Assembly (NCBI RefSeq): GCF_014200395.1
Contig: NZ_JACHBS010000001.1
Coordinates: 372,001-436,000 of the forward strand
Source of the DNA: Microcella frigidaquae
Lineage (GTDB): Bacteria > Actinomycetota > Actinomycetes > Actinomycetales > Microbacteriaceae
Length of the DNA: 64,000 bases
Reading direction: 5' to 3'
Under the pieces are notes generated by a model, which worked only from the letters and a program-made list of their open reading frames with translations, did no database searches and was not told the origin of the DNA. A program made the translations under genes and the position numbers. Positions 1 through 64,000 of this stretch are shown here, piece by piece (position 1 is the stretch's first letter; every line of letters starts with the position of its first letter).

Positions 1-184
1 TGCCGCGCAGATCCTTGACAGGCGCGCCGTCGAGCAGGAACTCCTCCGGCACGACGAGCACCCGGTCACGGCGCACGGCCAGGAGCTGCCGCTCCTCGAG
101 CAGTCGATGCACCCGTCCGGGGCTGAGGTTCAGGATCTCGACGAGATCGGGGACGGTCAACCAGCGAGCGGATTCGGAAGCCAC
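1..184 (-). CDS. Rv2175c-family DNA-binding protein, C-terminus cut by window edge
   Basis: About 61 N-terminal codons are visible; the gene leaves the window at base 1. The GTG start at 184-182 reads VASESARWLTVPDLVEILNL, and the following residues form a winged-helix-like DNA-binding fold (PDLVEILNLSPGRVHRLL). This matches the start of Rv2175c-type proteins, small DNA-binding proteins that in mycobacteria are substrates of the kinase PknL. The PknL-like kinase lies 1.7 kb away, divergently oriented, as in M. tuberculosis, but here a LysM gene sits between them. An upstream ATG at 198-200 hits a stop after four codons, which supports the GTG. The family assignment rests on resemblance plus context. 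Confidence 0.75.
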   Translation of the reverse strand, partial: MASESARWLTVPDLVEILNLSPGRVHRLLEERQLLAVRRDRVLVVPEEFLLDGAPVKDLRG

Positions 185-229
185 GTCACCAGAGTGCCAT
201 GCTCTGCCCCCCGTCGCCCGACGAGTCGA

Positions 230-242
230 ATGTTACGAACAT
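230..242. promoter_or_regulatory. Perfect inverted repeat in the divergent promoter region
   Basis: ATGTT-ACG-AACAT is a perfect 5+3+5 inverted repeat. It lies 46 bp upstream of the leftward Rv2175c-like gene and 112 bp upstream of the rightward LysM gene, in a locally AT-richer stretch. A dimeric regulator site is plausible; the protein that binds it is unknown. Confidence 0.35.
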
Positions 243-353
243 GTGAACGGAAACCACATCTTCCACTTCTCTTCACTTGCGTAGTACTGTGAAACAGTGG
301 CCGGGGGGCCATCGCGCCGCAGTGCGCCCACGGGGGCAGGGGAGGTTTCGCGC

Positions 354-1793
354 ATGAGCGATCCGAGGCATGCCGGGAGCACCGCGCCGTCCTGCGAGCC
401 GGGCACCGAGCCGGGCATCGAGCAGCACATCGACCCGCGCGCCCGAGCCGTGCTCGCCGGCCTCTCGCCGCGCACCGCCCCGAGCGCGCCGCCGAACCCG
501 GAGCGCGCTTCCCGACCCGCCCTGCCGGCGCGCTCGCCGCGGCTGCGGACCGCCGCCTTCTCCACCATGCCCATCGTGCTCACCGGGGCCATCGCGCTCG
601 GTGTCGGGGTCGCCACCCCCGCCGACGCGGCATCACCGCGCAAGCCGCACTCCCCCCGCCCGCAGCATGCGCCCGAGCCTGTGAACATGCGCTCGGTGGT
701 CAGCGGGCTCGGCGCGGCCATCATCCCTGGAGCCCTCGCGACCCGCACGGCCGCGGCCACGACTGCCCCCGCCGTCTACACGGTCGCCCCCGGCGACACG
801 GTCAGCTCCATCGCGCAGTCCTTCGGGCTGCCGACGGCCGCCGTGCTCGCGCTCAACGGCCTCTCCTGGTCGGCACCGATCTTCCCCGGCCAGGTCCTCC
901 GTCTGACGTCGGCCCCGGTGAAGGCGACCGGATTGCCGACGCCGACGACCGTGGGCGGGGTGTACACGATCGTGAAGGGCGACACCCTCTCGTCACTCGC
1001 CGCCCGGTTCGGGGTGACGACCCAGGCGATCCTCGACGCCAACGGCTTGACCTGGACGAGCATCGTCTACCCCGGCCAGTCGATCGTGGTGCCGGGGCGC
1101 GTGCCGGCACCGGCCCCCGCGCCCGCTCCGATCGTCGGCGCCGCTGCCGACGTGCCCGTCGAGACCTCATCCGCGCGCGTCGCCGCCTCAGCCCCGATCG
1201 CGGAGCAGGCCGCCGCGGGCGACGCGGGCGGCACCGAACTCGCCGCGGCGGTCGCCGACATGACCGTGGCCAAGCGCCCCGTGCTGCCCGCCGCGCCCCC
1301 TCCGGTGGCCGCTCCCCCCGTGGTGAACCGCCCGACCGTGCCGTCGACGCCGGGAACGCCGAGCACCCCGCGCCCCCCGAGCGGCGGCACCGTCACGCCG
1401 CTCACGGCCGAGATGCGCACGCACGCAGCGACGATCGTGCGGGTCGGCCGCGAGCTGGGCGTTCCCACCTACGGCATCGTGATCGCGCTCGCGACCGCCA
1501 TGCAGGAGTCGTCGCTGCGCAACCTCTCGTGGGGCGACCGCGACTCGGTGGGCCTCTTCCAGCAGCGCCCGAGCTCCGGCTGGGGAACCGCCGCGGACCT
1601 GCAGATCCCGAGCCACGCGGCCCGGCTGTTCTACGTCGGTCGTTCCGGCTACACCCGCGGCCTGCTCGACATCCCCGGCTGGCAGAGCATGACGCTCACG
1701 CGTGCGGCGCAGGCCGTGCAGATCTCGGCCTACCCCGACGCGTACGCCAAGTGGGAGACGAGCGCCTGGGCCTGGTACGACGAGCTCACCTGA
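354..1793 (+). CDS. Secreted or anchored LysM protein with lysozyme-like C-terminal domain
   Basis: The 479-residue protein probably binds and remodels peptidoglycan. It has a basic/proline-rich N-terminus, a hydrophobic export segment near residues 73-92 ending in ADA, two LysM domains (about 141-184 and 203-246), a Pro/Ala linker, and a C-terminal domain (about 350-479). That domain has a transglycosylase-like core: catalytic-type Glu in AMQESSLRN, then GLFQQRPSSGWGT. I chose the ATG at 354 because GGGGAGG lies about 8 nt upstream. A GTG at 297 is in frame but has no ribosome site. The cytoplasmic-looking extension of about 70 residues before the export segment is unusual for a simple signal peptide. 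The enzymatic role is inferred from the fold pattern. Confidence 0.8.
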   Translation: MSDPRHAGSTAPSCEPGTEPGIEQHIDPRARAVLAGLSPRTAPSAPPNPERASRPALPARSPRLRTAAFSTMPIVLTGAIALGVGVATPADAASPRKPHSPRPQHAPEPVNMRSVVSGLGAAIIPGALATRTAAATTAPAVYTVAPGDTVSSIAQSFGLPTAAVLALNGLSWSAPIFPGQVLRLTSAPVKATGLPTPTTVGGVYTIVKGDTLSSLAARFGVTTQAILDANGLTWTSIVYPGQSIVVPGRVPAPAPAPAPIVGAAADVPVETSSARVAASAPIAEQAAAGDAGGTELAAAVADMTVAKRPVLPAAPPPVAAPPVVNRPTVPSTPGTPSTPRPPSGGTVTPLTAEMRTHAATIVRVGRELGVPTYGIVIALATAMQESSLRNLSWGDRDSVGLFQQRPSSGWGTAADLQIPSHAARLFYVGRSGYTRGLLDIPGWQSMTLTRAAQAVQISAYPDAYAKWETSAWAWYDELT

Positions 1794-1843
1794 GTCGCAG
1801 TCGGCACCGCGCGTGGCTCCAGGGTCGACGCCGCCCCGCGACC

Positions 1844-1849
1844 TAGACT
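1844..1849 (+). promoter_or_regulatory. Leaderless -10 element of the pknL-like gene
   Basis: TAGACT ends 6 nt before the GTG start at 1856. This is the spacing seen at many starts in this window, so transcription probably begins at or next to the start codon. Confidence 0.5.
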
Positions 1850-1855
1850 GAGCGG

Positions 1856-3784
1856 GTGAGCAGCGCGACGACCGATCCCCTCATCGGCCGTCTCATCGAC
1901 GGTCGGTACCAGGTCCGCTCGCGCATCGCCCGCGGGGGGATGGCGACCGTCTACCTCGCCACCGATCAGAGGCTCGACCGCCTGGTCGCCGTGAAGATCA
2001 TGCACGGGCATCTGGCCGATGACAGCCAGTTCAAGGAGCGCTTCATCCAGGAGGCGCGCTCCGCGGCCCGGCTGGCGCATCCGAACGTCGTCAATGTCTT
2101 CGATCAGGGCCAGGATGCCGAATCGGCCTACCTCGTCATGGAGTACCTGCCGGGCATCACGCTGCGCGAACTGCTCCAGGAGTACGGGGCGCTCACCCCC
2201 GAGCAGACCATGGACATCGCCGAGGCCGTGCTCGCCGGTCTCGCCGCCGCCCACAAGGCGGGAATCGTGCATCGCGACCTCAAGCCCGAGAACGTGCTGC
2301 TGGCCGATGACGGCCGCATCAAGATCGGCGACTTCGGCCTCGCGCGGGCCGCCAGCGCGAACACGGCGACCGGCAAGGCGCTGCTCGGCACGATCGCCTA
2401 CCTCTCCCCCGAGCTCGTCACGCGCGGTGTGGCCGACACGCGCAGCGACATCTACGCGGTCGGCATCATGATGTTCGAGATGCTCACGGGTGAGCAGCCG
2501 TACAAGGGCGAGCAGCCCATGCAGATCGCCTACCAGCACGCGAACGATTCGGTGCCGGCCCCGAGCAGCTTGAACCCCCGTGTTCCCGCGGAGTGGGACG
2601 AGCTGGTGCTCTGGGCGACCGCGCGCGACCCGCAGGACCGCCCGGCCGACGCGCGGGCGCTGCTCGACCAGGTCACCGAGACCGGTCGCGCGCTGCAGAC
2701 CGCGCTGCCCGCCGCGGCGACGCAGCGCACGCTGCTCCTCACCAGCCCGATCACGGTGACCCCGGCGACCGACGAGACCCAGGTGCTGGGCACACGCGGG
2801 TCTTCCGGCACCGACAGCGGCCCGAGCGCGACCGCGGAGCTCGCGCGGCGCGGCCCCGCCAATCGTCGGCGGGGGTGGATCCTCTTCGCGGCGGTGCTGG
2901 CTCTGGCCGGTCTCGCCGCCGGCATCGGCTGGTGGTTCGGCGCCGGACCCGGCGCGCGGGTCACCATCGCCGACGTCCGAGGAGCCACGCCGGAGGCCGC
3001 CCGCCTCGTGCTCGAGGAGCAGGGCGCGACCGTCGACGAGCAGCTCGGCGAGGCCTACGATCTCGAGGTCGAGGCCGGGCGCATCGCGGCCACCGACCCG
3101 CCGGCCGGCGAGGTCGTGGACCGCGACACCGTGGTCACCCTCATCGTCTCGCTCGGCCCGGAGCCGACGACCGTTCCCGACGTAATCGGGCAGCCCGAGG
3201 CCGACGCCCGCGCCGCACTGGTCGGCGCCGGGTTCGAGCTCGGCGAGAGCATCCCCCAGTTCGATGCCGACGTGCCGGAGGGCTCAGTCATCGCCGTCGT
3301 GGATGTCGACGAGGCCGCGCTCGATGCGGGCGCCGACTCGTTCAAGGGCACTGAGGTGCGGCTGATCGTCTCGGTCGGCAGGATTCCCGAGGTGCGCGGG
3401 CTCACCGTGGAGGCGACGCAGGCCGCCCTCACCGCGAGGGGGCTGACCGGCATCGTCGGCGGCGAGTCGGCGTTCGACAACGAGGTGCCCCAGGGCGATG
3501 TGCTGCGCGTCGAGCGCACCGGCGACGGCCCCGTGCGCCCCGGCGCGACGCTCACCATCATCGTCTCGCGCGGGCCCGACCTGGTCGACGTGCCGAACGT
3601 CGTCGGACGTTCGATCGAGGAGGCGATCGCGATTCTCGAGCAGGCCGGCTTCGAGGTCGCGCTCGACACCAACGTGCCGCCGGGGCTGCGCGACTCGCCG
3701 CTCGCACCGGTGCAGGCCACCGACCCGGCCGCGGGCGAGCGCGTGCTGCGCAACTCCCGCGTCACGGTCATCGCGCAGTACTGA
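1856..3784 (+). CDS. pknL: PASTA-domain Ser/Thr protein kinase, PknL-like
   Basis: A 642-residue transmembrane receptor kinase. The N-terminal kinase domain has the glycine loop RGGMATVY, Lys47 in VAVK, catalytic HRDLKPEN (Asp141) and DFG at 159-161. A juxtamembrane region and one membrane helix (about 338-360, ILFAAVLALAGLAAGIG) follow, then about four extracellular PASTA repeats (about 365-642), which in this family sense muropeptides or lipid II. The divergent Rv2175c-like gene at the left edge and aroG downstream give the PknL neighbourhood of mycobacteria, hence the symbol. PknB is the main alternative, but pknB normally sits with pknA, rodA and pbpA near the origin. Expression looks leaderless. 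Confidence 0.9.
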   Translation: MSSATTDPLIGRLIDGRYQVRSRIARGGMATVYLATDQRLDRLVAVKIMHGHLADDSQFKERFIQEARSAARLAHPNVVNVFDQGQDAESAYLVMEYLPGITLRELLQEYGALTPEQTMDIAEAVLAGLAAAHKAGIVHRDLKPENVLLADDGRIKIGDFGLARAASANTATGKALLGTIAYLSPELVTRGVADTRSDIYAVGIMMFEMLTGEQPYKGEQPMQIAYQHANDSVPAPSSLNPRVPAEWDELVLWATARDPQDRPADARALLDQVTETGRALQTALPAAATQRTLLLTSPITVTPATDETQVLGTRGSSGTDSGPSATAELARRGPANRRRGWILFAAVLALAGLAAGIGWWFGAGPGARVTIADVRGATPEAARLVLEEQGATVDEQLGEAYDLEVEAGRIAATDPPAGEVVDRDTVVTLIVSLGPEPTTVPDVIGQPEADARAALVGAGFELGESIPQFDADVPEGSVIAVVDVDEAALDAGADSFKGTEVRLIVSVGRIPEVRGLTVEATQAALTARGLTGIVGGESAFDNEVPQGDVLRVERTGDGPVRPGATLTIIVSRGPDLVDVPNVVGRSIEEAIAILEQAGFEVALDTNVPPGLRDSPLAPVQATDPAAGERVLRNSRVTVIAQY

Positions 3785-3823
3785 GCGCCCGCCGCCCCAT
3801 GGCGACGGATGCGGGACCGCCGC

Positions 3824-5194
3824 TCAGCTGCGCCCGAGCTCCTCGGCCACGAGGAAGGCGAGCTCGAGCGACTGCATGTGGTTCAGACGCGGGTCGCAGA
3901 GCGACTCGTAGCGGGTCGCCAGCGTCTCCTCGTCGATCTGCTCCGAGCCGCCGAGGCACTCGGTGACGTCGTCGCCGGTGAGCTCGACGTGGATGCCGCC
4001 CGGGTGGGTGCCCGCCGCGCGGTGCGCCTCGAAGAAGCCCTTGACCTCATCGACGACGTCGTCGAAGCGACGCGTCTTGTAGCCGGTGGGCGTGGTGAGG
4101 CCGTTCCCGTGCATGGGGTCGGTGACCCACAGCGGGTTGGCGTCGAGACCCTTGACCGCCTCGAGGAGCGGCGGGAGGGCATCCCGGATCATGCCAGCGC
4201 CCATGCGCGTGATGAAGGTGAGGCGCCCGGGCTCGCGCTCGGGATCGAGCACGTCGATGAGGCGCTCCATGGTCTCGGGCGTCGTCGACGGGCCGAGCTT
4301 CACGCCGATGGGGTTGCGGATGCGCTTGAAGAAGTCGACATGCGCACCGTCAAGCTCGCGCGTGCGCTCCCCGATCCAGAGAAAGTGGGCGCTGGTGTTG
4401 TACGGGGTGCCTGTGCGCGAGTCGATGCGCGTCATCGGGCGTTCGTAGTCCATGAGGAGGCCCTCGTGGCTGGAGTAGAACTCGACGCGCTTCAGCTCGT
4501 CGAAGTCGGCGCCCGCGGCCTCCATGAACTTCACCGCGCGGTCGATCTCCTTCGCCAGGCCCTCGTAGCGCTGGTTGGCGGGGTTCGCGGCGAAGCCCTT
4601 GTTCCAGCTGTGCACCATGCGCAGGTCGGCGAAGCCACCCTGGGTGAACGCGCGGATGAGGTTCAGCGTCGAGGCGCTCGTGTGGTAGCCCTTCACGAGT
4701 CGCGCGGGGTCGGCCTGGCGCGACTCGGGCGTGAAGTCGTAGCCGTTGACGATGTCACCGCGGTAGGCGGGCAGGGTGACGTCGCCCCGGGTCTCGGTGT
4801 CGCTCGAGCGCGGCTTGGCGAACTGACCCGCCATGCGGCCCATCTTGATGACGGGCATGGAGGCCCCGTAGGTGAGCACGACCGCCATCTGGAGGATCGT
4901 CTTCACCCGGTTGCGGATCTGGTCGGCCGTGGCACCGGCGAAGGTCTCGGCGCAGTCGCCGCCCTGCAGCAGGAAGGCCTCGCCCCGGGCCGCGCGCGCC
5001 AGGCGGTCACGCAGCATGTCGACCTCGCCCGCGAAGACGAGCGGCGGCAGGGTGGCGAGCTCGGCGGAAGCGGCGGCCACGGCGGCCCGGTCGGGCCACT
5101 CGGGCTGCTGCTTGATCGGCAGCGTGCGCCAGTTGTCGAGCCCGGCGATGACGGCGGGGTCAGCATGCACGACAGGCTCGAAGGGGTCGACCAC
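3824..5194 (-). CDS. aroG: Class II 3-deoxy-7-phosphoheptulonate synthase (DAHP synthase)
   Basis: Catalyses the first step of the shikimate pathway: phosphoenolpyruvate plus erythrose 4-phosphate gives DAHP. At 456 residues it has the usual class II length and signatures: N-terminal DNWRTLPIKQQPEWPD, FLLQGGDCAETF with the metal-binding Cys, GRMAGQFAKPRS, WIGERTRELDGAHVDF and the C-terminal TECLGG. The GTG at 5194 follows GAGG by about 9 nt. The open frame continues upstream across the next gene, but that part is antisense noise. The gene is convergent with the kinase gene; only 39 bp separate the stops. Confidence 0.95.
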   Translation of the reverse strand: MVDPFEPVVHADPAVIAGLDNWRTLPIKQQPEWPDRAAVAAASAELATLPPLVFAGEVDMLRDRLARAARGEAFLLQGGDCAETFAGATADQIRNRVKTILQMAVVLTYGASMPVIKMGRMAGQFAKPRSSDTETRGDVTLPAYRGDIVNGYDFTPESRQADPARLVKGYHTSASTLNLIRAFTQGGFADLRMVHSWNKGFAANPANQRYEGLAKEIDRAVKFMEAAGADFDELKRVEFYSSHEGLLMDYERPMTRIDSRTGTPYNTSAHFLWIGERTRELDGAHVDFFKRIRNPIGVKLGPSTTPETMERLIDVLDPEREPGRLTFITRMGAGMIRDALPPLLEAVKGLDANPLWVTDPMHGNGLTTPTGYKTRRFDDVVDEVKGFFEAHRAAGTHPGGIHVELTGDDVTECLGGSEQIDEETLATRYESLCDPRLNHMQSLELAFLVAEELGRS

Positions 5195-5262
5195 GGGGGG
5201 ATTCCTCACAACTGGTGGTGGAAAAGGGCGGTGCGGGCGCGCGGACGGCCCGGTTTTCCAGC

Positions 5263-5952
5263 CTACCGGGCGTTGGCGGGGCGCTTGTCCTTCACCGTGG
5301 TCGCGTAGACGTCGCGGTACTCCTGACCGCTGAGGCGCCCGAGCTCGTACATGATCTCGTCGGTGATCGACCGCAGCACGAAGCGGTCGCCCTCCATGCC
5401 CTGGAAACGAGAGAAGTCGAGCGGCTCGCCGAAGATCACGCCGGGACGCACCACCTTCGGCATCTTCGACCCGATCGGCATGACCTTCTCGGTGTCGATC
5501 ATCGCGACCGGCACGACCGGCACCCCCGACTCGAGGATCATGCGGGCCACACCCGTCCGGCCGCGGTACATGACGCCGTCGGGGCTGCGGGTGCCCTCGG
5601 GGTAGATGCCGAGCGCGTAGCCCTCGGCGAGCACCTTCAGGCCCGTGTTGAGGGAGGCCTCGCTCGCCTTCCCGCCGGAGCGGTCGATCGGCAGCTGGCC
5701 GCTCGCCTCGAAGAACATGCGGATCAGCCAGCCCTTGATGCCGCGCCCGGTGAAGTAGTCGCTCTTCGCCAGGAACACGACGCGCCGGTCGAGCACGAGC
5801 GGCAGGAACACCGAGTCGGTGAACGAGAGGTGATTGCTGGCCAGGATGACCGCTCCCGAGCGCGGGACGTTCTCGATTCCGCGCACCCAGGGGCGGAACG
5901 CGGTGAGCAGGATCGGACCGATCACCAGGTTCTTCATCAGCCAGTAGAACAC
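5263..5952 (-). CDS. 1-acyl-sn-glycerol-3-phosphate acyltransferase (PlsC family)
   Basis: A 229-residue lipid acyltransferase expected to transfer an acyl chain to lysophosphatidate at the membrane face. It carries the family blocks NHLSFTDS (HX4D, residues about 40-46), FLAKSDYF, and YPEGTRSPDG. The N-terminus is moderately hydrophobic. GTG at 5952 is preceded by GGGAGCCAGGG; an in-frame ATG lies five codons in. It is the counterpart of the Rv2182c-type acyltransferase between aroG and fadD15 in mycobacteria. Same strand as glk upstream and aroG downstream, so the three may be cotranscribed. Confidence 0.88.
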   Translation of the reverse strand: MFYWLMKNLVIGPILLTAFRPWVRGIENVPRSGAVILASNHLSFTDSVFLPLVLDRRVVFLAKSDYFTGRGIKGWLIRMFFEASGQLPIDRSGGKASEASLNTGLKVLAEGYALGIYPEGTRSPDGVMYRGRTGVARMILESGVPVVPVAMIDTEKVMPIGSKMPKVVRPGVIFGEPLDFSRFQGMEGDRFVLRSITDEIMYELGRLSGQEYRDVYATTVKDKRPANAR

Positions 5953-6028
5953 CCCTGGCTCCCTTCCTCAACAGCGCGCATCAGCCTAACCCCTCGTGCG
6001 TGACGGCGGGGATGCGATCGCAAGACCG

Positions 6029-6982
6029 CTACCCGGAGACGCCGAGGGCATGGATGCGGGCCAGGTCGGCCGCGCCGACTACGCCGGCGTCGTTGACGAG
6101 CTCGGCCACGACGAAGCGGGGCTCCGGGTGATAGCCGCGCGCCGGAAGGTTGGCGAGGTACGCCTCGCGCACCGGGTCGATGAGCAGGTCGCCGGCGACC
6201 GAGACCCCCCCGCCGAAGACGAAGATCTCGGGGTCGAGCACCGCGCTGAGGCTCGCGCAGGCCTGGCCCAGCCAGGTGCCGAGCTGCCGCAGCGCGTGCA
6301 GGGCGCCGGCGTCCCCCTCACGCAGGAAGTCGGCCAGGATGTCGCCGGTGAGGCCGCCGGCGCGTTCGCGCGCCTGTGCCAGCTGCAGACCGATGCCGCC
6401 CGCATCGGCGATCTCGTTGGCCATGCGCAGCAGGGCGCGCCCCGAGCCGTACTGCTCGATGCAGCCGCGCGCGCCGCAGCCGCAGGGCAGCCCGTCGGGG
6501 ACCACCCGCAGGTGCCCGAGCTCGCCGGCGGTGCCGAAGCCCCCGCGCAGCAGGCGGTCGCCGACGACGATCGCACCGCCGACGCCCGTGCCGATCGTCA
6601 GCATCGTCATGTCGTGGGCCTCGCGCCCCGCCCCGAACCGGAACTCCGCCCATCCGGCAGCGTTCGCGTCGTTGTCGATCGTGATGTCGAGGTCCAGGCG
6701 CTCGCGCAGCCGGTCGCGGAACGGCTCGTTGCGCCAGTTGATGTTCGGCGCGTAGTACACCGTCGACTGCGCGGCGTCGATGAAGCCAGCGGCCGCGACG
6801 CCGGCGGCGATGACCTCCTGACCGTCGCGGAGCTCCTCGATCATCCGCACGACGAGGTCGGTGATGGCCGAAGGGTCGCCGGCCGGGGTCGGCTCGCGGC
6901 GCTCGGCGAGGATGGCGCCGTCGTCCGAGACCAGGGCTCCGGCGATCTTCGTACCGCCGATGTCGATTCCGATGGAGTGCAC
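6029..6982 (-). CDS. glk: ROK-family glucokinase
   Basis: A 317-residue cytoplasmic sugar kinase, probably ATP-dependent glucokinase. The N-terminal phosphate loop is IGIDIGGTKIAGAL. The glucose-binding/catalytic region has TIDNDANAAGWAE, and the ROK zinc motif is CGCGARGCIEQY around residues 169-180. The start is GTG at 6982; AGTCTA (TAGACT on the coding strand) lies 8 nt upstream, so the gene looks leaderless. It is divergent from fadD15. Polyphosphate glucokinase is less likely because the typical PpgK motifs are not evident. Confidence 0.9.
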   Translation of the reverse strand: MHSIGIDIGGTKIAGALVSDDGAILAERREPTPAGDPSAITDLVVRMIEELRDGQEVIAAGVAAAGFIDAAQSTVYYAPNINWRNEPFRDRLRERLDLDITIDNDANAAGWAEFRFGAGREAHDMTMLTIGTGVGGAIVVGDRLLRGGFGTAGELGHLRVVPDGLPCGCGARGCIEQYGSGRALLRMANEIADAGGIGLQLAQARERAGGLTGDILADFLREGDAGALHALRQLGTWLGQACASLSAVLDPEIFVFGGGVSVAGDLLIDPVREAYLANLPARGYHPEPRFVVAELVNDAGVVGAADLARIHALGVSG

Positions 6983-7081
6983 GAGTGTCGAGTCTAGTGA
7001 GGGCTTCTCGCCCGCGTCGGTCGACCGCGCACCGGGTTAGAGTGGGAGCGAACATCCGCCCCCGGTATCAAAGGAGTTGCC

Positions 7082-8905
7082 GTGAAAGAGTTCTTCGTCC
7101 CGGCTGTCGTGACGCCCGACCCGGAGGCGAACGCCACCGATCTGCTGATCGACCGGGTGCGGCTCACCCCCAACGAGCCGCTGTTCGCGCTCCCCACCGC
7201 CGACGGCGGCTGGTCGGACGTCAGCACGGCGGAGTTCCACCGGCAGGTGGTCGCGCTCGCCAAGGGCTTCATGGCCGCGGGCGTGAAGCCCGGCGAGAAG
7301 ATCGGCTTCATCTGCAAGACGCGGTACGAGTGGACCCTGGTCGACTTCGCCGCGTGGTTCGCCGGGGCCGCCCTCGTTCCGATCTACGAGACGAGCGCGC
7401 CGGCGCAGATTCAGTACATCCTCGAAGACTCCGAGGCCCACCACATGATCGTGGAGACCCCGGAGCACTTCGCGCGCTACGACGAGATCGCGAGCGAGGT
7501 GCCGAGCATCGGCCACGTGTGGCAGATGCACCTGGGCGACCTCGAGAAGCTCGCCTCGACGGGCACGGGCATCTCCGACGAGGAGCTCGAGGCCCGCCGT
7601 TCCGCGGCGAAGGGCAGCGACCTCGCCACCCTGATCTACACCTCCGGCTCGACCGGCACCCCCAAGGGCTGCATCCTGACCCACTCGAACTTCGTCGAGC
7701 TCGCCCGCAACGCGGCGGTCGCCATGAAGGAGGTCGTCGCGCCCGGCACCTCGACCCTGCTCTTCATCACCACCGCGCACGTGTTCGCGCGCTTCATCTC
7801 GATCCTCGGCGTGCACGCCGGCGTCAAGGTGGGCCACCAGGCCGACACCAAGCAGCTGCTGCCGGCGCTCGGCTCGTTCAAGCCGACGTTCCTCCTGGCC
7901 GTGCCGCGCGTGTTCGAGAAGGTCTACAACTCGGCCGAGCAGAAGGCCGAGGCGGGTGGCAAGGGCAAGATCTTCCGCGCCGCTGCCGACACCGCCGTCG
8001 CGTACTCGAAGGCCCTGGATGCGGGCACCGTGCCGCTCGGCCTGAAGCTGAAGTTCACCCTCTTCGACAAGCTGGTGTACTCGAAGCTCAAGACCGCCAT
8101 GGGCGGCCGCGTCGTCTACGCCGTCTCGGGGTCGGCCCCGCTCGGACTGCGCCTCGGCCACTTCTTCCGCGCCCTCGGCATCCGGATCCTCGAGGGCTAC
8201 GGTCTGACCGAGACGACCGCCCCGGCGACGGTGAACCTGGTGAGCCGCTTTAAGATCGGCACCACCGGCCCGGCCCTGCCGGGTGTGGGGGTGAAGATCG
8301 CCGAGGACGGCGAGATCCTCGTGCGCGGCATCAACGTCTTCGCGGGCTACTGGAAGAAGCCGGAGGCGACCGCGGAAGTCATGGAGGGCGAGTGGTTCCG
8401 CACCGGCGACATTGGCTCGCTCGATGACGAGGGCTACCTCACCATCACCGGCCGCAAGAAGGAAATCATCGTCACCGCCGGCGGCAAGAACGTCGCTCCG
8501 GCGGCGCTCGAGGACCCGATCCGCGCGAACCCGATCGTCGGCCAGGTCGTCGTCGTCGGCGACCAGAAGCCCTTCGTCTCGGCCCTGGTCACCCTCGACA
8601 CCGAGATGCTGCCGGTGTGGCTCAACAACAACGAGCTCGACCCGCAGATGTCGCTCCTGGAGGCTGCGCAGCACCCGAAGGTGCTCGCGGAGATCCAGCG
8701 CGCTATCGACGGGGCCAACAGCCGGGTGTCACGAGCCGAGTCGATCCGCAAGTTCACCGTGCTGGCCACCGAGTTCACCGAGTCGAGCGGACACCTGACG
8801 CCCAAGATGAGCATCAAGCGTCATGTCATCACCGCCGACTTCGCCGATGTGATCGAGGGCATGTACCGCGGCGCCCCCGAGACCCAGGGCATCTCGCTGC
8901 AGTAG
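7082..8905 (+). CDS. fadD15: Long-chain fatty-acid--CoA ligase (AMP-forming), FadD15-type
   Basis: A 607-residue adenylate-forming enzyme that activates fatty acids to acyl-CoA via acyl-AMP. Motifs in order: YTSGSTGTPKG (P-loop, about residue 186), GYGLTETT (about 372), TGDIGSLDDEGYLTITGR (about 438) and KKEIIVTAGGKNVAP with the hinge lysine. The length is that of the FadD15/ACSL branch. The GTG start is preceded by a strong AAAGGAG at 7 nt, so unlike its divergent neighbour it has a leader. A strong hairpin follows the stop. Confidence 0.93.
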   Translation: MKEFFVPAVVTPDPEANATDLLIDRVRLTPNEPLFALPTADGGWSDVSTAEFHRQVVALAKGFMAAGVKPGEKIGFICKTRYEWTLVDFAAWFAGAALVPIYETSAPAQIQYILEDSEAHHMIVETPEHFARYDEIASEVPSIGHVWQMHLGDLEKLASTGTGISDEELEARRSAAKGSDLATLIYTSGSTGTPKGCILTHSNFVELARNAAVAMKEVVAPGTSTLLFITTAHVFARFISILGVHAGVKVGHQADTKQLLPALGSFKPTFLLAVPRVFEKVYNSAEQKAEAGGKGKIFRAAADTAVAYSKALDAGTVPLGLKLKFTLFDKLVYSKLKTAMGGRVVYAVSGSAPLGLRLGHFFRALGIRILEGYGLTETTAPATVNLVSRFKIGTTGPALPGVGVKIAEDGEILVRGINVFAGYWKKPEATAEVMEGEWFRTGDIGSLDDEGYLTITGRKKEIIVTAGGKNVAPAALEDPIRANPIVGQVVVVGDQKPFVSALVTLDTEMLPVWLNNNELDPQMSLLEAAQHPKVLAEIQRAIDGANSRVSRAESIRKFTVLATEFTESSGHLTPKMSIKRHVITADFADVIEGMYRGAPETQGISLQ

Positions 8906-8911
8906 GGCACC

Positions 8912-8960
8912 CACGACGAGGGCCCCGTGACCGAGTATCGGTCGCGGGGCCCTCGTCGTG
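8912..8960. terminator. Long bidirectional hairpin terminator between fadD15 and def
   Basis: CACGACGAGGGCCCCG (8912-8927) pairs perfectly with CGGGGCCCTCGTCGTG (8945-8960): 16 bp. The loop contains a second stem, GACCGA/TCGGTC. It lies between convergent genes, 6 nt after the fadD15 stop and 16 nt from the def stop. There is no strong U-tract, as is common in high-GC actinobacteria. Confidence 0.85.
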
Positions 8961-8976
8961 TGCGGGGCTGTTGCGG

Positions 8977-9477
8977 TCAGGGCCGGGCGAACCAGTCGGC
9001 CTGGCGCACGGCGCGCATCGCCTCGCGCTTGATCTCGGGATCGAGGCCCTCGATGTAGAGGCGCCCCTCGAGGTGGTCGCACTCGTGCTGCAGGGCCTGA
9101 GCCATGAGGCCGTCGCCGCTCAGCTCGACGGTGCGACCGTCGAGATCGATGCCGACGACACGGGCCCACGGGTAGCGACGGCGCGGGAACCCGAAGCCGG
9201 GCACGCTGAGGCAGCCCTCCTCGACCGGCTCGGCCTCGCCCCGCACCTCGACCAGCTGGGGATTCAGGATGTACCCGACGATCCCGTCGACGTTGTAGCT
9301 GAAAGCGCGCAGGCCGACGCCGATCTGTGGGGCGGCGACGCCGGCACGGCCGGGCACGCGGACGGTGTCGAGGAGGTCGTCGACGAGGCGCCGAGCGGAG
9401 TCGTCGATGGATTCCACCGGGTCGGCGGGGCTGCGGAGAACGGGGTCGCCGAAGAGGCGGATGGGACGGACGGTCAT
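8977..9477 (-). CDS. def: Peptide deformylase
   Basis: Removes the formyl group from the N-terminal methionine of nascent proteins. The 166-residue protein has all three metal-enzyme motifs: GRAGVAAPQIG (motif 1), EEGCLSVPG (motif 2, metal Cys) and QHECDHLEG (motif 3, two metal His plus catalytic Glu). Length is normal for a type I/III deformylase. The start at 9477 lies 7 bp downstream of the stop of the MinD-like ATPase gene, so the two are probably cotranscribed, though no functional link is obvious. Confidence 0.95.
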   Translation of the reverse strand: MTVRPIRLFGDPVLRSPADPVESIDDSARRLVDDLLDTVRVPGRAGVAAPQIGVGLRAFSYNVDGIVGYILNPQLVEVRGEAEPVEEGCLSVPGFGFPRRRYPWARVVGIDLDGRTVELSGDGLMAQALQHECDHLEGRLYIEGLDPEIKREAMRAVRQADWFARP

Positions 9478-9484
9478 GCGGGCG

Positions 9485-10810
9485 TCAGACCCCGCGGCGC
9501 ACGGGCATGCCCTCCGCGACGAGCGCGGCGAGCTCGCGGGCGGCCTGCCGAGTGAGCGGCCGCAGGTCCTTCCACGAGATGACCGACCCGGCAGCGAGCT
9601 GCTCGTCGTACGGGATGCGGACGATCTCGCGCACGCGCGAGGCGAAGTGCGCCTCGATCTCCTCGAGCTTCACCAGGTTGGTGCCCTGGGTGGCCGTGTT
9701 GATGGCGACGACGGCGTCGCGCACGAGGTCACCATAACCGTTGGCCTCGAGCCAAGTGAGGGTCTCGCTTGCGAGGCGCGCCTCGTCGACGCTGCCTCCG
9801 GAGACGATCACCAGGGAGTCGGCGCGCTGGAGGGTCGCCCGCATCACCGAGTGCACGATGCCCGTACCGCAGTCGGTCAGCACGATCGAGTAGTACCGCG
9901 CTGCGAGATCGGCGACCACGTTGTAGTCGTTCTCGTCGAAGGCCTCGGAGAGCATCGGGTCGGTGTCCGAGGCGAGGATGTCGAGGCGCGTCTCGTCGCG
10001 CGACACGAGGGTCGAGAAGTCGGTGAAGCCCTGGATGCTCGCCGCGCGGTTCACGACGTCACGCACCGTGGCCCGGGTCTGACGGGCGACCCGCTCGGAG
10101 AGCGTGCCGCGGTCGGGGTTGGCGTCGATCGCGATGACCCGGTCGTCGCGGACCGAGGCGAGAGCCATGCCCAGCAGCGTCGTGATCGTGGTCTTGCCGA
10201 CGCCGCCCTTGCGGGTGAGGACAGGCACGAAGCGAGCGCCGCCCTCGAACGCCGTCGCGATGCGGGCGTCGATCTGCTTCCGCTCGCGCACCCGCCGCGA
10301 ATCGCCGAGGTTCACCAGATGGAACGTCGCGCCGTAGACCAGCGCGGGCCAGGCACCCTCCGGGGCAGGGCGCGACCGGCGACGCGGCTCGATGAGCCGA
10401 TCAGCCGTCAGCATCGCGGCCGACTCCGGGCCGTGGTGGACGCCGTCGAGCATGTCGCGACGACTGTAGACGCCCTCGGCGACGGGCAGCGGTGGCACCT
10501 CGACGACGGCCTCGGGTTCGATCTCGGGCGTCACGGCCACCGCGTGCAGGTCGTCGTGGTCGAGCTCGATCACCGTCGTGCCGGGCTCGCCGGTGACGAC
10601 GGGGGCAACGACGACCGCCGGGTCGACCCCGGCCTCGACGAGCGCAACGGCCTGCTCGTCCTCCGGCTGCTCGTGCACCGGCGCCGGAAGCTCGACCTCG
10701 ATCGTCAGCGACGCGGGGAGCGCGGAGGCGAGGCCCTCGTCGGAGGTCGGCTCGACGCCGTCGACGACAGCCGCCGGCTCGCTGCTCGGCTTCACGCGCT
10801 TCTGGACCAC
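9485..10810 (-). CDS. MinD/ParA-superfamily ATPase with disordered N-terminal region
   Basis: A 441-residue protein. Residues 1-110 are rich in Glu, Pro, Val and Ala and look disordered. A conserved linker (LVNLGDSRRVRERKQID) precedes the deviant Walker A loop RKGGVGKTT near residue 204. IAIDANPDRG and VLTDCGTGI provide switch and Walker B aspartates. MinD/ParA ATPases position proteins or DNA; this subgroup, with a long variable N-terminus, is widespread in actinobacteria and poorly defined. There is no ParB or MinC partner beside it. GTG at 10810 follows GAGAAGGG by several nt. TAGACT on the coding strand about 36 nt upstream may be its -10. Confidence 0.8.
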   Translation of the reverse strand: MVQKRVKPSSEPAAVVDGVEPTSDEGLASALPASLTIEVELPAPVHEQPEDEQAVALVEAGVDPAVVVAPVVTGEPGTTVIELDHDDLHAVAVTPEIEPEAVVEVPPLPVAEGVYSRRDMLDGVHHGPESAAMLTADRLIEPRRRSRPAPEGAWPALVYGATFHLVNLGDSRRVRERKQIDARIATAFEGGARFVPVLTRKGGVGKTTITTLLGMALASVRDDRVIAIDANPDRGTLSERVARQTRATVRDVVNRAASIQGFTDFSTLVSRDETRLDILASDTDPMLSEAFDENDYNVVADLAARYYSIVLTDCGTGIVHSVMRATLQRADSLVIVSGGSVDEARLASETLTWLEANGYGDLVRDAVVAINTATQGTNLVKLEEIEAHFASRVREIVRIPYDEQLAAGSVISWKDLRPLTRQAARELAALVAEGMPVRRGV

Positions 10811-10889
10811 CGGGGCACCCTTCTCGGCACTGGACGACTTCTCAGTCTACCGTCCGCACCGACACCGGTCCTCCGGCCCCGGCCTGCTC

Positions 10890-13800
10890 TCAGGTGGCGG
10901 CGATGACGATGAGCAGGTCGCCCGCCTCGCACTGCTGAGTGGCGGGGATCGCACGCCGCTGCACGACGCCCGCGACCGGTGCCGTGATCGCGGCCTCCAT
11001 CTTCATGGCCTCGATCGTGGCGACCGGCTGCCCGACCGCGACCCGGTCGCCCTCGGCGACCTGCAGGGTCACGACGCCCATGAACGGCGCGGCGACATGC
11101 CCGGGCTGACCGGGGTCGGCCTTCTCGGCGCTGGCGACGTCGACCGCGATGGCGCGATCGCGCACCGTCACCGGCCGCAATTGGCCGTTCAGCGTGGCCA
11201 TCACGCTGCGCATACCCCGCTCGTCGGGCTCGCCGATCGCCTCGAGAGCGACCAGCAGGCTCACGCCCTGCTCGATCTCGATGACGTGCTCGACACCCGG
11301 CTGCAGCCCGTACAGGTAGTCGGGCGTGGCGAGAACGGAGACATCGCCGTACTGCTCGCGCGTCTGGAGGAACTGCTGCGTCGGTTGCGGGAAGAGCAGC
11401 TGGTTGAGCATGAGGCGGCGATCGTCCGTCGAGCCGGCGAGCTTCGCACGCTGGTCGTCAGTGAGCGGCGTGATGCCGATCTTCGGCGTGCGCCCCTCGA
11501 GCACCTTCGAGCGGAAGGGCTCGGGCCAGCCGCCGGGGAGGTCGCCCAGCTCACCGGCCATGAAGCCGATCACCGAGTCAGGGATGTCGTAGTTCTGCGG
11601 GTTGGCCTCGAAATCAACGGGGTCGGCGCCGGCGGCCGCCATCTGCAGCGCGAGGTCGCCGACGACCTTCGAGGAGGGTGTGACCTTGGTCGGACGACCC
11701 AGGATCCGGTTCGCGGCCGCATACCAGTCCTCGATGAGCTCGAACCGGTCGCCGAGCCCGAGCGCGATGGCCTGCTGGCGCAGGTTCGACAGCTGGCCCC
11801 CGGGGATCTCATGGGTGTAGACACGACCGGTCGGGCCGGGCAGGCCCGACTCGAAGGGTGCGTAGGCGCGACGCACGGCCTCCCAGTACGGCTCGAGGTC
11901 GGCGACGTTCGCAAGGCCCAGCCCGGTGTCGCGCTCGGTGTGCTCGAGCGCGGCGACGAGCGCCGAGAGCGAGGGCTGCGACGTGGTGCCGGCCATCGGC
12001 GCACTCGCCGCATCGACGGCGTCGGCACCGGCGCGCGCGGCAGCCAGCAGGGTGGCGAGCTGACCCCCCGCCGTGTCGTGCGTGTGCACGTGCACCGGCA
12101 GATCGAAGCGCTCCCGCAGCGCGGCGACGAGCTTCTCGGCCGCGCCGGCGCGCAGCAGGCCGGCCATATCTTTGACCGCCAGGATGTGCGCGCCCGCCTC
12201 CGCCATCTGCTCGGCCAGACGCAGGTAGTAGTCGAGCGTGTACAGGGTCTCCGCCGGGTCGAGCAGGTCTCCGGTGTAGCACATGCCGACCTCGGCGACG
12301 CCGGTACCGGTGGCGAGAACGGCGTCGATCGCGGGGCGCATCTGGTCGACGTCGTTGAGAGCGTCGAAGATGCGGAAGATGTCCACGCCCGTCGCCGACG
12401 CCTCGGCCACGAAGGCGTCGGTGACCTCGGTCGGGTAGGGCGTGTAGCCGACGGTGTTGCGCCCGCGCAGCAGCATCTGGATCGCCACGTTGGGCAGGGC
12501 CTCTCGCATGGCGGCGAGACGCTGCCACGGGTCCTCCCCGAGGAAGCGGAGGGCGACGTCGTAGGTGGCGCCGCCCCAGGCCTCGACACTGAGCAGCCCC
12601 GGCGTCAGGCGGGCGACGTGCGGCATCACCCGCACGAGGTCGGCCGTGCGCACCCGGGTGGCGAGCAGCGACTGGTGGGCATCCCGGAACGTCGTGTCGG
12701 TGACGGCGAGTGCGGTCTGTGCGCGCAGCGCCGCCGCGAATCCGGCCGGGCCGAGCTGCTGCAGGCGCTGCCGCGAGCCTTCCGGCGCAGGCGCCGCAAG
12801 ATCGACCGCGGGCAGCTTGAGAGCAGGGTCGATGACGCCCTCCCCGGCACCGTTCGGCTGGTTGACGGTCACGTCGGCCAGCCAGCTGAGCAGCTTCGTG
12901 CCGCGGTCCTTCGACGGGTTGGTGCGCACCAGCTCCGGGCGCTCGTCGATGAAGGAGGTGCTGAGGTCGCCGGCCTGGAACGCCGGGTCGTCGAGCACCG
13001 CCTGCAGGAAGGCGATGTTGGTGGTGACGCCGCGGATGCGGAACTCGGCGAGCCCGCGACGGGCTCGTGCGACGGCGGCCGGGAAGTCTCGGCCGCGGCA
13101 CGTCATCTTGGCGAGCATCGAGTCGAAGTGCGGGCTCACCTGGGCACCCGCGGCGACGGTGCCACCGTCGAGGCGCACCCCGGCGCCGCCCGGCGAGCGG
13201 TAGGTCGTGATCTTGCCGGTGTCGGGGCGGAATCCCGCGGCCGGGTCCTCGGTCGTGATACGGCACTGCAGGGCGGCACCGCGCAGGTGCAGCTGCTCCT
13301 GCCGCAGGCCCAGTTCGGCGAGCGTCTGCCCGTAGGCGATGCGCATCTGCGACTGCACGAGGTCGACGTCGGTGACCTCCTCGGTCACGGTGTGCTCGAC
13401 CTGGATGCGCGGGTTCATCTCGATGAACACGTGCTTGCCGGCCCGCTCCCCCGCGGTGTCGAGAAGGAACTCGACAGTGCCCGCGTTGACGTAGCCGATC
13501 GAGCGGGCGAAGGCCACCGCATCCCGGTACATCGCCTGGCGGATGCTGTCGTCGAGGTTCGGCGCGGGCGCGATCTCGACCACCTTCTGGTGGCGGCGCT
13601 GCACGGAGCAGTCGCGCTCGAACAGGTGCACGGTCTCGCCCGTGGCGTCGGCGAGGATCTGCACCTCGATGTGGCGCGGGCGCACGACGGCCTGCTCGAC
13701 GAACATCGTGGGGTCGCCGAACGCGCTGTCGGCCTCGCGCATCGCAGCCTCGAGCGCGGCGCGGAGGTCCTCCCGTCGCTCGACCCGGCGCATGCCGCGA

Positions 13801-14294
13801 CCGCCACCGCCCGCCACGGCCTTCGCGAAGACAGGGAAGCCGATCTCGTCGGCGGCGGCGAGGAGCACCTCGATGTCGGTGGTCGCCGGGCTCGAGGCCA
13901 GCACGGGAACCCCCGCCGCGATCGCGCGCTCTTTCGCGGTGACCTTGTTGCCCGCCATCTCGAGCACCGCGCGCGGCGGGCCGATGAACGCGATGCCCGC
14001 GTCGGCGGCGGCCTGGGCGAGGTCGGGGTTCTCGCTCAGGAAGCCGTAGCCGGGGTAGATCGCGTCGGCGCCCGAGAGCTTCGCGACGCGGATGATCTCG
14101 TCGACATCGAGGTACGCGCGCACCGGATGCCCGGGCTCGCCGATCTGATAGGCCTCGTCGGCCTTCAGCCGATGCATCGAGTTGCGGTCCTCATGGGGGA
14201 ACACCGCGACGGTCTTCGCGCCCAGCTCGTAGGCGGCGCGGAAGGCGCGGATCGCAATCTCTCCGCGGTTGGCGACAAGGATCTTCCGAAACAT
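10890..14294 (-). CDS. pyc: Pyruvate carboxylase
   Basis: Biotin enzyme making oxaloacetate from pyruvate and bicarbonate with ATP; the main anaplerotic step. The single 1134-residue chain has the complete order: biotin carboxylase (1 to about 450, starting MFRKILVANRGEIAIRAFRAA; ATP-grasp loop GGGGRGMRRV), carboxyltransferase (about 530-800, VTDTTFRDAHQSL, metal histidines in VHVHTHDT), PC tetramerisation domain, and biotinyl domain with biotinyl-Lys in EAMKMEA near residue 1097. Length is normal. It is divergent from the ParA gene at 14408. Confidence 0.97.
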   Translation of the reverse strand: MFRKILVANRGEIAIRAFRAAYELGAKTVAVFPHEDRNSMHRLKADEAYQIGEPGHPVRAYLDVDEIIRVAKLSGADAIYPGYGFLSENPDLAQAAADAGIAFIGPPRAVLEMAGNKVTAKERAIAAGVPVLASSPATTDIEVLLAAADEIGFPVFAKAVAGGGGRGMRRVERREDLRAALEAAMREADSAFGDPTMFVEQAVVRPRHIEVQILADATGETVHLFERDCSVQRRHQKVVEIAPAPNLDDSIRQAMYRDAVAFARSIGYVNAGTVEFLLDTAGERAGKHVFIEMNPRIQVEHTVTEEVTDVDLVQSQMRIAYGQTLAELGLRQEQLHLRGAALQCRITTEDPAAGFRPDTGKITTYRSPGGAGVRLDGGTVAAGAQVSPHFDSMLAKMTCRGRDFPAAVARARRGLAEFRIRGVTTNIAFLQAVLDDPAFQAGDLSTSFIDERPELVRTNPSKDRGTKLLSWLADVTVNQPNGAGEGVIDPALKLPAVDLAAPAPEGSRQRLQQLGPAGFAAALRAQTALAVTDTTFRDAHQSLLATRVRTADLVRVMPHVARLTPGLLSVEAWGGATYDVALRFLGEDPWQRLAAMREALPNVAIQMLLRGRNTVGYTPYPTEVTDAFVAEASATGVDIFRIFDALNDVDQMRPAIDAVLATGTGVAEVGMCYTGDLLDPAETLYTLDYYLRLAEQMAEAGAHILAVKDMAGLLRAGAAEKLVAALRERFDLPVHVHTHDTAGGQLATLLAAARAGADAVDAASAPMAGTTSQPSLSALVAALEHTERDTGLGLANVADLEPYWEAVRRAYAPFESGLPGPTGRVYTHEIPGGQLSNLRQQAIALGLGDRFELIEDWYAAANRILGRPTKVTPSSKVVGDLALQMAAAGADPVDFEANPQNYDIPDSVIGFMAGELGDLPGGWPEPFRSKVLEGRTPKIGITPLTDDQRAKLAGSTDDRRLMLNQLLFPQPTQQFLQTREQYGDVSVLATPDYLYGLQPGVEHVIEIEQGVSLLVALEAIGEPDERGMRSVMATLNGQLRPVTVRDRAIAVDVASAEKADPGQPGHVAAPFMGVVTLQVAEGDRVAVGQPVATIEAMKMEAAITAPVAGVVQRRAIPATQQCEAGDLLIVIAAT

Positions 14295-14407
14295 CGTGTC
14301 CTCTCGGAAATCGGCCCGGGTGGGGGTCGACAGGGCTCCGGTGGTGGCGGGCCGAGGTCGGTGCGCGTGCGCGCTTCTCCACCCTAGTGAAGGTAAGGTC
14401 GGTACTC

Positions 14408-15211
14408 GTGCACGTACTGAGCATCAGCTCTCTCAAGGGGGGCGTGGGCAAGACGACGGTCACGCTGGGTCTGGCGTCGGCCGCGTTCTCGCGCGGTCTT
14501 CGGACCCTCGTGGTCGACCTCGACCCCCAGTCGGATGCCTCGACGGGGATGGACGTGCAGGTCGCCGGGCACCTCACGATCGCCGACGTTCTCGCCGGTC
14601 CGAAAGAGCGCACGGTGCGTCAGGCGATCACCTCGAGCGGCTGGACCCGCGGGCGACCGGGCACGGTGGACGTGCTGATCGGGAGCCCGAGCGCCATCAA
14701 TTTCGACGGCCCGCACCCGAGCATCCGCGAGATCTGGAAACTCGAGGAGGCGCTCGCTCACGTCGAGGCCGACTACGACCTCGTCCTCGTCGACTGCGCT
14801 CCCTCGCTCAACGCCCTCACCCGTACGGCCTGGGCGGCGAGTGACCGCGTCGTGGTCGTCACCGAGCCGGGACTCTTCTCCGTCGCCGCCGCCGACCGGG
14901 CTCTGCGGGCGATCGAGGAGATCCGCCGCGGCCTCTCCCCCCGCCTCCAGCCCCTCGGCATCATCGTGAACCGGGCCCGCGTGCAGTCGCTCGAGCACCA
15001 GTTCCGCATCAAGGAGCTGCGCGACATGTTCGGCCCGCTCGTGCTCTCGCCCCAGCTGCCCGAGCGCACCTCGCTGCAGCAGGCGCAGGGCGCGGCAAAG
15101 CCGCTGCACGTGTGGCCCGGCGACAGCGCGCAGGAGATGGCGCGCAACTTCGATCAGCTGCTCGAGCGCGTCATGCGCGCCGCCCGCATGGGCGAGTACG
15201 CGGGCCAGTAG
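14408..15211 (+). CDS. ParA-family ATPase
   Basis: A 267-residue cytoplasmic ATPase: MHVLSISSLKGGVGKTTVTL carries the deviant Walker A loop at the N-terminus, VVDLDPQSDAST the switch I/Walker A' Asp, and LVLVDCAPSLN Walker B. These proteins segregate DNA or localise complexes. No parB is adjacent, so it is probably an orphan ParA rather than the main chromosomal one. I chose GTG at 14408 because TAAGGT (14394-14399) lies 8 nt upstream and the protein then starts directly at the P-loop strand; a GTG at 14387 would add seven residues. The last codons and stop lie inside a 35-bp tandem repeat. Confidence 0.88.
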   Translation: MHVLSISSLKGGVGKTTVTLGLASAAFSRGLRTLVVDLDPQSDASTGMDVQVAGHLTIADVLAGPKERTVRQAITSSGWTRGRPGTVDVLIGSPSAINFDGPHPSIREIWKLEEALAHVEADYDLVLVDCAPSLNALTRTAWAASDRVVVVTEPGLFSVAAADRALRAIEEIRRGLSPRLQPLGIIVNRARVQSLEHQFRIKELRDMFGPLVLSPQLPERTSLQQAQGAAKPLHVWPGDSAQEMARNFDQLLERVMRAARMGEYAGQ

Positions 15212-15324
15212 GCCTGCGTACGATCAGGCGCAGCGCGGGCCAGTAGGCCTGCGTACCATCAGGCGCAGCGCGGGCCAGTAGGCCTGCGTACCATCAGGCG
15301 CAGCGCGGGCCAGTAGGCCTGCGT
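15201..15324. repeat. 35-bp tandem repeat, about 3.5 copies, covering the parA stop codon
   Basis: Copies begin at 15201, 15236, 15271 and 15306 (the last is partial). Each starts CGGGCCAGTAGGCCTGCGTA and ends CAGGCGCAG plus CG. The first copy differs from the next two at one base (TACGATCAGG against TACCATCAGG). The first copy contains the terminal Gly-Gln codons and the TAG stop of the ParA gene. Each copy can fold as GCCTG/CAGGC. There are no spacers, so this is not CRISPR. Replication slippage of the gene's 3' end is the simple origin; a repeated-terminator role is possible. Confidence 0.9.
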
Positions 15325-15347
15325 CGAGAAGGGCGCGTAGCGACCGG

Positions 15348-15893
15348 CTACGAGGCGCGCGAGGCGCGGCGCGCTGCGAGCTCGTCAGCCGGGTCGGCAG
15401 CCGGCGTCGAGTCGAGCTCGACGAGCGAGCTCTCCACCTCGCGGAGGACCTTGCCGACGGCGATGCCGAAGACGCCCTGACCACGGCTGACGAGGTCGAT
15501 GACCTCATCGTCACTGGTGCACAGGTACACGCTGGCGCCGTCGCTCATGAGCGTGGTCTGGGCGAGGTCGTTGACCCCGGCTTCGCGCAGCTGGTTCACG
15601 GCGGTGCGGATCTGCTGGAGAGAGATGCCGGTGTCGAGCAGGCGCTTGACGAGCTTGAGCACGAGGATGTCGCGGAAGCCGTAGAGGCGCTGGGTGCCGG
15701 AACCGGCCGCCCCGCGGACGGTGGGCTCGACGAGCTCGGTGCGCGCCCAGTAGTCGAGCTGGCGGTAGGAGATACCGGCGGCGCGTGCGGCGACGGCCCC
15801 GCGGTAGCCCGCCTGGTCGTCGAGCTCGGGCAGACCGTCGGTGAAGAGGAGCCCGAGGTCGTAGCGCTCGTCGCGCTGCTCAGCGTCGGTCAT
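15348..15893 (-). CDS. MerR-family regulator, Rv1830-like
   Basis: A 181-residue transcription factor. An N-terminal MerR winged helix (about residues 30-100: GYRGAVAARAAGISYRQLDY then a recognition region, TQRLYGFRDILVLKLVKRLL) precedes a short C-terminal effector/dimer part ending in a charged tail. No metal-binding cysteines are visible. Together with garA and the second merR upstream this matches the actinobacterial Rv1827-Rv1830 neighbourhood, where Rv1830 is the second MerR. The bifunctional-nuclease (DUF151) gene normally found between the two regulators is absent here. Targets are unknown. ATG start at 15893. Confidence 0.85.
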   Translation of the reverse strand: MTDAEQRDERYDLGLLFTDGLPELDDQAGYRGAVAARAAGISYRQLDYWARTELVEPTVRGAAGSGTQRLYGFRDILVLKLVKRLLDTGISLQQIRTAVNQLREAGVNDLAQTTLMSDGASVYLCTSDDEVIDLVSRGQGVFGIAVGKVLREVESSLVELDSTPAADPADELAARRASRAS

Positions 15894-15913
15894 GACCCCT
15901 ACCTAACCTTCAT

Positions 15914-15921
15914 CGTTAACG
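15914..15921. promoter_or_regulatory. CGTTAACG palindrome upstream of the second merR
   Basis: In the 117-bp gap between the two merR genes, CGTTAACG lies about 20 bp upstream of the ATG at 15893, within an AT-richer stretch (ACCTTCATCGTTAACGTGAC). It could be part of an operator or promoter for the downstream merR. Nothing else is evident in this gap. Confidence 0.3.
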
Positions 15922-16010
15922 TGACAGTTGGTGCCACGCCGTTCAGAGTAGCGAGCCGTCCCGCGTCGACAGGAGACATCCGCTCGAACACGTCGGCGTG
16001 TCGGGCCCGA

Positions 16011-16715
16011 CTACGACTGTAGCCTGCCGAGTGCCGAACGGATCAGGCTCGACCGCACGATCTCGAGCTGTCCCGCGATCTCGCGCGCGAGCTCGGCGGC
16101 CTTCGCACGGCTCGACGGATCGTTGCGGCGCGCCACCGGGATCAGGGCGCTCTCGATGAGGCCGAGCTCACGCTCGGCGGCCGCCCGGAATCCGCGCAGG
16201 TGGCGCGGCTCGATGCCGGATCGCTGCAGCTCCACGAGGGCCCGCAGCACCTGCAGGGCGTCGTCGCCGAAGGTCTCGCCCGCGGCGATGAGCGAGGCGC
16301 TGATCGCGTCGGTCAGCAGGGCCGGGGTCGCACCCGCCTCGCGGACCAGCTCGGCACGGGTGTAGCGGCGGTCGGTGGCAAGCATGGAGGCGGCGAGCGG
16401 GGCATCGGCGAGCAGCGCCGGGGTGCGCCCCGCCTCGAGCTCATCGAGGTAGTGCTTGATGACCTTGAGCCGCAGCGAGTGCTCGCGCTGCAGCGTGAGG
16501 ATGATGCGGAGCCGCTCGACATCGCCCGCCGAGAACTTGCGGTAGCCCGCCTCCGTGCGCGTCGGGGAGACCAGCTGCTGCTCCTCGAGGAACCGCAGCT
16601 TCGAGGGCGTCAGCTCGGGGAACTCCGGACTCAGCTTGGCCAGCACCTGCCCGATGCTGAGGAGCCCGACGGCCGGGACCGGTCGCGCCGCCGCGGCCGA
16701 TGACCGCGCCGCCAT
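16011..16715 (-). CDS. ftsR: MerR-family regulator, FtsR (Rv1828)-like
   Basis: A 234-residue regulator. The N-terminal MerR domain (about 20-90) has LLSIGQVLAKLSPEFPELTPSKLRFLEEQQLVSP and AGYRKFSAGDVERLRIIL, typical of the family whose Corynebacterium member FtsR activates ftsZ. The C-terminal part is mostly helical. ATG at 16715 shares its A with the last base of the garA TGA, so translation is coupled to garA. The frame stays open further upstream but only over garA. The order pgsA-garA-merR supports the assignment; the symbol is by synteny and resemblance. Confidence 0.85.
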   Translation of the reverse strand: MAARSSAAAARPVPAVGLLSIGQVLAKLSPEFPELTPSKLRFLEEQQLVSPTRTEAGYRKFSAGDVERLRIILTLQREHSLRLKVIKHYLDELEAGRTPALLADAPLAASMLATDRRYTRAELVREAGATPALLTDAISASLIAAGETFGDDALQVLRALVELQRSGIEPRHLRGFRAAAERELGLIESALIPVARRNDPSSRAKAAELAREIAGQLEIVRSSLIRSALGRLQS

Positions 16716-17182
16716 CAGGCGCCCGGCGCGAGGTCGATGCGGGAGGCGTAGAAGGTGAGGTGGTACTTGCCGACCTGCACCTCGCACCCGTCGGTGAGCA
16801 CGACGGTGTCCTCGATCCGATCACCCGCCATGAACGTGCCGTTGAGCGACCCGAGGTCGCGGACGGAGAACTGCCGCCCCTGCCGCAGGAAGGCGGCGTG
16901 CTTGCGCGAGACAGTCACGTCGTCGAGGAAGATGTCGGCCTCCGGATGACGGCCCGCGACGGTCACGTCGGCGTCGAGCAGGAAGCGGGCACCGGCGTTC
17001 GGGCCGCGACGGACGATCAGCAGCGCGGAACCGGACGGCAGGGCGGCGATGACCTCCTGCTCCTCGGGGCTCACACCGGCCTCGAGGGCGGCCAGCTGCG
17101 CCGCGAACTCCGGCCCGAAGTGGGCCGTCGTCTCGTGCGGGCGGTAGGCGCCGTCGCTCGTGCCGGGCGTGCTGTCAGTCAT
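16715..17182 (-). CDS. garA: GarA/OdhI FHA-domain regulator of central metabolism
   Basis: A 155-residue phosphothreonine-binding protein. In its unphosphorylated form this family inhibits 2-oxoglutarate dehydrogenase and tunes glutamate metabolism; phosphorylation at an N-terminal ETT motif makes the FHA domain bind its own tail. Here HETTAHFGPEF (residues about 16-26) holds that motif. The FHA core (about 52-140) has VAGRHPEADIFLDD, VTVSRKHAAF and LGSLNGTF, with the phosphopeptide-binding Arg, Ser, His and Asn. Its start overlaps the pgsA stop by 8 bp and its stop overlaps the ftsR start. Confidence 0.95.
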   Translation of the reverse strand: MTDSTPGTSDGAYRPHETTAHFGPEFAAQLAALEAGVSPEEQEVIAALPSGSALLIVRRGPNAGARFLLDADVTVAGRHPEADIFLDDVTVSRKHAAFLRQGRQFSVRDLGSLNGTFMAGDRIEDTVVLTDGCEVQVGKYHLTFYASRIDLAPGA

Positions 17183-17831
17183 CCATCGACCTCCTCTGGA
17201 CGCCCAGCGTATCCGATGCCGCCGGGGCCTCCTCCCTCGCTCGCGCGGTCACGGCCCGCGTCTGACGGACGTACAGGATGCCCGCCCACCAGTACAGAAA
17301 GGCCCCCCACAGCGTGAACGCCCAGCCGAGGGGATCGCTGTAGGGCTGCAGCATCGGGAAGGCCTGGCCGAGCACGAGGAGTGGGAGCGCGTAGAACAGG
17401 GCGAAGGTGGCGACCTTGCCCAGGTGGTGCACCGGCAGCGGGCCGTAGCCGTGCCGCGCGAGCACGATGCCGAGCCCAGCGAGCAGCACGTCGCGGCCGA
17501 CGATGACGGCTACGATCCACCACGGCACGACCTCGCGCACGGCGAGCGCGATCACGGCGGCGAAGATGAACAGGCGATCAGCGGCCGGGTCGAGCAGCTG
17601 GCCGAGCCGCGTGATCTGCCCGAACCGGCGGGCGATGATGCCATCGAGGAAGTCGCTGACGCTCGACACCACGATCACGATGAGCGCCGCGACGTCCTCG
17701 CCGATGAGCACGAGCACCAGGAAGACCGGCACAAGGAGGATGCGCAGGGCGCTGAGCGCGTTCGGCACCGTGAGGATGCGATCGCTCACGGGGGGCCCCG
17801 GAGGGACTGAGGCTCTCTCGGGCTCCGACAC
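17175..17831 (-). CDS. CDP-alcohol phosphatidyltransferase (PgsA-like)
   Basis: A 218-residue integral membrane enzyme of phospholipid synthesis that swaps CMP of CDP-diacylglycerol for an alcohol, probably glycerol 3-phosphate. The catalytic signature is SDFLDGIIARRFGQ followed by LGQLLDPAADR, giving DX2DGX2ARX8GX3DX3D around residues 59-86. About five membrane segments follow. GTG at 17831 has AGTCTA (TAGACT on the coding strand) 6 nt upstream, so it looks leaderless. It is first in an operon with garA and ftsR, as pgsA2 lies close to garA in mycobacteria. The exact alcohol cannot be fixed from sequence. Confidence 0.88.
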   Translation of the reverse strand: MSEPERASVPPGPPVSDRILTVPNALSALRILLVPVFLVLVLIGEDVAALIVIVVSSVSDFLDGIIARRFGQITRLGQLLDPAADRLFIFAAVIALAVREVVPWWIVAVIVGRDVLLAGLGIVLARHGYGPLPVHHLGKVATFALFYALPLLVLGQAFPMLQPYSDPLGWAFTLWGAFLYWWAGILYVRQTRAVTARAREEAPAASDTLGVQRRSMDD

Positions 17832-17893
17832 GCGCCCAGTCTAGTGAGGCGGAGCACGACCGCCAGTGGGCATCCGGCGTACGCTACGTCGCT

Positions 17894-18727
17894 ATGGACA
17901 TCGTCGTCATCGTGGTCGGCATCGCCGCTGGGGTCAGCCTCTTCACCTGGATCGCCTCGCTCGTCACCGGCGACCATTCGTGGGTCGACCGCATCTGGTC
18001 GATCGTGCCGATCGTGTACGTGGCCGCCTTCTGGGCCGCGACCGGGTTCACCGACCCCCGGCTGCTGATCATGACCGTGCTGGTGCTGCTGTGGGGCGCG
18101 CGGCTCACCTTCAACTTCGCGCGCAAGGGCGGCTACCGCGGGGTCGAGGACTACCGCTGGCCGATCCTCCGCGCCCGGATGAGCCCCGCGCAGTTCCAGG
18201 TGTTCAACGTGCTGTTCATCGTGCTGTTCCAGAACGCCCTGCTGCTGCTCATCGCCCTGCCGGCGCTCGTGGCCTACCAGAACCAGGCGACGCCGGTCGG
18301 TCCGCTCGATCTCGCGCTCGCCGCCGTGTTCCTCTCCTTCCTCGTCGGCGAGTTCGTGGCCGACCAGCAGCAGTGGGACTTCCACCGCGCCAAGGCCGCG
18401 ACGATCGCGGCGGGCGGCACGCCCGAGCAGCGGTTCCTGGCGACCGGGCTGTGGAAGTACAGCCGGCACCCCAACTTCTTCTTCGAGCAGGCCCAGTGGT
18501 GGGTGCTCTACGCGATGGGCGCGGCCGCCCTCGGCGCCGCCCTGCACTGGACGATCGTCGGGCCCGTGCTGCTGACCGCGCTGTTCATCGGCTCGACCGT
18601 GTTCACCGAGTCGATCACTCTCAGCAAGTACCCCGAGTACGCCGACTACCAGCGGCGCACCTCGATGCTGTTCCCGTGGATTCCCCGTGAGCCCCGCGCC
18701 GCAGCGGCGGACGCGCCCGCGGCCTGA
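17894..18727 (+). CDS. DUF1295 (steroid 5-alpha-reductase-like) membrane protein
   Basis: A 277-residue membrane protein with about seven helices. The DUF1295 signatures are LWGARLTFNFARKGGYRGVEDYRW near residue 70 and the C-terminal GLWKYSRHPNFFFEQAQWW and KYPEYADYQRRTSMLFPW, which resemble NADPH-dependent 5-alpha-reductase/isoprenylcysteine methyltransferase folds. The substrate is unknown. ATG at 17894 lies 8 nt after TACGCT (17880-17885). It is divergent from pgsA and may be read with the LRV protein gene downstream. Confidence 0.85.
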   Translation: MDIVVIVVGIAAGVSLFTWIASLVTGDHSWVDRIWSIVPIVYVAAFWAATGFTDPRLLIMTVLVLLWGARLTFNFARKGGYRGVEDYRWPILRARMSPAQFQVFNVLFIVLFQNALLLLIALPALVAYQNQATPVGPLDLALAAVFLSFLVGEFVADQQQWDFHRAKAATIAAGGTPEQRFLATGLWKYSRHPNFFFEQAQWWVLYAMGAAALGAALHWTIVGPVLLTALFIGSTVFTESITLSKYPEYADYQRRTSMLFPWIPREPRAAAADAPAA

Positions 18728-18741
18728 TTAGCATCCTGCGC

Positions 18742-19194
18742 ATGTCCTGCATCCGGTTCAACACTCCCGCGCAGCGCCGCCAGCTTGCCGAGAGCGCGCC
18801 CAGCATGATCGGCTCGTCGGAGGCCGTCGCCCAGTTCCTCTCCCCCGCGGTGACGAGCTCGAAGATCGAGCGCATCCGCCGCCTGGCGGAGGACCCGAAC
18901 CCGAAGATCCGCGAGAGCGCGGCGCTGTCATACCACGCCCCGGTGGAGGTCTACGAGAAGCTGTCGCGCGACCCCGATCCGGGTGTGCGCGCCTGCATCG
19001 CGAAGAACGAGAACGTGCCCTGCGACATCCTCGCCCGCCTCGCCGACGATGTCGACGAGCGGGTGCGCGGCTTCGTCGCGGTCAACTACTTCGTGCCCGC
19101 GGAGGCCATGGAGCGTCTCGCCGACGACCCGAGCGCGGTTGTGCGCGGCCTCGTGCAGTGGAAGTCGACGCTGCGCGAGACCGTCAGCGCCTGA
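18742..19194 (+). CDS. Leucine-rich-repeat-variant (LRV)/HEAT-like repeat protein
   Basis: A 150-residue protein built largely of about 24-residue helical repeats: IERIRRLAEDPNPKIRESAA, YEKLSRDPDPGVRACIAKN, LARLADDVDERVRGFVAVN, MERLADDPSAVVRGLVQWK. The pattern of an Ala/Leu helix, DPxxxVR and a second helix is that of LRV/HEAT repeats, which bind other proteins. There is no catalytic domain. ATG at 18742 lies 7 nt after TAGCAT (18729-18734), so the gene has its own leaderless promoter. The stop lies in a 15-bp tandem duplication. Partner unknown. Confidence 0.75.
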   Translation: MSCIRFNTPAQRRQLAESAPSMIGSSEAVAQFLSPAVTSSKIERIRRLAEDPNPKIRESAALSYHAPVEVYEKLSRDPDPGVRACIAKNENVPCDILARLADDVDERVRGFVAVNYFVPAEAMERLADDPSAVVRGLVQWKSTLRETVSA

Positions 19195-19213
19195 GGATTC
19201 AGCGCCTGACGAT
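19184..19213. repeat. 15-bp tandem duplication spanning the LRV-gene stop
   Basis: TCAGCGCCTGAGGAT (19184-19198) is followed directly by TCAGCGCCTGACGAT (19199-19213), one mismatch. The first copy holds the last codons and TGA of the LRV gene. The second copy forms a hairpin with the following bases. Confidence 0.8.
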
Positions 19214-19218
19214 CAGGC
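19204..19218. terminator. Short hairpin between convergent LRV and SDR genes
   Basis: GCCTGA-CGA-TCAGGC is a perfect 6-bp stem with a 3-nt loop. It overlaps the stop codon of the leftward SDR gene (19213-19215). It could act as a weak bidirectional terminator. Confidence 0.4.
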
Positions 19219-19986
19219 CTGGTCGGGGCGGGATGCCGAGGCGAACGAGAACCGCCCGAGCAGGCGATCCGGCACGAGGCCGCTGAGCCCCACGACCAGG
19301 CGGTAGCGCAGGGTGGGCACGACGACGGCGCGGCCGCGGTCGATGCCGCGCAGCGCGAGCCGCACGAGCCGGGGCGCGTCGAGCCAGAGGAACCCGGGGA
19401 TGCCGCGGGTGGAGACCCGCATCCGGTCATGGAACTCGGTGCGGGTGAAGCCGGGGCACACCGCCGTGACCGTCACCCCGCGCGAGCGGGTGACGAGGCT
19501 CGCACCGCGGGCGAAGGAGACGCCCCAGGCCTTGGCGGCCGAGTAGGTGCCGAGCGGGGTGTACGCGGCGACGCTCGAGATCATGACGACGCGGCCGCGA
19601 CCGCGCGCGACCATGCCGCGCAGGGCCGTGTGGGCCAGCCGCAGCGGCACCGTCACGTGGATGTCGAGGTGGTGGAGCTCGTCCTCGAGGGTCGTCGTGA
19701 GCACGTCGCCCCGGATGCCGTAGCCGGCGTTGTTGATGAGCAGGTCGACCGGGCGGTGCTCGTCGGCGAGGCGGTGCTCGACGGCGGCGACCCCCTCCTC
19801 GGTCAGCAGGTCGGCCGACAGCGCCTCGACGTGCACGCCGTGCGCGTGCTGGAGCTCGGCGGCGGTGCGCGCGAGCCGCTCGGCGTCGCGCGCGACGATC
19901 ACGAGGTCGTCGCCGCGCGCGGCGAGCTGGCGGGCGAACTCGGCTCCGATGCCGGCGGTTGCGCCGGTGATGAGGGCGATGGACAT
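19213..19986 (-). CDS. Short-chain dehydrogenase/reductase (SDR)
   Basis: A 257-residue classical SDR oxidoreductase. ALITGATAGIGAEFARQLAA is the nucleotide-binding TGX3GIG loop, LLINNAGYGI the NNAG motif, and SSVAAYTPLGTYSAAKAW the catalytic Ser plus YSAAK. The substrate cannot be told. ATG at 19986 has ACGGTA (TACCGT on the coding strand, 19993-19998) 6 nt upstream, so it is probably leaderless; the frame open further upstream is not used. It is divergent from the S4 protein gene with facing -10 boxes only about 20 bp apart. Confidence 0.9.
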   Translation of the reverse strand: MSIALITGATAGIGAEFARQLAARGDDLVIVARDAERLARTAAELQHAHGVHVEALSADLLTEEGVAAVEHRLADEHRPVDLLINNAGYGIRGDVLTTTLEDELHHLDIHVTVPLRLAHTALRGMVARGRGRVVMISSVAAYTPLGTYSAAKAWGVSFARGASLVTRSRGVTVTAVCPGFTRTEFHDRMRVSTRGIPGFLWLDAPRLVRLALRGIDRGRAVVVPTLRYRLVVGLSGLVPDRLLGRFSFASASRPDQA

Positions 19987-20028
19987 GGCTCCACGGTAGC
20001 CCCGTCGCGCGCCTCGTACCCTGGAGCC

Positions 20029-20415
20029 ATGACGAGCGCGCGGGTCGATGCCTGGACATGGGCGATCCGGCTCTACCCGACCCGGTCTGCGGCGACCGCC
20101 GCGTGCAAAGCCGGGCACGTGAAGGTCAACGGCGCCTCGGCGAAGCCGGCGCAGGTGGTGCGGGTCGGCGACCACGTGCGGGCTCTCACCGCCGGGGGCG
20201 AGCGGCTCGTCATCGTCACCGGCATCATCACGAAGCGCACGAGCGCCCCGCTCGCCGCGGCGAACTACGACGACCTGACGCCGCCTCCCCCGCCGAGGGA
20301 GGAGCGCCCGGCCGCGGTGCTGCGCGAGCGCGGGGCCGGGAGGCCGACCAAGCGCGATCGGCGGCTCATCGAGCGGCTGCGCGGCCGCGACGGGGTGCCG
20401 GACGAGCTCGACTGA
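20029..20415 (+). CDS. S4-domain RNA-binding protein (Hsp15-like)
   Basis: A 128-residue protein. The N-terminal S4 domain (about 5-60: VDAWTWAIRLYPTRSAATAA then GHVKVNGASAKPAQVVRVGD) is that of Hsp15/RNA-binding heat-shock proteins, which in E. coli recycle stalled 50S subunits carrying peptidyl-tRNA. A basic, proline-rich C-terminal tail follows (PPPPPREERP, GRPTKRDRRLIERLRGRD). ATG at 20029 is 6 nt after TACCCT (20017-20022). The ribosomal role is inferred from the family. Confidence 0.85.
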   Translation: MTSARVDAWTWAIRLYPTRSAATAACKAGHVKVNGASAKPAQVVRVGDHVRALTAGGERLVIVTGIITKRTSAPLAAANYDDLTPPPPPREERPAAVLRERGAGRPTKRDRRLIERLRGRDGVPDELD

Positions 20416-20460
20416 GCCGGGCGCGCGGCGGGCATCCGCGGCGCGGAACCGGGGCCGGGG

Positions 20461-21417
20461 CTACGCCAGGTCGAGCGCGGCGAGCGAGGCGCGGATCGTC
20501 TCCGCCGAGGCGTGCAATGCGCGCTCCTCCTCGGCCGAGAACGGCACGTCGATCACCCGGGAGACACCGCCCGCGTCGACGACGCTCGGCACCGACAGGG
20601 CGACGCCGCTGACACCGTGGTAGTCGTCGAGCACCGAGCTGACCGGCAACACCGCTCCCTCATCGCGCAGCACTGCCTCGACGATGCGCGCCCCCGAGAG
20701 GCCGATCGCGTAGTTGGTCGCGCCCTTGCCCTCGATGACCTTGTACGCCGCGGTCTTCACTTCGTAGGCGATCCGGTCGAGCTCCTCGACGCTCAGGGTC
20801 TGCCCCGCGTCGTCGATCCACTCGCGGATCGGGATCGGCCCGATTCGACTCTGCGACCAGAGCGGGAACTCGCTGTCGCCGTGCTCGCCGACGATCATCG
20901 CGTGGATGCTCGTGGCCGACACTCCGAGGCGCTCGGCCAGGCGCCATCGCAACCGGGAGCTGTCGAGCACCGTGCCGCTCGAGAACACCCGTCCGCTCGG
21001 CAGGCCGCTGAAGCGCTGCGCGGCGACGGCGAGCACGTCGCACGGGTTCGTCACGAGCACGTAGACCGCGTTGGGGGCGCGCTCGACCAGCTGGGGCATG
21101 AGCGTGCGCAGGATGCCCACGTTGACCCCGGCGAGATCGAGGCGGCTCTGCCCCGGGTGCTGCTTCGCCCCGGCGGTGATGACGACGACGTTCGAGCCCG
21201 CCACCAGGTCGAGGTCGGCGCCGCCGGTGATGGTGCTCGACCCGGTGAAGGGGGTGCCGTGGGCGAGGTCGAGAACCTCCGCCTCGGCACGCGGCGCGTC
21301 GATGTCGTACAGCACTACCTCGCGGGCGGAGCCGCGGATGAGTGCAGCGTAGGCGAGCGACGAGCCGACGGCGCCGGCGCCGATGATGGCGAGGCGGGAG
21401 TTCTCAATAACGGTCAT
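20461..21417 (-). CDS. ldh: L-lactate dehydrogenase
   Basis: A 318-residue NAD-dependent enzyme converting pyruvate and L-lactate. Features: LAIIGAGAVGSSLAYAAL Rossmann loop, VVITAGAKQHPGQSR with the substrate-loop Gln and Arg (Gln favours lactate over malate), VTNPCDVLA, and MIVGEHGDSEFPLWS with the catalytic His near residue 178. The start is ATG at 21417; the upstream open frame lacks homology. It is divergent from the membrane-protein operon at 21498. Confidence 0.92.
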   Translation of the reverse strand: MTVIENSRLAIIGAGAVGSSLAYAALIRGSAREVVLYDIDAPRAEAEVLDLAHGTPFTGSSTITGGADLDLVAGSNVVVITAGAKQHPGQSRLDLAGVNVGILRTLMPQLVERAPNAVYVLVTNPCDVLAVAAQRFSGLPSGRVFSSGTVLDSSRLRWRLAERLGVSATSIHAMIVGEHGDSEFPLWSQSRIGPIPIREWIDDAGQTLSVEELDRIAYEVKTAAYKVIEGKGATNYAIGLSGARIVEAVLRDEGAVLPVSSVLDDYHGVSGVALSVPSVVDAGGVSRVIDVPFSAEEERALHASAETIRASLAALDLA

Positions 21418-21497
21418 GAGCAGAAGTCTGGTGCAGGAGCGGGCCGAACCGCCAGGCGCCCCGCCGCCGCACGGCGCGGGTGACCTAGCATCAGCAC

Positions 21498-22178
21498 ATG
21501 AGCGATGACGCCCCACCCCCGGTCGTGCCGGTCGGCGGCATGCCCACGCGGTCGGGCTCGGTAGCCCGCGTGCTGCTGCTCAGCGCGCTCGTCAGCACGG
21601 CGCTGATGGCGCTGGCCTACCAGCTCGGCATCGGTGACGCGGTCATCTCGCGGCCGGGCGAGCTCGTGCTGTTGCTGGTCGACATCGCGCCCGTGCTGTG
21701 GTTCGCCGCCGCCGCAGTGCTGCTGTCGATGCTGCGCTGGCAGTCGATCGATCAGCGCTTTCGCTGGGTGATACTGGCGGCGGTCGTCGCCGTGGCCGTG
21801 TCGCTCGCGCTGCGGACGACGGCGCTGGCCCAGCCGCCGGTCGCGGCCCTGCTGGAGCCGTTCACGCTCGGGTTCGTCGTGGTGGTCGGCGCGAGCATCC
21901 TGTTCACCCGTGCGCGGGTGCGCCGCCTCGCGAACGGCACCGACGCAGGCGTCACCCTGGTCGGAGTCGCCCTCGGTTTCGTCGTGGTGGGATTCGGGGT
22001 CGCGCTCGGCGCTCTGCGCGTCGGCCTCGCGGGCCCGCCGGTGCCGCCCGGCGCGGTCGCCCGCTCTGTCGAGACCTCGCCGACGACCGGTCTGCTGATC
22101 GGCGCCACCCTGCTCATGATCGGCGGGCTGTTCTGGCTCACCGACCGCACCCGCAACCCCGGAGTCGAACGTCCATGA
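21498..22178 (+). CDS. Unrecognised multi-pass membrane protein
   Basis: A 226-residue protein with five or six hydrophobic helices (about 22-42, 52-76, 87-105, 118-138, 150-172 and 195-215) and short charged loops. I recognise no family or catalytic motif. TAGCAT (21486-21491) lies 6 nt before the ATG, so it heads a leaderless operon. Its TGA overlaps the ATG of the nucleoside hydrolase gene by 4 bp, which suggests coordinated expression, perhaps a transport or anchoring role for that pathway (inference). Confidence 0.7.
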   Translation: MSDDAPPPVVPVGGMPTRSGSVARVLLLSALVSTALMALAYQLGIGDAVISRPGELVLLLVDIAPVLWFAAAAVLLSMLRWQSIDQRFRWVILAAVVAVAVSLALRTTALAQPPVAALLEPFTLGFVVVVGASILFTRARVRRLANGTDAGVTLVGVALGFVVVGFGVALGALRVGLAGPPVPPGAVARSVETSPTTGLLIGATLLMIGGLFWLTDRTRNPGVERP

Positions 22179-23136
22179 CGACCACCCCCCAGCCCGTGAT
22201 TCTCGATGTCGACACGGGCGTCGACGATGCTCTCGCCCTGCTGCTGGCGGCGCGGCATCCCGCGCTCGACCTGCGGGCCGTCACCTGCACAGGCGGCAAC
22301 GCCCCGCTCGCCCAGGTCGTGCAGAACACGCTGAAGGTTCTGGATGCGGCCGGCGCCGCCCCGATCCCGGTCGCCGCCGGGGCGCACCGCCCCCTGCTCG
22401 AGGCGCCCCAGCACGCGGCCGCCATCCACGGCGCCGACGGCCTGGCCGACCTGGGTCTGGCGGCGTCCGCCCGCACGCCCGAAGCGGTGCACGCCGTCGA
22501 GCTGCTGCGTCGCACGCTGACCGCGAGCGCGGAGCCGATCACGCTCATCAGCCTGGCGCCGCTCACGAACATCGCCCTGCTGCTCCGCACCCACCCGGAG
22601 GTGCGCGACCGCATCGCCCGCGTCGTCATGATGGGCGGCGCGGTCGGCACCGGCAATGCCACCGCGGCGGCCGAGTTCAACGTCTGGCACGACCCGGAGG
22701 CCGCGGCGATCGTGCTCGGCGAGGGGCTCGACGTGCTGATGTACGGCCTCGAGCCGTTCTACCGGGTAAGCGTGACGCACGCCGACGTCGAGGCGCTGAG
22801 CGCCGCCCACGACCCCGCTCCGCGGCTCGCAGGCGCACTGCTGACCCACCTGATCGGCATCGATGCCACCGAGGAACGGGTCGCCGACGACCGGGTCGCG
22901 ATCGGCGATGCGGGTGCGGTGTGCGCCGCGATCGACTCGTCGCCGCTCGTGACGCGCGTCGCCCCGGTCGAGGTGGCCCTCGCCCCCGGCGCGACGCGCG
23001 GCCAGACCGTCGTCGACCTCCGCACGATGGAGGGTGCCGACATCAGCGCAGCGCGCGCGGTGCCGCCGGCGACCGTCGTGCTCGACGCCGACCCCGAGCC
23101 GTACCGCCGCCTCTTCCTCGAGGCGCTCCTCGGCGC

Positions 23137-23140
<4 letters not shown>
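22175..23140 (+). CDS. Nucleoside hydrolase (inosine/uridine-preferring family)
   Basis: A 321-residue enzyme that cleaves the N-glycosidic bond of ribonucleosides for base salvage. The N-terminal ILDVDTGVDDALALLLAA is the calcium-binding DXDXXXDD signature. GADGLADLG, LAPLTNIALLLR and MGGAVGTGNATAAAEFNVWHDPEAA complete the active-site pattern. The usual late DPLA block is replaced by GDAGAVCAAID, so substrate range may be altered. The start overlaps the preceding stop (ATGA), and its own stop overlaps the next start in the same way. Confidence 0.9.
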
Positions 23141-24492
<1,352 letters not shown>

Positions 24493-24500
24493 GCGGGAAC

Positions 24501-24531
24501 GGCCCGGCCGCTGCGTCGTGCGACTCGGGCC
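24501..24531. terminator. Possible hairpin after the GlcD-like gene
   Basis: GGCCCG (24501-24506) pairs with CGGGCC (24526-24531) across a 19-nt loop in the 45-bp gap between convergent genes. Weak evidence. Confidence 0.3.
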
Positions 24532-24537
24532 CGCGGC

Positions 24538-24903
24538 TCAGGCCGTGGGGATGATGACGAACACCTTGCGCAGCGGCTCGTGGACATGCCACACGCCGCG
24601 CCAGCCGGCGGGGGTGACGAAGAGGTCGCCGGCCTGCAGCTCGAGAGGATCCTCGCCGTCCTCGACCAGGGTGACCCGGCCGCTGACCAGATAGCAGATC
24701 TCGTGATAGCCGTCGCGGGTGGCGGTGAACGACCCCGCGGTGGCCTCCCAGATGCCCGCCTCGACGGGCCCGGGGCTCACCCCCGGCGCAGCCCAGACGT
24801 CGGTGACGCCCTCGGACTGGCCGGGAGTGAGCGTTGTCGGCTTCGGTGCGAACGCCGCGATGGCGTGCTCGGGAGCGTTGCGCAGCAGAACCGTGGTGGG
24901 CAT
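24538..24903 (-). CDS. Cupin-domain protein (DUF861/EutQ-like)
   Basis: A 121-residue single-domain beta-barrel. VEAGIWEATAGSFTATRDGY and HEICYLVSGRVTLVEDG form cupin motif 1; LQAGDLFVTPAGWRGVWHV forms motif 2. The shape matches the cupin_3 family found with amino-acid or ethanolamine catabolism. It ends 4 bp downstream of the aldehyde dehydrogenase gene and is probably cotranscribed with it, so a role in the same catabolic route is likely but unproven. Confidence 0.85.
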   Translation of the reverse strand: MPTTVLLRNAPEHAIAAFAPKPTTLTPGQSEGVTDVWAAPGVSPGPVEAGIWEATAGSFTATRDGYHEICYLVSGRVTLVEDGEDPLELQAGDLFVTPAGWRGVWHVHEPLRKVFVIIPTA

Positions 24904-24907
24904 GGGA

Positions 24908-26278
24908 CTAGGCGATGCGGATCATCTTCTTGTTGACGAACTCGTCGATGCCCAGCGTGCCGAGCTCGCGGCCCGAGCCGGAGCGCTTGATGCCGCCGAA
25001 GGGCAGCTCGGGGCTGTCTGCGAGCACGCAGTTGATGTAGACCATGCCGGCCTCGATCTTGTCGGCGACGCGCGCGGCCTGCTCCTCGTCGGTTGTGAAG
25101 AGGTACGAACCGAGGCCGAACGGGGTGTCGTTGGCGAGCTCGACGGCCTCGTCCTCGTTGTGCACCTTGAACACCTGCGCGACGGGGCCGAAGAACTCCT
25201 CGTAGTAGGCCGAGTTGCCGGGCTTCACGTTGGCCAGCACGGTGGCCGAGAAGAAGGTGCCCTCGCGGGTGCCTCCGGTGACGATCTCGGCACCGCCGGC
25301 GACGGCGCGCTTGACCTGGTCCTCGAGGCCCTCGGCCGCGCTGGCCGACGAGAGCGGGCCGTAGACGGCGCCCTCGACCATCGGGTCGCTCGGCGCGGCC
25401 GCCGACATCGACGCGGCGAACTTCTCCAGGAAGGCGTCGTACAGCGAGTCGATGACGATGAAGCGCTTGGCGCCGTTGCACGACTGGCCGCTGTTGTCGA
25501 GGCGGGCATCGACGGCCATCTGCACGGTCGCGTCGAGGTCGTCGGTGCTGAGCACGATGAAGGGGTCGCTTCCGCCGAGCTCGAGCACGACCTTCTTCAG
25601 GTGGCGACCGGCCTGCTCGGCGACGGCCGCACCGGCACGCTCCGAGCCGGTGAGCGACACGCCCATGACCCGCGGGTCAGCGATGATCGTCGAGACCTGG
25701 TCGGTCGTGGCGAACAGGTTCGTGTAGGCGCCGACCGGGAACCCGGCGTCGGCGAAGATCTGGTGGATCGCCTCGGCCGACTCGGGGCACTGCGCGGCGT
25801 GCTTGAGCAGGATCGTGTTGCCGAGGATCAGGTTCGGGCCAGCGAAGCGGGCGACCTGGTAGTACGGGAAGTTCCAGGGCATGATGCCGAGCAGAACGCC
25901 CATCGGGCTCTTGCGGATGAACGCCGAGCCCTCGCTGCCCTCCGCGAGCGCGATCGGCTCGTCCTTCAGCAGGGCCGGACCGTTGTCGGCGTAGTACTGG
26001 TAGATGTCGGCCGAGAAGTCGACCTCGCCGAGGGCGGCCTCGATCGGCTTGCCCATCTCGCGAACGATGATCTCGGCGAGGTGCTGGCGGCGCTCGCGGT
26101 GCAGCTCGGCGACCTTCGTGATGAGAGCGGCGCGCTCCTCGACCGTGGTCGAGCGCGACCAGCCGCGGTAGGCGTTGTAGGCGCCCTCGATCGCGCTGGC
26201 GACCTCGGCGTCGGTCGCGGTCGAGTACGACCGCAGCGTCTCGCCGGTGGCGGGGTTGATCACTGCGTACTTGCTCAT
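24908..26278 (-). CDS. NAD(P)-dependent succinate-/glutarate-semialdehyde dehydrogenase-like ALDH
   Basis: A 456-residue aldehyde dehydrogenase. The catalytic Glu lies in VLELGGSDPFIVL (about 229) and the catalytic Cys in NSGQSCNGAKRFIV (about 264); MPWNFPYYQVARF is the cofactor/substrate channel block. The sequence resembles the YneI/Sad type of succinate-semialdehyde dehydrogenase. Start ATG at 26278. A CoA-transferase and a glutaryl-CoA-dehydrogenase-like gene follow 1-2 kb away, so glutarate semialdehyde is an equally plausible substrate (inference). Confidence 0.88.
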   Translation of the reverse strand: MSKYAVINPATGETLRSYSTATDAEVASAIEGAYNAYRGWSRSTTVEERAALITKVAELHRERRQHLAEIIVREMGKPIEAALGEVDFSADIYQYYADNGPALLKDEPIALAEGSEGSAFIRKSPMGVLLGIMPWNFPYYQVARFAGPNLILGNTILLKHAAQCPESAEAIHQIFADAGFPVGAYTNLFATTDQVSTIIADPRVMGVSLTGSERAGAAVAEQAGRHLKKVVLELGGSDPFIVLSTDDLDATVQMAVDARLDNSGQSCNGAKRFIVIDSLYDAFLEKFAASMSAAAPSDPMVEGAVYGPLSSASAAEGLEDQVKRAVAGGAEIVTGGTREGTFFSATVLANVKPGNSAYYEEFFGPVAQVFKVHNEDEAVELANDTPFGLGSYLFTTDEEQAARVADKIEAGMVYINCVLADSPELPFGGIKRSGSGRELGTLGIDEFVNKKMIRIA

Positions 26279-26454
26279 GAGGCTCCTCATCGAATGGACG
26301 GATGGTGCGGGGCGCGGCCCCAGGGCGGCGGCGGTGCGCACCTGGGCCCAGCCTAGGGTCAGCGAGCATCCGGCCGCATCGCCGTCATGGAGATTCCCGG
26401 CAGTCTCTTCGCCACCGTGTACAGGTCTTCGCCGCGCCGTCTACAGTGGCTCGC

Positions 26455-27246
26455 ATGAGGCGCCTGCGACACGTGGTCCGCGAGCTGCTGGCCGGCGCCG
26501 CGCTGGTGCCGAGGGGTTTCGCGCTGTGGCGCACACGGCCCGGGGCGATGGCCCTCGGCATGGTGCCAGCCCTCATCGCGGCCACCCTCATCGCCGTCGT
26601 GCTGATCACCCTGGGGCTCAACGTCGAGGCGCTGGCCCAGGCGATCACGCCCTTCGCCGACGGATGGGCCGAGCGCGACCGGGGCATCCTCCGCACCCTG
26701 CTGGCGCTGCTGCTCGTCGCTGGCGCGATCACCGCCACGATCTACACCTTCACGACCCTCACGTTGCTGATCGGCGACCCCTTCTACGAGCGGATCTGGC
26801 GCGCGGCCGAGGAGGACCTCGGCGGCTTCACTCCCTCCCCGCTGCGCTTCTGGCGTTCGGTCGGCGACGGCGTGCTGCTCGTGCTGCGCGCGCTCGGCTA
26901 CGCGCTCACGACGTGGGTCATCGGCCTGATCCCCGTCGTCGGGTCCGTCGCCGCGGCGATCGTCGGCCCGATGCTCGCCGGTCACCTCATCGCGCGCGAG
27001 CTCACCACGCGACCGTTCCAGGCGCGGGGCATCGACCTCACGGGGCGCGGGCGGCTCCTGCGCGGCTCGCGCTCCCGGGAGCTGGGGTTCGGCATCGCCA
27101 CCCAGCTGGTCTTCCTGGTGCCCGGCGGCGCGATCGCCGTCATGCCGGCCGCCGTCGCCGGAGCGACGCGGCTCGCCCGCGACGTGCTCGCCCGGGCTGA
27201 ACAGGCCGCCCCGGCTCCCCCGGACCCCGCTGCCGACGCGCTCTAG
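26455..27246 (+). CDS. EI24-domain (CysZ-like) membrane protein
   Basis: A 263-residue membrane protein with hydrophobic segments around 33-57, 78-105, 140-175 and 215-240. The PF07264-type blocks are LLIGDPFYERIWRAAE and GPMLAGHLIARELTTRPF. CysZ members move sulfate; distant actinobacterial members are uncharacterised. ATG at 26455 is 7 nt after TACAGT (26442-26447). Its TAG stop shares the CTAG tetranucleotide with the stop of the convergent CoA-transferase gene. The 176-bp gap upstream shows nothing else. Confidence 0.85.
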   Translation: MRRLRHVVRELLAGAALVPRGFALWRTRPGAMALGMVPALIAATLIAVVLITLGLNVEALAQAITPFADGWAERDRGILRTLLALLLVAGAITATIYTFTTLTLLIGDPFYERIWRAAEEDLGGFTPSPLRFWRSVGDGVLLVLRALGYALTTWVIGLIPVVGSVAAAIVGPMLAGHLIARELTTRPFQARGIDLTGRGRLLRGSRSRELGFGIATQLVFLVPGGAIAVMPAAVAGATRLARDVLARAEQAAPAPPDPAADAL

Positions 27247-28385
27247 CCCTCGGCGAGCCAGGCGCGGAGAGCGGCGCCGTGCTCATCGAGCGCCGGCGGC
27301 GCCGTCGGCACGACGGGCGCGAAGGCCGAGTAGCGCACGGGGTGCGCCAACTGCTCCGGATGCCCCTCCCCCACCGCGACCGTCGGTGCGAGCCCGAGCC
27401 GCCGCGCGAGCGCAAGCGCCTCGCCGATGCCGTTGACGGTTCCGGCGGGCACCCCGACCGCGAGCAGGCGCGCCGCCCAGGCCGCGGCGTCGTCCGCGGC
27501 CAGCAGCGCCTCGAGAGCGGCTTCGAGCTGGTCACGGTGCGCGACCCGCGCGGGGTTGGTCGCGAAGCGCGGGTCGCTCGCGAGCTCGGGAGACCCCAGC
27601 TCACGGCACAGGGCCGCGAACTGCGCATCATTGCCGACGGCGACGGCGAGCATCCCGTCGCGGCAGCGCAGCGTCTCGTAGGGGGCGATCGAGGGGTGCC
27701 GGTTGCCGAGCGCGCGCGGCGACTGCCCGGTCGTGAGGTACGACGAGGCCTGGTTGGCGAGCGAGGCGAGCAGGCTGCCCATGAGCGAGACCTCGACGTG
27801 CTGGCCCTCGCCGCCCGCGCGCTCGCGGTGCAGCAGCGCGGCGAGCACTCCCATGACCGCGTGGTTGGCGGCGAGCAGGTCGACCATGGCCACGCCGACC
27901 TTGCGCGGCTCGCCGCCGGCGTCGCCGGTGATGCTCATGAGGCCGCCGAGCGCTTGCACGAGGAAGTCGTAGCCCGGCATCGATGCACCCTCGCCGGTGG
28001 ACCCGAAGCCGGTGATCGAGCAGTAGACGGCGCGTGGGTTGCGCGCGCGCACGCTCACGGCGTCGAGTCCGAAGCGCTCGAGGGCGCCGGTGCGGTAGTT
28101 CTCGATGACGACGTCGGCGCGGTCGACGAGCGCGCGGGCCGTCGCGAGGTCGTCGGGGTCGCCGAAGTCGAGGGCGATCGACTGCTTGCTGCGGTTGGCC
28201 GACTCGAAGTACGCGCTCGACGACCCCGCCCACGGCGGACCCCAGGCGCGCGTGTCGTCGCCGGCACCCGGGCGCTCGACCTTCACCACGCGCGCGCCCA
28301 GGTCGGCGAGCATGACAGCCGCGGTCGGGCCGGCGAGCACGCGGCTGAGATCGGCGACGAGCATCCCGTCGAGGGGTCGAATCAT
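27243..28385 (-). CDS. CaiB/BaiF class III CoA-transferase
   Basis: A 380-residue enzyme exchanging CoA between carboxylic acids. The family start is MIRPLDGMLVADLSRVLAGP, followed by VVKVERPGAGDDTRAWGPP and, near residue 165, the catalytic Asp in VGVAMVDLLAANHAVMG. It faces the glutaryl-CoA-dehydrogenase-like gene across a 69-bp shared promoter region, as in glutarate or related dicarboxylate catabolism, where a transferase makes glutaryl-CoA from succinyl-CoA or a similar donor. That substrate is inference from context. Confidence 0.9.
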   Translation of the reverse strand: MIRPLDGMLVADLSRVLAGPTAAVMLADLGARVVKVERPGAGDDTRAWGPPWAGSSSAYFESANRSKQSIALDFGDPDDLATARALVDRADVVIENYRTGALERFGLDAVSVRARNPRAVYCSITGFGSTGEGASMPGYDFLVQALGGLMSITGDAGGEPRKVGVAMVDLLAANHAVMGVLAALLHRERAGGEGQHVEVSLMGSLLASLANQASSYLTTGQSPRALGNRHPSIAPYETLRCRDGMLAVAVGNDAQFAALCRELGSPELASDPRFATNPARVAHRDQLEAALEALLAADDAAAWAARLLAVGVPAGTVNGIGEALALARRLGLAPTVAVGEGHPEQLAHPVRYSAFAPVVPTAPPALDEHGAALRAWLAEG

Positions 28386-28386
28386 G

Positions 28387-28407
28387 AGGCAACTGTACAA
28401 GTGGACA
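28387..28407. promoter_or_regulatory. Operator-like element between CoA-transferase and acyl-CoA dehydrogenase genes
   Basis: CAACTGTACAAGTGGACAAA contains a TGTACA palindrome and the partial repeat GTACAA/GGACAA. It lies just upstream of the leftward ATG (28385) within the 69-bp divergent region; TACAGT on the lower strand could be a -10. It could control both genes. No regulator gene is adjacent. Confidence 0.3.
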
Positions 28408-28454
28408 AAAGCGCGAGCGACGGGCACGATGAGCGTGCACCAGAGAGGACCCTC

Positions 28455-29618
28455 ATGACCGACTCGCCCCTTGACCTCATCGGTTTCGACAGCCTGCTCA
28501 CCGACGAGGAGCGAGCGACCCGCGACCGCGTGCGCGCGTTCGTCGACAGCGACCTGCGCCCGAACATCGCCCGCTGGTACGACGAGGGCGTCTTCCCGCG
28601 CGAGATCATCCAACCGATGGGCGCCCTCGGCCTGCTGGGCATGCACCTGCAGGGGTACGGCTGCGCCGGACGATCGGCCGTCGAGTACGGCCTCGCGGCC
28701 GCCGAGCTGGAGGCCGGCGACTCGGGCCTGCGCACCTTCGTCTCGGTGCAGGGCTCGCTGGCGATGACCGCCATCCACACCTTCGGCTCGGAGGAGCAGA
28801 AGACAGAGTGGCTTCCGCGCATGGCGCGTGGTGAGGCGATCGGATGCTTCGGCCTCACCGAGCCGGAGGCCGGCAGCGACCCGGCCTCGATGCGCACCTT
28901 CGCGCGCCGCGACGGTGACGACTGGGTCATCACCGGCAGCAAGCGCTGGATCGGACTCGCGTCGATCGCCGACATCGCCGTGATCTGGGCGAACACGGAT
29001 GCGGGCATCCGCGGCTTCCTCGTGCCGACCGGCACGCCCGGCTTCACCGCGACGCCGATCGCCCAGAAGCTGTCGATGCGTGCGTCGATCCAGTGCGACA
29101 TCGTGCTCGACGAGGTGCGCGTGCCCGCGTCGGCGCAGCTGCCCGGCGCGGAGGGTCTGCGCGGACCGTTCACCTGCCTCAACCAGGCGCGCTACGGCAT
29201 CGTCTGGGGCGTCATGGGCGCGGCGCTCGACAGCTACCGCGCGGCGCTGGCCTACGTGCAGCAGCGCGAGGTGTTCGGCAAGCCGGTCGCCGCCTACCAG
29301 CTGACCCAGCAGAAGCTCGTCGACATGGCGCTCGAGATCGACAAGGGCTTCCTGCTCGCCCTGCAGCTCGGTCGCCTCAAGGATGCGGGCCAGTTGCAGC
29401 CGCACCAGATCTCCGTGGGCAAGCTCAACAACGCGCGCGTGGCGATCGACATCGCCCGCGAGGCGCGCGCGATGCTCGGCGGCAACGGCGTGACCCTCGA
29501 GCACTCGCCGCTGCGGCACGCCAACAACCTGGAGTCGGTGCGCACCTACGAGGGCACCGATGAGGTGCACACGCTGATCCTCGGCAACGCGATCACGGGC
29601 ATCCCCGCGTTCCGCTAG
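28455..29618 (+). CDS. Acyl-CoA dehydrogenase, glutaryl-CoA dehydrogenase-like
   Basis: A 387-residue flavoenzyme. FAD-binding blocks are CFGLTEPEAGSDPASMRT and GSKRWIGLASIAD. QLTQQKLVDMALEI is typical of the glutaryl-CoA dehydrogenase branch, as is the catalytic Glu in TYEGTDEVHTLILGNAITG near residue 365. That enzyme oxidises and decarboxylates glutaryl-CoA to crotonyl-CoA in lysine/tryptophan catabolism. ATG at 28455 follows GAGAGGA. The divergent CoA-transferase strengthens the glutarate assignment. Confidence 0.9.
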   Translation: MTDSPLDLIGFDSLLTDEERATRDRVRAFVDSDLRPNIARWYDEGVFPREIIQPMGALGLLGMHLQGYGCAGRSAVEYGLAAAELEAGDSGLRTFVSVQGSLAMTAIHTFGSEEQKTEWLPRMARGEAIGCFGLTEPEAGSDPASMRTFARRDGDDWVITGSKRWIGLASIADIAVIWANTDAGIRGFLVPTGTPGFTATPIAQKLSMRASIQCDIVLDEVRVPASAQLPGAEGLRGPFTCLNQARYGIVWGVMGAALDSYRAALAYVQQREVFGKPVAAYQLTQQKLVDMALEIDKGFLLALQLGRLKDAGQLQPHQISVGKLNNARVAIDIAREARAMLGGNGVTLEHSPLRHANNLESVRTYEGTDEVHTLILGNAITGIPAFR

Positions 29619-29626
29619 CCGCATCC

Positions 29627-29658
29627 CCCGCGCCCCCGTCGGGGCCGGGTGGCGCGGG
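29627..29658. terminator. GC-rich hairpin after the glutaryl-CoA-dehydrogenase-like gene
   Basis: CCCGCGCC (29627-29634) pairs with GGCGCGGG (29651-29658), with a smaller CCCCGTCGGGG stem inside. It lies between convergent genes, 9 bp past the stop of the rightward one. Confidence 0.6.
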
Positions 29659-29689
29659 TGGCGCTAGCGGGTGTTCGGCGCGCGGCGCG

Positions 29690-31138
29690 CTACTCCCCCA
29701 CGCGGGCAGGAACGACCGCCGGGTGCGTCCCCGCCATCGTCTCGAGCACCCGCACGACCTGCGAGCTGTAGCCGAACTCGTTGTCGTACCAGACGTACAC
29801 GACGAGGTTGTCGCCCGTGCTGATGGTGGCGAGTCCGTCGACGATGCCGGCGCGGTGCGAGCCGATGAAGTCGGTCGAGACCACCTCGGGCGACTCGATG
29901 TAGTCGATCTGCTGGCGCAGGTTCGAGTGCAGCGAGGCCTGGCGCAGGAAGGTGTTCACCTCGTCGCGCGTGGTCGGTCGGGCGAGACGCAGGTTGAGGA
30001 TCGCCATCGACACGTCGGGGGTGGGCACGCGGATCGCGTTGCCGGTGAGCTTGCCCTCGAGCACGGGCAGCGCCTTCGCGACGGCCTTCGCAGCGCCGGT
30101 CTCGGTGATGACCATGTTGAGCGCGGCCGAGCGGCCGCGCCGGTCGCCCTTGTGGAAGTTGTCGATCAGGTTCTGGTCGTTCGTGAACGAGTGCACGGTC
30201 TCGACGTGGCCGTGCACGATGCCGTACTCGTCGTTCAGCACCTTCAGCACCGGGGTGATCGCGTTGGTCGTGCACGAGGCGGCGGTGACGATGCGCTGGT
30301 CCGCCGTGATCGTCTCGTGGTTGATGCCGTGCACGATGTTCGGCAGCGCGCCCTTGCCCGGGGCGGTCAGCAGCACCCGTGCGACACCCGTCGAGCGCAG
30401 GTGCTGCGCGAGCCCCTCCTCGTCGCGCCAGCGGCCCGTGTTGTCGACGACGATCGCGTTGTCGATGCCGTAGGCGGTGTAGTCGATCGCGGCCGGGTCG
30501 TCGGCGTAGATCACCTGGATCAGCGTGCCGTTGGCGAGGATCGTGTTCGCCTCGGCGTCGACGGTGATCGTGCCCTCGAAGGGCCCGTGCACCGAGTCGC
30601 GGCGCAGCAGGCTCGCGCGCTTGACGATGTCGTTCTCGCCGCCCTTGCGCACGACAATCGCGCGCAGGTGCAGTCCCGCGCCGTTGCCGGCGTGGGCGAT
30701 CAGGATGCGTGCCAGCAGCCGCCCGATGCGGCCGAAGCCGTACAGCACCACGTCGGTGCCGCGCGGGTCGCCGGTGGGCGCCGGAGCAGCGCCGACGACC
30801 TCACCGAGGTAGGCGGCGAGCGAGCGCCCGGCACCGTGCGCGTCGTAGTCGCCGAGCAGGCGCGCGATGTCGAGGGATGCGGAGCCCGGGTCGAGCGTGA
30901 GCAGGGCATCCAGCACCTCGCGCGTGCGCTCGAGCGGCAGCACCGCACCCGTGACGTGGTGCGCGTAGCGGTGCGCCTTGATGACGCCGATCGGCGACTG
31001 GTTGATGAGCCGGCGGCCGTGGATCGAGGTCACCACCCCGTGGTCGCGGTAGAGACGGCCGATCAGCGGGATCAGCTGCTCGGCGAGGGTCTCGCGGGCC
31101 TTCCAGGCCTCGCGCTGGGCAATGACGGCGTCGGTCAT
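29690..31138 (-). CDS. gapB: Glyceraldehyde-3-phosphate dehydrogenase, long GapB-type
   Basis: A 482-residue enzyme, about 130 residues longer than glycolytic GAPDH because of an N-terminal extension (residues 1-125) with no known catalytic part. The Rossmann loop is LYGFGRIGRLLARI (about 132) and the catalytic Cys lies in TAASCTTNAITPVL (about 285); WYDNEFGYS closes the domain. Long GapB-type enzymes in Corynebacterium serve gluconeogenesis, often with NADP. ATG at 31138 follows AGGAG by 8 nt; a GTG 7 codons upstream is less likely. The gluconeogenic role is inferred. Confidence 0.9.
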   Translation of the reverse strand: MTDAVIAQREAWKARETLAEQLIPLIGRLYRDHGVVTSIHGRRLINQSPIGVIKAHRYAHHVTGAVLPLERTREVLDALLTLDPGSASLDIARLLGDYDAHGAGRSLAAYLGEVVGAAPAPTGDPRGTDVVLYGFGRIGRLLARILIAHAGNGAGLHLRAIVVRKGGENDIVKRASLLRRDSVHGPFEGTITVDAEANTILANGTLIQVIYADDPAAIDYTAYGIDNAIVVDNTGRWRDEEGLAQHLRSTGVARVLLTAPGKGALPNIVHGINHETITADQRIVTAASCTTNAITPVLKVLNDEYGIVHGHVETVHSFTNDQNLIDNFHKGDRRGRSAALNMVITETGAAKAVAKALPVLEGKLTGNAIRVPTPDVSMAILNLRLARPTTRDEVNTFLRQASLHSNLRQQIDYIESPEVVSTDFIGSHRAGIVDGLATISTGDNLVVYVWYDNEFGYSSQVVRVLETMAGTHPAVVPARVGE

Positions 31139-31294
31139 GGTTCGTTCTCCTGCGCGCACGATCGACTTGTGGTCGACGGCCGCGCGGGTCGGGGGCGGTT
31201 TCGCTCACGAGGGTAGCGAGCGGGCGTCCCGCGATCGGGGCCGCACGGCCGGTCACGGCGCGAAAGTTCGGCGGTTCTTTCCGAATCGAGCGGG

Positions 31295-32554
31295 TCAGGC
31301 GCCGTCTGCGGCGGCGAGCTGTCCGCAGGCACCGTCGATCTCCTTGCCCCGCGTGTCGCGCAGGGTCGTGGGGATGCCGGCGGCCTCCAGCCGCCGGACG
31401 AACTCGCGCATGACCGCGGGCTCCGAGCTCGTCCAGATCGACCCGGGCGTCGGATTCAGCGGGATCGGGTTCACGTGCACCCAGCCCCGCCCCCGGGCGA
31501 GCAGCTTCTGCGCGAGCAGGTCGGCGCGCCAGGCGTGGTCGTTCATGTCCTTGATGAGCGCGTACTCGATCGACACCCGGCGGCCGGTGGCATCGAAGTA
31601 GGCGCGCGCGGCGTCGAGGGCCTCGTCGACCTTCCATCGCGAGTTGACCGGGATCAGCTCGTCGCGCAGCTCGTCGTCGGGCGCGTGCAGGCTCAGCGCG
31701 AAGGTGACCGGCACCTTCTCGGCGGCGAGCTTCTCGATGGCGGGAACGAGCCCGACCGTCGAGACGGTGATGTGCCGGGCGCTCATGCCGAGGCCGTCGG
31801 GCTGGGGGGCGACCATCGTGCGCACCGCATCCATCACGCGGTTGTAGTTGGCGAGCGGCTCGCCCATTCCCATGAACACGATGTTGCTGACCCGCTCGGG
31901 CGTGGTCTCGCCGCGCTTCTTGCCACCGAGCTCGCCTGCGGCGATCGCCGCGTTGGCCTGCACGACCTGGTCGACGATCTCGGCAGTCGACATGTTGCGC
32001 GTCAGCCCGGCCTGGCCGGTGGCGCAGAACGGGCAGTTCATGCCGCACCCGGCCTGGCTGGAGACGCACAAGGTGATGCGGCCGGGGTAGCGCATGAGCA
32101 CGCTCTCGACCAGGGCTCCGTCGTGCAGTTTCCAGAGGAATTTGATGGTGTCGCCGTTGTCGGTGCGCAGGCGCCGCACCTCGGTCAGCAGCGGCGGCAG
32201 CAGGCCGGCGACGAGCTCGTCGCGCTGGGCGGCCGGCAGGTCGGTCATGCGCGCCGGGTCGGTCGTGCAGTGGGTGAAGTAGTGGGTGCTCAGCTGCTTC
32301 GCGCGGAAGCCGGGCAGGCCGAGCTCGATGACACGGGCGGTGCGCTGCTCGGGCGTGAGATCGGCGAGGTGCACGGGCGGCTTGCCGCGCTTCGGCTCGG
32401 CGAACTGCAGCACTGGCCGGCCGTCCGGGCCGAGCTTCTGCTGCCAGCCCTCGGTCGTCGGGCGGACCTGGGGACGAGCATCCGTCGTCGATGGGGCGGC
32501 CGCGCGCGGGGTCGGGGCCGCGCCGTTGTTGCGGATGCCGCGCTCGACTGCCAT
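31295..32554 (-). CDS. rlmN: 23S rRNA (adenine-C2)-methyltransferase RlmN
   Basis: A 419-residue radical-SAM enzyme that methylates A2503 of 23S rRNA (and A37 of some tRNAs). The cluster motif CGMNCPFC (CX3CX2C) lies near residue 170. [29 protein letters not shown] and [18 protein letters not shown] are family blocks; the methyl-carrying Cys is in [11 protein letters not shown] at the C-terminus. ATG at 32554 has AGGGTA (TACCCT on the coding strand, 32562-32567) 7 nt upstream. The N-terminal 40 residues are a variable Ala/Thr/Pro extension. Confidence 0.96.
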
Positions 32555-32574
32555 GCCTCCCAGGGTACGCGGTG

Positions 32575-33495
32575 TCAGACGACGCGCCCGGACAGTGTGT
32601 CGTCGACCCAGTCTGCGATGAGCGGCACGATGCGCTCGTCGATGGGCCGGCGCAGATCGCTGCGGTAGTCCTTCAACGATGCCGCCGGCTGACGCCGCAG
32701 GATGTGGCTGAGCCCGTCGAGCACCTCGCTCCGGGTGGGTGCCGCGCGCACTGTCGCGATGAGCAGGGTGTCCTCCGGCGGGGATTGCAGGTCGAACTCT
32801 CCGCCCAGGGCGAGGACCGGCTGCGGGGCGGACCGCAGGTCGGCGGTCGGGTCGTAGGCCATGAACTCGCGGTGCCAGCGGGCGTTGATGCGGGCGCCGC
32901 CGATGCGGGCGACATCGCCGGTGGTGGCGAGAATCTTCTGCCGGTTCTTCTCGGTCTGCGCCTCGAGGTCGGTGCGCATCAGGCGCAGGATGCCCCGCAC
33001 GAGTCCCGGCACCTGATCCTGCAGCGCCTGCGCCTGCCAGCGCAGCACCTCGAGGCCCGAGCGGGCATAGCCCGACAGGAGCACTCCCCCGGCCACCGCG
33101 GGTCGCTCGGCGAGGATGCGCGCCGCGATCGCGGAGCCCTCGCTATGGCCGATCACCACGATTGGCAGGTGCGCGCCGGCGAGGAGGGTCGCGGCATGGT
33201 CGACGACGGCGAGAGCGTCGTCCACGAGGTCGTGGAACCCGGTCGCCAGGAAGTCGCCGCCCGTCGCGCCGACGCCGCGCTTGTCCCAGCGGACGCTCGC
33301 GATGCCCCGGGCCGCCAGGCCCTCCGCGAGCTGGCGCTGGATGCCGAGGGGCAGACGGCGAGCGTCTCCGTTGCGGTCGATCGGGCCGCTGCCGGGGAGG
33401 AGGACTGCGAGAGCGAGCGCCCCGGCCAGGCCGGGTACGGGCTCGAGGATCTCGGCGGCGAGCGGCACCGCGGCGGGGATCGAGATCGCGGTCAT
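32575..33495 (-). CDS. Alpha/beta-hydrolase
   Basis: A 306-residue serine hydrolase. [16 protein letters not shown] holds the oxyanion strand, [13 protein letters not shown] the second loop, [12 protein letters not shown] the nucleophile elbow (GHSEG), and GLSHIL the likely catalytic His. The family resembles esterases/dienelactone-hydrolase-like enzymes; the substrate is unknown. Its ATG overlaps the stop of the upstream PH-like gene by 4 bp, so the two are made together. Confidence 0.85.
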
Positions 33496-33854
33496 CGAGC
33501 CGGGTCCGCCACCAGGCCGCCCAGCTGCGCGGCAAGCTCGGGCGCGCGCTCGGTCGAGACGATCACCGAACGCAGCGAACCGGCACGGGTGTGGATGCGC
33601 AGGGCCGGCCCACGACCACGGACGAGCGCGATGGTGGCTCCGCCACGACGGCGCCAGGTGCCGATCTTCGCTCCGCCGGGCACACCGAGTCCGGGGGCAC
33701 GGAGTCCCTGGACGGCGGCGAGGCCGTCGGGTACGGCATCCACGGCGCTGATCGCGTCGAGGGGCAGTCGGAGGTCGCCGCGGAGCGCGAAGATGCGCTC
33801 GGCGACGGTGAGGCGCAGGGTGACGCTCTGGGCGTCGATCGTGATGGTCGGCAC
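33492..33854 (-). CDS. Small PH-like beta-rich protein of unknown function
   Basis: A 120-residue protein, mostly predicted beta strands: VTLRLTVAERIFALRGDLRLP, then GGAKIGTWRRRGGATIALVRGRGPALRIHT and a final helix ERAPELAAQLGGLV. The pattern (strands plus C-terminal helix, GxKxGTW block) resembles bacterial PH-like domains. GTG at 33854 follows AAAGG. It starts a two-gene operon with the hydrolase, from a divergent AT-rich promoter region shared with an HTH regulator gene. Confidence 0.7.
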   Translation of the reverse strand: MPTITIDAQSVTLRLTVAERIFALRGDLRLPLDAISAVDAVPDGLAAVQGLRAPGLGVPGGAKIGTWRRRGGATIALVRGRGPALRIHTRAGSLRSVIVSTERAPELAAQLGGLVADPAR

Positions 33855-33883
33855 ATCAGGCCTTTCTTCTCGGGAACTCCTCA

Positions 33884-33925
33884 TTGATATCATAGTTGAT
33901 AATGTTTGTGCAACTGAGATTGATA
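33884..33925. promoter_or_regulatory. Divergent control region with three TTGATA repeats and an inverted repeat
   Basis: TTGATA occurs at 33884, 33896 and 33920, spaced 12 and 24 bp. TATCA-TAGT-TGATA (33888-33901) is a perfect inverted repeat inside. This AT-rich stretch stands out in the GC-rich surroundings and lies immediately before the HTH regulator gene. It is a good candidate for that regulator's own operator, acting on both divergent operons. Confidence 0.55.
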
Positions 33926-33935
33926 GGGTGGGATC

Positions 33936-34460
33936 ATGACGACCGCCGACCTGCTGCTGCACCCCGTGCGGCTTCGGATTATCCAGGCGATGCTCGGCCG
34001 CGACGCGCTCACCACGCGCGACCTGGGCGAGCGCCTGCCCGAGATCGCGCCCGCGACTCTCTACCGCCACGTCGGCGCGCTCGTGGACGCCGAGGTGCTG
34101 ACCGTTGTCGCAGAGCGGAAAGTGCGCGGAACCGTCGAGCGCACCCTGCGGCTGCGCGAGGAGCGCACGAGCGTCGATGCCGACGATCCCGAGCTCGATG
34201 CCGAGGCGCTCCGCGGCGGATTCCTCGCCTATCTGGCGAGCCTCGCCGGCGCTTTCGACGGCTACCTCGATGGCCCCCGCACGACGCTCGCGGCCGATCT
34301 CGTCGGGTTCCGGCAGATCGCCGTCCACGCGACCGACGACGAGTGGCGCACGGCCCTGGCGGGGATGCGCGAGGCGATCGCGCCGCTGCTGCAGCGCGAG
34401 CAGGCACCGCCTGGCGCGCGCCGACGGATCCTCGCTACGGTGAGCCTGCCCGCCGACTGA
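33936..34460 (+). CDS. ArsR-like winged-helix transcriptional regulator
   Basis: A 174-residue regulator. The N-terminal winged helix (about 5-75: LLLHPVRLRIIQAMLGRDAL, then IAPATLYRHVGALVDAEVLT) is of the ArsR/HTH_20 type; the rest is a helical sensor/dimer domain with no metal-binding cysteines. ATG at 33936 sits 11 bp after the repeat region it probably binds. A YciI-family gene follows 30 bp downstream, and a PH-like/hydrolase operon diverges from it. Confidence 0.85.
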   Translation: MTTADLLLHPVRLRIIQAMLGRDALTTRDLGERLPEIAPATLYRHVGALVDAEVLTVVAERKVRGTVERTLRLREERTSVDADDPELDAEALRGGFLAYLASLAGAFDGYLDGPRTTLAADLVGFRQIAVHATDDEWRTALAGMREAIAPLLQREQAPPGARRRILATVSLPAD

Positions 34461-34490
34461 CGGCGGGGACATCTGGTCGAAGGAGCCGCC

Positions 34491-34928
34491 ATGCCCACCT
34501 ACATGCTCATCATGCGTGCCAGCGAGGCCGGTCTCGCTGCCAGCAAAGCCCAGGACATGGAGTCGGTGATCACCGCCATGGGCCGGTACAACGAGGCGAT
34601 GATGGATGCGGGCGTCATGGTCGGCGGCGACGGCCTCAGCGACCCGGCGGAGGGCGCGGTCGTCGACTTCTCGACCCCGGAGCCCTCGGTCACCCCGGGC
34701 GCCTACGGTCCGGTCGAGTCGCTCTTCAACGGCTACTGGACGATCCGGGTCGACGACCTCGATGCCGCCACCGACTGGGCGCGACGGTGCCCACTCGGCC
34801 CCGGGCAGAAGCTCGAGGTGCGGCGCGTGACCGACGAGAGCGACTTCGCTGATTTCGCCGACAACGAGTACCTGCAGAAGGAGGCAGGTTGGCGCGAGGA
34901 GCTCGAGGGGAAGCCCGCGGAGGGCTGA
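34491..34928 (+). CDS. YciI-family (YCII/DGPF-domain) protein
   Basis: A 145-residue protein of the dimeric ferredoxin-like YCII fold: MPTYMLIMRASEAG, MGRYNEAMMDAGVMVGGDGL, YWTIRVDDLDAATDWARRCP, LEVRRVTDESDF. In actinobacteria these often accompany sigma-factor or ArsR-type regulators. No enzymatic activity can be assigned. AAGGAG lies about 7 nt before the ATG. Probably cotranscribed with the regulator upstream. It is convergent with argG, with 3 bp between the stops. Confidence 0.88.
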   Translation: MPTYMLIMRASEAGLAASKAQDMESVITAMGRYNEAMMDAGVMVGGDGLSDPAEGAVVDFSTPEPSVTPGAYGPVESLFNGYWTIRVDDLDAATDWARRCPLGPGQKLEVRRVTDESDFADFADNEYLQKEAGWREELEGKPAEG

Positions 34929-34931
34929 GCC

Positions 34932-36383
<1,452 letters not shown>

Positions 36384-36527
36384 CTATCGGCGGTCGCGGA
36401 CCGGGCTGTCGTGCACGATCGCGAGCGCGAACGCTGGCAGAACGTGCGCCCGCAGGGGGTTCGACCGAACCTCGGATGCTTCTGCAGACGCTCGTGCTCA
36501 GGCGGGCGGCGCACTAGCGTGGCACGC

Positions 36528-37136
36528 GTGGCTGAGTCGAGCATCCGCATCGTGCCCGCGAACGAGGCGAGCTGGGACGACCTGCAGGCGATCCTCACGG
36601 GCGCGGCGGGCCGCTGCCAGTGCACGCGGCAGCGGCTCGGCGACCGCGAGTGGTACGCCCTGCCGGTCGAGCAGCGCGCCCAGGTGCTGCGCGAGGCGGT
36701 CGGGTGCGACGACCGCTCCCCCGACCGCGATCCGGCCCGCACCGCGGGCATCGTGGCGTACGTCGACGACGAGCCGGCCGGCTGGGCGGCGGTGGATGCC
36801 CGCAGCGCGTTCCGCCGCCTGCGCGGCTCCCCCGTTCCCTGGGCCGGCCGCGCCGAGCTGCCCGACGACGACACGGTGTGGGCGATCGCCTGCCTGGTGG
36901 TGCGGCGCGGGTTCCGCGGGCAGCACCTCACGTACGCCCTCGTCGCGGCGGCGGTCGAGCACGCCCGCGCGCGCGGGGCCCGCGCGGTCGAGGGCTACCC
37001 GATGCTGACGCGCGGCGCCGCGGTGACCTGGGACGAGCTGAACGTGGGGCCGGTGGGGCCGTTTCTCGCGGCGGGGTTCACCGAGGTCTCGCACCCGACG
37101 ACGCGCCGGGTGGTCATGCGGCTCGACCTCGCCTGA
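36528..37136 (+). CDS. GNAT-family N-acetyltransferase
   Basis: A 202-residue acetyltransferase. Acetyl-CoA motif A is visible as WAIACLVVRRGFRGQHLTYALVAAAVEHAR (Arg/Gly-X-Gly replaced by RGQHLT), and motif B as GPFLAAGFTEV. An N-terminal GRCQCTRQRL segment has two cysteines. The start GTG at 36528 lies 7 nt after TAGCGT (36515-36520); a GTG three codons earlier would sit on the -10. The substrate is unknown. The 153-bp gap upstream to argG holds the two promoters and nothing else I can see. Confidence 0.8.
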   Translation: MAESSIRIVPANEASWDDLQAILTGAAGRCQCTRQRLGDREWYALPVEQRAQVLREAVGCDDRSPDRDPARTAGIVAYVDDEPAGWAAVDARSAFRRLRGSPVPWAGRAELPDDDTVWAIACLVVRRGFRGQHLTYALVAAAVEHARARGARAVEGYPMLTRGAAVTWDELNVGPVGPFLAAGFTEVSHPTTRRVVMRLDLA

Positions 37137-37166
37137 GCATCCGCGCGAACAGCCGCGGCGGTCGGC

Positions 37167-38192
37167 TCAGCGCGCCGGCACGGGCAGCACCCGCGTGAGG
37201 ATGTCGGCCAGGGTCACGACGCCGCGCAGGCTGCCGCCTTCGACGACGACGGCCAGCTGCACGCTGTGCTCGCGCATGCGGGCGAGCGCCTCATAGACCG
37301 GGGTGTCGGCGGCGAGCACGAAGGCGCGCCGCGCCCGGTCGGCCGCCGCGCGGTCGTCCGGGTCGAGCAGCGTGTCGCGCACGTGCACGACCGCGGGCGC
37401 GGCCGGGTCGTCGGTGCGCAGCAGGATGCGCAGGTGGCCCGACGCGCGCGCGGCGGCCCGCACGTCGGCGACGGTGGCTCCGACCGGCACCTGCGTCGGG
37501 GCGCGGCCGGTGCGCACGAGCGCCGAGACCGGCAGCGAGCCGAGGTCGATGAGCCCCGAGATCTGCTGCTGCACCTCCGACTCGAGCGTGCCGACGCTCG
37601 CCGAGTGCTCGACGAGCTGGCGGATCGTGGCGGCGTCCTGTCCCCCGACGGCGACCGTCTCGACCGGCTCGACACCGCTGGCCCGCACGAGCCGGTTGGC
37701 GATGCGGTTGACCCAGCCCAGCAGGGGGCGCAGCGGCCAGATGTAGCCGCGCGAGGGCAGTCCGATCACGAGGGCCGACGTCTCGGGGTGGGCGATGGCC
37801 CACGACTTGGGGGCCATCTCGCCGACGACGAGGTGCAGGAAGGTGACGACGAACAGCGAGAGCACGAAGGCGGCGCCGCCCGCGAGCCACTCCGGTGCGC
37901 CGACCGCGGCGAACAGCGGCTGCAGCCAGGCGTCGACCGCTGGCTTGGTGATGGCGCCGAGCGCGAAGGTGCAGGCGGTGATGCCCAGCTGGGCTCCGGC
38001 GAGCATGAGGGTCAGCTCATTGATGCCGCGGAGCGCGGCGCGGGCCGACCGGCTCTCGACCGCCCGCTCCTCCAGCCGGTGGCGGCGCGCGCCGAGCAGC
38101 GCGAACTCGATGACGACGAAGAACGCGCTCAGGGCGATGAGCGCGACCGTGATGGGCGTCACGATCCACGGGTTCAGCAGCGGATCGGTCAT
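37167..38192 (-). CDS. CNNM/CorC-type (DUF21-CBS) membrane protein
   Basis: A 341-residue protein: N-terminal DUF21 with three or four helices (about 10-35, 60-85, 100-130; GINELTLMLAGAQLGITACTF, then VVGEMAPKSWAIAHP) and a C-terminal CBS pair (about 215-335). CNNM/CorC proteins take part in magnesium export or homeostasis. It lacks a C-terminal CorC/HlyC domain. Its ATG overlaps the stop of the longer paralogue upstream by 4 bp; such pairs are common in actinobacteria and may form heteromers. Confidence 0.9.
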   Translation of the reverse strand: MTDPLLNPWIVTPITVALIALSAFFVVIEFALLGARRHRLEERAVESRSARAALRGINELTLMLAGAQLGITACTFALGAITKPAVDAWLQPLFAAVGAPEWLAGGAAFVLSLFVVTFLHLVVGEMAPKSWAIAHPETSALVIGLPSRGYIWPLRPLLGWVNRIANRLVRASGVEPVETVAVGGQDAATIRQLVEHSASVGTLESEVQQQISGLIDLGSLPVSALVRTGRAPTQVPVGATVADVRAAARASGHLRILLRTDDPAAPAVVHVRDTLLDPDDRAAADRARRAFVLAADTPVYEALARMREHSVQLAVVVEGGSLRGVVTLADILTRVLPVPAR

Positions 38193-39577
38193 CGGGCGTC
38201 CTCCTCGCGGTCGAGCTCGTCGACCGACAGTGTGAGCAGCCGCACCCGCACGGCGGTCGGCACATGCCGCTCGACCTCGAGCACGTCGACGGCGATGCGG
38301 CGGTGCTGCGGATCGTCAGCGACCAGCTCGGCGGGGTCGAGCGGCAGGTCGATGGTGACTGTGTCGCCCTCGGCGGGCAGTGCGCCGCGCGCCGCGATGA
38401 GCAGGCCCGCGATGGTCTCGACATCGCCGCGCGGCAGCTCGTGCCCGATGGCGCGCTCGACCTCGTCGAGGTGCACGTCGCCGTCCATGAGCCACTCGTC
38501 GTCGCCGTCGGGGATCACGAGCTCGCCCGTGTCGAGGTCGTGCTCGTCGGTGATCTCGCCGACGACCTCCTCGGCGAGATCCTCGAGAGTGAGCAGGCCG
38601 GCGAATCCGCCGTACTCGTCGATCACGCAGGCGAGCTCGTTGCGGGTGGCGGAGAGCTGGGCGAGAGCATCCGGTAGCAGCATGAGGGTCGGGATGACCG
38701 TCGCGGGCCGCATGAGCGTGGCGACGGGAACGTCCGCCGCGTCGGCGGGCAGGCCGAGCACGTCGGCGAGGTGCACGACGCCGACCGGGGCATCGTCGTC
38801 GTCGATGACCGGGTACCGGGTGTGGGCGCGGGCCATGAGGGCGCGCAGCTCGGCGACGGTCGCTGTCGGGCGCACCCAGTCGACCTGCGAGCGCGGGATC
38901 ATCGCGTGCTCGACGTCGCGCTGGGGGAAGTCGAGGATGCGGTCGATCATGAGCGACAGCTCGCGGGGCAGGTCGCCGCTGTCGCGCGAGTCGGCGATGA
39001 TGTGGGGCAGATCCTCGGCGGAGGCGCTGACGTCGAGGTCGTGCACCGGCTCGATGCGCAGCAGGCGCAGCAGCAGGTTCGCCGAGCGGTCGAAGAAGGC
39101 GATGAGCCAGCCGAAGACCGTGAGGTAGACGAGGGTTGAGCGCGCGAGGCCGCGCGACAGCTTCTCGGGCGCGGCAATGGCGAGGTTCTTCGGGTACAGC
39201 TCGCCGACGATCATCTGCACGATCGCGGCGACCGAGAGGGTGAGCACGGTGCCGATGGTGATCGACACGATCGGGTCGATACCGGTGCCGCCGAGCAGCA
39301 CCCCGATCGATTCGCCGACGAGCGGCTCCGCGACGAAGCCGACGAGCAAGCCGGTGACGGTGATGCCGAGCTGGGCACCGGAGAGCATGAAGGTCGTGCG
39401 CTTCGTGACCCGCAGAGCGCGGGCCGCGGCGGCGTCACCCTCGGCAGCGCGGGCAGCCAGCTTCGTGCGGTCGACCGACATGAAGGCGAACTCCTGGGCC
39501 ACGAAGTAGCCGTTGGCGGCGATGATCGCGAGGATCAGCACGATGCCGAGGAGGAGCGTGAGCAGCGGCTCGATCAT
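38189..39577 (-). CDS. CNNM/CorC-type protein with CorC_HlyC domain
   Basis: A 462-residue paralogue of the gene downstream. DUF21 region about 1-190 (RTTFMLSGAQLGITVTGLL, IVGELYPKNLAIAAPEKLSR), CBS pair about 210-340 (HAMIPRSQVDWV, RYPVIDDDDAPVGVVHLADV, CVIDEYGGFAGLLTLEDLAEEVVGE) and CorC_HlyC domain about 355-455. Predicted role: Mg2+/Co2+ efflux or its regulation at the membrane. It is first of a two-gene coupled operon. Confidence 0.92.
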   Translation of the reverse strand: MIEPLLTLLLGIVLILAIIAANGYFVAQEFAFMSVDRTKLAARAAEGDAAAARALRVTKRTTFMLSGAQLGITVTGLLVGFVAEPLVGESIGVLLGGTGIDPIVSITIGTVLTLSVAAIVQMIVGELYPKNLAIAAPEKLSRGLARSTLVYLTVFGWLIAFFDRSANLLLRLLRIEPVHDLDVSASAEDLPHIIADSRDSGDLPRELSLMIDRILDFPQRDVEHAMIPRSQVDWVRPTATVAELRALMARAHTRYPVIDDDDAPVGVVHLADVLGLPADAADVPVATLMRPATVIPTLMLLPDALAQLSATRNELACVIDEYGGFAGLLTLEDLAEEVVGEITDEHDLDTGELVIPDGDDEWLMDGDVHLDEVERAIGHELPRGDVETIAGLLIAARGALPAEGDTVTIDLPLDPAELVADDPQHRRIAVDVLEVERHVPTAVRVRLLTLSVDELDREEDAR

Positions 39578-39683
39578 CGGATGACCGGCCGCTCGGGACT
39601 ATGGCTGGGTGAGTCGGATGGTGCGGGACTATGGTCCACGGCGGGGTCGACGCCTCCTCAGGTGCGCTAGTGATGCCACGATA

Positions 39684-39701
39684 CCGGAAACGACTTTCCG
39701 G
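39684..39701. promoter_or_regulatory. Perfect 7-bp hairpin/operator in the CorC-DUF4334 divergent region
   Basis: CCGGAAA-CGAC-TTTCCGG is a perfect inverted repeat. It lies 44 bp upstream of the DUF4334 start and 107 bp upstream of the leftward CorC-type operon. In the same 167-bp gap CGGGACTATGG occurs twice, about 30 bp apart. Either an operator or an attenuator-like stem is possible. Confidence 0.4.
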
Positions 39702-39744
39702 CTTCCGGGCGCCGGGCACATTCATAGGGTGAAGAATCGGGAGG

Positions 39745-40311
39745 GTGACCGACCCCGCCGCCGCGCACCGCACCCTCGCGAGCCTCGAGCAGGGCGCCGC
39801 GCTCTCCGAGGCGCTCGCGTTCTACGACACCCTCGCGCCCGTGGCCGTGCCGACCATGGTCGGCGACTGGCGGGGTGCGGGCATCCCGACCGGCGGCCCG
39901 TTCGACGGCCTGCTCGAGAACCTCGGCTGGCACGGCAAGCGCTTCGACAGCGCCGAGAGCGTGCATCCCCTCGTCTTCGTCGGCGCGCGCGGACGGCTCG
40001 TGAACGCCGACCCCGGCCGGGTGCCGCTCGGGCTCGCCGCTCGGCACGGCCAGCGGTTCACGGGTCGCGCGACGGCGATCGCGTTCCGGGCGCTGCTGCC
40101 CCTGCTCGCCACCCGCCGACCCCGGGCGCGCCTCCGGCCGGTCGAGTACCGCGGCGTGACGTCGGCCGCGATGAGCTACGACCAGCTGCCGATCATCGAC
40201 GTCTTCCGCGCGGTCGACGACGACACGCTGGTCGGGGCGATGGACCTCCGCGGCCTGGCCGAGCCCTACCTGTTCACGCTGCGCCGAGAGCGGCCCGCAT
40301 CCGCTCTCTGA
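39745..40311 (+). CDS. GXWXG/DUF4334-domain protein
   Basis: A 188-residue protein. The N-terminal GXWXG motif appears as VGDWRGAGIPTG (about residue 40), followed by a lipocalin-like body and the DUF4334 block RPVEYRGVTSAAMSYDQLPIIDVFR. Such proteins are conserved in actinobacteria and fungi, probably binding small hydrophobic ligands; no reaction is established. GTG at 39745 has GGGAG immediately upstream, an unusually close spacing. Its 3' end overlaps the convergent metallopeptidase-like gene by 38 bp. Confidence 0.82.
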   Translation: MTDPAAAHRTLASLEQGAALSEALAFYDTLAPVAVPTMVGDWRGAGIPTGGPFDGLLENLGWHGKRFDSAESVHPLVFVGARGRLVNADPGRVPLGLAARHGQRFTGRATAIAFRALLPLLATRRPRARLRPVEYRGVTSAAMSYDQLPIIDVFRAVDDDTLVGAMDLRGLAEPYLFTLRRERPASAL

Positions 40312-41167
40312 GCTCGACGAGCTCGGGGTAGCGGTCGAAGAACGACAGCTTCGCCCCCGTCGGCGTGCGGGGCGACCAGTCATCCTCCAGCACATAGGTC
40401 ATGAACGACTCGGCGAAGTCCTCGCCGATGTTCGTGGCGGCGTAGTCGCTGACGAAGTCCTCCTCGTGCGCGAGGTAGAAGTCGTACGCGATGTCGGGAT
40501 CGGTGTTCTCCAGGTCGGGGTGCTCCGGATAGCCCGACCAGAACTCCTCGTAGAACGCCCACAGGTAGGCGTCCGAGAGCACGCAGCCCTCGGCGACCTC
40601 GAAGGTGCTGCAGCTCGTGGGCCGAGCGTCGAACTGCGTCTCGGCGTACGAGAACACGTGGGCGTGCTCGTGCACGAGTGTGGCGGCCAGCAGGTCGGGC
40701 TCGTCGACGATCGCGAGGTTGACCACGAGAATCCAGTACTGCGGGTCGCGATCCTGCACGACGTAGGCGAGCGTGTCGCTCTCGGGCGCGTCGCCGACCT
40801 TGAACTGCAGGATGCTCGCCCCAGCGACCTCGGCCCCCACCAGGTCGACGTACAGCCCCCAGACGTCGGCGGCATCACCCGCCGCGGGCGGGTCGAGCTC
40901 GCCGCTCGCCATGACGTCGTACACCTCGACGGTTCCGAAATCCTCGTCGGACTCGATGCCGGGCCCGTCGGCGGATCCCCCGCCGATGCCGCCCTGGCCG
41001 GGGTCGGTGCCGCGGTCGTCGCCGGCACCGTCACCTTCGCCGGCCGCGACCTGGGCGAGATAGACGTCGGCGAGCACGCGCGCGATCGACACCCCGGCGA
41101 CGACGGTTCCGGCGAGAACGAGGGTCGCCGCGACGACGATGGAGAGGACGAGGAGGGCGCGGCGCAC
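40274..41167 (-). CDS. Exported HExxH metallopeptidase-like protein
   Basis: A 297-residue protein with an N-terminal signal/anchor helix (about 4-27) and a Gly/Asp-rich linker (45-75, GDGAGDDRGTDPGQGG). A domain with TLVHEHAHVFSYAE (HExxH-type zinc site, about residue 165) follows, and FAESFMTYVLED 90 residues later may supply the third ligand, a Glu. A cysteine pair (SCSTF and EGCVL) may form a disulfide, which fits export. I do not recognise a named peptidase family. GTG at 41167 has AGGCTA (TAGCCT on the coding strand) 6 nt upstream. Confidence 0.72.
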   Translation of the reverse strand: MRRALLVLSIVVAATLVLAGTVVAGVSIARVLADVYLAQVAAGEGDGAGDDRGTDPGQGGIGGGSADGPGIESDEDFGTVEVYDVMASGELDPPAAGDAADVWGLYVDLVGAEVAGASILQFKVGDAPESDTLAYVVQDRDPQYWILVVNLAIVDEPDLLAATLVHEHAHVFSYAETQFDARPTSCSTFEVAEGCVLSDAYLWAFYEEFWSGYPEHPDLENTDPDIAYDFYLAHEEDFVSDYAATNIGEDFAESFMTYVLEDDWSPRTPTGAKLSFFDRYPELVELRERMRAALGAA

Positions 41168-41213
41168 GGGCTCAGGCTATCGACAGTCTGGTCGAGCCGG
41201 GGGTCTCACGTGG

Positions 41214-41234
41214 TACGGTCACCCTATGAGTGAC
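41214..41234 (+). promoter_or_regulatory. Promoter and possible operator of vapBC
   Basis: TACGGT (41214-41219) lies 6 nt before the ATG, a leaderless arrangement. GTCAC-CCTATGA-GTGAC (41218-41234) is an inverted repeat that overlaps the start codon. Binding of the VapB-VapC complex here would give the autoregulation usual for type II toxin-antitoxin operons. Confidence 0.45.
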
Positions 41235-41480
41235 ACGCTGGCTGTTCAGGTGGGAAACAAGGGTCGTGTGGTGGTCCCCGCGAGCATCCGCGCCCGGCAC
41301 GGGTGGGAGGAGGGCTCGGTGCTCGTCGCGCTCGACACCGAGCTCGGGGTGCTGCTCGCCGACCGGAGCGCGGTCGAACGCCTGGTGCGGTCACGGCTGG
41401 CCGGCCGCGACCTGCTGGGCGAACTCATGGCCGACCGCCGCCGCGATGCCGGCCACGACACGACCACCGCGCAACCGTGA
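41226..41480 (+). CDS. vapB: VapB-type antitoxin with AbrB/SpoVT fold
   Basis: An 84-residue DNA-binding antitoxin. The N-terminal swapped-hairpin (AbrB/MazE) domain is LAVQVGNKGRVVVPASIRARHGWEEGSV... (residues 4-40), and the C-terminal tail (SRLAGRDLLGELMADRRRDA) probably neutralises the toxin. Its TGA overlaps the GTG start of the PIN toxin gene by 4 bp, the classic antitoxin-first arrangement. Confidence 0.88.
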   Translation: MSDTLAVQVGNKGRVVVPASIRARHGWEEGSVLVALDTELGVLLADRSAVERLVRSRLAGRDLLGELMADRRRDAGHDTTTAQP

Positions 41481-41839
41481 TCGTCGTCGACTCCTCCGCG
41501 CTGCTCGCCTACCTGCAGGGCGAGCCGGGCGCCGAGGTCGTGCGGCAACACCTGGTCGAAGGGGCCGTGATCAGCGCGGTGAACTGGTCGGAGGTCGCGC
41601 AGAAGGTGCGCCGCGCCGATGCGTGGGAAGTCGCTCGAGCGCTCCTGCTGAGCTACCCGTTGCAGGTTCTGCCCGTCGATGTCGACGACGCCGAGGCCGC
41701 CGCGGTGCGCTGGATGCCGGGCACGCCCCTCTCGCTCGCCGACCGGCTCTGCCTCGCGCTCGCCGACCGATTGCGACTGCCGGCACTCAGCGCCGACCGC
41801 GCGTGGTTCGGCCTCGACGGCGTCATTCCGATTCGCTGA
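41477..41839 (+). CDS. vapC: VapC-type PIN-domain ribonuclease toxin
   Basis: A 120-residue PIN domain. The acidic site is complete: Asp5 in VVDSSALLAYL, Glu in SAVNWSEVAQKV (about 41), Asp in TPLSLADRLCLALA (about 90) and Asp in ALSADRAWFG (about 107). VapC toxins cut tRNA or rRNA with Mg2+. The GTG start overlaps the antitoxin stop. Its 3' end overlaps the convergent HNH gene by 17 bp. Confidence 0.9.
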   Translation: MIVVDSSALLAYLQGEPGAEVVRQHLVEGAVISAVNWSEVAQKVRRADAWEVARALLLSYPLQVLPVDVDDAEAAAVRWMPGTPLSLADRLCLALADRLRLPALSADRAWFGLDGVIPIR

Positions 41840-42215
41840 CGGTTTCGGAGACCGGTTCGACACCATCCGCTGCCGCCCCGCCCAGCGCGGCACGCACGGC
41901 GACGAGCCGCTCGAGGAATGCGCGCTCGTCGCGGCGGGTGCGGCGCATCCAGCTGGTGACCTCGTCGTTGCTCTTGCTGGCGTTGCACGATCCGCACGCG
42001 GGCACGACGTTGTCGAGCGTATAGCGGCCGCCGCGCGTGATCGGCTGAACGCAGTCGCGCTGCAGCGGGCGATCGGTGGCGCCGCAGTAGGCGCAACCGC
42101 CCCACAGCGCCTGCAGCTCAGCCCACTGGGTCGGTGTGAGGTCGTTGTCGGCCGCGGCGACGCGCGTGCGACGCCGACGGGCGGCGCGCGCCTGACGCGA
42201 GTTGGGGTGCGGCAC
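41823..42215 (-). CDS. Small HNH endonuclease
   Basis: A 130-residue protein. An N-terminal basic stretch precedes the HNH domain (about 38-90): two zinc pairs, CAYCG and CGSCN, bracket RDCVQPITRGGRYTLDNVVPA, which gives the beta-beta-alpha core (Asp/His position, Asn). Such small HNH proteins may nick DNA as part of defence or mobile-element systems. GTG at 42215 has AGCGTA (TACGCT on the coding strand, 42222-42227) 6 nt upstream. The C-terminal tail (VEPVSETVSESE) is acidic and overlaps the vapC end. Confidence 0.85.
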   Translation of the reverse strand: MPHPNSRQARAARRRRTRVAAADNDLTPTQWAELQALWGGCAYCGATDRPLQRDCVQPITRGGRYTLDNVVPACGSCNASKSNDEVTSWMRRTRRDERAFLERLVAVRAALGGAAADGVEPVSETVSESE

Positions 42216-42312
42216 GGCGTCAGCGTAGCCGCCCCGCGGCCGCTGACCCGGAAGGCACTGCGCACCCGCGCACCGTGCTCGCGGGCCGCCCGGCATGCGC
42301 GAGAATGAGCCG

Positions 42313-43257
42313 GTGACTCGCCGTGGCCTGATCCTGTTCATCGCGCTCGGCGTGATCTGGGGAATCCCGTACCTGTTCATCAAGATCGCGGTCGCCGAGC
42401 TCAGCCCTGAGTTCCTCGTGCTGGCACGCTGCGTTCTCGCGGCCGCCCTGTTGCTTCCGATCGCCGCGCGCCGACGGGCGCTGATGCCGGTGCTGCGTCG
42501 CTGGAAGGTGCTGCTGGCCTTCGCGGTGGCCGAGATCGTGCTGCCCTGGTACGCGCTCAACGCGGCCGAGATCACGCTGCCGAGCTCGACCACCGGGCTG
42601 CTGCTGGCGAGCATCCCGCTGGTGGCGATCGGCGTCGCGTTCGTGTTCGGCCGTCGCCACCGCGTGACCGCGCTCACCGTGCTCGGCCTGCTCACCGGCA
42701 CGGCGGGCGTCGCCGCCGTCGTCGGCCTCGACCTGGGCCGCGGCGACCTCGGCGCGGTCGCGCTGCTGAGCGTCGCGGTCGTCGGCTACGCGGTCGGCCC
42801 GGCGATCCTCGCCAAGTACATGAGCGACCTGCCGGGTATCGGCGTCATGTCGCTGGCCCTCGCCGCCGCCGCCGTCATCTACCTGCCGATCGTCGGGGTG
42901 ACCGGGGGGTGGCCGACCGTCGTGCCCTCCCCCGCGGCCATCGTCTCGGTGCTCGTGCTCGCCGTCGTCTGCAGCGCGATCGCCTTCCTGCTGATGTTCG
43001 CCCTCATCGCCGAGATCGGCCCCGTGCGCATGACGGCGATCACCTACGTCAACCCCGCCGTCGCCGTCGTCGCCGGCGCGCTCGTGCTGGGCGAGACGGT
43101 CACCGTCTTCACAGGCCTCGGGTTCATCCTGATCCTCATCGGCTGCTGGCTGGTCACCCTTCCCGATCGGCCGGCGGCCCCGAGTGAGGCTCCCGAGGAG
43201 GAACCGTGGCCGAGCAGCACAACCCCGTCGACTACCGCGCCACCGCCGACGCGCTGA
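42313..43257 (+). CDS. EamA/DMT-family transporter
   Basis: A 314-residue, ten-helix exporter of the drug/metabolite family with two EamA repeats (about 5-135 and 145-280; [20 protein letters not shown], then [20 protein letters not shown] in the second). The substrate is unknown. I chose GTG at 42313, 6 nt after GAGAAT, so the first helix follows at once; an ATG at 42295 would add six residues. The hydrophilic C-terminal tail ([15 protein letters not shown]) lies in the 52-bp overlap with msrB and is probably not functional. Confidence 0.88.
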
Positions 43258-43664
43258 GCCGTCTCACGCCCCTGCAATACCGCGTGACGCAGCAGGACGG
43301 CACGGAGCCCGCCTTCCGCAACGAGTACTGGGATCACCACGAGCCCGGCATCTACGTCGACGTCGTGTCGGGCCAGCCGCTGTTCTCGTCGCTCGACAAG
43401 TTCGACAGCGGCACGGGCTGGCCGAGCTTCACGCAGCCGATCGACGCCGACGCGGTCTCGACCCACATCGACCGCTCGCTGTTCATGAAGCGGGTCGAGG
43501 TGCGCTCGACGGGCGCCGACAGCCACCTCGGGCACGTCTTCGACGACGGCCCGCGCGACAAGGGCGGTCTGCGCTACTGCATGAACTCGGCCGCTCTGCG
43601 CTTCGTGCCGGTCGACCGGCTCGAGGCCGAGGGCTACGGCGCGTACCGGCACCTGTTCGGCTGA
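43206..43664 (+). CDS. msrB: Peptide-methionine (R)-S-oxide reductase MsrB
   Basis: A 152-residue repair enzyme reducing methionine-R-sulfoxide in proteins. Signatures: [43 protein letters not shown] and the catalytic Cys in [12 protein letters not shown]. The two CXXC zinc sites of many MsrBs are missing, so it belongs to the zinc-free form. GTG at 43206 follows GAGGAGGAA and lies inside the end of the EamA gene (52-bp overlap), so the two are probably cotranscribed. Confidence 0.93.
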
Positions 43665-43671
43665 GCGCCAG

Positions 43672-43677
43672 TAGCGT
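43672..43677 (+). promoter_or_regulatory. Leaderless -10 before the CDP-alcohol transferase gene
   Basis: TAGCGT ends 6 nt before the ATG at 43684, the standard arrangement in this window. It indicates that 43684, not 43793, is the original start of the downstream gene. Confidence 0.5.
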
Positions 43678-43683
43678 CGAGCC

Positions 43684-43792
43684 ATGACCGCCGTGCCCGT
43701 CGCCGCGCCCGCGCCGGGGGGGCGCGCGCGGGGTCGCCGCTCGATTCGCGGCGCTCGCGGTCGGCGGTCTCGCGGTCGTCATCGGGCTCGGG
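43684..43792 (+). other. Out-of-frame 5' part of the CDP-alcohol transferase gene, with a G7 tract
   Basis: ATG 43684 opens a frame reading MTAVPVAAPAPGG up to seven consecutive G at 43716-43722. Beyond the run, the downstream gene's frame codes for a hydrophobic segment (VAARFAALAVGGLAVVIGLG) with no start codon of its own before 43793. One G fewer would join both parts into a single protein of about 255 residues. So this is a frameshift: sequencing error, a phase-variable tract, or a recent mutation. Confidence 0.6.
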
Positions 43793-44449
43793 ATGCTCGC
43801 CTTCGCCGCGGCCGGAGCGGGCGCCCTCGCCGCCGGGGCGGGCGTGTACGCCGTCGGCGCGAGCGTCGCGGCCCGTCAGCTGCACCGGCACCACGGGCAC
43901 GCGCGGCTGGGCGGGGCCAACGCGGTGACGCTCTTCCGGCTGGCGCTCGTGTCGGCCCTGAGCATCCCGTTGTTCGGTGCTCTGCTGACCGGCGCTCCCG
44001 CGTCGGGCCCGACGCCCGCGACGATCGCGATCATCGCCATCGCCACTGTCTCGCTGAGCCTCGACGGCGTCGACGGGCACCTCGCACGACGGCAGGGCCT
44101 CGCGACCGCCATCGGCGGGCGGTTCGACATGGAGGTCGACTCGGTCTTCGCGCTCGTGCTCGCGGCCCTCGCCGTCGTGGTCGGCGGAGCGCCGTGGATC
44201 GTGCTGCTGCTCGGTCTGCCCCGCTACCTGTTCGGGATCGCTGGCGCGATCTGGCCGTGGCTGCACGGCCCGCTGCCCCCGCGCTACAGCGGCAAAGTCG
44301 TCGCGGTCATCCAGATGATCACGCTCATCGTGCTGCAGCTGCCGGGCCTGCCGCACCCGCTCGCGATCGTGCTCGCGGTCGGCGTGCTCGGCGCGCTCGG
44401 CTGGTCGTTCGGGCGCGACATCGTGTCCCTCTGGCGGCGGCGCGAGTGA
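43793..44449 (+). CDS. CDP-alcohol phosphatidyltransferase family membrane protein
   Basis: From the internal ATG the protein has 218 residues. The CDP-OH-P motif is complete: SLDGVDGHLARRQG followed by GGRFDMEVDS gives DX2DGX2ARX8GX3DX3D near residue 83. Five or six membrane helices surround it. The alcohol acceptor is unknown; a lipid head-group or sugar-alcohol lipid is expected. The true N-terminus is probably at 43684, lost through a G7 frameshift; see the preceding entry. Its TGA overlaps the next gene's GTG by 4 bp. Confidence 0.85.
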   Translation: MLAFAAAGAGALAAGAGVYAVGASVAARQLHRHHGHARLGGANAVTLFRLALVSALSIPLFGALLTGAPASGPTPATIAIIAIATVSLSLDGVDGHLARRQGLATAIGGRFDMEVDSVFALVLAALAVVVGGAPWIVLLLGLPRYLFGIAGAIWPWLHGPLPPRYSGKVVAVIQMITLIVLQLPGLPHPLAIVLAVGVLGALGWSFGRDIVSLWRRRE

Positions 44450-45396
44450 CCGACCCAGAGAGGGTGCGGCTCGGGCGCCGCTGGCTGCTGCTGAGCATCC
44501 AGTCGGTCGTCACCGTCGGCCTGCTGGCACTGCTGTGGCAGGTCGCCGACGGCCGCGCGGCTCTCGCGGCGCTCGCCTCCGCGAACCCGTGGTGGATGCT
44601 CGCCGCCGCGCTCGCCCTCACCCTGCACACGCTGCTCGCCGCCGAGCGCTGGCGCCTCACGGCCGGGGCTCTCGGGCTGCCGCTGACCCGGCGGCTCGCC
44701 GTGCGCGAGTACTACCTGGCGCAGCTGGTCAACTCGACCGTGCCCGGCGGGGTCGTCGGCGACGCGGGCCGCGCGGTGCGCAGCCGCGGGCCGGCCGGGC
44801 TGGCCGTGGCCGCGCAGGCCGTCGTCGTCGAGCGCTTCGCCGGGCAGGTGGCGCTGCTCGCCACGATGGCGGTCGCGGCGACCGTGATCGTCGTGGTGCC
44901 CGGCGGGCTCGACCTGCCGACCGAGGTCGTCGTGCTCGCCGCGACGATCGCGCTCGGGGGCGCGGCGCTCATCGGCCTCGTGGTGGCGGGCGCGTCCGGC
45001 GCACGGCTGCTGCCGGGGCGCGCGGGCGCACGCGCCGCTGAGCTCGGGCGCACGTCGGCGGTGGCGCTCGTAGGCCGGCGGGTCGTGGTCGCCCAGCTGG
45101 GGCTGTCGGTCGGGACGACGGCGAGCATCCTGGCCGCGTTCGCGTTCAGCGCGCTCAGCGTGGGCGTCGCTCTGCCGGTGGGAGCCGTGCTCGCCCTCGT
45201 GCCGCTCGTGCTGCTGACCATGCTGGTGCCCGTGACGATCAGCGGCTGGGGGCTGCGCGAAGGCGCGGCCGCCGCCCTGCTGCCGGTGGCGGGCATCGCC
45301 GCGAGCGACGCGCTGGCGGCGAGCGTCGTGTTCGGGCTGCTCGGGCTCGTCGCCGTGCTGCCGGGGCTGCTCGGCGTGTGGGGGCGGCGCGCCTAG
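44446..45396 (+). CDS. Flippase-like (LPG_synthase_TM) membrane protein
   Basis: A 316-residue protein with about eight helices. The family blocks AERWRLTAGALGLPLTRRLA, YYLAQLVNSTVPGGVVGDAGRA and TISGWGLREGAAAALL are those of the lysylphosphatidylglycerol-synthase membrane domain/YbhN-AglD group, which includes lipid flippases. No synthetase domain is attached. GTG overlaps the stop of the CDP-alcohol transferase gene (GTGA), so the two probably act on the same lipid (inference). A terminator follows. Confidence 0.85.
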   Translation: MTDPERVRLGRRWLLLSIQSVVTVGLLALLWQVADGRAALAALASANPWWMLAAALALTLHTLLAAERWRLTAGALGLPLTRRLAVREYYLAQLVNSTVPGGVVGDAGRAVRSRGPAGLAVAAQAVVVERFAGQVALLATMAVAATVIVVVPGGLDLPTEVVVLAATIALGGAALIGLVVAGASGARLLPGRAGARAAELGRTSAVALVGRRVVVAQLGLSVGTTASILAAFAFSALSVGVALPVGAVLALVPLVLLTMLVPVTISGWGLREGAAAALLPVAGIAASDALAASVVFGLLGLVAVLPGLLGVWGRRA

Positions 45397-45397
45397 C

Positions 45398-45415
45398 GCG
45401 GCCCACCCGGGCCGC
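45398..45415. terminator. Hairpin after the flippase-like gene
   Basis: GCGGCCC-ACCC-GGGCCGC is a perfect 7-bp stem with a 4-nt loop, 1 nt past the TAG stop, and 20 bp before the convergent M20 gene's stop. Confidence 0.75.
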
Positions 45416-45434
45416 CGAGGGCAGCGCGCGGCGC

Positions 45435-46670
45435 TCAGCGCGCCAGCCACTCCTTCGCCGCCGCGACGAGCGCGGTCACGCCGATCGGCAGCGTCGGCTC
45501 GATGACCGGCGCGAACTGCGGCGAGTGGTTCGAGGGCAGCGTCGTCACGTGCGCCGCGATCTCGTCGATTGTTGTCAGTCCGGCGAACTGCGCTGGGTCG
45601 GCCCCGCCGAGCACCCAGTAGACGCACGGTGCCCCGGCCTCGACGGCGAGGATGCCGACGTCTTCGCTGCCCGTCACCACGCCCGGGTCGACGACCATCA
45701 CCTGCGGCAGCGCCGCGGCGAACGCGGCGCGCACCCGGTCGGCGGCCGCGGCGTCGTTGACGACGGCCGGGAACGAGTACTCGGTCTCGACCACCGGCTC
45801 GCGGTCGGCCCCGGCCGCCTGCGCCTCGCCGCGCACGATGCGCTCGATCGCCGCCAGCACCCGCCGACGCACGTCGGGGTCGAAGGTGCGGATGCTGAGC
45901 CGCAGCTCCGCCGAATCGGGGATGATGTTCGCCGCCGTGCCGGCGTGCACGGCGCCCACCGTCACCACGGCGGTATCAGTCGCGGCGATCTCGCGCGACA
46001 CCACCGTCTGCAGTCGGAGGATCGTCGAGGCCGCGAGCACGACCGGGTCGACGGTGGCCTCCGGGCGGGAGCCGTGCCCGCCGCGGCCGTAGAGGGTGAT
46101 GCGGAGGGCATCCGACGCGGCGAAGGCGGCCCCGGTGCGCACCCCGATCGCGCCGGCGGGCAGTGGGGCGACGTGCTGCCCGATCACCAGGTCGGGAGTG
46201 CCGAAGCGGGTGTAGAGGCCGTCATCGATCATCGCCCGGGCGCCGGCGCCCTTCTCCTCGGCCGGCTGGAACACCGCCAGAATGCGCCCCTGCCAGTCAT
46301 CCGCCGCGGCGAGCGCCCCGAGCGCGCCGATGAGGGCCGTGACGTGCATGTCGTGCCCGCACGCGTGCATGACCGGCACCTCGGCACCGTCGGCGCCGAT
46401 CGCCGTCACCGTGCTCGCGTAGGGCAGCCCGGTCTCCTCGCGCACCGGCAGGGCATCCATGTCGGCGCGCATCAGCACCGTCGGGCCCGTGCCGCGCTCC
46501 AGCACGCCGACCACGCCGGTGCCGCCGACGCTGGGCGTCACCGCGAAGCCGAGCGCGCCGAGCCGTTCGGCGACGATGCCGGCCGTGCGGGTCTCGGCGA
46601 AGCTGAGCTCGGGGTGCGCGTGCAGGTCGCGGTAGAGGTCGGCGAGCTCGGTCAATGCATCGAACGTCAT
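45435..46670 (-). CDS. M20-family amidohydrolase (hippurate hydrolase/IAA-amino-acid hydrolase type)
   Basis: A 411-residue metal-dependent hydrolase of N-acyl amino acids or peptides. Metal and catalytic blocks: MHACGHDMHVTALIG (about 105), FQPAEEKGAGARAMIDDG (catalytic Glu pair), GQHVAPLPAGAIG, GRGGHGSRPE in the dimer domain and GSEDVG near the end. ATG at 46670 follows AAGGAT. The exact substrate cannot be deduced. Its neighbour FUSC gene is divergent. Confidence 0.9.
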   Translation of the reverse strand: MTFDALTELADLYRDLHAHPELSFAETRTAGIVAERLGALGFAVTPSVGGTGVVGVLERGTGPTVLMRADMDALPVREETGLPYASTVTAIGADGAEVPVMHACGHDMHVTALIGALGALAAADDWQGRILAVFQPAEEKGAGARAMIDDGLYTRFGTPDLVIGQHVAPLPAGAIGVRTGAAFAASDALRITLYGRGGHGSRPEATVDPVVLAASTILRLQTVVSREIAATDTAVVTVGAVHAGTAANIIPDSAELRLSIRTFDPDVRRRVLAAIERIVRGEAQAAGADREPVVETEYSFPAVVNDAAAADRVRAAFAAALPQVMVVDPGVVTGSEDVGILAVEAGAPCVYWVLGGADPAQFAGLTTIDEIAAHVTTLPSNHSPQFAPVIEPTLPIGVTALVAAAKEWLAR

Positions 46671-46747
46671 GCGGTCATCCTTAGGCTGAGGGACGGTCAG
46701 CACACGCTAACGCTCCCGGCTGACGAAACACGGCAACGGAGGGCACG

Positions 46748-47713
46748 ATGGCGACGTACGCACCCCGATTCGACCTGCGGCTCGGCCGACCCGCGATCGT
46801 CGCCGCGGTCGTGCTCGTGGCGGCCATCGGCGCGGTGCTCGCCCCCGTCGCCCTGCTCATCGGGCCGAACACGGCCCAGTCGGCGTTCATCACGATCATG
46901 CTGCTGCTCTCGCCGCTGCGCGCGGCGCAGCAGAGCTCGCGGTTCGCCGCCGCGGGCCTCGCGGTCGCTGTCGCGCTCATCGGCTTCCTGCTCGGGCCGA
47001 TCGGGCCCGTCGCGATCTTCCCCGCGCTCATCGCGGCCAGCCTCGCCCAGGCCTTCTTCCGACTCGGCGAGTTCGCCACCATGACCCGCGCGCCCGTCAA
47101 CCTGCTCGCGTTCGCCGCCCTCGCCACCACCGGCGCCGAGTTGTGGCAGGTGGTGCTGGGAACCCTGATCGGCGCGGCCTTCACCCTCGGGCTCGCCCGC
47201 CTGCTGCCGCCCAGCGACCTGCCGCCGACCACCGGAACCGTTCGCGAACGCCTCGTCGACGGCCTGGTGCTGGCCGTCGGTGCCGTGACCATCGTGGGGC
47301 TCGGCGAACTGCTCGACTTTCCCTTCACCGGCTGGGCTCTGCTGTCGTTCGCCATGATCGTCTCGGTCGGCGGCGACCGCCGCACGGCGCGGTCGGTCGA
47401 CCGCGTCGCCGGCACCATCGTCGGCGCCCTCATCGCGACTGCCGTCTCGTTCGCGCCCGCGCCGTGGCCGCTCATCGTCGCGGCCCTCTGCGGCCTGCTC
47501 TCGGTCGCCTACCTGCGGCAGGGCAGCTACGCCGTGTTCGTGACCTTCCTCACGCCGGCCGTGCTGCTCACCTCGAGCAACGAGTTCGACGCGCTGCAGC
47601 TCGGTGTCGGCCGCGTCGAAGCGGTGCTCGCCGCCGCCGTGATCGCCATCGTGCTGACGACGGCAGCCGGTGCGGTGCGCCGTCGACGGGATGCCCGCAC
47701 GCCGTCACCCTGA
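46748..47713 (+). CDS. FUSC-family membrane protein
   Basis: A 321-residue protein with two sets of five or six short helices and a soluble link (about 155-180). FAMIVSVGGDRRTARSVDRVAGTIVGALIAT is the FUSC signature (RXXXRXXGTXXG); relatives pump aromatic acids (AaeB) or are of unknown role. GGAGGG lies about 5 nt before the ATG. Transport of small acids across the membrane is the best guess. Confidence 0.85.
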   Translation: MATYAPRFDLRLGRPAIVAAVVLVAAIGAVLAPVALLIGPNTAQSAFITIMLLLSPLRAAQQSSRFAAAGLAVAVALIGFLLGPIGPVAIFPALIAASLAQAFFRLGEFATMTRAPVNLLAFAALATTGAELWQVVLGTLIGAAFTLGLARLLPPSDLPPTTGTVRERLVDGLVLAVGAVTIVGLGELLDFPFTGWALLSFAMIVSVGGDRRTARSVDRVAGTIVGALIATAVSFAPAPWPLIVAALCGLLSVAYLRQGSYAVFVTFLTPAVLLTSSNEFDALQLGVGRVEAVLAAAVIAIVLTTAAGAVRRRRDARTPSP

Positions 47714-47727
47714 GCGCCGGTATCGCG

Positions 47728-48147
47728 CTACTCGGGTCGCGCCGGCCGCTCGCCCACCGCGGTGCCCGGCGGGCGACCCGAGCCCGGCGCGCGCTTCTCG
47801 CGCTCCTCGACCAGCCACTCGGGCATCTCGGCCAGCAGGTCCGCGATCTCGGCCGTCGTCATCACGTCGCTCACGCCGCCCCGGGCGAGCGCCGAGTTCG
47901 AGACCCCCAGCCGGGCCGAGACGACACTGCGCGGATGCGGGCCCTCGCGCCGCAGCGTCACCAGCCACTCCGGCGGATTCGCCTGCAGCTCGGCCAGGGC
48001 CGTGCGCGAGATCGGGGTCTGCTGAAACTCGGGCGGCGTCGCCGGAAGGTACAGCTCGAGCTTCTTCGCCGCCGTCGCCGGGCTCAGCAGCTGCTCCTTC
48101 TTCGGCTTCGGCTGCTGGCGGCGGTCTTCGCGCGAGGCATCGGTCAT
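47728..48147 (-). CDS. DUF5997-family protein
   Basis: A 139-residue actinobacterial protein of unknown function. The basic N-terminus (QQPKPKKEQLLSPATAAKKLELYLPATP) and the central NPPEWLVTLRREGPHPRSVVSARLGVSNSALARGGVSD block, which looks like a helix-turn-helix, match DUF5997. DNA binding is plausible, not shown. ATG at 48147 has AGCGTA (TACGCT on the coding strand) 7 nt upstream. A LysR-type effector-domain protein is encoded nearby on the other strand; the two may cooperate as a split regulator (inference). Confidence 0.8.
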   Translation of the reverse strand: MTDASREDRRQQPKPKKEQLLSPATAAKKLELYLPATPPEFQQTPISRTALAELQANPPEWLVTLRREGPHPRSVVSARLGVSNSALARGGVSDVMTTAEIADLLAEMPEWLVEEREKRAPGSGRPPGTAVGERPARPE

Positions 48148-48209
48148 GCAGTCGAGCGTACGGGAGGGCGACGGTGCCCCGGCGCGCGGCGGGGCTAGCC
48201 TGGGGCCTC

Positions 48210-48881
48210 ATGAAGCTCCTGCTCACCTCGGGCGGCGTCACCACCGCCGCGATCCACGACGCGCTCGAACGGATGCTCGGCACACCCGTGAGCGAGGCGA
48301 CGGCCCTGTGCATCCCGACCGCGCAATACGGCCATCCGTGGGTCGGGCCCGGCACGAAGGCCTGGGAGTTCATCAGCGGACGCTCCGAGAATCCGATGGT
48401 CGACCTCGGCTGGAAGAGCATGGGCGTGCTCGAACTCACCGCCCTGCCGAGCATCGACGCCGAGCGCTGGACGCCGCTCGTGCTCGAGACCGACGTGCTG
48501 CTCGTCGCCGGCGGCGACGCCCTGTATCTCGCTCACTGGATGCGCGAATCGGGCCTTGCCGACCTGCTGCCCTCGCTGACCGACACCGTCTGGGTCGGCA
48601 TGAGCGCGGGCAGCATGGTGATGACGCCGCGCATCGGCACCGAGTTCGTCGGCTGGCCGGCGCCCTGGGGCGACGACACCGCGCTCGGGCTCGTCGACTT
48701 CTCGATCTGCCCGCACCTGGCGCGCGACGGCGGGCCCGGCAACCCCATGACCGCGGCCGAGAACTGGGCCGCGAAGCTGGGCAACCCCGCCTATGTGATC
48801 GACGACGCGAGCGCCATCAGCGTCGTCGACGGCGTCGTCGAGGTGATCTCCGACGGCGGGTGGCGGCACTTCCCCGGCTAG
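48210..48881 (+). CDS. Peptidase E-like (S51)/class I glutamine-amidotransferase-like protein
   Basis: A 223-residue protein. VGMSAGSMVMTPRIG holds the nucleophile serine elbow (about 132) of the S51 group; LLLTSGGVTTAAIHDALERM and LLVAGGDALYLAHWM are the fold's glycine-rich blocks. Substrate (Asp-X dipeptides in E. coli PepE) is uncertain because length and flanks differ. ATG at 48210 lies 8 nt after TAGCCT (48196-48201). Confidence 0.82.
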   Translation: MKLLLTSGGVTTAAIHDALERMLGTPVSEATALCIPTAQYGHPWVGPGTKAWEFISGRSENPMVDLGWKSMGVLELTALPSIDAERWTPLVLETDVLLVAGGDALYLAHWMRESGLADLLPSLTDTVWVGMSAGSMVMTPRIGTEFVGWPAPWGDDTALGLVDFSICPHLARDGGPGNPMTAAENWAAKLGNPAYVIDDASAISVVDGVVEVISDGGWRHFPG

Positions 48882-48890
48882 CCTGGGACT

Positions 48891-49469
48891 ATGCCCGCGA
48901 CGCCGACCCGCCCGCGCCACGAGCCGCTCGTCGTCGCCTTCGTGCCGGGCGTCACCCCCGGCAAGTGGGAGCGCATCTGGCGCGAACGCCGACCCCCCGG
49001 CCGCCTCGAACTGACCCCCTTGAATCAGGATGCGGCGCTCAAAGCCCTCGCCGACGGCACCGCGCACATGGCGCTCGTGCGCGACACCTCCCCCGACGAC
49101 GACCGGCACGCCATCGAGCTGTACCGCGAAGCGCCCGTCGTCGTGGCGCCGAAAGGCTCGCTGCCCGCGAGCCTCGACAGCCTCACCCGCGCCGACCTGG
49201 CGGGCCTCGACGACCTCGCTCTGCTCGACGTCGACCTGCTCGGCGGCAGCGGGCTCGACGCGATCGAGCTCGTCGCGGCCAACGTCGGCGTCGCCGTCAT
49301 GCCGCAGTCGGTCGCCCGCGCCCACTCGCGCAAGGACGTCGTCGCGCGCCCGCTCACCGATGGGCTCGAGACGCGCGTGTCGCTCGTGTGGCCGATTGTG
49401 GGCGCGCATCCTCTGGTCGATGAGTTCATCGGCATCGTGCGGGGGCGCACGGCGAACAGCTCGCGCTGA
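48891..49469 (+). CDS. Orphan LysR substrate-binding-domain protein (no HTH)
   Basis: A 192-residue protein resembling only the effector domain of LysR regulators: LVVAFVPGVTPGKWERIWRE, HMALVRDTSPDDDRHAIELYREAPVVVAPK, IELVAANVGVAVMPQSVAR, then a SLVWP strand. The DNA-binding helix-turn-helix is absent and cannot lie upstream, because the -10 TAGCCT (48879-48884) overlaps the stop of the preceding gene and the ATG follows 6 nt later. DUF5997 one gene away could supply DNA binding. No ligand is known. Confidence 0.8.
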   Translation: MPATPTRPRHEPLVVAFVPGVTPGKWERIWRERRPPGRLELTPLNQDAALKALADGTAHMALVRDTSPDDDRHAIELYREAPVVVAPKGSLPASLDSLTRADLAGLDDLALLDVDLLGGSGLDAIELVAANVGVAVMPQSVARAHSRKDVVARPLTDGLETRVSLVWPIVGAHPLVDEFIGIVRGRTANSSR

Positions 49470-49557
49470 GAATCGGACGACCTACGGCCGATCGACGATG
49501 CCGACAGGCGTCCCGTCGTCGGTGGAGCCGGTTGCGACGGTGGCGATCCCTCCGTCG

Positions 49558-51444
49558 CTACTGCAGCGAGCGGCCGATGAGGTCGAGCATCAGCCGACCG
49601 TGCCGCTCGATCTGCGCCTCGCCCCACTCGTCGGCGGCGGTCGCGTCGGATGCCATGAGCTGGAACTTCAGGCTCTGATCGCCCGACAGGTACTGCCGGA
49701 TCTTGGCGGTCGGCATGAGGTTGGAGCGTCGAGCGTTCTCGTCACGGCCCATGAGACACAGGTTGCCGAAGCGGTTGACGACGTCGGTAGGCAACGGGTC
49801 GCGGTCGGGCTGCACCGGATAGAAGTGCTCGACCGACTTGCGGTACTGGAACCGGAACTCCGCGGGCTTCACCCCCGCGGGGGCGAGCTCGCCGTCGACG
49901 ACGTACTGCTTCCACAGCAGGTAGTCGAGGTAGGTGAAGAGGAAGTGTTGCACGGCGGTGCCGGTATCGACACCGCTCTCGACCGCGCGGGCGGCGCGTT
50001 GCGCGGCAGCGTCTTCGAGGGTGGCGATCAGCACCTGCGCGTCGATCTCGGTGCTCGCCCGCCACTGCTGCCGCAGCTCGCGCAGGATGACGTGGAGGAA
50101 CTCCTTGTAGGCGCGACGCGAGTCAACCACTTGATACATGGCCTGCAGCATGAGCACGCGCTGGTGCTCGATCGTGTCGCCGAAGGCGGCGACGGGCGAC
50201 ACCTTCTGGGTGCGCCCCTCGCCCACCTTGTGGGCGCGGTGGATGACCCAGTTGGAGTCGTCGTCGGTGCTGTCGCGCACGCTGTCGGTGCGGATCACGT
50301 AGTTGTCGAACAGAAACCGCGTTTCGAGCAGCTCTTCGGCGAACCGCTTCACGGCCTCCGGGCCGCGCCCGTCGAAGACGCGCTCGAACTGCTCGACGAG
50401 GGTCTTGTCGTCGAGCGACACCTCGTCACCATCGGCCTCGCGCGCGCCCGAGACACCCGACACGCTGACGTGCAGCCGTAGTACCTGCAGAAGGAAGTTC
50501 GGGAAGTCGATGATGGCGCCGTAGCGCGGGGTCTCGTCATCGTCGTCGGTCGCACCGGTGCGGGCCACACTCGGCGGGTCCGCAGCGAGAATGGCCAGGA
50601 TCGATCGAGCCTCAGCGGGTTCGCGCGCCGCGTCGAGCGCCTCCCCGAGCTGGGCGAAGCCGGCGGCGGTGCGTCGGTTCCAGGTCTCGCCGAATAGGGC
50701 GGTCCGGGCCGCTTTGGGGGTGAGCGCCTGCACGTGCTTGGTGAGGTCGGAACAGATGTCCCAGAGGGCGGCGAACGTGCGCCGGTCGGTGTCGGTGTCG
50801 AGCCGCTCCATGAGGCGGGCCTTGACGATCTCGTGCTTCTCGAGCTGCTCGCCGCGGCTGTTCATGATCTCGAAGTAGTGGTTCAGATCGGTGCGCGCGG
50901 GCAGCAGGGTGCGCACGAGCTGCACGCGGTCGAGCAGGTGTGCGATGTCGGCGGCCTCGAGCTCGCCGCGGTCCACCAACGCGCCGACGAGGCGGGCAGC
51001 GGCGCGAATTCCGTCGTCGTCGAGGCGCTCGAGCTCGTCGGCATTTCGCGCGCCCGCGATGCGGGCGAGATCGCGGCTCGCGGCGGGGCGGCCTTCGAAC
51101 CCGATGAGTCGCGGGTCGATCGTGGGCAGGTCGACCGCGTCGGCGAAGCGCTGCCGCACGGTGGGGTGCGTGAGCATGATGGTGATCGTCGTGAGCCGCT
51201 GCTGACCGTCGACGATGTCGAGCAGCTCGGTGTGGTCGTCGGGGTCGCGCTCGGTATGCAGCACGAGAGCGCCCACGAAGTACCGGCCGGTCGGGTCTGC
51301 GATTCGCGCATCGCGGATGTCCGACACGAGCGTCTCGATCTCGTCGGCCGTCCAGGCGTAGGCGCGCTGGTAGATCGGCACGCGGTAGCGCGCGGCGGAG
51401 ACCGCGTCACGCACCGACAGGATGGCGGGCACCGTCGTCGTCAT
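49558..51444 (-). CDS. DUF262/DUF1524 (GmrSD-type) protein
   Basis: A 628-residue putative nucleotide-dependent DNase. DUF262 at the N-terminus: VPIYQRAYAW (residues 23-31) and DIVDGQQRLTT (76-86), the DGQQR nucleotide motif. The middle (about 140-450) is helical. The C-terminus keeps the DUF1524 HNH-like core: SVEHFYPV (about 538) and FGNLCLMGRDENARRSNLM (about 560-580), with His and Asn present, though HFYPV replaces the usual HIxP. GmrSD-type enzymes restrict modified phage DNA. Its ATG overlaps the stop of the second DUF262 gene by 4 bp. Confidence 0.85.
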   Translation of the reverse strand: MTTTVPAILSVRDAVSAARYRVPIYQRAYAWTADEIETLVSDIRDARIADPTGRYFVGALVLHTERDPDDHTELLDIVDGQQRLTTITIMLTHPTVRQRFADAVDLPTIDPRLIGFEGRPAASRDLARIAGARNADELERLDDDGIRAAARLVGALVDRGELEAADIAHLLDRVQLVRTLLPARTDLNHYFEIMNSRGEQLEKHEIVKARLMERLDTDTDRRTFAALWDICSDLTKHVQALTPKAARTALFGETWNRRTAAGFAQLGEALDAAREPAEARSILAILAADPPSVARTGATDDDDETPRYGAIIDFPNFLLQVLRLHVSVSGVSGAREADGDEVSLDDKTLVEQFERVFDGRGPEAVKRFAEELLETRFLFDNYVIRTDSVRDSTDDDSNWVIHRAHKVGEGRTQKVSPVAAFGDTIEHQRVLMLQAMYQVVDSRRAYKEFLHVILRELRQQWRASTEIDAQVLIATLEDAAAQRAARAVESGVDTGTAVQHFLFTYLDYLLWKQYVVDGELAPAGVKPAEFRFQYRKSVEHFYPVQPDRDPLPTDVVNRFGNLCLMGRDENARRSNLMPTAKIRQYLSGDQSLKFQLMASDATAADEWGEAQIERHGRLMLDLIGRSLQ

Positions 51445-52886
51445 CGCTGCGCCTCCTCTCGCGCATCCGCGCCGTCGATCGGATCAGCGTCTTCGCGTTC
51501 GCGGGGCGCGGGGATGGCGGGCCAGAACGCGGCGACGATGTCGTCGTAGCCGCCGAAGGCCCGGACGTTCGCGGGCAGCACGGGCTTGGGCACGGCCCGA
51601 CGCACGAGCGCGTGCGGGCGCAGGGTGTCGCGCAGTTCGGCGAACAGGTTGACGTCGCCGCCGTCGCCGACCGCTTGGCCGAGCGCGAAGCGGTTGACCA
51701 TCGACCGACGCACGGCCCAGTGCTGGGCGCGATATGCGAGCACGAGGCGCGCGAAGAGCCGCGCCGCGTCGTCGACGAGGAGGTCGCCGAAGCGGTCGAC
51801 GTAGAGCAGCAGAAGCGCGTCGAACAGCCGCCGCACGAGGGCATAGCGGCGGTCGCGGCGATGCTGCTCGAACCAGCCGATCGGGTGCGGGCGGTCGTGC
51901 AGGTCAGCATCGCCGAGCATGCCGTAGCGGGTGGCGAGCCGGTGGTAGTGGGCGACGAAGGTGAAGAAGGTCTCGCCGTTGATGATCGGCTGCAGGACCT
52001 GGTGCGGGTACGCGACGGGCGCGATCGCGCCGAAGCGCACGAGCGCGGCATTCTCCTGCGTGAAGTCCTCCGTGAAGTTCTTGGCGTAGAGCATCGGGCG
52101 CGCCCAGGCGTAGTGCTCGTTGTCGGGGTCGCCCTGCCGCACGCCCTTGAACTGGTCGACATCACTGACGCGAAAACCGCCCTCGGGCACGGGCCGACCG
52201 CTCGCCCAGCAGCGGATCGGGTGCAGCAGCTCGGCGAACAGAGTGCTGATCTCGGCCGGCTTGATCGACTCCCACAGCGCCACCATCTGCAGGGTGGTCG
52301 CGCGCGGCACCGCGTCCGACTCCATCTCGCGCAGGTGGTACGCCTTCAGCAGGTCGGTCGGGTCGAGCGGCCGCCCGCGCGTGTTCTGCGCGTCGAACAT
52401 CTGGAACGCTTCGTCGATGCGCGGCAGCGAGAGCACCACGACCTCGCAGCCGTCGAACACGAACTGGGCGAACGCCTCGCGCTCGTCGGCAGTCCAGCTG
52501 GCGAGCAGCTCGCGCGCCTGAGCGGCGTTGACGGAGAGCGCCCGCGCCGAGTCACTGAGGCCGAACTGCCCGACGGTGTGGTGGGCGAGCTCGTCGGTGG
52601 CGAGGTGCGACGGGCGGGCATCCTGAAACGCCAGGTCGTCGAGAAGCGCCGCGAGCATGACGAGCGTCACGAAGCGCTGCTGGCCGTCGACGACGTCGAG
52701 GTGGCCGTCGTTCTCGTGCAGGATCACCGTGCCGAGCCGGTACGCGCCGTGCGGCGCGAAGGCGCGCACGTCGTCGATCAGCTGCAGCACGCTGCGCGGC
52801 TGCCAGCGGTAGGGCCGCTGGTAGTCCGGGATGCGCAGCGCCTGCTCGGTGAGCAGGCGGCGAATCGGCCAGAGTTCGACCTTCAT
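51441..52886 (-). CDS. DUF262 protein without DUF1524
   Basis: A 481-residue protein with the GmrS-like N-terminus: LRIPDYQRPYRW (17-28) and HLDVVDGQQRFVTL (62-75). The remainder is helical and ends in an acidic/charged tail (EREDADPIDGADAREEAQR); I see no DUF1524 nuclease motif. It may be the sensing/regulatory partner of the nuclease-bearing DUF262 protein downstream. Its ATG overlaps the nucleotidase stop, and its stop overlaps the next ATG, both by 4 bp. Confidence 0.82.
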   Translation of the reverse strand: MKVELWPIRRLLTEQALRIPDYQRPYRWQPRSVLQLIDDVRAFAPHGAYRLGTVILHENDGHLDVVDGQQRFVTLVMLAALLDDLAFQDARPSHLATDELAHHTVGQFGLSDSARALSVNAAQARELLASWTADEREAFAQFVFDGCEVVVLSLPRIDEAFQMFDAQNTRGRPLDPTDLLKAYHLREMESDAVPRATTLQMVALWESIKPAEISTLFAELLHPIRCWASGRPVPEGGFRVSDVDQFKGVRQGDPDNEHYAWARPMLYAKNFTEDFTQENAALVRFGAIAPVAYPHQVLQPIINGETFFTFVAHYHRLATRYGMLGDADLHDRPHPIGWFEQHRRDRRYALVRRLFDALLLLYVDRFGDLLVDDAARLFARLVLAYRAQHWAVRRSMVNRFALGQAVGDGGDVNLFAELRDTLRPHALVRRAVPKPVLPANVRAFGGYDDIVAAFWPAIPAPREREDADPIDGADAREEAQR

Positions 52887-53380
52887 GCGCTCTCCTTCAG
52901 GTAGGCGACGACCTCAGGCCAGGTCGTGTGGGTTCCGTGCTCGCCGAAGTGGATGACCTCTCCTCCGTGCTCGGGGAACTTGTCGACTCCGTTGTGCTCG
53001 GGGCGATCATCCACCAGGAAGTCGCCGCGGTTCAGGTGCTTGTGGTGCGACAGGATCAGCCGCTTGTACAGCACGGAACCCTTCTCGGCGCCGAAGTGCG
53101 TCTTGATCCACTCGAGCTTGTCGTGCCAGGCCGTCGGGTTCGCCCACGGGGCAGTCGACAGCACGTAGATGTCGAACAGTGGCGCTTGCTCGTGCACGGC
53201 ATCGATCGCGCCGGGCAGCGGATCCATCAGGGCGAAGATGCCCGGAATGTCGTCGCGGTCGGGGTACTGCTCGAGCAGGGCGGGCGACACCCGGTCGATG
53301 CCGCTCGGGAAGTCAACGAGCGTGTTGTCCATGTCGATGTAGAGAATCTTCTTCGCGGCGTTCTCGCTCGAGGTCGACAT
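52883..53380 (-). CDS. 5'-nucleotidase (NT5C/deoxyribonucleotidase, HAD) in DUF262 cassette
   Basis: A 165-residue HAD phosphatase. ILYIDMDNTLVDF has the Asp16 nucleophile and Asp18, VLSTAPW the Ser/Thr of motif II, and LSHHKHLNRGDFLVDDRPEHN the Lys114 and Asp124/Asp125 of motifs III-IV. This matches 5'(3')-deoxyribonucleotidases, which dephosphorylate nucleoside monophosphates, for example dUMP/dTMP. It heads the operon with two DUF262 genes, each joined by a 4-bp stop/start overlap. ATG at 53380 was chosen; the upstream frame has no support. A nucleotide-depleting or signalling role in defence is inferred. Confidence 0.85.
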   Translation of the reverse strand: MSTSSENAAKKILYIDMDNTLVDFPSGIDRVSPALLEQYPDRDDIPGIFALMDPLPGAIDAVHEQAPLFDIYVLSTAPWANPTAWHDKLEWIKTHFGAEKGSVLYKRLILSHHKHLNRGDFLVDDRPEHNGVDKFPEHGGEVIHFGEHGTHTTWPEVVAYLKESA

Positions 53381-53516
53381 CTGCGGCCCTTCCCGGCCCC
53401 TCGCTCTGACGGGCACAGCCTCAGGCTAGGGGCGACCACCGACAAAGGTGAGGCGATGCCACGTCAGGGGGGTGAACCCACTGCCGGTTGGTCTGACCGT
53501 CATCGACGACGTCGCC

Positions 53517-53528
53517 GTTGACGTCAAC
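53517..53528. promoter_or_regulatory. Perfect 12-bp palindrome between nucleotidase and mntA operons
   Basis: GTTGACGTCAAC lies 29 bp upstream of the mntA -10 and 137 bp upstream of the leftward nucleotidase start. The position fits an operator for the MntA/HepT operon. Within the 188-bp divergent gap it is the only strong symmetrical site I see. Confidence 0.45.
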
Positions 53529-53556
53529 TCTTCGAGCCGGTGACAGCCTCCCCCGG

Positions 53557-53562
53557 TATCCT
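53557..53562 (+). promoter_or_regulatory. Leaderless -10 element of mntA
   Basis: TATCCT ends 6 nt before the ATG at 53569; leaderless transcription of the toxin-antitoxin pair is likely. Confidence 0.45.
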
Positions 53563-53568
53563 CGACGC

Positions 53569-53898
53569 ATGTCGATGACCGTCGCGACACCGGAGACTCT
53601 CGCCCTGCGCGAACTGCTCACCGCGCGCCGACGCGAGTTGGACGCTCTCCTGGAGAAGTACAACGCAACGCACCCCCGTCTCTTCGGTTCAGTGGCCCGC
53701 GGCGATGCTGGCCCCAACAGCGACATCGACATCGTGGTGGCCATGAACCCCGCCGACGGTAACCTGCTCATGCGCGCCTCCGGTCTCATGGAGGAAGCCC
53801 GCGCCCTGTTCGGTCGCGACGACATCGACATCTTTCCCGAACAGCTCCTCAAGCCATCCATCTCAGAGTCAGCGCTAGCTGACGCGGTCGCCCTGTGA
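53569..53898 (+). CDS. mntA: MntA-like minimal nucleotidyltransferase antitoxin
   Basis: A 109-residue nucleotidyltransferase. LFGSVARGDAGPNSDIDIVV is the GSX10DXD motif (Gly40, Ser41, Asp52, Asp54), and DIDIF near residue 85 gives the third acidic residue. MntA proteins AMPylate a Tyr on the partner HepT and so silence it. The TGA overlaps the hepT GTG start by 4 bp. It is divergent from the nucleotidase/DUF262 operon. Confidence 0.88.
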   Translation: MSMTVATPETLALRELLTARRRELDALLEKYNATHPRLFGSVARGDAGPNSDIDIVVAMNPADGNLLMRASGLMEEARALFGRDDIDIFPEQLLKPSISESALADAVAL

Positions 53899-54236
53899 GC
53901 CGCAGCACTGATCAGCGCGTCGCCGACATCCTTGAGGCGATCGATCGGTGCCGACGATACGCTGACGCGCTTGCGAGTGATGACCGTGACCTTGCTGACA
54001 TGGCCGAAGACGCCGTCGAACGCAACCTGCAGATCATCGGCGAGGCGGCGAAGCACCTCCCCGCAGAGCTGACTGACGCACATCCCGAGATCGCCTGGCC
54101 GCAAGTCCGCGGCTTCCGCAACATCCTGGTTCACCAGTACTTCGGGGTCGACCGCGCAACCGTGCGAGAGGTCGTCGAGAGGTACCTGCCGCCGCTCGCT
54201 GCGGCGTTGCGAAACGATCCGAATCCGACGCGCTGA
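53895..54236 (+). CDS. hepT: HepT-like HEPN toxin (DUF86)
   Basis: A 113-residue all-helical HEPN ribonuclease. The active site is VRGFRNILVHQYFG: Arg75, His80 (RX4H) and Tyr82, the tyrosine that MntA modifies in the characterised Shewanella pair. LERNLQIIGEAAKHL-type helix is present (here VERNLQIIGEAAKHL). GTG overlaps the mntA stop. Together they form a MNT-HEPN toxin-antitoxin unit. Confidence 0.9.
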   Translation: MSRSTDQRVADILEAIDRCRRYADALASDDRDLADMAEDAVERNLQIIGEAAKHLPAELTDAHPEIAWPQVRGFRNILVHQYFGVDRATVREVVERYLPPLAAALRNDPNPTR

Positions 54237-54257
54237 GAATCCACCACGCCGTCACCG

Positions 54258-55319
54258 CTATTCGGCGAGCGCCGCCGTCAGCGCGTCGACCAGCGCCTCC
54301 GCCTGCTGAGGGCTCAGCGACCCCAGCAGCACCCGCGGCTGCACCTTGTACCTCTCCGCGCGCACACGCTCTGCGTCGATCACACCGGGCACGGTGGCCT
54401 CCACCTCGGCCGTCATCCGCTCGGCAACCTCCGGCGCCATGGCGAAGTCGACGAAACGCAGGTTGAGCCGCAACCCGCGCTGCGCATCCGACTGCAGAGA
54501 GATCGGCCACTTGCGCACGCCGCCGAGCGCCGGCACCTCGATGCTGGCGTTCAATGACGGGGTGGATGCCCGCACCCCGTTCATCCGCCACCCGCGCTGC
54601 AGCAGCCGCTCCCGCAGCGCCCGGTAGGCGGGCAGCCCGTCGGGGTCATGCTGCTCGCCCCACTCGGCGAACGATTCGATCGGCCACCGCTCGCGCGTGA
54701 CCCGGTCACGGCGACCCCGCGCGTCAGCAAGTTCGGAGCCGAACGCGGTCGGGATGAGCACCTCGACACCATCGCGCTGCGCCCGCTGGAACTCCATGAC
54801 GAACACCGCGATCTCGCCGAGCGTGATCGCGTTCAGATACTCGACGATGCGCTTCAGGTCGTCATTGACCTTGTCGACGGCGAGCACCAGACGCATACGC
54901 CCGGCCTCGAGGTTCTCGGCCAGGCGCTCGCGCGTCTCGGCACCCTCCGCGTCGAACGCCGCCAGCGGCGACACCTCCGACTTCGACGCCCGCCGCCAGG
55001 TCGCCTCGAAGGCCTCGACTCCCATCCCCCACAGCCGCGAGGCGTAGTCGAGCACCTGCCCGACGATCTCGCGCCGAATCTGCGGGTTCGTCGTCAGCTT
55101 GCACTCGACGAGCGTCAGCTCGCCCGACTCGTCGAGAATCACGACGTCTGCCGGTCCGACCCCGCTCGAGAACTCGCGGCACGCGACGGCGCGCTCACCC
55201 ACGCCCGGTATCAGAGACGGATGCTCGGCGATCAGCTGCTGCAGCGACGCCTCGTTCTCGTACCCGGTGAGCGACGGCTCGCTCCAGCCTGAGTCGCCGG
55301 AACGGATGAGGATGACCAT
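54258..55319 (-). CDS. Stand-alone PD-(D/E)XK nuclease-like protein
   Basis: A 353-residue protein. The N-terminal nuclease fold is ENEASLQQLIAEHPSLIPG, then GPADVVILDESGE (Asp58) and LTLVECKLTT (Glu72, Lys74), giving D-EXK; QIRREIVGQVLDYASRLWG is the following helix with Gln. The C-terminal half (about 200-353) contains LLQRGWRMNGVRASTPSLNA and a helical tail and is not recognised. It may act on foreign DNA in the island. ATG at 55319; convergent with hepT and not visibly coupled to other genes. Confidence 0.75.
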   Translation of the reverse strand: MVILIRSGDSGWSEPSLTGYENEASLQQLIAEHPSLIPGVGERAVACREFSSGVGPADVVILDESGELTLVECKLTTNPQIRREIVGQVLDYASRLWGMGVEAFEATWRRASKSEVSPLAAFDAEGAETRERLAENLEAGRMRLVLAVDKVNDDLKRIVEYLNAITLGEIAVFVMEFQRAQRDGVEVLIPTAFGSELADARGRRDRVTRERWPIESFAEWGEQHDPDGLPAYRALRERLLQRGWRMNGVRASTPSLNASIEVPALGGVRKWPISLQSDAQRGLRLNLRFVDFAMAPEVAERMTAEVEATVPGVIDAERVRAERYKVQPRVLLGSLSPQQAEALVDALTAALAE

Positions 55320-55354
55320 TCCGTCACCTTACGAGTTCGCGACGACACACTTCG

Positions 55355-56584
55355 TCAGCGGCGCCCTCGCCTCACTCGTCGCGCGTAGGCGTCAAGCGCA
55401 GCGAGCATCTCCGGCTGCGCCCACGTGCGGTTGCGTCGGCGCCCTGACGACTCGACGAGCACCCCTCGCGCCACGAGCGTGTCCAGAGCCCGCTTGACCG
55501 CCACCTCGTTGAGCCCGAGCGTCGACCGCAGGTACGTCGCGTTGACGATCGGCTGGCCGATCAAGACCGGCAGCACCCGGCGCGCAGCGGCGTCACTGCG
55601 CACACCCGCCAGCTTCTCGTACGCTCCCTCCAAAGCGGCCGCAAGGTCGTCGATGAGCGTCATGCCGGTCGCTGCAGCGGCGAGAGCGGCCAGGGCGAAT
55701 CGCCGAGCGATCGGCAGGGCATCCCCCGCCCGAAACGCGGTGAGAGCGTCGAAGTAGCTGTCGATGTCGACGAGCAGGCCCGAGGAGATCGGCACGGTGG
55801 TGCGGGCCACGAGCCCCTTCGCCTTGAGCATGGCTTGAGCCACCGCACGACCGGTGCGCCCGTTGCCGTCAACGAAGGGGTGCAGGGTCTCGAACTGCGC
55901 GTGAGCGACAGCGACGTGAAGCAGCACCGGCAAATCATCGCGCGCGATGAAGCGTTCGAAATCGGCGAGGGCCGCCGACAGGTGCTCGGGGTGCGGCGCG
56001 ACGAACTCTGCCCCGATCGGCCCGGCGTCGCCCGCACCGATCCAGACCAGCTCATCGCGCCACCGCCCGGCGTACTCGGCCATGTCCTCCTGGTGGCTCA
56101 GCAGCGCCTCGTGCATCTGGAGGATGGCTGCCGCGTCGAGGCGATCAGCCAGGGCGAGCGCGGCTTCCATGGCGCGAACATTTCCGACAACGGTGCGACT
56201 GTTGGCACCACTTGCCTCCCCCAGCTCGGCGAGAGCCAGCTGCCGGGCCGAACTCGTCAGCCGCTCGATCTGCGAACTCGACGCGCTCTCGGAGCGCAGG
56301 AGGATCGCCGACATCGGCCCGAGCGTTCCGCTCGCCGCCGAAAGCCGCCGGTCGGCGTAGGAATCGAAGTCGACGAGCGCGGCCGTCGCATCTTCAAGCT
56401 CGGCCACCAGCGCTGCCGGGATGCTCGGTCGCCAGCCTGCGAGCGAGATCGGGATGATCGCCTCATATTCCCCGGACTGGCGCTCGAGTTCGCGGCGCGA
56501 GTAGTACCCCGTCTCACGCGGGCGCCACACTCGGCGCTCGCGCACAGCGACCGGGACCTCGAGGGCGGTGTGATCCGAAAGCAC
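55355..56584 (-). CDS. Fic-family protein with C-terminal winged helix
   Basis: A 409-residue AMPylator-like protein. The Fic core has the full active-site motif HPFVDGNGRTGR (about 237-248) and an N-terminal helix with SSSQIER (102-108). This is close to the inhibitory (S/T)XXXE(G/N) motif, but Arg108 replaces Gly/Asn. The C-terminus (about 335-395: RVLPVLIGQPIVNATYLRST, EVAVKRALDTLVARGVLVE) is a winged helix, so the protein may bind DNA and regulate itself. GTG at 56584 with TATGAT 6 nt upstream. Target unknown. Confidence 0.88.
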   Translation of the reverse strand: MLSDHTALEVPVAVRERRVWRPRETGYYSRRELERQSGEYEAIIPISLAGWRPSIPAALVAELEDATAALVDFDSYADRRLSAASGTLGPMSAILLRSESASSSQIERLTSSARQLALAELGEASGANSRTVVGNVRAMEAALALADRLDAAAILQMHEALLSHQEDMAEYAGRWRDELVWIGAGDAGPIGAEFVAPHPEHLSAALADFERFIARDDLPVLLHVAVAHAQFETLHPFVDGNGRTGRAVAQAMLKAKGLVARTTVPISSGLLVDIDSYFDALTAFRAGDALPIARRFALAALAAAATGMTLIDDLAAALEGAYEKLAGVRSDAAARRVLPVLIGQPIVNATYLRSTLGLNEVAVKRALDTLVARGVLVESSGRRRNRTWAQPEMLAALDAYARRVRRGRR

Positions 56585-56609
56585 AAGTAGATCATACTTA
56601 CATTTACTT
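56585..56609 (-). promoter_or_regulatory. fic promoter with three 5-bp half-sites 10 bp apart
   Basis: AAGTA-GATCA-TACTT (56585-56599) is a perfect inverted repeat over the -10 TATGAT (56591-56596, lower strand), and a further TACTT lies at 56605-56609, exactly one helical turn on. Binding here would block transcription. The Fic protein's own winged helix is the obvious candidate. Confidence 0.55.
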
Positions 56610-56727
56610 CTATATCTGTAAAGACTTCAGGTCGGCGGGCACACGTAGTGGAAACCGGGCGAGGCAGGAGAGTGGTGGGCCCCGATCATCTACCCCTCGT
56701 GTCCTCCCTGCGAGATAGCCTCACCAC

Positions 56728-57576
56728 ATGGCCGACGAGACTCCCATCCTGATCAACGATCTCCTGCACCTCACCGACGACGAACTGAACGGAGACACGT
56801 ACCGCGTCCGCTTGACCTTCAAGTGGGGCAACGATGAGGATTCTGACCCCATCGCTCGATATCGCCGCGACCCGGAAGATGCGCTCGCGCACCTGCTCTA
56901 CTACCGCTCGAAGTCGGCCTTCAAAGTGGGCCAGAGGGTCATTGGGATGACCAAGATCGGCGGCAGCCTCTGGCTCTTGACGCGGATCGTGGAGATCGTC
57001 GGCATCACGGACAACGAAAAAGGCGAGAAGGCCTACCAGAGCCGCGATGTGGCCCAGTACCGCGGCTACTTCGGTCGGGTCATCGTTCGCTACTCAAACC
57101 CCAAGGGCGCGCAAACGGAAGTGCGCAAACCGAGCGCCATCTTCCCGAACATCGAAGTGCACGAGGTTCGGGCGACCGGGTTCGGTGACGAAGGGTTCCC
57201 TGGTTACGCCAACGTCACCATCAGCTGGGCGAAGCTCAAGGAGATCGTCGACCGGCGATACGAAAGTTGGCACACCGCCCTTCGGAACATGAAGGGCATC
57301 TACCTCATCGTCGATACTTCCACCGGCTCCGCCTACGTAGGAAAGGCGGATGGCTCACAGATGATGTGGGCGCGATGGGCCAGCTACGCCAAGTCACGCC
57401 ACGGAGGAAATGTCGAGCTCAAGAAGTTCGAGGCTGCGGACATCGAGAAGCACTTCCAGTGGTCGATCCTCGAGGTCATGGATGAGAAGACCCAAGACGA
57501 CTACGTCAATAAGCGGGAGTCATGGTGGAAGGACGCCTTGAGTACTCGCGGCGCCGGCGGACTCAACCGCAACTGA
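56728..57576 (+). CDS. GIY-YIG nuclease-domain protein
   Basis: A 282-residue protein. The C-terminal GIY-YIG domain (about 188-275): GIYLIVDTSTGSAYVGKADG, then WARWASYAKSRHGGN with the Arg, and Glu in NKRESWWKDAL. The N-terminal 185 residues (VGQRVIGMTKIGGSLWLLTR and a beta-rich middle) are not recognised and may bind modified DNA or other ligands. ATG at 56728 lies 6 nt after TAGCCT (56716-56721). Lower GC than the window suggests acquisition. Followed 25 bp later by a cysteine-rich protein gene. Confidence 0.82.
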   Translation: MADETPILINDLLHLTDDELNGDTYRVRLTFKWGNDEDSDPIARYRRDPEDALAHLLYYRSKSAFKVGQRVIGMTKIGGSLWLLTRIVEIVGITDNEKGEKAYQSRDVAQYRGYFGRVIVRYSNPKGAQTEVRKPSAIFPNIEVHEVRATGFGDEGFPGYANVTISWAKLKEIVDRRYESWHTALRNMKGIYLIVDTSTGSAYVGKADGSQMMWARWASYAKSRHGGNVELKKFEAADIEKHFQWSILEVMDEKTQDDYVNKRESWWKDALSTRGAGGLNRN

Positions 57577-57601
57577 TCAGCGACCGAGAAGAACCAGTCG
57601 C

Positions 57602-58438
57602 GTGTGCAACGGATGGAACCACCCCAAGAACTGCCGATGCGGCTGGGGAGGAGAAGGACACAAGGGTCGAGGCGGCGGAGGCGGCTACGGCTACTCGGGG
57701 TGGTCCGCTGTCGACACTTGGGGTGGAGGATCTTCGCTCGATAGCCCCAACGCCATGTGCCCGAAATGTGAGTCTCCCGTCTACTTCATTCGGCCCCAGA
57801 ACGGTGGGGCCGTGTGGTTCGACGAGCTCGGGAAGCCCTGGCCGAAGCACCCGTGCATGGAGACTCTCCGAGCACGGAATCTCGCACCGACGTACGTGCC
57901 AACATCGCGAGAGGTGCGACCCGCACCTGACGGCTGGACACGTCGCACTGAACCGATGACGATTGCCATGAGCGAGAGCTTCGCCGTCTGGGCCGGAACT
58001 ATCGGCCGAAGCCACTACTACTTCCTCGAGAAACCTTTGGAGCCCCTTAGCCCGGCCTTTATCGGTTGGGACAAGTCAGATCGGCGCAAAGGAACAATCG
58101 AGTTCCTCGTGGCCAGCAGTACGGGTATGCGGGAGCAGAGTTACACGATCTTCCGCCCCAGCAACCGATACCTGAATCAGCAGGTCGAAATCCCGACGAG
58201 GAAGCTCTGGATTCCGCTTGTCACTTTCGTGGAGGCGTACGGGAACAAGACCCCGCGCGCGGCACGGGAACTCGTCGCGAGGGTCCGCGAACGCACCGAA
58301 TGGCTCATCGAACCCGGCTGGTATCACTCGGAGGCGAGTCGACATCTCGTTCTCGGTGCGCTGAAGAAGCTGCTCGTGCGCCACCGCCCCCTGCACCCCG
58401 AGCAGATGCTCCGCTGGATGAGGCTTCTGACGAACTAG
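57602..58438 (+). CDS. Cys/Gly-rich protein of unknown function beside the GIY-YIG gene
   Basis: A 278-residue protein. The N-terminus MCNGWNHPKNCRCGWGGEGH is a compact Cys/His motif, followed by a Gly/Tyr-rich stretch and MCPKCESPVYFIRPQNGG...HPC, a likely zinc finger (about 50-80). The middle and C-terminus (FVEAYGNKTPRAARELVARVRERTEW, HPEQMLRWMRLLTN) are helical. GTG start at 57602. Close spacing to the GIY-YIG gene suggests cotranscription and joint function; nucleic-acid binding is plausible. Confidence 0.7.
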   Translation: MCNGWNHPKNCRCGWGGEGHKGRGGGGGYGYSGWSAVDTWGGGSSLDSPNAMCPKCESPVYFIRPQNGGAVWFDELGKPWPKHPCMETLRARNLAPTYVPTSREVRPAPDGWTRRTEPMTIAMSESFAVWAGTIGRSHYYFLEKPLEPLSPAFIGWDKSDRRKGTIEFLVASSTGMREQSYTIFRPSNRYLNQQVEIPTRKLWIPLVTFVEAYGNKTPRAARELVARVRERTEWLIEPGWYHSEASRHLVLGALKKLLVRHRPLHPEQMLRWMRLLTN

Positions 58439-58455
58439 GAGAGCTCAAGACTGGA

Positions 58456-61400
58456 CTAACCCAACCCGAAGTACCGCTCGAAGAACTCGCCGAGCCGGTC
58501 GAGCACGCGCTGCTTCTTGGCCGCGTGCGCGCCGTCCGGCGCGAAGCGCGAGGCGGGCGGCAGCACGCGGGCGATCGCCACACCGGAGGTCTGCAGCGCG
58601 CCATCGCGGAAGGCGCGGTCGATGAACTCGCGGGTGGCGTCGGGGTGCAGAGACTCGTCGGCGATGAGTTGCGTGAGCTCCGCATCCCGGCGGGCGACGA
58701 CGTAGGCGGTCCACTCTTCGTCGACGGCGCCGGTGGCCGAGACGCGGTCGACGAAAGCCTCGATGAGCTCTTTCTTGTTGCGCAGGCTGGGCGACGCGTC
58801 GATCGCGCGGCTGATCTGTGCACGCACCTCGGTGTCGTCGCCGTCTCCGCGCTCGTCGCGGTACTTCTGCACCAGCAGCAGGATGTAGTCGACGGTGATC
58901 TCGACCTGCTTGATCAACTCGATCTCGAAGGTGAGGTCGTCGTTGATGACCTCCTTCTCGTCGGTCGGGCGCCGGATCGAGGCGTAGATGTCGAGGTAGA
59001 TCGAGCGGTAGTCCTGCTTCTGCCGCGCGGTCAGCAGCTCATCGGACTCGAAGTCGTCGAACGAGGTCAAGATGTTCTCGAGTCGCAGGATCGAGCCGAG
59101 CAGCGCGACGAACTCGCGCTGCGCCTCCTCCCCCACGATCGGCACCTCGACCGGAAACCGCTCGAGCAGATCGATGACCAGCGCCGAGTATTCGGCGTAG
59201 TACTCGCCGTACGGCTTCAGCAGCACGACGCCGCGCGCGTTCTTGTTGCCGAACAGGGCGATCGCGTCATTGGTCTGCTTCTCGAGGTCGCGGAAGCTGA
59301 CGATGTTGCCGTACGTCTTCACCGAATTCAGGATGCGGTTGGTGCGCGAGTAGGCCTGAATCAGCCCGTGCGACCGCAGGTTCTTGTCGACCCACAACGT
59401 GTTGAGGGTCGTCGCGTCGAACCCGGTGAGGAACATGTTGACGACGATGACGAGGTCGATCTCGCGGTTCTTCAGCCGCTTCGACAGGTCGGTGTAGTAG
59501 CCGGCGAAGCCGTTCGACGAGGTGTCCCACTGGGTGCCGAACAGGCGGTTGTAGTCGGCGATCGCGGCATCGAGAAACTCCCGCGAGGGCAGATCGAGGC
59601 CGGATGGATCGAATCCCTCTTCGTCGAGAAACCCCGCGCCATCGAGAGAGTCAGCCTCGGCCTCGTTGGCGGCGAACGAGTAGATGATGCCGACCTTCAG
59701 GCGCTGAGCATCCGGAATGGTCGCCTGCATCGTCTGGAACGCGGCGTAGTAGCGCTTCGCCGCCTCGATCGACGCCGTCGCGAACAGGGCGTTGAAGCCG
59801 CGCACACGGCGCTCCCCCAGCGCGTAGTTCTCGCTGCGCCGGGTCTTCTGGTCGAAGTGCTCGAGGATGTACTCGACGATGTTGCCGATGCGCGTCGGGT
59901 CGAGCAGCGCCTTCTCGGTGTCGATCGCCGCGACCTGTTTGTCGGTCAGCCCCTCGGGCATTGTGATGGTGTTGACGTAGTCGATGCGGAACGGCAGCAC
60001 GTTCTTGTCGGTGATCGCATTGACGATCGTGTACGTGTGCAGCTTCTCGCCGAACGCCTGCTCGGTGGTCTTCAGCAGAGGCTTACCGCCCGAGCCGGCG
60101 TTCTCGGCGAAGATCGGCGTGCCGGTGAAGCCGAACAGGTTGTAGCGCTTGAACGCCTTCGTGATCGACGTGTGCATGTCGCCAAACTGCGAACGGTGGC
60201 ACTCGTCGAAGATCAGCACGACGTGCCCGTCGTAGATACTGTGGCCCTTCTGCGACTGCACCAGGCGCGCCAGCTTCTGAATGGTCGTGATGACGATGCG
60301 GCGCTCGGGGTCGGCCAGGTTCTTCGACAGCTCGGCCGTCGACGTCGACGCGTTCGCCGCGCCCTTCTCGAACCGGTCGTACTCGCGCTGGGTCTGCCAG
60401 TCGAGATCTTTCCGGTCGACGACGAACAGCACCTTGTCTACGCTCGGCAGCCGGGACGCCAACTGCGCCGCCTTGAATGACGTCAACGTCTTGCCCGACC
60501 CGGTCGTGTGCCACACGTAGCCGCCGGCCGCCGTCGTGCCGAGCTGCTTGTAGTTTGTGGCGATCTCGATGCGCTGCAGAATGCGCTCCGTCGCCACGAT
60601 CTGGTACGGCCGCATCACCAGCAGCTGCCGGTCGGCGGTCAGCACGCAGTAGCGGGTCAGAATCGCGAGCAGCGCGTGCTTGGCGAAGAACGTCTTCGTG
60701 AAGCCCACCAGGTCGCGAATCGGCGTGTTCGACGCGTCAGCCCACCACGACGTGAACTCGAACGAGTTGCTCGACTTCTTCACCCGCTGCTGACCGCGGG
60801 CATCCTCGACGTGCTGGCGCCGCGCGGTGTTCGAGTAGTACTTCGTGAGGGTGCCGTTGCTGATCACGAACAGCTGCACGTAGTCGAACAGACCCGAACC
60901 GGCCCAGAAACTGTGCCGCTGATACCGGTCGATCTGGTTGAACGCCTCACGGATGTCGATGCCGCGCCGCTTCAGCTCGACGTGCACGAGCGGCAGTCCG
61001 TTCACCAGAATCGTCACGTCGTAGCGGTTCGCGTATGCCCCGCCAGCGTCTCCACCCTGTTCGACCTCGTACTGGTTGATCACCTGCAGGCGGTTGTTGT
61101 GGATGCTCTTCTTGTCGATCAGCGCGATGTTCTTCGTGCTGCCGTCGTCACGCCGAAACGCGTACACGTGGTCTTCTTGAATGCGCACCGTCTTGTTCAC
61201 GGTGCCATCGTTCGCGCCCGCGATGTACTCGCTCAGCAGCCGCTGCCACTCGTCGTCAGAGAACTCCACCTGATTCAGCGCCTGCAGCTGCACCCGCAGA
61301 TTCGCCAGCAGCGCGGCCTCGGTGCGCAGAGACACATACTCGTAGGCCTGCCCCTGCAGCAGACGGATGAACTCCGCCTCCAGCGCCGCCTCCGACTGGT

Positions 61401-61500
61401 ACGCGGCCGCCGCCGACGGGTCGGGCGTGAACTCGGCCACCACCGTGCTCTCGGCACTGACCACGATCGGCTCGAAATGCGCCGGGGGCGGGATGCTCAC
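58456..61500 (-). CDS. hsdR: Type I restriction endonuclease subunit R (HsdR)
   Basis: A 1014-residue translocase/nuclease. The N-terminal nuclease domain has GLPLVHVELKRRG (PD-EXK-type) near residue 170, the helicase core WHTTGSGKTLTSFKAAQ (Walker A, about 334), VLIFDECHRSQFGD (about 430) and GFTGTPIF; a long helical C-terminus binds the methylase core. It cuts DNA after translocation when the site is unmethylated. GTG at 61500 overlaps the hsdS stop (GTGA). Confidence 0.95.
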   Translation of the reverse strand: MSIPPPAHFEPIVVSAESTVVAEFTPDPSAAAAYQSEAALEAEFIRLLQGQAYEYVSLRTEAALLANLRVQLQALNQVEFSDDEWQRLLSEYIAGANDGTVNKTVRIQEDHVYAFRRDDGSTKNIALIDKKSIHNNRLQVINQYEVEQGGDAGGAYANRYDVTILVNGLPLVHVELKRRGIDIREAFNQIDRYQRHSFWAGSGLFDYVQLFVISNGTLTKYYSNTARRQHVEDARGQQRVKKSSNSFEFTSWWADASNTPIRDLVGFTKTFFAKHALLAILTRYCVLTADRQLLVMRPYQIVATERILQRIEIATNYKQLGTTAAGGYVWHTTGSGKTLTSFKAAQLASRLPSVDKVLFVVDRKDLDWQTQREYDRFEKGAANASTSTAELSKNLADPERRIVITTIQKLARLVQSQKGHSIYDGHVVLIFDECHRSQFGDMHTSITKAFKRYNLFGFTGTPIFAENAGSGGKPLLKTTEQAFGEKLHTYTIVNAITDKNVLPFRIDYVNTITMPEGLTDKQVAAIDTEKALLDPTRIGNIVEYILEHFDQKTRRSENYALGERRVRGFNALFATASIEAAKRYYAAFQTMQATIPDAQRLKVGIIYSFAANEAEADSLDGAGFLDEEGFDPSGLDLPSREFLDAAIADYNRLFGTQWDTSSNGFAGYYTDLSKRLKNREIDLVIVVNMFLTGFDATTLNTLWVDKNLRSHGLIQAYSRTNRILNSVKTYGNIVSFRDLEKQTNDAIALFGNKNARGVVLLKPYGEYYAEYSALVIDLLERFPVEVPIVGEEAQREFVALLGSILRLENILTSFDDFESDELLTARQKQDYRSIYLDIYASIRRPTDEKEVINDDLTFEIELIKQVEITVDYILLLVQKYRDERGDGDDTEVRAQISRAIDASPSLRNKKELIEAFVDRVSATGAVDEEWTAYVVARRDAELTQLIADESLHPDATREFIDRAFRDGALQTSGVAIARVLPPASRFAPDGAHAAKKQRVLDRLGEFFERYFGLG

Positions 61501-62732
61501 GCAGGAGCCTCCTCGAACGTCAACAGCTTGTCGCGGTAGTACTCGTACTGCTTGCGCCGCGCGGCGAGCTCGGCGCCAAGGTTCACGATCAACTCCTCGA
61601 ACCGATCTAGTGGCTCCGCCACGGCACGTTGTATCGATAGTGGCGGGATCGGCACCGGAACCTTCTTGAAGTCAACCATCCGAACCATCGGGAGAGAGGA
61701 CCCGGTTGTGTTCTTGCGACACCACTCACCTAACCCGAATGCAAGATGGAAGAGGTATCTCTTGTCCAGCAGCGATTCGAACTTAGAGTTAACCGACAAA
61801 GAGATGAACTGTTGGTTAGCCAGGTGTGGGACTCGAACTAAGGCATGCTCCCCAATCGTGGCGATCGTCGACATTAGCAATGAGTCTGCCGGGAAGAGCC
61901 GACCTCCTTTCACCGCGAATGTGGTCACGTGCTGAAACGAGTCTTCCAAGATTCGACCGCGCTCGCGTATATCCTCGAGGCGAAACCAAGGTACGGAACC
62001 GTCAGTCCAGTTCCTCGGCTCGGATCTTGACGGTGTATACCCGGTCCTCATGTCGAACACATCCTCAAGGGCGACGGAAGGATACGTGCCTTCCGCGAGC
62101 GCAATTGAAGACCGTCGGTAATGTGCAACTTGCACTTTTCGGAGCGCCAATTCCCCCTGAATCTCGGCCTCCAATCTTGTGAAACTATCCAATTTCCGAA
62201 CAACATCTCTCTGCACTTCAATTGGCGGCAAAGGGACTCGGAGGGACTCCCACTTCGATCGCGTTAGGCCGAAACGTGTAATTCCATTTGCTGCCGCACG
62301 AATCTGCGTCTGAAGCCCTCGCGAACCGAAGAGGTAGGAAAGGAAGGAAGAGTCGATAATCGTGCGGTCGGGCCTCAATCGCATAACGTGGTAACTGTAA
62401 ACGAGATTCGGAATGTCCTCCACAACGACCGCGGAGCGGGCGAGATCATCAATTGATTCCGAAGTAGGAGTAACTACAACGTCGCCCATAACTAGAGCAG
62501 TCGCCTGAACTCTTGACTCCGGAGCGGTCGTCGTCGCATTGACCACCTGAGAGGTGATGCGCGTGTTTCGATACACATCCATGAAGTTCAGCAAGCGAAC
62601 TGGAGCCTGCCCTTCGACCAATTTCTTGTCAACACCTGAGTTCGCAATATCCGCAACCTCGCCCAAGCTCGCGAACCGTACCGGAAGACCGAGAATCGGC
62701 CGAACTGCTGAACCTTGCGATGCCGGCGCCAT
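61497..62732 (-). CDS. hsdS: Type I restriction specificity subunit S (HsdS)
   Basis: A 411-residue specificity subunit with two target-recognition domains (about 10-180 and 215-360), each followed by a conserved helix (PLPPIEVQRDVVRKLDSFTRLE and PIPPLSIQRAVAEPLDRFEE). These set the two half-sites of the recognition sequence. Locally lower GC than the flanking hsdM/hsdR, as is common for swapped recognition domains. ATG shares its A with the last base of the hsdM TAA (TAATG). Confidence 0.93.
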   Translation of the reverse strand: MAPASQGSAVRPILGLPVRFASLGEVADIANSGVDKKLVEGQAPVRLLNFMDVYRNTRITSQVVNATTTAPESRVQATALVMGDVVVTPTSESIDDLARSAVVVEDIPNLVYSYHVMRLRPDRTIIDSSFLSYLFGSRGLQTQIRAAANGITRFGLTRSKWESLRVPLPPIEVQRDVVRKLDSFTRLEAEIQGELALRKVQVAHYRRSSIALAEGTYPSVALEDVFDMRTGYTPSRSEPRNWTDGSVPWFRLEDIRERGRILEDSFQHVTTFAVKGGRLFPADSLLMSTIATIGEHALVRVPHLANQQFISLSVNSKFESLLDKRYLFHLAFGLGEWCRKNTTGSSLPMVRMVDFKKVPVPIPPLSIQRAVAEPLDRFEELIVNLGAELAARRKQYEYYRDKLLTFEEAPA

Positions 62733-64000
62733 TAGGTGCTCTCAAGGTCGGCGACGATTGCGTCGATGGCCGTCCGCAGTTCGGTCTGACGCGCAACGAT
62801 GCGAGCGATTTCCGCGTTGAGGGCGGTGATGTCGACGGCCTCTCGGGTGTCTTCGGCTTGCACATACGAAGAGACCGACAGTACGTAGGCATGGGCAGCG
62901 ATGTCGGCATTCGGCACGACCGCGGCGAAGTGGTCGACCGGAGCGCGTTCGAAGAGGGTGGCCAGGATGCGGTCGCGGTGAGCATCCGCGAGCTTGTTCT
63001 TGTTGCCGGAGCGGGTGAACTCTGCCGAGGCGTCGATGAAGACGACGTCGTTCGACTGCTTCGACTTCTTCAGCACGAGAATGCACGTCGCGATGGTGGT
63101 GCCGAAGAAGAGGTCGGCGGGCAACTGGATCACCGCATCCACGTAGTTGTTGTCGACCAGGTACTTGCGGATCTTCGCCTCGGCACCGCCGCGGTACATG
63201 ACGCCCGGGAACTCGACGATGGCGGCCGTTCCGTTGACGGCCAGCCAACTGAGGATGTGCATCGTGAAGGCGAGGTCGGCCTTCGACTTAGGGGCCAGCA
63301 CGCCGGCCGGGGCGAAACGCGGGTCGTTGATGAGCAGCGGGTTCGCGTCGCCCTCCCACTTGATCGAGTAGGGCGGGTTGGAGACGATCGCCTCGAACGG
63401 CTCGTCGTCCCAGTGCTCGGGGTGCGTGAGGGTGTCGCCGTGAGCGATGTGGAACTGCTCGTAAGGCACGTCGTGCAGGAACATGTTGATGCGCGCCAGG
63501 TTGTAGGTGGTCAGGTTGATCTCCTGACCGAAGTAGCCGCCGACCTTCCCGGGGCCGAGCACCTTCTGGAACTTCAGCAGCAGTGAGCCCGAGCCGACCG
63601 CCGGGTCGTAGACCTTGCTGAGCTCGGTCTTGCCGTGGCTGGCGATGCGGGCAAGCAGCTCGGAGACCTCCTGCGGCGTGTAGTACTCGCCGCCCGACTT
63701 GCCGGCGTCGGCGGCGTACATCTGCATGAGGTATTCGTAGGCGTCGCCGAACGCGTCGATCTCGTGGTTCTCGAAGTCGCCGAGGTTGAGGTCGCCGATG
63801 GCGTTGAGCAGCTTGACGAGCTTCTGGTTGCGCTGGGCGACCGTGTTGCCGAGCTTGTTCGAGTTGGGGTCGAGTTCTTGGAACAGGCCCTTGAGGTCGT
63901 CTTCGGACTCGGTGCCGACGGCCGAGCCTTCGATGTTCTGGAAGACACGGCCCAGGGTTTCGTTGAGGTTCTCGTCATTCGCGGCTCGTGCCTTGACGTT
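62732..64000 (-). CDS. hsdM: Type I restriction methylase subunit M (HsdM), N-terminus cut by window edge
   Basis: The 422 C-terminal residues of the N6-adenine methyltransferase are visible; roughly 100 N-terminal residues lie beyond base 64000. SAM-binding motif I is VYDPAVGSGSLLL, catalytic motif IV is SNPPYS; SGGEYYTPQEVSELLARIAS precedes motif I. The frame is open to the edge through NETLGRVFQNIEGSAVGTES, so the gene starts outside the window. It pairs with HsdS to protect host DNA. Confidence 0.94.
   Translation of the reverse strand, partial: NVKARAANDENLNETLGRVFQNIEGSAVGTESEDDLKGLFQELDPNSNKLGNTVAQRNQKLVKLLNAIGDLNLGDFENHEIDAFGDAYEYLMQMYAADAGKSGGEYYTPQEVSELLARIASHGKTELSKVYDPAVGSGSLLLKFQKVLGPGKVGGYFGQEINLTTYNLARINMFLHDVPYEQFHIAHGDTLTHPEHWDDEPFEAIVSNPPYSIKWEGDANPLLINDPRFAPAGVLAPKSKADLAFTMHILSWLAVNGTAAIVEFPGVMYRGGAEAKIRKYLVDNNYVDAVIQLPADLFFGTTIATCILVLKKSKQSNDVVFIDASAEFTRSGNKNKLADAHRDRILATLFERAPVDHFAAVVPNADIAAHAYVLSVSSYVQAEDTREAVDITALNAEIARIVARQTELRTAIDAIVADLEST

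Follow-up and report, generated by a model that had tools for sequence, protein, structure and literature searches.

A probable TgvAB-like restriction gene pair behind a separate deoxyribonucleotidase gene in a variable defence island of Microcella frigidaquae

We analysed a run of three genes in a 64,000-nucleotide stretch of the Microcella frigidaquae genome (the window). The second and third genes (DUF262a and DUF262b) most probably form a TgvAB-like type IV restriction pair. Both belong to a variable defence island and follow a separate nucleotidase gene (NT5C), which is probably co-translated with them and would not be required by them. We give this reading a probability of roughly 0.85. 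The following features were identified.

52883-53380, minus strand: NT5C-type 5'(3')-deoxyribonucleotidase of the HAD superfamily; 165 aa; Pfam NT5C 9.9e-13, 48.8 bits against a cut-off of 24.8.
51441-52886, minus strand: DUF262a (TgvA-like); 481 aa; Pfam GmrSD_N (DUF262) and DUF7834, over the cut-offs.
49558-51444, minus strand: DUF262b (TgvB-like); 628 aa; Pfam GmrSD_N and GmrSD_C (DUF1524, HNH/His-Me nuclease), over the cut-offs.
52883-52886, minus strand: ATGA overlap of NT5C and DUF262a; 4 bases, with a Shine-Dalgarno-like AAGGAG just before it within the NT5C coding end.
51441-51444, minus strand: ATGA overlap of DUF262a and DUF262b; 4 bases.
53381-53468, minus strand: NT5C leader, alignable with the sister species G202.

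Judged by homology, all three genes are real. The first-pass annotation had described three same-strand genes joined by ATGA overlaps, and all three reading frames and both overlaps were found. The NT5C frame has a second possible start, a GTG at 53416. The toxin-antitoxin pair and type I system reported to adjoin the run were also recovered nearby (MNT/HEPN and type I R-M, respectively). The NT5C start and the hsdR end (58456) are about 5.1 kb apart, with six genes, spread over both strands, in the interval.

The residues expected of each family are conserved. In NT5C, D16, D18, T76, K114, D124, and D125 do not vary across 30 aligned sequences. We take these to be the HAD catalytic residues, and on that footing the nucleotidase has its full catalytic set, as had been claimed. 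Its solved relatives are the cytosolic and mitochondrial deoxyribonucleotidases. It resembles the cytosolic 5'(3')-deoxyribonucleotidase (NT5C) in sequence and conserved active-site residues, from which its activity is predicted, and differs from it in genomic setting. DUF262a, which lacks DUF1524, contains YQR, DGQQR, and F164xxxN168. Its DGQQR (D67 G68 Q69 Q70 R71) is invariant in 31 sequences, and no nuclease domain was found in it with Pfam, in agreement with the earlier description. DUF262b contains YQR, DGQQR (D79 G80 Q81 Q82 R83), F191xxxN195, E539-H540, N561, and N570. In 34 aligned sequences its DGQQR, E539, N561, and N570 are invariant, and H540 (in HFYP) is at least 90% conserved. 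The catalytic His (H540) and the metal-binding Asn (N561, N570) of a His-Me nuclease are thus present, and the assignment of the third gene as DUF262 plus a DUF1524-like HNH domain holds.

Both proteins have solved relatives among DUF262 nucleases. In sequence searches, DUF262b matched a DndI chain (2.3e-8) and DUF262a matched SspE (3.6e-5). Foldseek placed DUF262b with DndI (2.2e-8), SspE (8.2e-6), and BrxU (3.3e-3). It placed DUF262a with SspE (2.8e-8) and DndI (3.3e-6), and with BrxU at only 0.04. The TM-scores were low for both (about 0.2-0.37) and leave the overall domain arrangement of the two proteins without confirmation. Single-chain GmrSD, BrxU, SspE, and DndI share with DUF262b the layout of DUF262 plus a C-terminal nuclease. 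They differ in being one protein without a DUF262-DUF7834 partner. The PADLOC labels HEC-06, Orf5, and SspE were rejected, as their best-matching stretches span no more than a portion of each profile, in most cases the beginning of DUF262.

DUF262a and DUF262b are a widespread two-gene unit. Loci were located with the DUF262a alignment as query (a search with one DUF262a sequence confirmed none), and the best 80 of 552 confirmed loci were used, so that near relatives were possibly left out. DUF262b lies directly downstream on the same strand in 77 of these 80, and the other three loci are at contig ends. The pair is thus nearly constant in this set, which spans many phyla and includes six actinobacterial loci and one from Methanobrevibacter. 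In 24 of the 77 relatives, the DUF262a stop and an in-frame DUF262b start share 4 or 1 bases; by a looser test, some in-frame start lies within 30 bp of that stop in 75. A comparison of longest-contig sizes among the best 120 protein matches of each gene (of 3313, 2069, and 5904, with 119, 120, and 119 usable) is an indirect sign of the same pairing. Equal sizes occurred 39 times for DUF262a and DUF262b, once for NT5C and DUF262b, and never for NT5C and DUF262a. A plasmid search matched parts of DUF262a in 894 records, always over less than 80% of the query; these are outside all pairing counts.

This layout corresponds to a described type. In PMC11411939, TgvAB is a GmrSD-family type IV restriction system with a DUF262-only gene followed by a DUF262 plus DUF1524 gene. 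Both genes are needed there, and phages with sugar-modified hydroxymethylcytosine are restricted. The window pair has the same gene order, DGQQR in both proteins, and the His-Me residues in the second. The likeness is one of layout and motifs, with hsd-flanked relatives standing as proxy for an alignment to TgvA and TgvB. Such hsd-like genes occur on both sides of the pair in 10 of the best 80 of 552 DUF262a loci, with the window's own three Hsd proteins as single queries. Only L051 and L075 have both HsdM and HsdS upstream together with a downstream HsdR; the other embedded calls have one upstream gene. In the paper, TgvAB is named for its embedding in a type I R-M operon (1,341 pairs versus 79 five-gene operons). 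The window pair differs in lying outside the hsd operon, about 5 kb and six genes from hsdR. It also differs in being preceded by NT5C and in being actinobacterial; the two-protein, GmrSD-like systems of the TgvAB type gain an actinobacterial example with it. GrwAB is a second two-gene, GmrSD-like type IV system with DUF262 in both proteins. PMC12137116 gives GrwA as the nuclease protein and GrwB as the partner from the second gene, and notes that GrwB and TgvA are dissimilar beyond their DUF262 domains. GrwAB fits less well, since the nuclease gene is second in the window and the partner carries DUF7834. The first-pass annotation had proposed an undescribed defence system. Its DUF262/DUF1524 pair is of a type already described. 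Family membership supports a defence role for the GmrSD-kind pair; the three-part system is not supported. No paper mentioning both DUF262 and a nucleotidase was found in the open-licence PMC literature.

NT5C does not travel with the pair in the relatives sampled. No NT5C profile match occurs in the best 80 of 552 confirmed DUF262a loci, of which 73 extend 0.6 kb or more upstream of DUF262a and 7 extend less far. Among family genomes, NT5C was found in 9 of 199 and DUF7834 in 3 of 199, both together only in genome G000. Among the order samples, DUF7834 was found in 17 of 396 and NT5C in 9 of 396, and the two match lists share only G000. A direct search gave NT5C in 1 of 19 DUF7834 genomes of the order (G000 alone); it was absent from all 18 others. 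Twelve cellular NT5C loci scored well (the window, L177, L178, L183-L188, and L226-L228, with two from G064). Weaker matches (L181, L182, and the order matches G528, G266, G308, and G349) were left out. No member of the pair was found within the 12-19 kb around each of the other 11. NT5C relatives are common in viruses (105 confirmed viral-contig loci and 72 phage records), and no pair member lies near NT5C in 80 of 80 viral loci, viewed up to 6 kb on each side. Some GmrSD_N gene accompanies an NT5C match in 10 of 17 genomes, on the same contig only in G000 and G589, and its co-occurrence with NT5C is therefore uninformative. In the samples covered, the search for the three-gene order found NT5C mostly elsewhere. 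The obligate partnership proposed in the first-pass annotation was rejected on these counts.

The sister species G202 has a 77% identical NT5C relative at the same site. Three segments of the window (48912-49470, 52879-53468, and 58455-58930) can be aligned with G202; over 52879-53468, DNA identity is 80%. NT5C is coupled to DUF262a in the window and to an HD_4-like hydrolase in G202. The last NT5C bases up to and including ATGA are identical at 39 of 43 positions, and the AAGGAG site is common to both. HD_4 accompanies NT5C, as a fusion or a coupled gene, in 4 of the 12 well-scoring cellular loci (G202 and three further), and its matches in G202 and G064 are below the Pfam cut-off. The same NT5C 3' end serves different downstream genes, and so the overlap says little about joint function. 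Taken alone, ATGA overlaps are weak evidence of it. They can mislead where the coupling signal lies in the upstream gene and stays unchanged with a different partner.

We suggest that the pair fills the place behind NT5C that the HD-like hydrolase holds in G202, through an exchange that may have run in either order or direction. It would use the Shine-Dalgarno site and ATGA in the NT5C 3' end and may be co-transcribed with NT5C. DUF262a and DUF262b would form a two-protein, modification-dependent GmrSD-family system of the TgvAB type. Their two DUF262 domains (ParB/Srx-fold, DGQQR) may bind and hydrolyse NTP. The complex would sense modified phage DNA, which would then be cut by the His-Me (DUF1524) domain of DUF262b. 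NT5C would be a separate nucleotide-metabolism enzyme (a dNMP phosphatase), probably co-translated and not a needed part.

NT5C, with or without the HD protein, may instead be a small defence or nucleotide-depletion cassette of its own, with the DUF262 pair a second, independent one behind it. We consider this unlikely, though the most plausible of the alternatives. NT5C occurs in 2 of 26 genus genomes, both times inside the same variable island, and its G+C content is under that of the flank. In G589, about 5 kb separates it from a GmrSD_N gene other than the pair's, which adjoins a C5 DNA methylase. Its frequency in viral contigs and phages argues against such a cassette, and neither NT5C nor the G202 HD protein has a PADLOC match. 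The neighbours of NT5C-HD in G006, genes for ADP-ribosylglycohydrolase, NrtR, and ARPP-1, point to metabolism or repair.

A lineage-specific three-part variant, in which NT5C has come to serve the TgvAB-like pair as a subunit or regulator, is improbable. NT5C might, for example, remove modified dNMPs or tune the NTP pool sensed by DUF262. The ATGA coupling in this genome and the retention of all NT5C active-site residues are consistent with this. So is a probable second strain with the same pairing: the nearest NT5C relative (P0001, 92%) and the nearest DUF262b relative (P0241, 98%) both have a longest contig of 19322, and at least one further close strain probably shares the arrangement. The empty counts at the pair loci (best 80 of 552) and in the 18 other DUF7834 genomes argue against it, as do coupling signals that lie inside the NT5C 3' end and serve the HD-like gene in G202. 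Slightly less probable still is its fuller form, in which NT5C was recruited in this lineage as a third component in one operon, removing modified-base dNMP precursors or shifting the DUF262-sensed pool while the pair cuts modified DNA. Were the partnership real, it would link nucleotide metabolism with modification-dependent restriction. Least probable of all is that the neighbourhood holds no functional restriction, the two DUF262 proteins being an inactive or unrelated couple; the frames are intact, the motifs are conserved, and pairing in relatives is strong.

The G+C content was 63.5% for NT5C, 70.3 and 68.5% for the DUF262 pair, and 71-73% for the flank. By base composition, a point against the main reading, the pair is not marked as a newcomer, and NT5C is lower in G+C than the flank.

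The locus contains three genes on the minus strand.

52883-53380, minus strand, the nucleotidase gene NT5C (165 aa; Pfam NT5C; an alternative GTG start at 53416 is possible)
51441-52886, minus strand, DUF262a (481 aa; Pfam GmrSD_N and DUF7834)
49558-51444, minus strand, DUF262b (628 aa; Pfam GmrSD_N and GmrSD_C)

Both joints are ATGA overlaps. The coupled genes described in the first-pass annotation were thus borne out in position, strand, overlaps and Pfam domains. The signature residues are kept in NT5C (30 sequences aligned), DUF262a (31) and DUF262b (34).

The DUF262a alignment was scanned against genomes, and at least 552 stretches were confirmed. The best 80 of these loci were analyzed; they span many bacterial phyla and include one Methanobrevibacter. 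Profiles built in this analysis placed DUF262b immediately downstream on the same strand in 77 of the 80, and the other three (L040, L053 and L057) stop at contig edges. The DUF262a stop is overlapped by 4 or 1 bases by an in-frame start in 24 of the 77 pairs. An in-frame ATG, GTG or TTG lies within 30 bp in 75 of 77, which is often expected by chance alone.

NT5C had been proposed as an obligate partner of the pair, and this is not supported. None of the same 80 DUF262a loci had an NT5C profile match, and in 73 of them the sequence reaches 0.6 kb or more beyond the DUF262a start on the upstream side. DUF7834 was found in 3 and NT5C in 9 of 199 genomes sampled from the family, and in 17 and 9 of 396 genomes in the order samples; only the window's genome was in both lists each time. 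It was also the only positive (1/19) in a direct NT5C search of 19 DUF7834 genomes. NT5C relatives are common among viruses and occur in 72 of 50,697 phage records. They were confirmed on 105 viral contigs, and the best 80 of these encode no pair members in flanks of up to 6 kb. NT5C is most likely a local neighbor of the pair.

The 26 genomes of the genus include two with NT5C (the window's genome and G202) and one with DUF262b (the window's genome). The window and G202 are collinear by blastn at 48912-49470, 52879-53468 (NT5C and its leader, 80% identity) and 58455-58930 (hsdR). NT5C of G202 is joined by an ATGA overlap to a 194-aa HD_4-like protein (20.0 bits, under the Pfam cutoff of 27.2). 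The final 43 bases through ATGA, including AAGGAG, are identical at 39 positions, and the alignment ends just beyond. A shared 3' end with a differing partner means that the overlap and Shine-Dalgarno-like coupling signals are NT5C's own and serve whichever gene follows. The G202 genome is 81% complete and its contig stops within hsdR, which counts against the reading of NT5C as a local neighbor.

Three further observations count against NT5C as a local neighbor. Base composition sets NT5C (63.5% G+C), not DUF262a (70.3%) or DUF262b (68.5%), apart from the flank (71-73%). Homologue lists were also compared for equal longest-contig sizes: DUF262a and DUF262b coincided 39 times, NT5C and DUF262b once, and NT5C and DUF262a 0 times. 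The single coincidence (19322) involves the nearest relatives of each gene, so one close strain probably has the same arrangement of NT5C and pair. Finally, in G589 (L228 8161-15668) a different type of GmrSD_N gene, next to a C5 DNA methylase, lies about 5 kb from NT5C.

The pair was also read as part of an undescribed defense system. This interpretation is partly supported: a restriction pair fits, but of a type already known. In the published TgvAB system (PMC11411939; review PMC12409362), TgvA carries DUF262 at its N terminus, TgvB combines DUF262 with DUF1524, both are required, and the layout is hsdM-hsdS-pair-hsdR. GrwAB is another two-gene type (PMC12137116). An hsd-like gene lies within the stretch covered in 18 of the 80 DUF262a loci and on both sides of the pair in 10. 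The complete published order was recognized in two of those 10, L051 and L075 (HsdS is hard to detect with a single query). The window proteins contain the GmrSD motifs (PMC4619093). AlphaFold2 models (pLDDT 82.4 and 81.5) were closest to solved DndI, SspE and BrxU for DUF262b and to SspE and DndI for DUF262a. Their TM-scores were low (about 0.2-0.37), which counts against a known type. By gene order, domains and motifs, the window's pair is probably of the TgvAB type.

Of the 12 cellular NT5C loci that score well, the window among them, four have NT5C fused or coupled to HD_4.

L177 9507-10633, G202, coupled
L178 9209-10144, G006, fused, above the Pfam cutoff
L184 8346-9356, G064, fused, 25.1 bits, under the cutoff
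L227 8118-10315, G584, coupled to an FGase-HD protein

NT5C with an HD_4-like hydrolase is a candidate module for processing nucleotides or ADP-ribose. Its neighbors in G006 are ADP-ribosylglycohydrolase, NrtR, ARPP-1 and TY-Chap2, a metabolic or repair-like setting. A second NT5C copy in G064 has a weak HD match more than 2 kb away.

The locus neighbors are an MNT/HEPN pair, PDC-S11-like, Fic and UzuA-like genes, a gene that matches no family, and a type I restriction-modification system, with hsdR 5.1 kb distant. Further cargo lies in L189, the window's rightward continuation.

54258-56584, both minus strand, PDC-S11-like protein (weak NucS-like stretch, under the Pfam cutoff) and SoFic-like Fic protein
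56728-57576, UzuA (Uzume)-like protein (PADLOC)
57602-58438, 278-aa protein adjoining the UzuA-like gene, no Pfam, PADLOC or NCBIfam match at E 0.001
L189 67-1370, IS3-like transposase genes (rve and HTH_Tnp_1 domains), deeper in the island
L189 1849-5574, KAP-family P-loop NTPase (1241 aa), deeper in the island

The sister genome G212 shares genes on either side: on the left the S51-peptidase and LysR-like genes, swapped in order, and on the right those from window coordinate 74865 onward. Between them it carries different cargo, including an ATPase partially matching many PADLOC ATPase models. The segment between about 49.5 and 74.8 kb (49470 to about 74850, running into L189) is therefore a variable island with much defense cargo. 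L189 contains two direct copies of a segment of about 626 bases, 94% identical and 5.2 kb apart, at 5638-6261 and 10849-11474 (window coordinates 69638-70261 and 74849-75474). The repeated segment is the terminal part of an ECF sigma factor gene, and the repeat is possibly an insertion or duplication scar at the island edge.
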